Assembly (NCBI GenBank): GCA_919902045.1
Contig: CAKKSP010000019.1
Location: forward strand, 1-32,762
Reading direction: 5' to 3'
Length of the DNA: 32,762 bases
Origin: Omnitrophica bacterium GWA2_41_15
Lineage (GTDB): Bacteria; Omnitrophota; Gorgyraeia; Gygaellales; Profunditerraquicolaceae
Positions 1 through 32,762 of the stretch are shown in pieces. The notes under the pieces are model-generated. The model worked only from the letters and a program-made list of their open reading frames with translations, searched no databases and was not told where the DNA came from. A program made the position numbers and the translations under genes. The number at the start of each line of letters is the position of its first letter. Position 1 is the stretch's first letter.

Positions 1-177
1 GATCCCGCATGGAGTTTAAACTGTTCGGCGGGACAAGTCTCTCTCCCCCGATAGAAATAGCAATAGTATACCGGGGTTCAAGAGGCCGAGAGTTTCCCGC
101 CATGCAATTAAATATAAGGCGGGATCCCGCATGGAGTTTAAACTGTTCGGCGGGACAAGTCTCTCTCCCCCGATAGA
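1..177. repeat. Direct repeat, 55 bp, period 122 bp
   Basis: Bases 1-55 and 123-177 are identical, so a 122-bp unit is present once in full with a second partial copy; the array may extend left of the window. Each copy contains a stem-forming TCCCGC/GCGGGA pair around the palindrome AGTTTAAACT. At 120-131 the palindrome GCGGGATCCCGC can pair either with TCCCGCC upstream (about 94-100) or with its own copy, so mutually exclusive folds are possible. No convincing protein is encoded. The role is unknown: either a repeated leader RNA or an intergenic repeat. Confidence 0.8.
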
Positions 178-204
178 TATAGATAGATGAGGCAAATTAA
201 CACT

Positions 205-246
205 CGGCGCAACGCCTGCCTGCCGGCAGGCAGGGAATGTGCGCCG
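205..246 (+). repeat. Leader hairpin with a 20-bp perfect palindrome in its loop
   Basis: CGGCGCA (205-211) pairs with TGCGCCG (240-246). Its loop holds the perfect palindrome CCTGCCTGCCGGCAGGCAGG (215-234). With the palindrome removed, the remaining hairpin nearly matches the one at 14041-14065 ahead of the riboswitch. That suggests a small palindromic repeat inserted into the loop of an existing leader hairpin. The hairpin lies upstream of the PilZ gene. Confidence 0.7.
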
Positions 247-276
247 GTGTTGCTTAACTAGCAAGGAGGCATAAAC

Positions 277-633
277 ATGGCATATGGTGGACCTGATCGT
301 AGAAAATTCAGCCGCGCATTCGGACGTTTTATAGTTTCATACCGCATTTTAGAAGAAGTAAATAATGTTGATATTACCCAGACCAAAAATTTAAGTTTGG
401 GCGGGATGCTTCTTACCACTAACCGCGCATTTGAGCCCGGAACCCATCTTGCTTTAGAGATCAGGCTTCCTTTTGATCCGCATCCGATTATCTTGATCGG
501 TAAGGTGGTAGATTCAAAAGAAGTGACCAAGAACTTGATTTACGATACAAGGCTGATGTTTCTTGGTATTGATGAACATCATCGCGGGGTAATTAATCAA
601 ACGGTAGATTATTACGAAAAAAAGAAAAGTTAA
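277..633 (+). CDS. PilZ-domain c-di-GMP-binding protein
   Basis: This is a small single-domain protein of 118 residues. Near the N-terminus it has the arginine-rich RRKFSR stretch (RxxxR-type), followed about 30 residues later by NLSLGG, which matches the (D/N)xSxxG motif. These are the two signature c-di-GMP contacts of PilZ domains. There is no signal peptide, membrane segment or extra output domain, so it is probably a soluble c-di-GMP receptor acting through partners. The start is supported by AAGGAGG at 263-269, 7 bases before ATG. It is followed one base later by the homoserine dehydrogenase start, so it may head the amino-acid operon. A c-di-GMP-type riboswitch and an HD-GYP gene elsewhere in the window fit the same signalling system. 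The effector pathway cannot be told from sequence. Confidence 0.88.
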   Translation: MAYGGPDRRKFSRAFGRFIVSYRILEEVNNVDITQTKNLSLGGMLLTTNRAFEPGTHLALEIRLPFDPHPIILIGKVVDSKEVTKNLIYDTRLMFLGIDEHHRGVINQTVDYYEKKKS

Positions 634-634
634 G

Positions 635-1930
635 ATGAAAAAAGTAAATATAGGAATTATTGGTTTTGGCAATGTCGGTTCAGGGGTGCTGAAGATAATC
701 CGGGAGCGGAGAAGTTTATTAAGTGAAAAAACCGGCCTTGAATTGGTAGTAAAAAAAGTCTGTGATAAGGATTTTGGCTATAAACGTAATGTCAATATAG
801 ATAAAAAACTTATTACTTCTAACGCCGGGGATATCCTTAATGATTCCCAGATTGACGTGGTAGTAGAGTTAATCGGTGGAATGCATCCTGCCAAGGAATT
901 TATTATCGAAGCGTTAAAAAAAGGAAAACATGTTGTAACTGCAAATAAGGCGTTACTTAGCCGTGACGGCGCAGAGTTATTTGCACTTGCTAAAGACCGC
1001 GGAAAAAGCATTTATTTTGAGTCTTCGGTGGGCGCAGGGATTCCGATAATCAAATCGCTTCGGGAAGGATTAGTGGCTAATAAATTTAGCGGCGTATATG
1101 GGATAGTAAACGGTACCTCAAATTTTATTCTTTCCCAGATGTCGCTTAATAATTGCAGTTTTGCCGATGCGTTAAAAGATGCCCAACACAAAGGCTATGC
1201 CGAGAAAGACCCGACTTTAGATATCGAAGGAGCTGACTCTGCGCATAAACTCGCGCTCCTGACTTATCTATGTTTTGGCCGTTTAGTTAAACCGGAGGAT
1301 ATTTCTGTAGAAGGAATTTCGCGCATTACCTTAGCTGATATAAATTATGCCAAAGAGCTGGGATATGAAATAAAACTATTAGCCATAGCTAAGAAAGTAG
1401 GCGAAGAGCTTGAAGTAAGGGTACACCCGACTTTTGTACCTCAAGAACATCTTTTAGCTTCGGTAAACGGAGTTTTTAATGCTATTTATGTTTCTTCAGA
1501 CCTGGCAGGTGAGTTGTTATTCTTTGGGCCGGGAGCAGGGCAGCTTTCTGCGGCATCAGGAGTGGTTTCAGATTTAGTAGATCTTGCCCAAGGGTTAAAA
1601 GCAGGGTTATTCCGTCCAACCCTGAATATTATTGAAGATAGCTCTGTAAAAAGATTACGACGTATTGATGATATTGAAAGCCGGTATTATATACATTTTA
1701 TGACGTTAGATAAACCGGGGGTTTTGGCAAAAATATCCGGGGTGCTTGCTAAATTTAATATCAGTATTGCTTCGGTAACTCAAAAAGCGCATCTTAAATT
1801 AAAAGCAGTTCCGATTGTTATGTTGACCCATGAAGCTAAAGAACGGGACTTGCGTCAGGCAATCGCGATTATTGATAAACTTGATTTTGTTAAAGAAAAA
1901 TCAGTAGCTATACATATTGAAGGGCTTTAA
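635..1930 (+). CDS. hom: Homoserine dehydrogenase
   Basis: It reduces aspartate semialdehyde to homoserine with NAD(P)H, the branch-point step towards threonine and methionine. The N-terminal Rossmann fold has G10-F-G12-N-V-G15. The catalytic-region signature is present as EGADSAHK, with D201 and K205 at the places of the catalytic Asp/Lys pair of the family. A C-terminal ACT domain (from about residue 350, TLDKPGVLAKISGVLA) suggests feedback control, normally by threonine. Length (431 aa) is typical of the ACT-containing bacterial enzyme. The ATG follows the PilZ stop by one base, and the stop abuts the thrC start directly, so translation is probably coupled. The catalytic and regulatory parts look intact. 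Confidence 0.96.
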   Translation: MKKVNIGIIGFGNVGSGVLKIIRERRSLLSEKTGLELVVKKVCDKDFGYKRNVNIDKKLITSNAGDILNDSQIDVVVELIGGMHPAKEFIIEALKKGKHVVTANKALLSRDGAELFALAKDRGKSIYFESSVGAGIPIIKSLREGLVANKFSGVYGIVNGTSNFILSQMSLNNCSFADALKDAQHKGYAEKDPTLDIEGADSAHKLALLTYLCFGRLVKPEDISVEGISRITLADINYAKELGYEIKLLAIAKKVGEELEVRVHPTFVPQEHLLASVNGVFNAIYVSSDLAGELLFFGPGAGQLSAASGVVSDLVDLAQGLKAGLFRPTLNIIEDSSVKRLRRIDDIESRYYIHFMTLDKPGVLAKISGVLAKFNISIASVTQKAHLKLKAVPIVMLTHEAKERDLRQAIAIIDKLDFVKEKSVAIHIEGL

Positions 1931-3010
1931 ATGATTTATCCCGGGCTCATAGAGCGTTACCGGAAATATCTGCCGGTAAGCAAGAAAACTCCCGTAATAA
2001 CCCTTAATGAAGGAAATACGCCATTAATTTTTGCTCCTTATTTGAGCAAGCTTGTGGGTAAAAATTACGAAGTCTATCTTAAATACGAGGGGCTAAATCC
2101 TACCGGTTCATTTAAGGATCGGGGGATGACGATGGCGATTTCTAAGGCCTGTGAAGAAGGCTCTAAAGTTGTTGCTTGTGCTTCTACCGGGAATACTTCT
2201 GCTTCTGCGGCAGCTTATGCTGCAAGAGCTGGGTTAAAATGTATTGTGCTTATTCCGAAAGGTGCAATCGCGCTTGGAAAATTAAGCCAGGCGCTTATCC
2301 ATGGCGCAAAGGTGCTTGCCATAGACGGAAATTTTGATGAAGCACTTGCTATGGTGCGGGAGCTGACTGCTAAATATCCGATTACGCTGGTAAACTCTCT
2401 TAATCCTTATCGTATAGAAGGCCAGAAAACAGCAAGTTTTGAAATTTGCGATGCCTTAGGTGAGGCGCCTGATTTTCAGGTGATGCCTGTTGGTAATGCC
2501 GGAAATATCACTGCGTATTGGAAAGGGTATAAAGAATATAAAGAACATCATTTATGCAAAGTTTTACCAAAGATGTTAGGTTTTCAGGCAGAAGGTGCTG
2601 CTCCGATTGTGCGTGGTTATCCGATAGAAAAACCAGAAACTATTGCTACGGCTATTCGTATCGGAAATCCTGCCAGCTGGAAAAGTGCTGTGGCAGCGCG
2701 CGATGAATCCGACGGCCTTATTGATATGGTATCAGATGATGAAATTTTAGAGGCTTATAAGATCTTAGCAGCTAAAGAAGGGGTTTTTGCAGAGCCTGCG
2801 TCTGCTTCTTCGGTTGCAGGGTTGTTGAAATTGGTTAAACAGAAGTATTTTGTTAGTCACAAGTCACAAGTCACAAGTCACAAGAAAAAAATTGTTTGTA
2901 TTCTCACAGGCCACGGCCTAAAAGACCCAGATCGTGCGATTAAATCAGTACATGAACCGAAGATTATTAAGCCGCAGCTGAAAGCGGTGTTGAGTGAAAT
3001 TGGATATTAG
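1931..3010 (+). CDS. thrC: Threonine synthase
   Basis: This PLP-dependent enzyme converts O-phosphohomoserine to threonine. The PLP lysine is K62 in [12 protein letters not shown], and the serine/glycine-rich phosphate-binding stretch follows ([20 protein letters not shown]). The 359-aa length fits the short class. The gene starts directly after hom and overlaps the start of the next gene. Near the C-terminus, residues about 309-318 (around [10 protein letters not shown]) are encoded by four exact copies of the heptamer GTCACAA (2856-2883). This stretch is not expected in the family and lies before the last conserved segment ([10 protein letters not shown]). Gain or loss of one heptamer would shift the frame for roughly the last 40 residues. 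In this sequence the frame is open. Confidence 0.95.
2856..2883 (+). repeat. Heptamer tandem repeat (GTCACAA)x4 inside thrC
   Basis: There are four perfect copies of a 7-base unit. Because 7 is not a multiple of 3, each copy is read in a different frame, and a change in copy number would alter the thrC frame. Two further period-7 arrays lie at 16764-16798 and 19940-19967. Confidence 0.9.
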
Positions 3011-3644
3011 GTCAGGGGACAGATTGAATGGCAAGCGAGTGTTGATCACTGCAGGGCCGACGTGGGTGGCAATTGACAAAGTTAGGGTAATTAGTAATAT
3101 TGCCACCGGGAAGACCGGAATTTTATTGGCAGAAAAATTAAGCGCTCTTGGTGCAAAAGTAACCTTGCTATTAGGGCCGGTTGAAGTTTGTTGCTTGAAT
3201 AGAAAAATAAAATTGATAAGTTTTAAGTTCTTTGAAGAATTAAACTGTTTGTTTGAGAGAGAGCTTAAAAACAGGAAATATGATATTATAGTGCATTCGG
3301 CAGCAGTTGCTGATTATGCGCCTGCAAAAATTTTTAGGAATAAAGTTAGATCCGGTATAAAGAATTTTCAGATCAAACTTGCTCCAACAGTAAAAATAAT
3401 TGATTTATTGCGAAAGATTAGTCCGCGTTCTTTTATAGTCGGTTTCAAGTTTGAGCCAGATGCGAAGAAGCAGATGCTTTTAAAAGAAGCAGCTGATCTT
3501 ATGAGGCGCGCAAATCTTGATTTAGTGGTCGCAAATTCAAATATTTACGGGAAATACTCTGCTTATTTTGTTGGTAGTAATATAAATTCAGGGCCGTATT
3601 TAAGTAAAGAGGGAATGGTTGATAAATTAGTTAAAATTCTATGA
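2994..3644 (+). CDS. coaB: Stand-alone phosphopantothenate-cysteine ligase (CoaB domain)
   Basis: It joins 4'-phosphopantothenate and cysteine in CoA synthesis. The protein corresponds only to the C-terminal ligase half of the usual bacterial CoaBC fusion: LITAGPT near residue 18, [13 protein letters not shown], the conserved AAVADYAP, and a NKVRSG...LAPT stretch. The decarboxylase half (CoaC) is absent and no coaC is seen in the window. The start is uncertain: GTG at 2994 overlaps thrC, while TTG at 3024 has AGGGGA just upstream and begins one residue before the usual N-terminal [11 protein letters not shown]. The gene sits between thrC and the apgM-like gene. The type III pantothenate kinase gene, also for CoA, lies about 10 kb downstream. 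Confidence 0.85.
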
Positions 3645-4837
3645 AATACATCTTACTAGTCGGCGATGGGATGGCAGATTATCCAATGCAGGAGTTGGGA
3701 GGCAGGACTCCGCTTGAAGCGGCGAAAACTCCGAATATGGATTATATTGCCCAACATGGCAGGCTTGGCAGGATAAAGACCATCCCTGATAAGATGACAC
3801 CAGCTTCTGATGTGGCTAATATTTCTATATTAGGATATGACCCGCGTAAATTTTATCCCGGCAGAGGCCCTCTTGAGGCAGCTAATTTAGGAGTAACTCT
3901 TGAAGAAGGCGATGTGGCTTTTCGTTGTAATTTAGTTACAGCATCTGCTGATAGGCTTACTGATTATAGCGCTGGCCATATCAGCTCGCAGGAAGCCGCG
4001 ACCGTAATAAAATTTATTAATGATAAATTAAGTAATGACCGCATTAAATTTTACCCTGGAGTAAGCTATCGGCATCTTATGATGGTAAAGGGTGGAGTCA
4101 GGGAAAAGCTGCATGAACTTATTTGTATGCCGCCGCATGATATTATAAATCAAGCTATTTCAAAAAATCTTCCTAAGGGCGAGGGTGCAAGTTTTTTAAT
4201 AAAACTAATGGAAGAATCTAGGAAAATACTTGTTGAACATGAAATTAACCATGTGCGTATTGATTTAAAAGAAAATCCGGCGAATATGATCTGGCTTTGG
4301 GGCCAGGGACAAAAACCTGCAATGCCGTTATTTGCTGAAAAATACGGATTAAGCGGAAGCGTGATATCTGCGGTTGATCTTATAAAAGGATTAGGCAAGC
4401 TCATTGGTTTAGAAGTTATTAATGTCCAAGGCGCAACCGGTTATTATGATACCAATTATGAGGGTAAGGCCAAAGCTGCATTAAAATCGCTTGAAGATAA
4501 AGATTTTGTTTTTGTGCATGTGGAAGCTCCCGATGAGGCTGGCCATAACGGCGACTTGCGTGAAAAAATTCTTGCTATTGAGCGATTTGATCAATATGTA
4601 GTCGGAAAGATTTTAGACGTATTTAAGAAAAAGAAAAACTTCAGAATATTGGTGTTGCCAGACCATGCTACTCCAATATCATTAAGAACGCATGTTTCCG
4701 ATGAGGTCTGTTTCGGGATTTTTGGAAAAGATATTACTGGTCGTGGATTCTTGGAATATAGCGAAAAAGAGGCGCTGAAATCAGACCTATTTTTTGAGCA
4801 GGGACACGAGTTAATGGATTATTTGATAAAATCATAG
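3641..4837 (+). CDS. apgM: ApgM-family alkaline-phosphatase-fold enzyme, probable homoserine kinase
   Basis: This belongs to the archaeal-type cofactor-independent phosphoglycerate mutase family (alkaline-phosphatase superfamily). Metal-binding features are visible: D9 in VGDGMADYP, S56 in TPASDVANISILGYDP (nucleophile position), VEAPDEAGH, and PDHATP near the C-terminus. Members found in threonine operons have been proposed, and in Bacteroides shown, to act as a non-GHMP homoserine kinase. Here the gene lies among hom, thrC and lysC, and no thrB-type (GHMP) kinase is present. I therefore infer that it supplies phosphohomoserine to ThrC. A glycolytic phosphoglycerate mutase remains the alternative. 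It overlaps the coaB stop by 4 bases. Confidence 0.88.
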   Translation: MKYILLVGDGMADYPMQELGGRTPLEAAKTPNMDYIAQHGRLGRIKTIPDKMTPASDVANISILGYDPRKFYPGRGPLEAANLGVTLEEGDVAFRCNLVTASADRLTDYSAGHISSQEAATVIKFINDKLSNDRIKFYPGVSYRHLMMVKGGVREKLHELICMPPHDIINQAISKNLPKGEGASFLIKLMEESRKILVEHEINHVRIDLKENPANMIWLWGQGQKPAMPLFAEKYGLSGSVISAVDLIKGLGKLIGLEVINVQGATGYYDTNYEGKAKAALKSLEDKDFVFVHVEAPDEAGHNGDLREKILAIERFDQYVVGKILDVFKKKKNFRILVLPDHATPISLRTHVSDEVCFGIFGKDITGRGFLEYSEKEALKSDLFFEQGHELMDYLIKS

Positions 4838-4860
4838 AGAGAAAGAGAGAATTAGCAAAA

Positions 4861-6084
4861 ATGAGTAAGAAGAAGTTGATTGTGCAAAAATTCGGAGGGT
4901 CATCCGTTGCTAATGTTGAAAAGATCCAGAATGTAGCTTCGAGAGTCGCCAATTACCGCAAAGAAGGCCACGATTTAGTGGTAGTGGTTTCAGCGTTGGG
5001 AGATACTACTGATGAACTTATTGAATTGGCAAATAAAATAAATACTGAAGCTTCAGAACGAGAAATGGATATGCTCTTATCAACCGGTGAACAGATTTCC
5101 GTTGCGCTTCTTGCTATGGCAATTCATAAACTTGGGTTTGAGGCGATATCCTTTACCGGCGCACAGGTGGGAATTATCACTGATTCAAGCCACACCCGCG
5201 CACGCATCGTAAAAATTAACGGTGAGCGGATCAAAGAAGAATTAAAAAAGGGCCGCATCGTAATTGTCGCCGGTTTTCAGGGGATAAATTTAAATCATGA
5301 TATTACTACTCTTGGCCGCGGCGGGTCTGACCTTACTGCTGTAGCCCTGGCTAAAGAACTTAAAGCCGATGAATGCGAAATATATACTGATGTAGATGGT
5401 ATTTACACTACTGACCCGCGCATTGAGCCTAAGGCAAGAAAAATCTTAGAAATTACCTATGATGAGATGCTTGAGATGGCTTCATTAGGAGCGCAGGTAA
5501 TGCAGGCACGATCCATTGAAGTAGCGAAAAAATTTGACGTGCCGATTCATGTGCGATCTTCACTTTCAAAAAATACCGGGACAATGATCATTAGGGAGGT
5601 TAAAAGAATGGAAGACCTTTTGGTAACGGGGATAACGATTAATAAGAACGAAGCTAAGATTACTGTCTGTGAAGTACCGGATCGCCCCGGAGTCGCCGCT
5701 AAGATTTTTAAAGAGCTTGCTGATGCCGGAGTTAACGTTGATATGATCGTGCAAAACGTAAGCCACCTGCGTTCAACGGATATCTCTTTTACCGTTACCA
5801 AAGCTTCATTTAACAAAGCAATGAAGCAGACCGAGAAGATCGCCAAGGAAATATCTGCAGGTGAAGTAATGCAAGATGAAGATGTTGCCCGTGTTTCTGT
5901 TGTCGGGGTGGGGATGAAGTCGCATCCCGGTGTAGCAGCCAGTATGTTTGATATTCTGGCAAAAGAAAAAATTAACATAGAAATGATCTCGACTTCTGAT
6001 ATCAGTATTTCTTGTATTATCAAGAAAAAATTTGCTGAAATTGCCGTAAGAGCTTTGCATGAGAAATTTGGACTGGGAAAATAA
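4861..6084 (+). CDS. lysC: Aspartate kinase
   Basis: It phosphorylates aspartate, the first step to lysine, threonine and methionine. The N-terminus has KFGGSSVAN at about residues 7-15, and the kinase domain includes GRGGSDLTAVALA and YTDVDGIYTTDPR. Two ACT domains follow (from about residue 262, PDRPGVAAKIFKEL, and about 350, KSHPGVAASMFDIL), giving allosteric control. Length (407 aa) matches the single-function class. The ATG follows a purine-rich stretch 23 bases behind the apgM stop. An excellent internal ribosome-binding site and in-frame ATG at codon 250 could give a separate ACT-only regulatory subunit, as known for Bacillus and Corynebacterium aspartokinases. The cimA gene follows after 6 bases. 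Confidence 0.96.
   Translation: MSKKKLIVQKFGGSSVANVEKIQNVASRVANYRKEGHDLVVVVSALGDTTDELIELANKINTEASEREMDMLLSTGEQISVALLAMAIHKLGFEAISFTGAQVGIITDSSHTRARIVKINGERIKEELKKGRIVIVAGFQGINLNHDITTLGRGGSDLTAVALAKELKADECEIYTDVDGIYTTDPRIEPKARKILEITYDEMLEMASLGAQVMQARSIEVAKKFDVPIHVRSSLSKNTGTMIIREVKRMEDLLVTGITINKNEAKITVCEVPDRPGVAAKIFKELADAGVNVDMIVQNVSHLRSTDISFTVTKASFNKAMKQTEKIAKEISAGEVMQDEDVARVSVVGVGMKSHPGVAASMFDILAKEKINIEMISTSDISISCIIKKKFAEIAVRALHEKFGLGK
5593..5610 (+). promoter_or_regulatory. Internal ribosome-binding site and in-frame start within lysC
   Basis: AGGGAGG at 5593-5599 lies 8 bases before ATG 5608, which is codon 250 of lysC in frame. Translation from it would give about 158 residues containing both ACT domains and no kinase domain. 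Known Corynebacterium and Bacillus lysC genes make a beta subunit from an internal start near the same residue. Confidence 0.6.
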
Positions 6085-6090
6085 AAAAAT

Positions 6091-7665
6091 ATGCGCAAAG
6101 TTAAAATTTACGATACTACTTTAAGAGACGGTTCGCAGGGAGAAGGAATCTCCTATTCGGTGCAGGATAAAATTCGTATCGCTATGGAGCTTGACCGGAT
6201 CGGCGTTCCTTATATTGAGGGCGGTTGGCCGGGATCTAATCCTAAAGATAAGGAATTTTTCCTGGCAATGTCTAAGAAACGCCTTAAAAGAAGCGTATTA
6301 GTTGCTTTTAGTTCTACTTGCCGTTCCGGCGTAAAGGCAAGCGAAGATAAAAACTTATCCGACCTGATTAAATCGCAAGTAAAGATTGCAACGATCTTTG
6401 GTAAAACCTGGGATCTGCATGTGGATGACGTATTAAAGGTCAGCCTTGATGAAAACTTACTCATGATTAAAGATACAGTTAGTTTTTTGGTAAGTAAAGG
6501 AATAGAGGTTTTTTATGATGCTGAACATTTTTTTGATGCCTATAAGGCCAATAAAGAATACAGCCTTAAATGTCTTTTAGCTGCGCAGGAGTCCGGCGCA
6601 AATATAATTGTGCTTTGTGATACAAACGGCGGCACGCTTACTTCAGAAATAGCGCAAATTATCGGAGAAATCAGGCCGTTAATGAGAGTGGAATTAGGAA
6701 TACATTGCCATAATGATTCCGGGCTTGCGATAGCAAATTCACTTTCTGCTGTTGAGGCAGGCGTAAGCATGGTGCAGGGCACAATTAATGGTTATGGAGA
6801 GCGCTGCGGTAACGCCGATCTTATTCCGATCATTGCTAATCTAAGCCTTAAAATGGGAGTAGATTCCATCGGTGATTCCGGAGTTAAGGAATTGGTGCAC
6901 TTGTCACATTTTGTAAGCGAAATAAGCAATATGAAGCAGCGCAGTGATCAGCCCTATGTAGGTGATTCAGCGTTTGCGCATAAAGGCGGAGTGCATATCA
7001 ATGCCGTAATGAAAAACCCCAAGACTTATGAGCACGTTGACCCGGTACTTGTTGGTAATCACCGTCGTATGCTTGTTTCAGAGCTTGGTGGAAAAACTTC
7101 CATTTTACTGCGGGCAAAAGATTTTGCAGTTGATTTAAATAAAAATTCTCCGGAGGCAAAAAAGATTCTTAAGCTTTTACAGCAGCTTGAACATCAGGGT
7201 TATCATTTTGAGGCGGCAGAAGCTTCTTTTGAGTTGTTGATGAAAAGAGCGCTTAAAAAATATAAGAAGTTTTTTGAACTTGAAGGATTCCGCATAGTAG
7301 TTGAGAAACTCGCGAATAAAAAAATTACTTCAGAGGCAATTATTAAAGTAAAGGTTAAAGGAATTCATGAACATACCGCAGCTGAAGGAGACGGCCCGGT
7401 AAATGCCCTGGATAATGCCTTGCGTAAAGCGCTTAAAGATTTTTATCCAACACTTGCTAAGATGCATCTTTCGGATTTTAAGGTAAGGGTGCTTGATGAA
7501 AAAGCCGGGACTGCTGCGCCGGTGCGTGTGCTTATTCAGTCGCAGGATGAGTCAGAGAGTTGGAATACAGTGGGAGTTTCCGGGAATATTATCGAAGCTT
7601 CATGGCAGGCACTATTAGACAGCGTAGAATATAAATTATTAAAAGATAACATTAAAAGCAGCTAA
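6091..7665 (+). CDS. cimA: (R)-citramalate synthase
   Basis: It condenses pyruvate and acetyl-CoA to citramalate, the threonine-independent entry to isoleucine. It belongs to the isopropylmalate/homocitrate synthase family, with TTLRDGSQGEG at residues 9-19, the metal-binding HCHND at 205-209 and a GYGERCGNADL active-site loop. The opening IEGGWPGSNPKD is typical of the long citramalate synthase subgroup rather than LeuA. A C-terminal LeuA-type dimerisation/regulatory domain occupies about residues 400-520 and is expected to sense isoleucine. Length (524 aa) is normal. Its stop overlaps the valS start by one base, so branched-chain amino acid supply and valine charging sit together. Confidence 0.93.
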   Translation: MRKVKIYDTTLRDGSQGEGISYSVQDKIRIAMELDRIGVPYIEGGWPGSNPKDKEFFLAMSKKRLKRSVLVAFSSTCRSGVKASEDKNLSDLIKSQVKIATIFGKTWDLHVDDVLKVSLDENLLMIKDTVSFLVSKGIEVFYDAEHFFDAYKANKEYSLKCLLAAQESGANIIVLCDTNGGTLTSEIAQIIGEIRPLMRVELGIHCHNDSGLAIANSLSAVEAGVSMVQGTINGYGERCGNADLIPIIANLSLKMGVDSIGDSGVKELVHLSHFVSEISNMKQRSDQPYVGDSAFAHKGGVHINAVMKNPKTYEHVDPVLVGNHRRMLVSELGGKTSILLRAKDFAVDLNKNSPEAKKILKLLQQLEHQGYHFEAAEASFELLMKRALKKYKKFFELEGFRIVVEKLANKKITSEAIIKVKVKGIHEHTAAEGDGPVNALDNALRKALKDFYPTLAKMHLSDFKVRVLDEKAGTAAPVRVLIQSQDESESWNTVGVSGNIIEASWQALLDSVEYKLLKDNIKSS

Positions 7666-10418
7666 TGAGCGAAACTCCAACCTGTTATAATCCAAAAGAA
7701 ACAGAAGAAAAGTGGTATAAATTCTGGGAAGAAAATAATTACTTCAAAGCTAAAGTAAATCCAGATAAAAAATCTTTCACCATAGTTATTCCCCCGCCAA
7801 ATGTTACCGGCATCCTGCATATGGGGCATGCCTTAAACAATACAATCCAAGATATTCTTATTCGTTATCAGCGTATGAGAGGCAAAGAGGTGCTCTGGAT
7901 GCCCGGGACAGATCATGCCGGGATTGCCACACAAAATGTTGTGGAAAAAAACCTGGCTAAGGAAGGCTTGGGCCGCCATGATCTTGGACGCGAAAAATTT
8001 ATTGAGCGCGTCTGGGTTTGGAAAGAGCAATATGGCTCAACAATTATCCGCCAGCTGAAAAAACTTGGCGCTTCTTGTGATTGGTCGCGTACCCGCTTTA
8101 CAATGGATGAAGAATATTCAAAAGCGGTAAAAGAAGTTTTTATTAAGCTTTGGGATAAGGGATTGATCTATCAGGATAATAAAGTAATTAACTGGTGCCC
8201 GCGCTGTCAGACCGCACTTTCTGATGAAGAAGCCCCGCATAAGGATATGGAGGGGAGTCTTTATTATATAAAATATCCATTAAAGGGACTGTCCCCTAGC
8301 GGGGACGAGTCCCCGCAGGGGACTGTCCCTGAACATGTCGTAGTCGCAACCACCCGCCCCGAAACTATGCTAGGCGATACCGCAGTGGTCGTAAATCCAA
8401 AAGATAAACGCTACAAAAAATATATCGGTAAAACATTGATTCTGCCATTAGCTAACCGCGAGATTAAAATCATTGCCGATGAGATGGTAGATATGAAGTT
8501 CGGTACGGGTGCGGTTAAAGTTACTCCGGCGCATGATCCCAATGATTATATTTTAGGTAAAAAACATAGCTTAGAGTTTATAAACGTAATGCATCCTGAT
8601 GGCCGCATAAATAATCTGGGCGGAGATTATAAAGATATGGATCGTTTTGAGGCGCGTCAGGCGATCATTAAAGATCTAAAAGAGCGTAATCTACTTGAAA
8701 AAATAGAGCCGCATCCGCTTTCAGCAGGCCATTGTTACCGTTGCCATACGATTATTGAGCCGTACTTATCTAAGCAATGGTTTGTAAAAATGGGGCCTCT
8801 TGCAAAGCCGGCATTGGAAGCGGTAAAAAACGGCACAATCAAGTTCCATCCGCGGCGTTGGACAAAGGTTTATTTAAATTGGATGGAAAATATTCAGGAT
8901 TGGTGTATTTCACGGCAGATTTGGTGGGGGCATCGGTTGCCGTTATATTATTGCAGAAAATGCCAACAGGACAACAGTCATTGCGACCCCGAGCGAAGCG
9001 AGGGGGAAGCAATCTTATCTTCGAAAGATTGCTTCGTCGCTGGAGCTCCTCGCAATGACAAGTCCGTTATTGTTTCTTGTATTAAGCCTGAAAAATGCCC
9101 AAATTGCGGTTCAACCGATATCTACCAGGACGAGGATGTTTTAGACACCTGGTTTTCAAGCTGGCTTTGGCCGTTTGCGACGTTTAGAAATCAGGAAGAT
9201 TTAAAATATTTCTATCCAACGGCAGTATTAGTTACTGCTCCTGAGATCATCTTTTTCTGGGTAGCGCGCATGGTTATGGCAGGATATGAATTTATGGGCA
9301 AAGAGCCTTTTAGTGATGTTTATATCCATGGCACGGTGCGTGACATTGAAGGCAAAAAGATGTCTAAGTCTTTGGGTAATGTTATTGACCCCTTAGATAT
9401 TATCGCCGAATACGGAACTGATGCACTACGTTTTAGCCTTATCTCTATTACTGCGCAAGGCCAAGATGTATTTTTATCAAAAGAGCGTTTTGAACAAGGA
9501 AGAAATTTTTCCAATAAAATTTGGAATGCTACGCGTTTTATCTTAAGCAATATTGATCCTGAGGTTACTAAAACCGACCTTTGTGTGATTTTTAAAAATT
9601 CAGAGCTTGGTATTTTTGAGCGTTGGATTTTGAGCCGGTTTTATAACACTTTAAAACAGGTTAATAAAAATCTCGAAGCTTATAAATTTAACGAAGCGGC
9701 AAATATTTTATACTCATTTTTCTGGCATGAATTTTGTGACTGGTATTTAGAGTTGGCAAAGCTAACTATTCAGAAAAAAACTACACAGATTGTTTTATAT
9801 AAGGTGCTTGAGAAATTTTTGCGCCTTGCGCATCCTTTTATGCCTTTTATTACCGAAGAACTTTGGTATCAGACTAATCCTGAACATGGTTCTATCATGA
9901 TCTCGTCATGGCCGCATTTGCAAGAAAATATGATTGATAAAAAAGTTGAGCAGAAGGTAGAAACAATTTTTAACCTGGTTGCGGTATTACGTAATATGCG
10001 CGCGGAACTTGAAATATTACCTCAAGATCCCATTAAGGCAAAAATCTTTTCTACTGTTAAACAGGAAAGGCTTTTAGCTGAGGAAGTAAAGCCTTATATA
10101 ATGCGTTTAGCTCGTCTTGATCAGCTTGATATCGAAGAGAAATATGCACATATTAGCGGAGAGTTTACCGCAATCGTAGAAAAAATGCATGTTGTTATAC
10201 CTCTTACGGGAGTTTTAGATATTGCATCCTATCGTAATAAATTAGGGCAAAAAATAAAAAAGGCAGAAAATGATTTAAACTCTAAAGAGGCGATGATTAG
10301 AAATGAGCAATTTGTAAAAAAGGCTCCGGTTGAAGTAGTGGAAAAAGAACGACAGAGGATTATAGAATTAAAAGAAACTATTCACAAACTAAAGGCGGTG
10401 GAAGATGGGATACGGTAA
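7665..10418 (+). CDS. valS: Valyl-tRNA synthetase
   Basis: This class Ia synthetase charges tRNA-Val. The HIGH motif is H52-M-G-H55 (in PPNVTGILHMGHALN) and the KMSKS motif is at residues 565-569. The editing (CP1) region contains VVATTRPETMLGDTA. Cysteine pairs YCRKC and CPNCG flank an unusual segment. A C-terminal coiled coil (ending KERQRIIELKETIHKLKAVE) is the usual tRNA-binding arm. Two segments look inserted: residues about 208-222 (rich in S, G, P, encoded by a 45-bp palindromic element) and about 438-465 (encoded by an 83-bp palindromic repeat). Both keep the frame open, and the catalytic motifs are intact, so the enzyme is likely functional. The gene overlaps cimA by 1 base and nadC by 14. 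Confidence 0.96.
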   Translation: MSETPTCYNPKETEEKWYKFWEENNYFKAKVNPDKKSFTIVIPPPNVTGILHMGHALNNTIQDILIRYQRMRGKEVLWMPGTDHAGIATQNVVEKNLAKEGLGRHDLGREKFIERVWVWKEQYGSTIIRQLKKLGASCDWSRTRFTMDEEYSKAVKEVFIKLWDKGLIYQDNKVINWCPRCQTALSDEEAPHKDMEGSLYYIKYPLKGLSPSGDESPQGTVPEHVVVATTRPETMLGDTAVVVNPKDKRYKKYIGKTLILPLANREIKIIADEMVDMKFGTGAVKVTPAHDPNDYILGKKHSLEFINVMHPDGRINNLGGDYKDMDRFEARQAIIKDLKERNLLEKIEPHPLSAGHCYRCHTIIEPYLSKQWFVKMGPLAKPALEAVKNGTIKFHPRRWTKVYLNWMENIQDWCISRQIWWGHRLPLYYCRKCQQDNSHCDPERSEGEAILSSKDCFVAGAPRNDKSVIVSCIKPEKCPNCGSTDIYQDEDVLDTWFSSWLWPFATFRNQEDLKYFYPTAVLVTAPEIIFFWVARMVMAGYEFMGKEPFSDVYIHGTVRDIEGKKMSKSLGNVIDPLDIIAEYGTDALRFSLISITAQGQDVFLSKERFEQGRNFSNKIWNATRFILSNIDPEVTKTDLCVIFKNSELGIFERWILSRFYNTLKQVNKNLEAYKFNEAANILYSFFWHEFCDWYLELAKLTIQKKTTQIVLYKVLEKFLRLAHPFMPFITEELWYQTNPEHGSIMISSWPHLQENMIDKKVEQKVETIFNLVAVLRNMRAELEILPQDPIKAKIFSTVKQERLLAEEVKPYIMRLARLDQLDIEEKYAHISGEFTAIVEKMHVVIPLTGVLDIASYRNKLGQKIKKAENDLNSKEAMIRNEQFVKKAPVEVVEKERQRIIELKETIHKLKAVEDGIR
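8285..8329. repeat. 45-bp palindromic repeat element within valS
   Basis: Three successive hairpins of the form GGGAC-loop-GTCCC fill exactly 45 bases (15 codons): GGGACTGTCCCC, GGGGACGAGTCCCC and GGGGACTGTCCC. The peptide they encode, around SPSGDESPQGTVP, interrupts the editing region of ValS just before VVVATTRPET. It is probably a small dispersed palindromic repeat that landed in frame. Confidence 0.75.
8977..9059. repeat. 83-bp palindromic (MITE/REP-like) repeat within valS
   Basis: The terminal inverted repeats are GTCATTGCGA (8977-8986) and TCGCAATGAC (9050-9059). An inner pair GAAGCAATCTT (9006-9016) and AAGATTGCTTC (9025-9035) completes a long hairpin. The sequence resembles a CATTGCGAGCGAAGC... 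type of dispersed palindrome that I recall from several bacterial groups. It adds about 28 residues (around CDPERSEGEAILSS) to ValS without breaking the frame. Confidence 0.85.
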
Positions 10419-11292
10419 ACATTTTCTTTCAGAAGAAAAGCCTCAGATTGACCAGGAGAAATTAAACAGTATAGTGCGCCATGCCCTTGTTGAGGATATC
10501 GGTAAAGGCGATATTACAACACAGCTTGTTATCTCGCCTGAAAAAGAAAAAGAGATTGAAGCGGATATTTTAGTTAAAGAAGACTGTATAGTTTGCGGGT
10601 TACAGGTCATGGAGCGGGTTTTTAAGACTGTAGATAGTAAGGTTACGGTTGAGGTTAAGGCCCGGGAGGCAAGAAAAGTAAAAAAAGGAAAAGTTATTGC
10701 GCATGTGCGTGGGAAAGCAAGCAGCATTATTACTGCGGAAAGAGTAGCACTTAATCTTCTAAGTATGTTATGTGCTGTCGCGACAAAAACACGTGAATTT
10801 GTAAATAAGATTGAGCCGTATAAAGTAAAAATCACCGATACCCGCAAGACCATACCCGGCGTGCGCGAACTGCAGAAGTATGCCGTGCGTATCGGAGGCG
10901 GGTTTAACCATCGCATGAGTTTAGATGAGATGATCCTTATGAAAGATAATCATATCAGGGTTACAGAAGGATATACGAAGCTTCCCAGCGTTCCCAAGGG
11001 TTTTAAGATCGAAATTGAGGTACAAAATATTGAAGAGTTTAAACATGCGCTGCGTTTTAAGCCGGATGTGATCATGTTAGATAATATGCAGTTAAAAGAT
11101 ATAAAGAAGGCGGTTAAGATCCGTAATAATACAACCTTTGATAGCCATCATCCGCGTACCAAGCTTGAAGTTTCAGGAGGCATAAATTTAAAAAATATCC
11201 GTAATATTGCCGCAAGCGGGGTAGAGATTATTTCTATCGGTGAGCTTACGCATTCTATCGAGGCTACTGATATAAGTTTGGATGTTAAATAG
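10405..11292 (+). CDS. nadC: Nicotinate-nucleotide pyrophosphorylase (quinolinate phosphoribosyltransferase)
   Basis: It converts quinolinate and PRPP to nicotinate mononucleotide in de novo NAD synthesis. The family core is clear: DTRKTIPGVRELQKYAV from about residue 145, then GGGFNHR, and LMKDNHI near residue 180. The C-terminal half has the expected barrel strands (EIEVQNIEEF, VIMLDNM, EVSGGI, EIISIGELTHS). Length (295 aa) is typical. The ATG lies inside the last codons of valS with GGTGGAAG just upstream, and the stop overlaps the uvrB start, so the gene sits inside a coupled operon. The neighbouring genes are unrelated housekeeping genes; nadA and nadB are not in the window. Confidence 0.96.
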   Translation: MGYGKHFLSEEKPQIDQEKLNSIVRHALVEDIGKGDITTQLVISPEKEKEIEADILVKEDCIVCGLQVMERVFKTVDSKVTVEVKAREARKVKKGKVIAHVRGKASSIITAERVALNLLSMLCAVATKTREFVNKIEPYKVKITDTRKTIPGVRELQKYAVRIGGGFNHRMSLDEMILMKDNHIRVTEGYTKLPSVPKGFKIEIEVQNIEEFKHALRFKPDVIMLDNMQLKDIKKAVKIRNNTTFDSHHPRTKLEVSGGINLKNIRNIAASGVEIISIGELTHSIEATDISLDVK

Positions 11293-13255
11293 TTCTAGTT
11301 TTAAACTTGTTTCTCCCTACAAACCCTGCGGGGATCAACCCGCAGCAATTAAGTCGTTGTTTGCTTCTCTTAAAAGCGGCTCAAAGAATCAGACTTTGTT
11401 AGGAGTAACCGGATCAGGAAAAACTTTTACCCTGGCAAATGTTATTGAAAGTTTCAATAAGCCTACCTTAGTAATTTCCCATAATAAAACTCTTGCTGCT
11501 CAGCTTTACTCTGAATTTAAAGAATTCTTCCCTCATAACGCGGTTGAATATTTTGTCAGTTATTACGATTATTACCAACCGGAAGCATATATACCCTCAA
11601 CCGATACTTACATAGAAAAAGATTCTGCCATAAACGATAAGCTTGACCGTTTGCGTCTTTCTTCTACAAGCTCGCTTTTATCTCGTCGCGACGTAATTAT
11701 TGTGGCTTCTGTTTCCTGCATTTATAACTTGGGGTCTCCGCAGGATTGGAAAGAAATGCTCGTAACTATTGAAAAAGGCCAAAATTATTCCAGGGATCAG
11801 ATAATCGCAGATCTTGTACATATTCAATATGAGCGTAATGACTATGAATTTGTGCGCGGTAGGATACGGGTGCGCGGGGATGTTATAGAGGTTTTTCCTT
11901 CCTATGTTCAAAAAGGAGTGCGAATTGAGCTTTCAGGAGATCAGGTGGAAAAAATTTCTGAAATTAATCCTTTAACCGGAGAGTTGATTTCGTCTTTAGA
12001 AAAAATAGCAATTTACCCGGCAAAACATTTTTTGGTTTCTGAGCCCAGAGTAGAGGAAGCAATAAAAGAGATCGAGTGTGACCTTAAAGAGCAGGTGAGC
12101 CTTTTAGAAAGTAAAAATAAACTTCTTGAAGCGCAAAGGCTTGGTTCGCGCACGCGTTATGATATAGAGATGTTGAAAGAGATAGGTTACTGCCATGGTA
12201 TCGAGAACTATTCGCGCTATCTTTCCGGTCGCCCTGCCGGTGCGCGGCCGTATTGTCTTATGGATTATTTCCCGGAAGATTTTCTTGTAGTAATTGATGA
12301 ATCGCATGTTACAATTCCGCAGATAAGAGGGATGTATGAAGGTGATCGTGCAAGAAAAGAAACACTTGTAGAATTTGGTTTTAGGCTTCCATCTTGCCTT
12401 GATAACCGGCCGCTTAAATATGATGAGTTTGACCGTTTAGTTAAACAAGAGATATTTGTTTCCGCAACACCAAATGAATATGAGATCAAAAAAAGTAATG
12501 GTAAGGTAATTGAGCAGATCATCCGTCCGACCGGGCTTGTGGATCCTGAGATAATTATTAAACCAAGTGAAGGCCAAATAAAAGACTTAGCCAAAGAGAT
12601 AAAAAAACGCAGCAAAAATAATGAGCGTACGCTTGTAACTACTATTACCAAAAGAATGGCAGAGGATTTATGTGTGTATCTGGTTGAGATGGGGATAAAG
12701 GCAAAATATATGCATTCAGAAATTGATACGATAGAGCGTTCAAAAATCTTAAGGGCGTTGCGGGCAAAGGAGTTTGATTGCCTGGTAGGTGTTAACTTGC
12801 TTAGAGAGGGATTAGATTTACCGGAGGTTTCTTTAGTTGCCATACTTGATGCGGATAAAGAAGGATTTTTACGTTCTGCTACTTCACTTATCCAGATTTC
12901 AGGCCGCGCAGCGCGTAATATCAATGCTTTAGTAATTATGTATGCTGATACTATGACCGGCTCAATCAATAAAGCAATTGCCGAATGTGCTCGCCGTAGA
13001 AAAATTCAGCGCGCCTTTAATCAAAAAAATAATATAACCCCCCGTTCAATAAAGAAAGCAATCCGCGAAGGGATTGAAAACCTGGCAGATTCTGAGGAGT
13101 TTGTGGCTTGTCTTACCGGAGAGGCAAAAGATAAGTATGAGTTGCATAAATATATTTCCGAATTAGAATATAATATGGAGCTTGCAGCGCGTAATTTAGA
13201 GTTTGAGAAAGCAGCGATTTTAAGGGATAAAATTAAGGAATTCAAAAAATTATGA
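11282..13255 (+). CDS. uvrB: UvrABC excinuclease subunit B
   Basis: UvrB is the damage-verifying helicase-like subunit of nucleotide excision repair. Walker A is GVTGSGKT (residues 41-48). The beta-hairpin that inserts into DNA is the tyrosine-rich YYDYYQPEAYIP near residue 95. The DEAD-box-like Walker B VIDESH is near residue 338. The helicase motif VGVNLLREGLDLPEV is present, and a C-terminal UVR (UvrC-interacting) motif fills the last 35 residues. Length (657 aa) is normal. The ATG overlaps the nadC stop by 11 bases, and the gene's own stop overlaps the coaX start by 4 bases. Confidence 0.98.
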   Translation: MLNSSSFKLVSPYKPCGDQPAAIKSLFASLKSGSKNQTLLGVTGSGKTFTLANVIESFNKPTLVISHNKTLAAQLYSEFKEFFPHNAVEYFVSYYDYYQPEAYIPSTDTYIEKDSAINDKLDRLRLSSTSSLLSRRDVIIVASVSCIYNLGSPQDWKEMLVTIEKGQNYSRDQIIADLVHIQYERNDYEFVRGRIRVRGDVIEVFPSYVQKGVRIELSGDQVEKISEINPLTGELISSLEKIAIYPAKHFLVSEPRVEEAIKEIECDLKEQVSLLESKNKLLEAQRLGSRTRYDIEMLKEIGYCHGIENYSRYLSGRPAGARPYCLMDYFPEDFLVVIDESHVTIPQIRGMYEGDRARKETLVEFGFRLPSCLDNRPLKYDEFDRLVKQEIFVSATPNEYEIKKSNGKVIEQIIRPTGLVDPEIIIKPSEGQIKDLAKEIKKRSKNNERTLVTTITKRMAEDLCVYLVEMGIKAKYMHSEIDTIERSKILRALRAKEFDCLVGVNLLREGLDLPEVSLVAILDADKEGFLRSATSLIQISGRAARNINALVIMYADTMTGSINKAIAECARRRKIQRAFNQKNNITPRSIKKAIREGIENLADSEEFVACLTGEAKDKYELHKYISELEYNMELAARNLEFEKAAILRDKIKEFKKL

Positions 13256-13995
13256 TTCTAACAGTTGATATCGGAAATACTACGGTGGCTCTTGGGTTTT
13301 TTAGCGGCGATAAGCTTTGCCGAAAGGCTATTTTTCCAAGCAAACAAAAAAGCTATTTTGAGAGCCTTGAAAAAACAATCAAAAAGCAGAAGATCAAAGC
13401 GGTAGTTATTTGCAGCGTTGTCCCTACGACTACGCGTGTATTTTGTCGTGATATTCAAAAAGTCTGTAGATTTAAGCCGATTATTATAGGAGAAGATTTA
13501 AAAGTTCCGATTAAAAATCTTTATCGTGAACCTAAACAGGTGGGGCAAGACCGGTTGGTAAATGCTTATGCTGGGATTAAGCTTTTTGGCGCACCACTAA
13601 TTGCGGTAGATTTTGGCACAGCTGTGACTTTTGACGTTGTATCTAAAAATGCGGAATATTTAGGAGGGATGATACTTCCCGGAATTCAGCTTTCTTTAGA
13701 AGCTTTACATAAGCGCACAGCATTACTTCCCAAGGTAGAGCTTAAAAAACCTAAAGAGTTGATCGGTAAAGATACTGATTCAAGTATTATAAGCGGGATA
13801 GTGCATGGTTTTGCTGCGATGAGCGATGAGCTTGTGAGTAGGATTAAGGAAGAAGTGGGGCAGGAGGCGAGTGTTGTTGCTACTGGAGGGGATTCTGAGC
13901 TTTTGGCCGAATATTGCAGGGAAATCAAAAAAATTGAACCAAATCTGACGCTTGTCGGGTTGAATATATTATATAATGTGCATTTGCACATTTGA
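13252..13995 (+). CDS. coaX: Type III pantothenate kinase
   Basis: It phosphorylates pantothenate, the first step of CoA synthesis, with an ASKHA-fold enzyme that is not inhibited by CoA in characterised members. The N-terminal phosphate-binding DIGNTTVALGFF starts at residue 6. The second signature DFGTAVTFDVV and the GGMILPGIQLS stretch are both present. Length (247 aa) is usual. The gene is last in the long housekeeping run, and a promoter starts at its 3' end (13992). The CoaB-type ligase gene at 2994 belongs to the same pathway. Confidence 0.95.
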   Translation: MILTVDIGNTTVALGFFSGDKLCRKAIFPSKQKSYFESLEKTIKKQKIKAVVICSVVPTTTRVFCRDIQKVCRFKPIIIGEDLKVPIKNLYREPKQVGQDRLVNAYAGIKLFGAPLIAVDFGTAVTFDVVSKNAEYLGGMILPGIQLSLEALHKRTALLPKVELKKPKELIGKDTDSSIISGIVHGFAAMSDELVSRIKEEVGQEASVVATGGDSELLAEYCREIKKIEPNLTLVGLNILYNVHLHI

Positions 13996-14019
13996 AACTA
14001 TGTAAATATATGCTATACT
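13992..14019 (+). promoter_or_regulatory. Sigma70-type promoter ahead of the riboswitch
   Basis: TTGAAA (13992-13997), a 16-base spacer and TATACT (14014-14019) with an extended -10 TG (TGCTATACT). It overlaps the end of coaX and would start transcription just before the structured leader. The 16 bases ATATGCTATACTTTTA recur exactly at the promoter near 20770. Confidence 0.7.
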
Positions 14020-14040
14020 TTTAATACAATCTGGAAACGC

Positions 14041-14082
14041 CCGGCGCAATCGGAATATGCGCCGGCGTGGCCCTCGTGGCCA
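14041..14082 (+). ncRNA. Two leader hairpins upstream of the aptamer
   Basis: CCGGCGCA (14041-14048) pairs with TGCGCCGG (14058-14065). TGGCC (14068-14072) pairs with GGCCA (14078-14082). The first hairpin is almost the same as the one at 205-246 before the PilZ gene, once that copy's inserted palindrome is removed. Confidence 0.6.
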
Positions 14083-14083
14083 A

Positions 14084-14210
14084 AGCTTGAAAAAGGTAAA
14101 CCAGCAGTGATGTTGGGACTCCGCCAAAAATATTGGCGGACTCGCCGAAGCAGTATGGCGAGACAAAGCCACCGATCCTAATCATAAGGAAGGACAGCGG
14201 GGCTGCCAAG
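14084..14210 (+). ncRNA. c-di-GMP-I (GEMM) type riboswitch with inserted hairpins
   Basis: The conserved pieces appear in order. AAAGGTAAACC (GGTAAACC at 14095-14102) is followed by hairpin CCAGCA-GTGA-TGTTGG with a GNRA tetraloop, then GGGAC (14115-14119), ACAAAGCC (14163-14170), a CCT...AGG stem, and finally GCGGGGCTGCC (ending 14207). GGTA pairs with TGCC to close the aptamer. The residue matching the ligand-contacting G20 of the Vibrio Vc2 aptamer appears to be G, favouring c-di-GMP over c-GAMP. Between GGGAC and ACAAAGCC, which are normally contiguous, 43 bases forming two perfect 6-bp hairpins are inserted. A terminator follows, so control is probably at transcription termination. Confidence 0.78.
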
Positions 14211-14222
14211 AGGAAGAAGTTT

Positions 14223-14254
14223 AAGACCTTAAGGTTACCTTAAGGTCTTTTTTT
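14223..14254 (+). terminator. Intrinsic terminator (riboswitch expression platform)
   Basis: The arms AAGACCTTAAGG (14223-14234) and CCTTAAGGTCTT (14238-14249) form a 12-bp perfect hairpin that runs into seven T residues (14248-14254). It lies between the aptamer and the next start codon, the place of an expression platform. I could not identify a clear antiterminator pairing by eye. Confidence 0.9.
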
Positions 14255-14299
14255 GTGCGCTTATTAAAAACTTTATAAAACACTACGCGGGGGTGGGAT

Positions 14300-14623
14300 A
14301 TGAAAAACAAAACTATTAATGAAATGCGGCAAAGAGTAATTGCTTTACTGACCAGAGAACAGCTTGATTTTCTGGATAAGCTTGGCAAAGATGCTTTTTT
14401 TACTACCGGCCATAAGCTTACACATACAAAGATTGTCAGCTATTCTCTTGATTTACTTATAAGCCTCGGCCTTGACGGTAAGAATATTAAATCTTACGAA
14501 GACCTGGAAAATAAGGCTAAAGAAGCGATTATGAAGAAGATAATTGCTTCTTCGCTTACGCCGAGTAAGGAAGAGTCGGTAAATGCAGAAAAAATGATTG
14601 AAATAAAAGGGGGGTTAAGATGA
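14300..14623 (+). CDS. Small protein of unknown function downstream of the c-di-GMP riboswitch
   Basis: I do not recognise this 107-residue protein with confidence. It is charged and predicted helical, with no signal peptide or membrane segment. A stretch around residues 13-55 (LLTREQLDFLDKLGKDAFFTTGHKL... then a helix SYSLDLLISLGLDG) could be a compact DNA- or protein-binding helical domain, possibly of ribbon-helix-helix type, but this is weak. The start has the G-rich GCGGGGGTGGG just upstream. Its stop overlaps the FAD-oxidoreductase start by 4 bases (ATGA). As the first gene behind the riboswitch and terminator it should respond directly to c-di-GMP, so it may be a regulator or partner of the secreted proteins behind it. 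Confidence 0.75.
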   Translation: MKNKTINEMRQRVIALLTREQLDFLDKLGKDAFFTTGHKLTHTKIVSYSLDLLISLGLDGKNIKSYEDLENKAKEAIMKKIIASSLTPSKEESVNAEKMIEIKGGLR

Positions 14624-16761
14624 AGAATACGATTATTAAATTCGTAGAAATAATTTCCGCAATATCATTTTTATTGATTGGTTCTTCTGTTCCTGGCTTT
14701 GCTAGTGATTATGAAGTAATAGTGGTTGGTTTTACTCCTGAAGCCGTAGCAGCAGCAGTTACTGCGGCAAGGCAAGGTAAAGCTACAGCATTAATCGCAG
14801 AGCCGGTTAAGGTCGGAGGCCTCTGGACCTACACGTGTCATAATATGCTTGATAATTGCTATGATCCGGCAAATGTGCTTTTAAGTCAGGGCATATATAA
14901 GGAATTTGCCCAGAAGCTCGGGGTAATTTGGCTTAACGGAGATTATAATGACGGGACTTTTGATATTACAAAGGCAAAAAGTATGTTCACCTCTTATCTT
15001 GCAGGAGTTGATAAGCCGGCAAAGCTAACTTGGATAAAAAGGACATCTGATCCTGCCGTGCAGAGTCTATATGCGGCAATGGACGTAAATAATCCCAAAT
15101 TAATCGCTGCAGTAAGGGTAAAAAAAGACGATGGGATGGAATTAACGCTCTCTGCTCCGATGTTTATTGATGCATCGGAATCTGCAGAACTTGCTTATCT
15201 TGCCGGGGTTCCTTATACCATAGGAAGAGGTAATACCAAGTATATCCGCGGCTCCTCCGTAGGGACTGTTTCTAAAAATGATATTTATGGGGATAATTAC
15301 GGCCCCGATGAGCTACAGATGGGCTCTACTTTGATGTTTGGTTTAAAAAATGTCAATTATAGTTACACCGGGACATACGGAGCAGTTATTGCGGGTGATC
15401 AGTTCTGGGGGTTAGCAAATAATAAAGATTTTAATGATACCTCCACTATTTATGGCCAAAAAGCAAAAGAGCTTAATGTCGCGCTTAAGGGTTTTAATAT
15501 GATGCGCCAGGCAGACGGCACATCAATGGTTAATGGTTTAGTAGTATTCGGAGTAGACGGGACTGATCCTGTTTCAGTGGCTGATGGTATTAGCCGGGGC
15601 AGGCAAGCAATACCGTATGCGATTTCTTTTATTAAAGCAAAATATCCGCTGTTATTCCCTTCAACTGTAACCTTAGCAACTACTGACCTTAATCTTGAGC
15701 AGGGGACAGGAAAAAATTTATACATCAGAGAATCCAGGCATATAGTTGGCGATTATATATTGGGCCTTGAGGATGAGCTTAGAGGATATAAACCGTTTGA
15801 TACGGTAGCAAAAGGAAATTACTGGATCGATATCCATCCCTATAAATTCGAAGAATTACAGCAATACTTTGATAGTAAGGCAGGGAGCCCTTGGCCGGGA
15901 AGCTACTATTATTATAACGGCCAAAAACCTCCAACTTACGGTATCCCCATTAAATGTTTCTATGCCAGGGAAGTCGATAATCTTATGGTAGCAGGCAGGA
16001 CCATCTCTGCCGCTCCTAAAGCGGCTGGTTCAGCAAGAGTTTTGTCTCCCGGTATTTATGGCGCAGAATCCTCGGCAAAGATTGCTGCTTATTGCCTGAA
16101 TAATAATATCAAACCATATCAAGTTACTGATTTTTCATTTTTGAATACTATGGCCGCGCCTACTTTAGTAGCGCCTAAAGATAAAACCAATGTTTACAAT
16201 GTTACTTCTGTAACTCTTGATTGGTCTGATGTGCCAGGTGCTGCCAAGTATAAATTTTCTGTTTATGATGATACGAGTTTAGTTTGGATTATTAATGGTG
16301 CATTTGTTACTACTTCAACAGCTGCTATTACTATAACCGCAGGCCATAACTATAAATGGTATGCCAAAGGTATTGACGCAGCAGGTAAAGAAGGCCCGGC
16401 AGGCGGAGCTTGGTATTTTTATGCCAGGACAGATAAGACTGCGCCAACCATTACCGGTATTGTTGATTCACCAGATCCGTTTGATCCGGAAGCAGGGCAG
16501 AAAGCTGCGATTTCTTATACCTTAGGGGATAATATGTCAACAACTGTTGGTTGCGCCCTTTATATTTATAACTCTTCCGGTAGTTTAGTCAGGACTATTG
16601 GATATTATTACCAGAATACCGGTGCAAGAAGCACGACCTGGGATGGGAAAAACGCTTCAGGGGTAATGGTGCCTGATGGCCAATACCGTTACTTCTTCAA
16701 AGTCAAAGATGATGCGGGTAATATTTATACTAGTGGGAATTATTATGTGACGAAGAAATAA
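14620..16761 (+). CDS. Secreted FAD-dependent oxidoreductase-like protein with FlgD-like C-terminus
   Basis: Residues 1-29 form a signal peptide ending near GFAS. Residues about 32-500 resemble the FAD_oxidored family (PF12831-like): VIVVGFTPEAVAAAVTAARQG is the dinucleotide-binding start, GGLWTYTCHNMLDNCYD follows, and NLYIRESRHIVGDY is a conserved later segment. The family GGGxxG glycines are poorly kept (GFTPEA), so FAD binding is not certain. A fibronectin-III-like domain (about 510-600) and a FlgD-type Ig-like domain (about 604-713, with SLVRTI and TWDGKNASG) follow. The C-terminal domain ends YYVTKK, as in the next gene. The protein is exported; its substrate is unknown. Expression is expected to follow the riboswitch upstream. 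Confidence 0.82.
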   Translation: MKNTIIKFVEIISAISFLLIGSSVPGFASDYEVIVVGFTPEAVAAAVTAARQGKATALIAEPVKVGGLWTYTCHNMLDNCYDPANVLLSQGIYKEFAQKLGVIWLNGDYNDGTFDITKAKSMFTSYLAGVDKPAKLTWIKRTSDPAVQSLYAAMDVNNPKLIAAVRVKKDDGMELTLSAPMFIDASESAELAYLAGVPYTIGRGNTKYIRGSSVGTVSKNDIYGDNYGPDELQMGSTLMFGLKNVNYSYTGTYGAVIAGDQFWGLANNKDFNDTSTIYGQKAKELNVALKGFNMMRQADGTSMVNGLVVFGVDGTDPVSVADGISRGRQAIPYAISFIKAKYPLLFPSTVTLATTDLNLEQGTGKNLYIRESRHIVGDYILGLEDELRGYKPFDTVAKGNYWIDIHPYKFEELQQYFDSKAGSPWPGSYYYYNGQKPPTYGIPIKCFYAREVDNLMVAGRTISAAPKAAGSARVLSPGIYGAESSAKIAAYCLNNNIKPYQVTDFSFLNTMAAPTLVAPKDKTNVYNVTSVTLDWSDVPGAAKYKFSVYDDTSLVWIINGAFVTTSTAAITITAGHNYKWYAKGIDAAGKEGPAGGAWYFYARTDKTAPTITGIVDSPDPFDPEAGQKAAISYTLGDNMSTTVGCALYIYNSSGSLVRTIGYYYQNTGARSTTWDGKNASGVMVPDGQYRYFFKVKDDAGNIYTSGNYYVTKK

Positions 16762-16763
16762 AT

Positions 16764-16798
16764 GCGTATTGCGTATGGCGGATAGCGTATTGCGGATA
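16764..16798 (+). repeat. Degenerate heptamer array (GCGTATT/GCGGATA), 5 copies
   Basis: The units GCGTATT, GCGTATG, GCGGATA, GCGTATT and GCGGATA stand in tandem, starting two bases after the stop codon of the upstream gene. The period of 7 and the leading G match the arrays at 2856-2883 and 19940-19967. Confidence 0.85.
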
Positions 16799-16820
16799 GA
16801 GAAAAACCAGGGGGCAAGAG

Positions 16821-19800
16821 ATGAAAAACGTTAAAATTTTGACGACGTTATTTATTAAAGGAAGAATGGAAAAGATGAGACAAATTTTTATTTCAGTAAT
16901 TTTAGCGGTTTCCTTAGTACTTTGCTTTTTAACTATTGATCTCTACGGAGAAGAAGTTAATATTATGGAAAATAAGAATTATAACTCATCGGTATCCGCA
17001 AACATTTCTTATGTAGATAAAGATAATTCCGAATTGACCGATGGATTATACGCCAGTAGCGTATATTACGATCCGGGATGGTCAGGATATATTGGCGCTA
17101 ATCCTTCTTTTAATTTTGACCTGAACGGGGATTATGATATTTTATGCGTGAGAATAAGAATTCTTTGCGATATAACCAGCGGGATACGCCTTCCTTCAAA
17201 GATCGAGCTTTTCGGCTCCGTTGATAATCTAAATTTCATTAAGCGCGGAGAAACAGTAACCTATAAACTCACAGAAGGAGGAACTGATTTAGGGATTTAT
17301 GAGTTTGTCATAAACGAGATTAATATTGCTGATCAAAAGTATTTAAGATTCGATTTTACTGCTGATTCCGGTTGGTGGCTTTTTATTTCTGAAATAGAAG
17401 CTATAGGGCATCCATCCCGGTTGATTTATGCGCCATATTCGGCTTTGTCCAATACTGAAATAAGCTTAACAGCGCTCATTAACGGATTTGCAGATGATCC
17501 ATACAATCCAACATCTTTAGATCTAGCGAAAGTTGCTGATTTTATTGTGCAATGCCAAAACATGGGGGCAAAAAAAGTAGAATTGTCTTCTGCCTATTCA
17601 GGAAAAGCATATTTTAATATTTCAAAATTGCCTAATAAGTTTGGACTTATCCAAAGCTATGATCTCTTAGGCCAGATTTTACCTCTATTGAAACAAGCAG
17701 GCCTTAAGGTTACTGTGAATATGAGTTCATTTCTTTGGGGGCAAGTGGTTTTAGAAGAAGCAAAGCCTTTGCTCCAGAAAGATAGCAATAATAATTTTTA
17801 TCCTCTGATTGATCCTCAACACGGATTGACTTTTGTCTTGGACGTTATCGATTGCCTAATGGATTACGATATAGACGGAATATTTGTAGGCGAGCCCTAT
17901 TATAATAATGTCGAATTTCATCCATTTTTGGAAGATCCTCGAAGGAACGAAAGGTATATTACTTTTTATCAGGCAATAGGAGATAAAATTAAAAGTCGCA
18001 ATCCTTCCGCAATTCATCATTTGATGCTACCTGTGCATTACTACGATTACGGCAGTTATAACTTTGGTGCAGGGCTTCCAGACCATGGCTTGGATGATAC
18101 GCTAAAAGATGTTGAGGTGGATATCATTAATATCGATCTAAATGATATATATAGGAAAAATAATATTTTGGGCAGCCAACAATACCTTTCATCTGAACCA
18201 GCAAATCCTGTCTATCCGGATGGTCATTTCGAATTAACAGATTCTACTTACGGAAACGTTGATTTTTATGATCCGGCATATGCTGGATATAGCATTGGCA
18301 ATCCGTCTTTTACTTTTGATCTAGGCAGGCCATTAGATGGCCACTTTGATATAGCTGTTGAAGCTCTTTCAATTTTGTCCGCAGGTATAAAAATTCCGGT
18401 TAGCATTGAGTATTATGCTTCTACGGATGGATTAAATTATATTTTAAAGGATCAAAGTATCTTACCAAAACTTATTCTTGGAACAGCAATAGAAGGCGTT
18501 TTTGAATATAACTGTAAAAACATCCAGTTTACAAGCGAGAGATATCTGAAAATAATTATTAAACGAGATCAAGATTCATGGTTTTTTACCGACCATATTG
18601 AACTAACGCCATCTAATATAAACGCGCAAAATTTGGGCAGGGCAAAAGTGATGGCTGCTTTAGCGCAGCGGTTAGGCTATGGCAAGAAAGCTTCAGTAAG
18701 GATTAGCTTAGCTCCATTTGGCGTGTATAACCGGCATATTCCGGTCGAATTTGTCATTGATCAGATTAAGTTAGCTAAAGAATACGGTTTGAGCGAAATT
18801 ATGGTATTTGATTATTCGTATCTTCCATTGTTTACCCAAGAAGAACGGCAGGCAATTTCTGATACACTAAGAAATGTTAATTCATATTATTCTGTTGATA
18901 CATCTAGTAGGCAGGTAGAATGGATTTCCTCAAAGGCTATAACAACGCAAACAGAGTGGCGTCGGCTAATATCTGAAAAATTGTCCCAGGCAAGCCAGTT
19001 AGCGGCCGATAAATTTATAAAAATTGGTTTAGACGAAGATAATAGCATGTTTACCAGGCCGGGGATACCGATAGAAACAAATACTGATAATTTCAGTAAT
19101 AGCGGGATATTTACAATAAGCTGGACTGCTTCTTTGCTCATGCAGGATAGTACTGGTTTTATAAAATACAATGTTTGGCGTAACGGGGAGCTGGCGGATA
19201 TCGTCGAAACAAATAGCTATGCTGAAAATAGTCTCACCGAAGGCCGATATCGCTATCAGGTATATGCTGTTGGTGAAGGTTTTGACATGAGCCGCGCTTC
19301 CGGGCTAAGCGAATGTATTATTGTTGATAAAACGATTCCTTCGGGGGCTTTAAAAATTAATGATGACGGTGCATACACTAAAATAACTTCTGTAACTCTT
19401 AGTTTGTCAGCCTCTGATATTGGCGGAGCAGGCCTTGACAAGATGCAATTCTCAAATGATAACTCCACGTGGTCCAGTCTGGAAGCCTATGCTAATAGTA
19501 AAGCATGGATGCTTGCTTCGGGAAATGGCACAAAAACCGTTTATGCCAGGTTTGCGGATAGGGCGGGCAATGCCTCTGCAGTAGCATCCGATGCGATTAT
19601 TTTAGACAACACTGCTCCTGCCATTAGTGGCATCTCGGATTCGCCTGATCCGTTTTTTGTACGTAAAAACCAGGTGTCTAAGATTTCCTATACAGCTACC
19701 GATGACCTGGCCGGATCTTTATCCGTAAGCGTAAGTATTTATACTTCAGGAGGCAGCTTAGTTAGGACTCTAGGCCCGTATACTCAATCCCAGGGCGCAA

Positions 19801-19934
19801 ACTTCATTACCTGGGATGGCAAGAATTCATCAGGTAGTCTTGTAAGCAATGCTACCTATAAATATAACATCAAGGCAGTGGATGCTGCCGGAAATGCTGC
19901 GACTTCGGCGTATTATTATGTGACGAAAAAGTGA
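16821..19934 (+). CDS. Large secreted protein: TIM-barrel-like domain interrupted by a discoidin-like domain, with Ig/FlgD-like C-terminus
   Basis: The N-terminus has a long positive region and a hydrophobic signal segment (about residues 20-42). Residues about 56-197 form a discoidin-like beta domain. Residues about 200-445 look like strands 1-6 of a glycosidase-type TIM barrel (KVTVNMSSFLWG, GIFVGEPYYNN). Residues about 454-600 are a second copy of the discoidin-like domain (both contain ELTD...YDP...GNPSF or GANPSF, then FDL). Barrel-like strands then resume (SVRISLAPFGVYN, EIMVFDYSYLPL). An Ig/Fn3-like domain (about 750-835), a bacterial Ig-like domain and a FlgD-like domain (about 927-1037) ending YYYVTKK follow. 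It is probably an exported carbohydrate-active protein; the catalytic residues are unclear. AGGGGG at 16809-16814 supports this start over ATG 16866. Confidence 0.82.
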   Translation: MKNVKILTTLFIKGRMEKMRQIFISVILAVSLVLCFLTIDLYGEEVNIMENKNYNSSVSANISYVDKDNSELTDGLYASSVYYDPGWSGYIGANPSFNFDLNGDYDILCVRIRILCDITSGIRLPSKIELFGSVDNLNFIKRGETVTYKLTEGGTDLGIYEFVINEINIADQKYLRFDFTADSGWWLFISEIEAIGHPSRLIYAPYSALSNTEISLTALINGFADDPYNPTSLDLAKVADFIVQCQNMGAKKVELSSAYSGKAYFNISKLPNKFGLIQSYDLLGQILPLLKQAGLKVTVNMSSFLWGQVVLEEAKPLLQKDSNNNFYPLIDPQHGLTFVLDVIDCLMDYDIDGIFVGEPYYNNVEFHPFLEDPRRNERYITFYQAIGDKIKSRNPSAIHHLMLPVHYYDYGSYNFGAGLPDHGLDDTLKDVEVDIINIDLNDIYRKNNILGSQQYLSSEPANPVYPDGHFELTDSTYGNVDFYDPAYAGYSIGNPSFTFDLGRPLDGHFDIAVEALSILSAGIKIPVSIEYYASTDGLNYILKDQSILPKLILGTAIEGVFEYNCKNIQFTSERYLKIIIKRDQDSWFFTDHIELTPSNINAQNLGRAKVMAALAQRLGYGKKASVRISLAPFGVYNRHIPVEFVIDQIKLAKEYGLSEIMVFDYSYLPLFTQEERQAISDTLRNVNSYYSVDTSSRQVEWISSKAITTQTEWRRLISEKLSQASQLAADKFIKIGLDEDNSMFTRPGIPIETNTDNFSNSGIFTISWTASLLMQDSTGFIKYNVWRNGELADIVETNSYAENSLTEGRYRYQVYAVGEGFDMSRASGLSECIIVDKTIPSGALKINDDGAYTKITSVTLSLSASDIGGAGLDKMQFSNDNSTWSSLEAYANSKAWMLASGNGTKTVYARFADRAGNASAVASDAIILDNTAPAISGISDSPDPFFVRKNQVSKISYTATDDLAGSLSVSVSIYTSGGSLVRTLGPYTQSQGANFITWDGKNSSGSLVSNATYKYNIKAVDAAGNAATSAYYYVTKK

Positions 19935-19939
19935 GGTTG

Positions 19940-19967
19940 GTTGTTGGTTAATAGTTAATGGTTATTA
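19940..19967 (+). repeat. Degenerate heptamer array (GTTAATR), 4 copies
   Basis: The units GTTGTTG, GTTAATA, GTTAATG and GTTATTA stand in tandem directly after the stop codon of the 1037-residue protein. This is the third period-7 array in the window. Confidence 0.8.
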
Positions 19968-19997
19968 GATAGAAAATAAATAACAGTGAGGCCTGCT

Positions 19998-20732
19998 ATG
20001 GAAAACAAAAAAATTCTAGTCGTAGATGACGAACAGGAAACAGTGCGCATGCTTAAGCAGTTTTTGGAAAAGCGCGGCTATGACGCAGCTGTTGCCTATA
20101 ACGGCGAAGAGGCGTTAGTTTATCTTTCGCGCAATAAAACCGATCTCATGCTTTTAGATATGTTGATGCCAGGAATTCATGGCAGAGATGTGGCTAAAAT
20201 CGTAAAAGAGGAATTCCCCCGGACAAAAGTCATAGTTGTTACGGCATTTCCGGAAGAAGGAGAAAAATTAGCGCAAGATGCCATAGTTGAAGGCTTTTTT
20301 GAAAAACCCTATATCCCCGAGCAGCTATATAATAAAGTATCTAAAATTTTGCCTCCGGACGAGAAAGAGTTGTGTAAACATGACAGAGATGCAGTTAAGG
20401 TAAATATTTTATGCCTTGAGCCGGATAATGCCAATTTTAAATTAATCCAAAATCATTTTACGCAACTATCATCTCAGAGTGAACGTTATCAGCTTAAGCA
20501 ATTAACAGAGTATAAAAATATCTGTCAGCAAATGCGAGATTTTAATCCACAAATCCTGCTTTTAAATTCAACTGCTTGTAATGAGCAGAAGGGGGTGGTT
20601 AGTTATAATGGCATTGATTGGATCTGTCCCAAAGTCAGTATTCTTTATACCATAACAGGGGCGATAATTAAGCCGGAGGAGCTAGCCGCTCTGTTTAAAG
20701 TTGTTAAGGCCGCATTTTTTAAGAATCAGTAA
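19998..20732 (+). CDS. Response regulator with two receiver-like domains
   Basis: The N-terminal receiver domain is complete: acidic pair D10/D11 (VVDDEQ), phosphoacceptor D54 (LLDMLMPG), T82 (VVTAF) and K103 (FFEKPY). Residues about 130-244 look like a second, degenerate receiver: VNILCLEPDNANFKLI resembles the first strand and PQILLLN the acceptor strand, but N stands in place of Asp. There is no DNA-binding or enzymatic output domain, so signalling is likely by protein contact or phosphotransfer. ATG 19998 is preferred over the in-frame GTG at 19986 because GTGAGG (19986-19991) then serves as the ribosome-binding site. The gene stands between genes for secreted proteins and has no adjacent histidine kinase. 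Confidence 0.88.
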   Translation: MENKKILVVDDEQETVRMLKQFLEKRGYDAAVAYNGEEALVYLSRNKTDLMLLDMLMPGIHGRDVAKIVKEEFPRTKVIVVTAFPEEGEKLAQDAIVEGFFEKPYIPEQLYNKVSKILPPDEKELCKHDRDAVKVNILCLEPDNANFKLIQNHFTQLSSQSERYQLKQLTEYKNICQQMRDFNPQILLLNSTACNEQKGVVSYNGIDWICPKVSILYTITGAIIKPEELAALFKVVKAAFFKNQ

Positions 20733-20748
20733 TTTTCGAAATTTTTAC

Positions 20749-20775
20749 TTCAAACATTTAAAGATATGCTATACT
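20749..20775 (+). promoter_or_regulatory. Promoter of the secreted glycosidase gene
   Basis: TTCAAA (20749-20754), a 15-base spacer and TATACT (20770-20775) with extended -10 TG. It shares 16 identical bases (ATATGCTATACTTTTA) with the riboswitch promoter at 14014. Immediately downstream lies the direct repeat TTTATAAA-GTC-TTTATAAA (20776-20794), at the likely transcription start, which could be an operator. Confidence 0.6.
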
Positions 20776-20815
20776 TTTATAAAGTCTTTATAAAACCAAT
20801 CAAAAGGGAGAAATA

Positions 20816-22147
20816 ATGTTTAAGAAAACTGCTTTTTTTGTTTTGATTTGTTTAGTAATCAGCATATTTTTTGACCAAGTTAAAGCCCAAAATAATTCCG
20901 GGCCAAGTGATGTCTATCTTCAGGGAACGCAGTTAATGGTGAGAAAACGCCTTTCTGACGGCTCTCTTGGTGAAGCTAAGCCTTACCTTGTTAAAGGAGT
21001 AACCTGGCAGCCGGCTTCAGCTGCACCAAAAGACGGGCCGAGCCCGATCGATCCTGACGTAACTGTTCCTTATGGTTTTTTCTTTGATTGGAGCGGCCGT
21101 TATCCTCAAGGGCATGAAGTATTAAATTATTGGTTTAAAAAAGAAGCCTCCAATCGTTATAAGCAGGATTTTACTTTGATGAAACAGATGTATGTAAATA
21201 CTTTTAGAACCTATAACGATTTCGGCGATGACCCGGCAGTATTTATGCCGATCCTAGATGAATGTTATCGCCAGGGAATAATGGTAATCATGACTGTGGC
21301 AGGCTCAAGAGCTGATTTAGATTCACAGTATTATCTTAAAATAGTTCAGTTGTACAAAAATCATCCGGCAATTCTCATGTGGCTGTTAGGTAACGAGTGG
21401 AATTTAGATTATAATAAATATTATGGTTTTGCTACGGTTGCCGAAGCAGCTTTTGCTACTAACCAGGCAGCAATAAATATTAAACAAATTGATCCGCATC
21501 ATCCGGTAAGTTCGTGTTTAGGGGACCGTTTTATAGACGCAGATATAACCAATACCGTTAGTTGGGTTGTGACTTCCGGAGCTCCGGCAGTAGATGTTTG
21601 GGGGTTTAATATTTATAGGGGTAAAAGTTTCGGTAATTTTTTCTTGCAATGGAAAGTTATATTTGGCGGAACTACTCCAAAGCCGTTTTATTTTAGTGAA
21701 TTTGGCACAGATTCTTTTTATGCGTCATCCTATACATTGGTGAATGGATATCAAGCGGATAATTGTATTGGAGTAAATAGGCAAGATATTCAAGCTAAAA
21801 TTGCCCTAAGGCTTTGGAAGGAGATTGAAAGAAATTTATCAAAATTTAACCGAAAAAATTCTTGTCTTGGGGGTTTAATGCACGAATTTAGCGACGAGCT
21901 TTGGAAAGTTGGAAGTTATCATGTAGGATTGGGCGGGTTAGTTAATTATAGGGGGCCGGATAATATAGACGGCACTCCAGATGATGATACAAGTTATGAT
22001 GAATATAATACAGAAGGTTTTTATCTTCCCAGAGCGCATCCTGATAATGTGGCTAATGAAGAATATTTTGGTATGGTCAGTTCAAGCCGCCAGCCAAAGC
22101 AGGTTTTCTATAAACTAAGAAAATATTTTTGCAGATTATCAAAATAA
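20816..22147 (+). CDS. Secreted glycoside hydrolase-like protein, clan GH-A (GH2/GH5-like) TIM barrel
   Basis: A signal peptide (residues 1 to about 24, ending VKAQ) precedes a barrel that begins with YLVKGVTWQPAS. Two glutamates stand where clan GH-A enzymes have their catalytic pair. E194 lies in LLGNEWN at the end of strand 4 (acid/base), and E295 lies in YFSEFGTD at the end of strand 7 (nucleophile). The early TFRTYNDFGDD also fits GH2-type catalytic domains. No carbohydrate-binding module is visible, and the FlgD-like C-terminal domain of the two neighbouring secreted proteins is absent. The substrate cannot be told. AGGGAG precedes the ATG, and the gene has its own promoter, so it is probably transcribed alone. 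Confidence 0.82.
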   Translation: MFKKTAFFVLICLVISIFFDQVKAQNNSGPSDVYLQGTQLMVRKRLSDGSLGEAKPYLVKGVTWQPASAAPKDGPSPIDPDVTVPYGFFFDWSGRYPQGHEVLNYWFKKEASNRYKQDFTLMKQMYVNTFRTYNDFGDDPAVFMPILDECYRQGIMVIMTVAGSRADLDSQYYLKIVQLYKNHPAILMWLLGNEWNLDYNKYYGFATVAEAAFATNQAAINIKQIDPHHPVSSCLGDRFIDADITNTVSWVVTSGAPAVDVWGFNIYRGKSFGNFFLQWKVIFGGTTPKPFYFSEFGTDSFYASSYTLVNGYQADNCIGVNRQDIQAKIALRLWKEIERNLSKFNRKNSCLGGLMHEFSDELWKVGSYHVGLGGLVNYRGPDNIDGTPDDDTSYDEYNTEGFYLPRAHPDNVANEEYFGMVSSSRQPKQVFYKLRKYFCRLSK

Positions 22148-22149
22148 TC

Positions 22150-22177
22150 TTGTAATTTCTTTAAGTTTTGGTATAGT
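22150..22177 (+). promoter_or_regulatory. Promoter of the MerR-exeA-secretin operon
   Basis: TTGTAA (22150-22155), a 16-base spacer and TATAGT (22172-22177). It starts just after the glycosidase stop codon and is followed at once by a palindrome. Confidence 0.6.
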
Positions 22178-22195
22178 ACTCTCTAGGTAGAGAGT
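22178..22195. promoter_or_regulatory. Palindromic operator candidate
   Basis: ACTCTCT-AGGT-AGAGAGT is a perfect inverted repeat covering the expected transcription start. A further half-site ACGAGAGT lies at about 22204-22211, just before the MerR-like gene. Autoregulation by that protein is the simplest reading, although classical MerR operators lie between -35 and -10. Confidence 0.5.
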
Positions 22196-22216
22196 GATAG
22201 CCTACGAGAGTAATCT

Positions 22217-22444
22217 ATGCCAAACGATAACATATATCTGCTTAAGGACTTAGCTCACCTTACTGGTTTATCCGTTTATACAATTAAATATTATCTTAAT
22301 CTGGGGTTGATAAAAGAGGTTAACCGCAGCCCAGAAACCCACTTTCGTTATTTTAACGATTCTACCGTAGAGAACCTGCAAAAAATTCGCGCCTTTCGTA
22401 AAAAAGGAAAATCGCTAAAGGAGATCAAGCGTGAGTTATTATAA
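22217..22444 (+). CDS. MerR-type DNA-binding regulator (DNA-binding domain only)
   Basis: The 75 residues match the N-terminal winged-helix domain of MerR regulators: YLLKDLAHLTGLSVYTIKYY (helix-turn-helix), then GLIKEVNRSPETHFRYFND (wing) and LKEIKREL at the end. There is no dimerisation coiled coil or effector domain, so it is a minimal, excisionase-like form. It begins shortly after a promoter and palindromic site and overlaps the ExeA-like ATPase gene by 14 bases. It therefore most likely controls the export operon that it heads. The ribosome-binding site is weak. Confidence 0.85.
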   Translation: MPNDNIYLLKDLAHLTGLSVYTIKYYLNLGLIKEVNRSPETHFRYFNDSTVENLQKIRAFRKKGKSLKEIKRELL

Positions 22445-23243
22445 CGTGCTTGGCCTTGAGCGAGAGCCTTTTTCTACAAGCCCTGACCCTGATTTTCTTT
22501 ACCGTTCTGTAAGCCATGAAACTGCCCTGAAACGGCTTGAGATTGCAATCCGCCTGCGACGGGGATTGAGTATTATTTTAGGAGATGTCGGAACAGGAAA
22601 AACTACGCTTTCTCGCGCGCTGTTGCAGATTTTTAAGGATGAAGAAGATTTTATTTTTCATCTCGTGCTTGATCCTAATTACAAGTCAGAATATCAGTTC
22701 CTTTTGAGCCTTGCCAAGATGTTTAACATTGTTCCGGAATTTAAATCCACCCTTGATTTTAAAGAAGCGCTCCAGCGTTACCTTTATCAAAAAGGGGTTG
22801 AAGAAAATAAAACCATAGTTTTATTAATTGACGAAGGCCAGAAGATCAGCCCGGAAAACCTTGAGGTGCTGCGCACGCTGCTAAATTATGAAACTAACGA
22901 ATTTAAACTTCTGCAGTTAATTATAATGGCACAGGTTGAACTTTTGCCCAGGATCAAGCGTGTTCGTAATTTTATTGACCGTGTGGCGCTAAAGTATACG
23001 ATTAATCCTTTGGACGAAGAAGAGACGCGCAAGATGATACTTTTTCGGTTGCACCAAGGAGGGTATGATCATGGAGGAAGTGTTTTTACTGATGATGCGA
23101 TCAAGACAATTTATCAGCATACACAAGGGTATCCGCGCCGTATCTCTATGCTTTGCCATGATGCACTTGAACTTATGGTCATGGAAGAGCATCGTTATAT
23201 TGACGGACTCCTTATAAAAAAGATCATTAAACAGCAGGAATAA
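22431..23243 (+). CDS. ExeA/GspA-like AAA ATPase
   Basis: This is a general-secretion-pathway-type ATPase of 270 residues. It opens with YYNVLGLEREPFSTSPDPDF, the typical start of ExeA-like proteins. Walker A is GDVGTGKT (51-58) and Walker B is VLLIDEGQ (130-136), with sensor and lid regions following. In Aeromonas, ExeA with ExeB helps the secretin pass peptidoglycan and assemble; here no peptidoglycan-binding domain or membrane segment is seen. The start is GTG with AAAGGAG upstream (from 22417), inside the end of the MerR gene. The GspC-like gene overlaps its stop by one base, and the secretin follows, which supports a role in secretin assembly. Confidence 0.88.
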   Translation: MSYYNVLGLEREPFSTSPDPDFLYRSVSHETALKRLEIAIRLRRGLSIILGDVGTGKTTLSRALLQIFKDEEDFIFHLVLDPNYKSEYQFLLSLAKMFNIVPEFKSTLDFKEALQRYLYQKGVEENKTIVLLIDEGQKISPENLEVLRTLLNYETNEFKLLQLIIMAQVELLPRIKRVRNFIDRVALKYTINPLDEEETRKMILFRLHQGGYDHGGSVFTDDAIKTIYQHTQGYPRRISMLCHDALELMVMEEHRYIDGLLIKKIIKQQE

Positions 23244-23839
23244 TGAGCGAATACGTAGCCCCTGAAGAAAAACTTTTGCGATTGATTAGAGGCCAGAAAA
23301 AGCCTGTGGTTTTAGGTGATTTGCCTAAAAAACAATCAGCGCAGGAAAAAGTAAAGAAAGAATTTGGGTTTGTTTTAAATTTAACAAAAATAAAGAATTT
23401 TAGCCTGGGAATTTTTATTTTGAGTTCATTGATTTTTTTACTGCTCTTAAATTGGCCTGCTTACACGCCAAAAGAGTTGGTGCATCAGGCAGTTGTTATT
23501 AAACAGGTAGCTCTTGATATTGAAAAAAATAAGGCTGATGCCGGCGAGGATCTGGATAAATATTTAGCAGGTGCAGAGAAGAAGCAGATTTTTTTGTTAT
23601 CAAGTAAAACTGAAAATGCGCAAGTAGCAGCGATTGCTGCTTCAGAACTGTTAAAAGATTTAAGCCTTTTAGGGGTAATCACCGGAGATGACCCGCAGGC
23701 AGTGGTGGAAGATAAGTTAAGCCAGAAAACATATTATTTAAAAGAAGGGCAGTTTGTCAGGGAGTTCAAACTTAAAAAAATCGGAGAAGCAAAAATTATC
23801 CTTGAATACGGAGGAGATGAATTTGAGTTGCATTTATAA
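23243..23839 (+). CDS. GspC-like inner-membrane protein of a type II secretion-like system
   Basis: The protein has a cytoplasmic N-terminus of about 50 residues, one membrane segment (about residues 53-70, LGIFILSSLIFLLLLNW) and a periplasmic part. The C-terminal stretch LSLLGVITGDDPQAVVED...TYYLKEGQFVREFKLKKIGEAKIILEY resembles the homology region of GspC/PilP proteins, which contacts the secretin. No PDZ domain is present. Length is 198 aa. Its position between an ExeA-like ATPase and a secretin supports the assignment, which is by pattern and context rather than strong motif. It overlaps the ATPase stop by one base. Confidence 0.75.
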   Translation: MSEYVAPEEKLLRLIRGQKKPVVLGDLPKKQSAQEKVKKEFGFVLNLTKIKNFSLGIFILSSLIFLLLLNWPAYTPKELVHQAVVIKQVALDIEKNKADAGEDLDKYLAGAEKKQIFLLSSKTENAQVAAIAASELLKDLSLLGVITGDDPQAVVEDKLSQKTYYLKEGQFVREFKLKKIGEAKIILEYGGDEFELHL

Positions 23840-23855
23840 AAGTTATCCACAGGGT

Positions 23856-23877
23856 AGGAGAGGTTTAAACCTCTCCT
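23856..23877. repeat. Perfect 22-bp palindrome between the gspC-like and secretin genes
   Basis: AGGAGAGGTTT is followed directly by its complement AAACCTCTCCT. No T run follows, so it is not a standard terminator. It may be an RNA hairpin that tunes downstream expression, or a protein-binding site. Confidence 0.7.
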
Positions 23878-23905
23878 GCTAATTGTGTTTTATGCCGGAG
23901 GTCCG

Positions 23906-25555
23906 ATGAAAAGGAATCGTTTATTTATAATAATATCTATAATTGGGTTATCGGTTTTCGGTGCTCGTGGCTCGGCATTATACGCTCAGGATGCAATTTC
24001 GCCAAAGATCTCTTCAAATAAAATCTCCCTTGATATTAAAGGCATGGATGTGGTTGATGTGATTAAGATGCTCGCCACAAGAAACGGGATAAATGTTGTA
24101 GTCGGCAAAAATGTCAGCGGAAAAGTTACTCTATTTCTTAAGGAAGTAGATATGTGGGATGCCTTTGAGATTATTCTTCTTTCAAATGAACTGGCCTATG
24201 ATAAAAAAGGCGATATCATAAATATTATGACCCAGCGGGATTATGAATTAATCTATGGAGAGCGTTATAAAGATGCCAAAGAAGCCGCAATCGTTTCTCT
24301 TAAGTATGCAAAAGCAATTGACCTGGCACGCGCCTTAAATCAGATAAAGACAAATATCGGCCGCATTGTGGTAGACGAGGGTTCAAATACCATGGTACTT
24401 ATTGATTCTGCGGCTAAAGTTGCGGATATGAAACGATTCATTAAGGAAACGGACCTGCCCGTACAGACAAAGGTCTTTAGCCTGAATTACGCTCAAGTAG
24501 ATAAACTTAGCCCGAAAATTCAGGATACGCTTACTAAGGGTGTTGGTACAATGAAGATTGATGAGAGGACGAATAAAATCGTAATTACCGATTATCCGGA
24601 AAAAATAATCGAGATAGCTGCGTTGATGAAGGCTTTTGATGAGAAAACTCCCCAAGTGCTTATTGATGCTCAAATAATTGAGGTACGGCCTTCGAATAAG
24701 TTTGAAATGGGAGTGGATTGGGATTTCTGGATTGAGAAAAATTTTAAACTCGCATCGTCGCTTCCGATCAGCACCAGCGGCCGTTTAGTAGTAGGTACGC
24801 CTTCGGTTGCACCTACTCAAAAAGGAGATTATAAAGCGATCCTAGATTTATTGCGCACTATCGGTAATACTAAAATTCTTTCAAGCCCTCGGATTATGGC
24901 ATTGAATAATCAGGAAGCGATGATCATGGTCGGTTCAAAGGAGGCTTATGCCTCTACTACTACGGTTACAGGCGATGGCGGCACGGTTACTACAGCAGAA
25001 AATATTACTTTTGTGGATGTTGGGATCAAGCTCCATGTTACTCCTACGATTAACCGGGAAAATTTTGTCACTATGAAAATAAAACCGGAGGTAAGTTCCG
25101 TAGGCAGTGAATATCTGACTGCTAAAGGCGAGACTATCCCGGAGATTTCTACTTCCGAAGCAGAAACTACCGTAATGGTCAAAGACGGTGTTACCGTAAT
25201 TATCGGAGGTTTAAAAAAGGACGAAAAATATAAAACCCAAAAAGAGATCCCGTTTATCGCAAAAATACCTTTAGTGGGATTATTATTCCGTAACTTATCT
25301 GAAGAGCGTAAAAATACGGAACTTGTGATTCTACTTACTCCGCATATTATGTCCGGGGAAAGTTCTTTTACCGAATTTAGTGATATCAGGCCTAAAGACG
25401 GAGCGATAATTAAACTTGATAAAGAAGGCAATGTAAAACAAGATGTTTGTAAAGATAGTAATGAAGATGAAACTATGCAGGCCGGTTGGGAATATTACCG
25501 GTTTTTGATAGATAAGGTGAGCCGGGTTGCTAAAAAAGCAGCGCCTGTCGGATAA
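23906..25555 (+). CDS. Secretin (GspD/PilQ family outer-membrane channel)
   Basis: A signal peptide (about residues 1-28, ending LYAQ) is followed by an STN/N0-type domain (ISLDIKGMDVVDVIKMLA) and secretin N-domains. The C-terminal secretin barrel is typical: VDVGIKLHVTPTI, then TTVMVKDGVTVIIGGL and IPLVGLLFRN...TELVILLTPHIM. ATG 23906 is preferred over the in-frame GTG 23885 because GGAGG (23897-23901) lies just before it and it puts the signal peptide at the N-terminus. The channel should export folded proteins or pili across the outer membrane. After the barrel, WEYYRFLIDKVSRVAKKAAP resembles the first helix of a TonB C-terminal domain. The rest of that domain continues in the same frame beyond the TAA stop. 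Confidence 0.93.
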   Translation: MKRNRLFIIISIIGLSVFGARGSALYAQDAISPKISSNKISLDIKGMDVVDVIKMLATRNGINVVVGKNVSGKVTLFLKEVDMWDAFEIILLSNELAYDKKGDIINIMTQRDYELIYGERYKDAKEAAIVSLKYAKAIDLARALNQIKTNIGRIVVDEGSNTMVLIDSAAKVADMKRFIKETDLPVQTKVFSLNYAQVDKLSPKIQDTLTKGVGTMKIDERTNKIVITDYPEKIIEIAALMKAFDEKTPQVLIDAQIIEVRPSNKFEMGVDWDFWIEKNFKLASSLPISTSGRLVVGTPSVAPTQKGDYKAILDLLRTIGNTKILSSPRIMALNNQEAMIMVGSKEAYASTTTVTGDGGTVTTAENITFVDVGIKLHVTPTINRENFVTMKIKPEVSSVGSEYLTAKGETIPEISTSEAETTVMVKDGVTVIIGGLKKDEKYKTQKEIPFIAKIPLVGLLFRNLSEERKNTELVILLTPHIMSGESSFTEFSDIRPKDGAIIKLDKEGNVKQDVCKDSNEDETMQAGWEYYRFLIDKVSRVAKKAAPVG

Positions 25556-25753
25556 AAAGGGATAGTTAAAATTATTTTTTCTTTGACTAATGACGGCAGC
25601 CTTATTTCGGAGCCGCAGGCAGAAACGCAGGGGAATAATATTTTGGTTGAGGCTGCGATAAAGGCGGTAAAATCTGCTGCTCCGTTTGCGCCTTTTCCGA
25701 AATATCTTAATAAAGAAAAAGAAGTTTTTAAAATTATGCTGGCTTATGAATAG
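25556..25753 (+). other. TonB C-terminal-like domain in phase behind the secretin stop codon
   Basis: The 65 codons between the secretin TAA (25553-25555) and TAG (25751-25753) read without interruption. They start with KGIVKIIFSLTNDGSL, then have a helix NNILVEAAIKAVKSAAPFAP and end VFKIMLAYE. This is the pattern of a TonB_C domain (strand with FxLxxDGSL, helix with AAxxAVxxAxPF, final strand). No ATG or good ribosome-binding site opens it; the first alternative start is TTG 25583, inside the domain. I infer a secretin-TonB_C fusion broken by one stop codon. Recent mutation, sequencing or assembly error, and stop-codon readthrough are all possible. Confidence 0.7.
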
Positions 25754-25764
25754 GAGATAAACCT

Positions 25765-26136
25765 ATGGCAGAATTATTGATCGTAGACGACGAAACAGAT
25801 GTGCGGGAGTTTGCCGCGAATTTTTTCCGTAAACGTAAAATTGATGTGATCACCGCAGGAAGCGGGGAAGAAGCGCTTTTATTCATTGAAAAAGAAAAAC
25901 CCAAGCTCGTACTTTTAGATATTACGATGCCCGGGATAGACGGGATTGAAACCCTGCGCCGGATCAGAAAGTTAAATGAAAAACTGAATGTTGTTATGGT
26001 GACAGGAATTTATCCTGATGAAGGTGACGCTTTTAAACAGTGCCAGGAATTAGGAGTAAAGGTATACATTCATAAACCGTTAAGGCTTGAAGAATTGCAG
26101 GAAGTGGTTTTAAGGGAGATGGCCCTATGCGCGTAG
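25765..26136 (+). CDS. CheY-like single-domain response regulator
   Basis: This is a stand-alone receiver domain of 123 residues with D8/D9 (IVDDE), phosphoacceptor D52 (LLDITMPG), T80 (MVTG) and K104 (HKPLR). No output domain is attached. AGGAG lies 8 bases before the ATG. It overlaps the HD-GYP phosphodiesterase gene by 10 bases, so it probably controls that enzyme as a separately made receiver; many HD-GYP proteins carry such a domain fused. No cognate histidine kinase is present in the window. Confidence 0.93.
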   Translation: MAELLIVDDETDVREFAANFFRKRKIDVITAGSGEEALLFIEKEKPKLVLLDITMPGIDGIETLRRIRKLNEKLNVVMVTGIYPDEGDAFKQCQELGVKVYIHKPLRLEELQEVVLREMALCA

Positions 26137-27293
26137 ATTACAAGAAAGAACTGGAGATTGCAGCAAAAAGCATGATCATGGTGCATGATTCAGAAGTGCT
26201 GATTAAAATGATTGTGCGTATGATCGTGCAAAAAGTAAAAGTAAACCACGCCGGAATACTTCTTTTTGACGTGGAAAAAGACGCCTACGTGCTTAATGTT
26301 TCGCGTGGGGCGTTGGGTTTAAGGATACCCGCTGGTTTCGCGCGGGTAGACAAAAATAATCCGCTGATCAGATTTTTTACTGAACGCTGGGACAGGATCT
26401 TGGGAATTGAAGGTATGATTGTATTACAAGATGCGAAAAAAATACTGCGTAAGAAAAATATTCCCACAATGGGTAAAAAAATCCTTGAGGGAGCGCTGCT
26501 TGAGCTGGATATTTTTGAGTCAGTGGCTTGTATCTCAAGCTATTTCCGTAATGACCTGCTTGGCCTGCTTCTGTTGGGCACAAAAAGAAATAAAAAAGAT
26601 TTTACTACTGATGAGCTGACTTTTTTTAGCGCTCTGGCATCTGACGTGGCAATGGCAATACGTAATGCCCAGCTTTTTACTAATCTTGAAGATGAGTTGA
26701 ACAAGAAGCACCGCCTATTTTTGCATACTACCATAGCCTTAGCTGCGGCAATCGACGCGAAAGACCATTATACTCATGGCCACACGGCGCGGGTAACATC
26801 ATTAAGCTTAAGGCTTGCGCAGAAATTAGGACAGATATTAAAAAAGGAGTTTGCTCCGAATTTCCTTGAACATCTGCATATTGCATCGCTTTTGCATGAT
26901 ATAGGAAAAATCGGGATTCCTGAAAGCATCCTGAATAAAGATGGGCCGCTTGATCCTGATGAACAGCGTAAGATGCGCGAGCATACTATACTTGGGACAA
27001 CAATTTTACAGCCGATCCGGGAACTTAGTGAAGCGATACAAGGAGTAAAATATCATCACGAGCATTATGATGGCTCCGGGTATCCGGAAGGTTTAAAAGG
27101 TGAACAGATTCCTTTAGTCGCTTCGATAATTGCCGTTGCAGATTCATTTGATGCTATGACTACTGACCGGCCTTACCGTAAGGGCCTAGATAAAGATAAA
27201 GCTGTGGAAGAGATTAAGCGATGTAGCAATACGCAATTTAATCCGATAGTAGCGGATGCGTTTATTGAATTATTTAAAGAGGGAGAGGTGTAA
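26127..27293 (+). CDS. GAF-HD-GYP cyclic-di-GMP phosphodiesterase
   Basis: It degrades c-di-GMP. Residues about 10-185 look like a GAF-type sensor domain. The HD-GYP domain follows: H at KDHYTHGHTARVT, the H257-D258 pair in LLHDIGKIGIP, and HHEHYDGSGYPEGLKG at residues 310-325, which contains the defining HHExxDGxGYP. The closing VADSFDAMTTDRPYRK motif is intact, so catalysis is expected. There is no membrane segment. It is coupled with the CheY-like gene upstream and 6 bases from the glycosyltransferase gene downstream. It can lower the signal read by the PilZ protein and the riboswitch elsewhere in the window. Confidence 0.94.
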   Translation: MRVDYKKELEIAAKSMIMVHDSEVLIKMIVRMIVQKVKVNHAGILLFDVEKDAYVLNVSRGALGLRIPAGFARVDKNNPLIRFFTERWDRILGIEGMIVLQDAKKILRKKNIPTMGKKILEGALLELDIFESVACISSYFRNDLLGLLLLGTKRNKKDFTTDELTFFSALASDVAMAIRNAQLFTNLEDELNKKHRLFLHTTIALAAAIDAKDHYTHGHTARVTSLSLRLAQKLGQILKKEFAPNFLEHLHIASLLHDIGKIGIPESILNKDGPLDPDEQRKMREHTILGTTILQPIRELSEAIQGVKYHHEHYDGSGYPEGLKGEQIPLVASIIAVADSFDAMTTDRPYRKGLDKDKAVEEIKRCSNTQFNPIVADAFIELFKEGEV

Positions 27294-27299
27294 TAAAAA

Positions 27300-28439
27300 A
27301 TGTCAGCTCCGCGCATTATCCTGATGTATATTTCAGAAGTATCCGGGCATCACAGTGCAACCGTTGCTGTTGAGAAAGCGATAAAAGAGCTTTCCCCGCA
27401 GGCCGAAGTTCTAAATATCAATGCCTTTAATTACACAAACCCGGTTTCGGAAAAAGTGGTGAATAAGCTTTATATGAGCGTGATCCAGGGGGCGCCTGCG
27501 ATCTGGGATTATTTGTATGATAACCCGAAAATCGTGGAAAAAATTAATCAGCTTAAAAATTTTGTGCATAAATTTAATTCACCTAAATTTAAGCGGCTTT
27601 TTGATAAGTTTAAGCCGCATGTAGTCGCTTGTTCTCAGGCATTTCCCTGCGGGATGGTTGCGGATTATAAAAAGGAATATTTTTCAACCCTTCCGCTTGT
27701 AGCTGTTCTTACGGATTATGTGCCGCATTCATATTGGATATACGATGACATTGATTATTATATTACTCCTTCAAATGAAGTCAGTCAGCGCCTGATTGCA
27801 AAAGGGGTAAATAGCGCGAAAATAAAATCCTTCGGGATTCCTTTTGATCATAAATTCAGGAAGTCGTATGGCCGTAAGGAGGTTTGCGCAAAGCTCGGGC
27901 TTAACCCAAATATTTTTACCGTGCTATTGATGGGCGGAGGCCAGGGGTTAGGGCCGATCAAGGGGATAGTTCAACATCTTGATAAAGTAAGTGCTCCGCT
28001 TCAGGAGATTATTGTTTGCGGAACAAACCGTAAACTTTATAAAAAACTAAAAAGAGAAACCAAGCGTTGTTATAAAAAAATACATCTTTTGGGTTACGCT
28101 AATAATATCAATGAACTTATGGATGCCTCGGATGTTATTATCACGAAGCCGGGGGGGATCACCAGCTCTGAAGCGCTTTGTAAGAATCTTCCGATGATTA
28201 TCGTAAAGCCTATACCGGGGCAAGAAGTAAATAATACGGATTATCTGACCAGCCGTAAATCAGCGATTAAAATTACCCGGCTTGAAGAAGTGGAGATGGT
28301 GGTTGAGAATTTTATCCGGCATCCGCACCGGCTGCGTGAATTTAGGCAAGCCTGCGCCCGAATTAGTAAGCCCGATTCAAGCCTTGATATTGCCAAGCTT
28401 TTGCTTGATTTGGGGCAGCGTTATGCGCAAGGAGGTTAA
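27300..28439 (+). CDS. MGDG synthase/UgtP-like glycosyltransferase
   Basis: This is a member of the MGDG-synthase-type GT28 family, which adds sugars to diacylglycerol at the cytoplasmic membrane; MurG is a distant relative. The N-terminal part has the typical SEVSGHHSATVAVEKAI (residues 12-28; family form GxGHxxAA) and a VAVLTDYVPHSYW segment. The C-terminal nucleotide-sugar half has LLMGGGQGLGPIKGIV and KPGGITSSEALCKNLPMIIVKPIPG. Length (379 aa) is usual. It probably makes a glycolipid; the sugar and acceptor are not known. It follows the HD-GYP gene by 6 bases and is likely last in this operon. Confidence 0.85.
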   Translation: MSAPRIILMYISEVSGHHSATVAVEKAIKELSPQAEVLNINAFNYTNPVSEKVVNKLYMSVIQGAPAIWDYLYDNPKIVEKINQLKNFVHKFNSPKFKRLFDKFKPHVVACSQAFPCGMVADYKKEYFSTLPLVAVLTDYVPHSYWIYDDIDYYITPSNEVSQRLIAKGVNSAKIKSFGIPFDHKFRKSYGRKEVCAKLGLNPNIFTVLLMGGGQGLGPIKGIVQHLDKVSAPLQEIIVCGTNRKLYKKLKRETKRCYKKIHLLGYANNINELMDASDVIITKPGGITSSEALCKNLPMIIVKPIPGQEVNNTDYLTSRKSAIKITRLEEVEMVVENFIRHPHRLREFRQACARISKPDSSLDIAKLLLDLGQRYAQGG

Positions 28440-28442
28440 GTA

Positions 28443-28471
28443 TTGACTATTCTAAAAAAATGTTGTATAAT
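28443..28471 (+). promoter_or_regulatory. Sigma70 promoter of the MNT-HEPN pair
   Basis: TTGACT (28443-28448), a 17-base spacer and TATAAT (28466-28471). It is close to consensus and the strongest promoter in the window by eye. Confidence 0.85.
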
Positions 28472-28490
28472 TTACATCAAATGATGTAAA
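28471..28490. promoter_or_regulatory. Palindromic operator at the MNT-HEPN promoter
   Basis: TTTACATC-AAAT-GATGTAAA is a perfect 8+8 inverted repeat that begins at the last base of the -10 box and covers the expected start site. It is the likely binding site of the HTH domain of the downstream MNT protein, giving autorepression. Confidence 0.7.
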
Positions 28491-28515
28491 TATATCAACA
28501 ATAAGGAGCAAATTG

Positions 28516-29079
28516 ATGTCAGTATTGCTGAATACCAAATTAAGAAGAAAGTTATTAACTTATTCATTTACCCACGCGGATGAGGATTATTATGTGCGGC
28601 AGCTTTCTAACCTTATTGATGAGGATCCGGGTAATCTTTCAAGGGAACTGAGGAAGTTAGAGGCAGAGGGTATATATAGCTCGCTTACTAGGGGGAATGT
28701 AAAATTCTATTCCATTAATAAAAATTATCCATTATTTAATGAGTTTAAGAAGATTATTTTTAAAACCGAAGGCGTTGAGGGCAGCCTTAAGGAAATAGTT
28801 TTAAAATATAAAGGTATTATTCTTGCTTTTATTTATGGCTCTTATGCAAAAAACAAAGAAAAAAAATCTTCTGATATTGATTTAGCGGTTGTAGGAAGAT
28901 TTGATCGTGAACGGTTAACTAGCGATATCCGTAATTTAGAAACAAAACTAAATAGGGAAGTAAATTTTACCGTTTATGCCGAAGAAGAGTTTTTAAAAGA
29001 AAGAAAAAAAGAAGGCAGTTTTCTAAATTTAGTTATTAAGAATAAAATTATAGCTTTAAAAGGAAAGATTAATGCTTGA
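28516..29079 (+). CDS. HTH-fused minimal nucleotidyltransferase (MNT), antitoxin-like
   Basis: Residues about 1-70 form a winged helix-turn-helix (YYVRQLSNLIDEDPGNLSRE, then LEAEGIYSSLTRGNVKFYSIN). Residues about 98-187 form a minimal nucleotidyltransferase with GSYAKNKEKKSSDID, the GSx10DxD motif (G108, S109, D120, D122). The third acidic residue usually seen two strands later is not evident (VNFTVY). In HEPN/MNT toxin-antitoxin pairs the MNT protein neutralises the HEPN toxin, in studied cases by AMPylation. ATG 28516 is chosen over TTG 28513 because AAGGAG (28503-28508) is well spaced. The palindrome at the promoter fits autoregulation by the HTH part. It overlaps the HEPN gene by 8 bases. 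Confidence 0.85.
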   Translation: MSVLLNTKLRRKLLTYSFTHADEDYYVRQLSNLIDEDPGNLSRELRKLEAEGIYSSLTRGNVKFYSINKNYPLFNEFKKIIFKTEGVEGSLKEIVLKYKGIILAFIYGSYAKNKEKKSSDIDLAVVGRFDRERLTSDIRNLETKLNREVNFTVYAEEEFLKERKKEGSFLNLVIKNKIIALKGKINA

Positions 29080-29548
29080 TAAGACCATCGCTAGGTTAGA
29101 GAAGGATGGAAAACTACGAAAGCAGCCAGCAGGTTTAGTACAGGTGGAGGCTTTACTTAGAGAAGCCTTATTAGATCTAGGTGAAGCTAAAAAGATCACG
29201 CATTTGGCAAGCAGGGCAACATACTTATTAGCTTATATAGCCATGTTAAAAGCAGGAAGGGCGCTATTACTTTTAAAAGGATATGTTCCTGATGACGGCG
29301 CACAGCATAAGACGGTTGTTGATGTTACAAGTATTATATTGGGTGAGAAATACCTTAATCTAACAAGGCAATTTGAAACAATGCGTAGAAAACGTAATGA
29401 GCTTACTTATGAGGCGGGAGTTCTACTTTCTAAATCTGAATCTGAGAAGGCATTTTTAGATTCGATTGCTTTAATAAAGAAAATATTAAGCGAAGTAAAA
29501 TCTCAAAATCCACAGCTAGAGTTGAAGTTTGATTTAGATATGGAATAA
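29072..29548 (+). CDS. HEPN-domain protein, toxin-like partner of the MNT protein
   Basis: This is an all-helical protein of 158 residues. The HEPN signature RRKRNELTYEAG is at residues 105-116; the usual R-x4-6-H RNase motif here reads R108-N-x3-Y113, with Tyr replacing His. Such RN...Y forms occur in some HEPN subfamilies (SAV_6107-like), so it could be a weak or altered nuclease, or a non-nuclease partner. Overlap with the MNT gene and the shared promoter/operator support a toxin-antitoxin-like pair. The last residues are polar and disordered-looking. Toxicity is inferred from family context only. Confidence 0.78.
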   Translation: MLDKTIARLEKDGKLRKQPAGLVQVEALLREALLDLGEAKKITHLASRATYLLAYIAMLKAGRALLLLKGYVPDDGAQHKTVVDVTSIILGEKYLNLTRQFETMRRKRNELTYEAGVLLSKSESEKAFLDSIALIKKILSEVKSQNPQLELKFDLDME

Positions 29549-29642
29549 AGCTGTAAAGAATTTTAGTATTTCTTGTGTAACCAATTGGTAATTAATAGGT
29601 TGCGTACACTGTCTACAAGGGCGCAGGGGGGATTACTTAGCG

Positions 29643-30089
29643 ATGAAATTAGTTGAACAGATATTGATACGGAATAAAAAAAGGGAAGATATATATAAGC
29701 TGTTGAGGAAAATGCAGAATTTCCCGTCTTTTATGTCCTACGTAAAATCGGTTAAAATTATTAAAAAAATCCCTGATGGTTTTATTTCGGCATGGAATGT
29801 GTTTATTGATGGAGTGCCGGTAAGCTGGCAGGAGCAGGATATTTTTGATAATAAAAATTTAAGCATAAACTTTCAGATGTTAAATGGAGATTATTTAAAA
29901 TACCAGGGAAGCTGGCGATTATTAGATGATTTATACGGCTGTAAAATAATTTTGTCTTTGGACCTGGATGTAGGAGCAAGCGCATTTACCAGGTTTCCCG
30001 AAGTCGAGAAAGTTTTAAACAGAAAGATCAGGAAAGCTTTTAAAGGGATGCTTCTTGCCATTAAAATTAAACTCATAGGAAAAAAATGA
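29643..30089 (+). CDS. SRPBCC (polyketide cyclase/COQ10-like) lipid- or ligand-binding protein
   Basis: The pattern fits a 148-residue START-like helix-grip fold. An N-terminal strand (KLVEQILIRNKK) is followed by two short helices (REDIYKLLRKMQNFPSFMSYV), then antiparallel strands (VKIIKKI, FISAWNVFIDGVPVSWQEQDIFD, INFQMLNGDYLKYQGSWRLL, CKIILSLDLDVG) and a long basic C-terminal helix (FPEVEKVLNRKIRKAFKGMLL). Such proteins bind hydrophobic ligands or act as cyclases. It overlaps the first acyl-ACP-reductase-like gene by 4 bases, so it may hold or shape the substrate or product of that pathway. The G-rich AGGGGGG lies about 10 bases before the ATG. No promoter is clear in the 94 bases before it. 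Confidence 0.78.
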   Translation: MKLVEQILIRNKKREDIYKLLRKMQNFPSFMSYVKSVKIIKKIPDGFISAWNVFIDGVPVSWQEQDIFDNKNLSINFQMLNGDYLKYQGSWRLLDDLYGCKIILSLDLDVGASAFTRFPEVEKVLNRKIRKAFKGMLLAIKIKLIGKK

Positions 30090-31132
30090 AAAAATTCGCT
30101 TTTATTTTCCATCCGCATGACCTTGAGTTTTATGCTGACGGTTTTACCGAGCCTGATCTTAAAAATAAAAACCCGGATCTGATTAAAAATGCGATGAGGT
30201 GGTTCCCGCCTTTTAAGCGTTCAACAGTCACAGGCATAAAGTCAGTATCTAATAATAAGGAAGTAGAAGGGATCATGATCCTGGTATCGCTGATACCGGA
30301 ACATATGAAAAATCTTAGTGATGAATTCGCTTTAGCAAAGTTTATTGAAGCGGCGAAATTATCAGAAAAAATGGGAGCCCAGATTATAGGGCTTGGGGCC
30401 TATGCTTCTTTATACGGCAGGCATGGGGTAGATTTAGCTGCAGCAGTAAAAATTCCTGTTACCACGGGTAATACCTATACTTTGGCAGTTACTCCGGATG
30501 TAATCTTAAAAATTCTGGGGATGCGTAATAAAGATTTATTAAAAACTAAAGTTTCAATTTTAGGCGCAACCGGAATACTTGGCTCATATTGTTTACGCTC
30601 GATTATCGGAAAAATCGGTGAAATAAACTTATTAAGCAGTAATTATAAGCGCCTTGAGGACTTAGCTATCCTAAAGGGGTGTTTTTCAACTAAAATTAAT
30701 TCTTATTTTGTTCAGGATAATCCGCGTTATTTATACGATTCTGACCTGATTTTGGTGGCAAACGCAAAATATGCCCCTTTAGTAAAGCTAGATAAATTAA
30801 AAAAAGGTGTTGTGGTATATGATGCGACATTTCCAAAAAGTTTTATTGATGGCGCTCCTAAGAGTAGGGAAGATATCCTCTTTATTGACGGAGGGGTGAT
30901 ATTGCCCCCGGGTAACACAGATTTTCATTTTTCTTTTGGATTTCCAAAATCAGTTGCTTTTCCTTGTATGGCAGAAACGATGATCCTGGCGCTTGAAGAG
31001 ATCTTTGAGCCGTATTCTTTGGGGCGTATCGTTGATTTTAATAAAGCAAAGAAAATTTATGCATTAGGCAATAAGCACGGGTTTAAGTTAGTCGGGTTTA
31101 GCCACAAAGGGAAGATGCTTACAAATGTTTAA
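30086..31132 (+). CDS. Long-chain acyl-ACP reductase-like protein, copy 1
   Basis: It resembles cyanobacterial acyl-ACP reductase (AAR), which reduces fatty acyl-ACP to aldehyde with NADPH. It has the same length class (348 aa) and N-terminal style (FAFIFHPHDLEF), a central GLGAYASLYG, and TTGNTYTLAV (AAR TTGNTHTAY). The Rossmann motif is G160-A-T-G followed by ILGSYCL, and the C-terminus has AFPCMAETMILALEEIFEPYSLG. Cys294 falls at the position of the AAR acyl-thioester cysteine. The dinucleotide loop after the second strand differs from AAR (LLSSNYKRLEDL). The gene lies between the SRPBCC gene and a paralogue, overlapping both. A more general dehydrogenase role (COG5322-like) cannot be excluded. 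Confidence 0.78.
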   Translation: MKKFAFIFHPHDLEFYADGFTEPDLKNKNPDLIKNAMRWFPPFKRSTVTGIKSVSNNKEVEGIMILVSLIPEHMKNLSDEFALAKFIEAAKLSEKMGAQIIGLGAYASLYGRHGVDLAAAVKIPVTTGNTYTLAVTPDVILKILGMRNKDLLKTKVSILGATGILGSYCLRSIIGKIGEINLLSSNYKRLEDLAILKGCFSTKINSYFVQDNPRYLYDSDLILVANAKYAPLVKLDKLKKGVVVYDATFPKSFIDGAPKSREDILFIDGGVILPPGNTDFHFSFGFPKSVAFPCMAETMILALEEIFEPYSLGRIVDFNKAKKIYALGNKHGFKLVGFSHKGKMLTNV

Positions 31133-32126
31133 ATTTGCATTTATTGCCCATCCTATAGATTTAAAACAGATCCGCGAGTTAGTGCCGCTAAAATTTTTAC
31201 CGGATTTTATTTTACGTAAATCTTTGCGCTTTGTGAAGCCGTTTGTGGCTTCCACTGTAAAAAATGTTGTTTCAATATCAGGCAAACAAGTAGAGGGCTA
31301 TGTTATTGTCTGTCCGTTATTGCCAAAACAGATACTTGATTTTAACCAGGAGTTTGTTTTATCAAGGATTATTGAAGCTTGTCGTTTGGGAGAGAAACTA
31401 GGCGCAAAAATTGTCGGCTTAGGTGGGTATACTTCTGTAATCGGTGATAAAGGAACTACAATTGCAAAAAATGTGAATATTGCTGTAACAACCGGAAATA
31501 GTTATACCGCAGCCTCGATATTAGAGTTATTGTTTCAGATAGCCAAAGAAAAGAATCTTGATCTAACAAAATCACGCGCTGCGATAATCGGGGCAACCGG
31601 TTCAATCGGTAATGCCTGCGCAAGATATTTAGCTGAATATGTGCAGGATATTGTGATTACGGCAAGGCATACGGATAAATTAGAAGAGTTAAAGCAAAAT
31701 ATAGAAAATATCTCAAAAGCTAAAGTTGAGATTAATCTTGATGCTAGGGGAGCTGTAAAAGAAGCAGATATTGTGATTGTTACCACAAGCGCACCTGATG
31801 CGCTGTTAGATGTGGCTGATCTTAAGGCCGGGGCAATTGCCTGCGATGTATCTGTGCCGAAAAATATTTCAGGAAGAAATAGTAATAGAAAAGATGTTAT
31901 TGTTTTTGACGGCGGCCTGATTAAAACACCTTCTAATGTTAAAGTAACTATTAATACCGGTTTACCTGAAGGGGTTTTATATGGTTGTATATCTGAAACT
32001 ATAATTTTGGCATTAGAGGAAGGATTTGAGAACTTTTCTTTAGGAAATAATTTATCTCTTGATAAAATCACTGAAATTTCTGAAATGGCAAAAAAACACG
32101 GGTTTCACCCTGTGAAAATTTCTTAA
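31125..32126 (+). CDS. Long-chain acyl-ACP reductase-like protein, copy 2
   Basis: This is the closer of the two paralogues to cyanobacterial AAR. It has MFKFAFIAHPIDLKQ at the N-terminus, GLGGYTSVIGDKG (AAR ALGGFTSII), TTGNSYTAA, and IIGATGSIGNACARYLAEY with G156-A-T-G. IVITARHTDKLEEL matches the AAR segment ILTARNQERLDNL. The C-terminus has GCISETIILALEEGFENFSLG and KKHGFHPV (AAR RHGFQPL). The catalytic cysteine corresponds to C288. Length is 333 aa. It overlaps copy 1 by 8 bases and is followed 2 bases later by a radical SAM gene. I infer fatty or related acyl reduction to an aldehyde. The usual partner, aldehyde-deformylating oxygenase, is absent from the window. Confidence 0.82.
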   Translation: MFKFAFIAHPIDLKQIRELVPLKFLPDFILRKSLRFVKPFVASTVKNVVSISGKQVEGYVIVCPLLPKQILDFNQEFVLSRIIEACRLGEKLGAKIVGLGGYTSVIGDKGTTIAKNVNIAVTTGNSYTAASILELLFQIAKEKNLDLTKSRAAIIGATGSIGNACARYLAEYVQDIVITARHTDKLEELKQNIENISKAKVEINLDARGAVKEADIVIVTTSAPDALLDVADLKAGAIACDVSVPKNISGRNSNRKDVIVFDGGLIKTPSNVKVTINTGLPEGVLYGCISETIILALEEGFENFSLGNNLSLDKITEISEMAKKHGFHPVKIS

Positions 32127-32128
32127 AT

Positions 32129-32762
32129 ATGAAAATAAAACTTATTGCGCCGGCAATGCGGCATGGAATTTTAAGCGCTAAGAGCTCACAAATTGGGATA
32201 AGGCAGATGTCTACAGGAGCTCCTCTAGCATTGTCTACACTTGCTGCGTTAACGCCTAGAGATGTTGAGGTGGAAATAATTGATGAAAATATAGAAGTAA
32301 TTGATTTTGAAAATAAGGCAGATTTAATAGGAATCACTTTTAATGTTTCAGGTGCTATGCGTGCTTATGAAATAGCTGATGAATTTCGTAAACGTGGGAG
32401 TAAAGTTGTTTTTGGCGGTATTTATGCTTCAATGTTACCAGAAGAAGTCGGTCTTCATTCGGATTCAATTGTTATTGGTGAAGCAGAAGGTGTTTGGCCA
32501 ACAGTAATTAGCGACGTTTCTAACGGAAGGTTGCAAAAAATATACCGGACAAACAATAATCCTGATTTGTTTAACTTGCCTATTCCGCGATGGGATTTGC
32601 TTAAAAATAAATCTTATCACTACCATTCATTGCAGACTACTAGGGGCTGTCCTTTTAATTGCGATTATTGTTCTGTTACTTGGTTTTTTGGTGGTAAATA
32701 TAGACATAAACCTATAGAGAAAGTCGTTGAGGAGGTTGAGTTTATTAAATCTATTGATAAAA
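32129..32762 (+). CDS. B12-binding-domain radical SAM protein (partial, 3' end outside window)
   Basis: The reading frame is open from ATG 32129, two bases after the preceding stop, to the window end (211 codons). Residues about 1-140 fit a cobalamin-binding-type N-domain: DLIGITFNVSGAMRAYEIAD, then VVFGGIYASMLPEE and DSIVIGEAEGVWPTV, the pattern of the B12-binding radical SAM family. The [4Fe-4S] motif is C174-P-F-N-C178-D-Y-C181 after TTRGCPFN. The linker FNLPIPRWDLL is also typical. Members methylate or rearrange unreactive carbons or form rings. Its substrate may come from the reductase pair just upstream, as the genes look co-transcribed. The rest of the catalytic domain is not visible. 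Confidence 0.88.
   Translation, partial: MKIKLIAPAMRHGILSAKSSQIGIRQMSTGAPLALSTLAALTPRDVEVEIIDENIEVIDFENKADLIGITFNVSGAMRAYEIADEFRKRGSKVVFGGIYASMLPEEVGLHSDSIVIGEAEGVWPTVISDVSNGRLQKIYRTNNNPDLFNLPIPRWDLLKNKSYHYHSLQTTRGCPFNCDYCSVTWFFGGKYRHKPIEKVVEEVEFIKSIDK

Follow-up and report, generated by a model that had tools for sequence, protein, structure and literature searches.

In the stretch of Omnitrophota DNA analysed here (the window, 32,762 nucleotides), the gene for a GspD-like secretin is interrupted by a TAA codon that falls inside a C-terminal TonB_C domain, and the interruption is probably a recent nonsense mutation that truncates an apparently dispensable domain. As translated, the secretin ORF occupies 23906..25555 of the forward strand, with ATG 23906 as its likely start; a longer alternative (23885-25555) would begin at the in-frame GTG 23885. 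The ORF comprises an N0-like part, Secretin_N, the Secretin domain, a linker and the first helix of TonB_C, and it ends ...YYRFLIDKVSRVAKKAAPVG-TAA. Both Secretin (162 bits) and Secretin_N (75 bits) score above the curated Pfam cut-offs upstream of the stop, and by these two domains the product is a GspD-like secretin. Beyond the TAA, the frame of the secretin stays open for a further 65 codons of TonB_C (KGIVKII...LAYE) and closes with a TAG at 25751-25753; this forward-strand segment (25556..25753) has no ATG or GTG of its own.

An earlier sequence-only reading of this DNA had described a TonB_C domain continuing in frame past the secretin stop, with the residues on either side of the TAA forming one domain, and the family match bears out both statements. 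On the forward strand, TonB_C (PF03544) matches across the stop at 25535..25714, which corresponds to residues 551-609 of the read-through protein, and scores 28.4 bits where the cut-off is 24.6; the stop is residue 557, and the 3' piece alone scores 26.8 bits. In the window, the domain appears in the open frame after the Secretin domain only if the TAA at 25553-25555 is read through, while 26 relatives have it without that need. A structure model of the last 172 residues of the read-through protein, in which the stop is residue 107, is confident from about residue 81 onwards (in blocks of ten residues, mean pLDDT is 84-95 from 81 to 172) and consists of a helix (78-101), a strand (109-118), a second helix (135-148) and a second strand (162-171). 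In this predicted fold the TAA (forward strand) follows helix 1 and precedes strand 1. A Foldseek search with the model returned the H. pylori TonB-CTD as nearest (E 4e-5) and TolA domain III more weakly, and the domain spanning the stop is accordingly modelled as a TonB_C fold.

Secretins of the same order give a view of what the gene looked like without the stop. Among 128 genomes of this order, 30 (the window's included) hold a close match over most of its length, and the join could be read in 28 of these secretins; the two left out were that of G046, where the domain is absent, and one match cut at a contig edge. The sequence-only reading had staked the fusion on the existence of uninterrupted homologues, and many exist: TonB_C lacks an interrupting stop in 26 of the 28, and the alignment column of the window's TAA is a sense codon in relatives. 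The two exceptions are the window itself and G043 (L030, G043:C81), whose own TAA lies in the first helix of TonB_C, 11 alignment columns upstream of the window's, and is independent of it. Two other secretins, those of G046 (L043/L257) and G054 (L256), end before the domain, with no TonB_C remnant after the stop. A scan of genome contigs with the single read-through protein as query gave no match, and matches came when an alignment served as the query; an order-wide search with the C-terminal alignment then yielded further stop-free fused secretins and showed that the matches of a second family of secretins, which are shorter (about 535-595 aa), likewise extend to the end of TonB_C. A secretin with a C-terminal TonB_C is a common arrangement in this order (L016-L044 and further loci). 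No paper on a secretin fused to TonB_C was found in the literature searched, which is not proof of absence. In G060, a frame of 225 aa about 900 bases from the fused secretin also has a TonB_C-like match (G060:C2:289444-291328).

The genes on either side of the secretin are also informative. Downstream on the forward strand lies a response regulator gene with its ribosome-binding site (25754..26136, ATG 25765); this site, AGGAG, overlaps and follows the TAG at 25751-25753. The same TAGGAG...ATGGC junction occurs at the end of the window's TonB_C frame and at the end of the intact fusion L017 of G115, and in both cases the ATG opens the same response regulator; the L017 fusion ends TAGGAGAGGACAACATGGC and the window's post-stop frame ends TAGGAGATAAACCTATGGC. 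With the Shine-Dalgarno sequence of the response regulator placed directly at this TAG, the shared junction points to the TAG as the ancestral gene end, and the secretin gene most likely once ended at 25753. Upstream, also on the forward strand, are a gene for an ExeA-like AAA ATPase (22431..23243), which is a clear match, and one for a GspB/GspC-like periplasmic protein (23243..23839), with weak T2SSB and T2SSC matches below the Pfam cut-off. Farther away in the window, a 61-codon stretch (13996-14178) with no family match stays open in frame past the stop of a pantothenate kinase gene, which is probably chance.

The preferred explanation takes as ancestor a GspD-like secretin ending in a TonB_C-fold domain, the architecture common in the order. 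A recent nonsense substitution, in the lineage of the window or in the strain sampled, would halt translation after the first helix of TonB_C, and the cell would then make a secretin channel without the complete domain. We infer that the TAA mutation is real and recent, and that the truncated channel works. Because the domain is likewise missing or interrupted in other lineages, TonB_C appears to be dispensable for keeping the channel gene. The sequence-only reading had left the choice between a recent truncation and a fusion hidden by one stop, whether through readthrough or error; these options hold up, and truncation is favoured among them because the search for suppressor tRNAs found none, relatives do not share the stop, G043 has an independent stop, and G046 and G054 have no domain. 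Truncation ranks as likeliest, followed by a base-call error or strain variant and then by readthrough.

The condition of the sequence beyond the stop bears on the age of the mutation. With a leave-one-out HMM, the post-stop part scores 80.9 bits, compared with 75.7-94.5 in relatives; its identity is not unusual when set against that of the core, and GC is spread over its codon positions as in the gene. The post-stop part of G043 likewise shows no decay by the same measures. This lack of decay argues for a stop that is young relative to the branch it lies on, but a preserved post-stop part would be expected from a young nonsense mutation, from a base-call error and from readthrough, and does not separate them alone. 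The three longest end branches in the secretin tree belong to the window's genome (G000), G043 and G046, in all of which TonB_C is cut or missing. In a control tree built from another gene of the window (7665-10418, 917 aa), G000 was again among the longer end branches (0.71). Relaxed constraint was therefore dropped as a reading of the long secretin branch in the window, for which a fast or isolated lineage accounts.

The main alternative, to which we give a real but clearly smaller chance, is that a single miscalled or minority-strain base entered a metagenome assembly and that the gene of the organism is an intact secretin-TonB_C fusion. Only one codon interrupts an otherwise complete fusion whose 3' part has not decayed, and the source is a fragmented metagenome bin (1.14 Mb, 82% complete, 51 contigs). 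Moreover, the secretin of the low-completeness genome G124 (L040, G124:C74) carries a lone TGA in its N-terminal part with TonB_C intact; this TGA, possibly a base-call error, seems a comparable flaw. Two observations speak against this alternative. A scan of 670 kb (653 ORFs, 59% of the genome) was made for in-frame extensions of at least 40 codons, and those other than the secretin's were neighbour genes with their own start, one contig-edge case, or sequence that was not domain-like. The in-frame continuation after the secretin is not chance, since the other long extensions are otherwise explained. No other gene stop followed by a start-less domain continuation was seen in this 59%, with the extensions judged by eye, and so no other clear one-stop domain cut is known from the 670 kb, within the limits of a scan that would miss interruptions whose 3' piece holds its own long start-to-stop frame. 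An assembly error also sits poorly with a second genome that has a stop in TonB_C and two more that are without the domain; with the stop in G043 and the missing domain in G046 and G054, truncation seems to be biologically tolerated.

Another, rather improbable, explanation is stop codon readthrough, by which UAA would be decoded some of the time to yield a short secretin together with some long secretin-TonB_C protein. The frame downstream of the stop is conserved, as this would require, and the RNA after the stop folds slightly more stably than shuffled sequences (z = -2.0, with 8 of 200 shuffles as good), but this fold signal is weak and lies within coding sequence. Nor does the genome look like one that reads UAA as sense. 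TAA is its main stop, ending 390 of the 653 ORFs in the 670 kb, and by this count a global reassignment of TAA was rejected; two release-factor genes are also present. A search for suppressor tRNAs, which had been proposed as a check, was carried out by family, and none of the 26 tRNA matches in the 82% complete assembly had a stop-reading anticodon; the tRNA that was omitted by ARAGORN and recovered by the family search is a threonine tRNA by its loop. With no TAA-reading tRNA among these matches, suppression by a tRNA was rejected as well. Programmed readthrough would be marked by a stop conserved in place along with a conserved downstream frame, and this combination does not occur among the relatives, where 26 lack the stop and G043 has its own in another column. 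This lack of conservation makes programmed readthrough unlikely. Even less probable is an elaboration in which frequent readthrough of the TAA would maintain two secretin forms, with and without the TonB_C tail, as a lineage-specific tuning of the channel, and in which the TAA of G043 would be a counterpart. The single stop in the window is probably a matter of ordinary gene decay or of a base-call error rather than of a novel mode of gene expression.

It is very improbable that the 3' piece forms a small gene of its own, expressed by reinitiation or from TTG 25583. A 56-codon frame does begin at that TTG, but, as the sequence-only reading had held, the piece has no usable start or ribosome-binding site (no ATG or GTG, a first TTG ten codons in, and no Shine-Dalgarno at a proper distance). 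A start at this TTG would by the model leave the domain without its first helix and its first strand, which makes a separate gene implausible. Among the related secretins inspected, none is directly followed by TonB_C as an independent gene, the arrangement that was to speak against a fusion.

The fused secretin resembles several known systems in its parts. Like the GspD secretins of type II secretion systems, it has strong Secretin and Secretin_N matches, with an ExeA-like ATPase gene and a putative GspB/GspC-like gene directly upstream. Known T2SS secretins, however, end in an S-domain that binds pilotin (PMC6532946), whereas the relatives here end in a TonB_C that in the window is cut by the stop. 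In the pilotin-independent ExeD, the pilotin-binding region could be changed with little effect, but deletion of the whole S-domain led to poor assembly (PMC6532946). The domain shares with TonB and TolA a PF03544 match above cut-off across the stop and a model that matches the H. pylori TonB-CTD and, more weakly, TolA domain III, yet it is carried by a predicted outer-membrane secretin instead of an inner-membrane TonB or TolA protein, and it has neither a transmembrane anchor nor a proline-rich stalk of its own. A third comparison is with ExeB, a TonB-like protein (reported as 39% similar to TonB) that acts with ExeA and binds the secretin ExeD (PMC4098917). In ExeB/GspB, as here, a TonB-like part would work with an ExeA-type ATPase and a secretin, but there it belongs to a separate protein and here it is fused to the secretin; the comparison is a likeness of parts and not a claim of homology. 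By analogy with the S-domain and pilotin and with ExeB and ExeD, and given the ExeA-like and GspB/GspC-like neighbours, it is plausible that the fused TonB_C guides or anchors the secretin.

The occurrence of secretin-TonB_C in an uncultured bacterial order points to a further route by which secretion channels might be guided or anchored, besides the known alternatives of an S-domain with pilotin or a separate TonB-like ExeB. Several lineages have TonB_C interrupted or lack it; the domain can apparently be lost, and its role is therefore testable. As for other TonB-related genes, the interrupted domain (G000:C19:25535-25714) is the only PF03544 match in its genome assembly, which also holds one MotA/ExbB gene (G000:C16:9512-9886), and in many other genomes of the order there are proteins, about 230 aa long, with a match to the TonB_C part.
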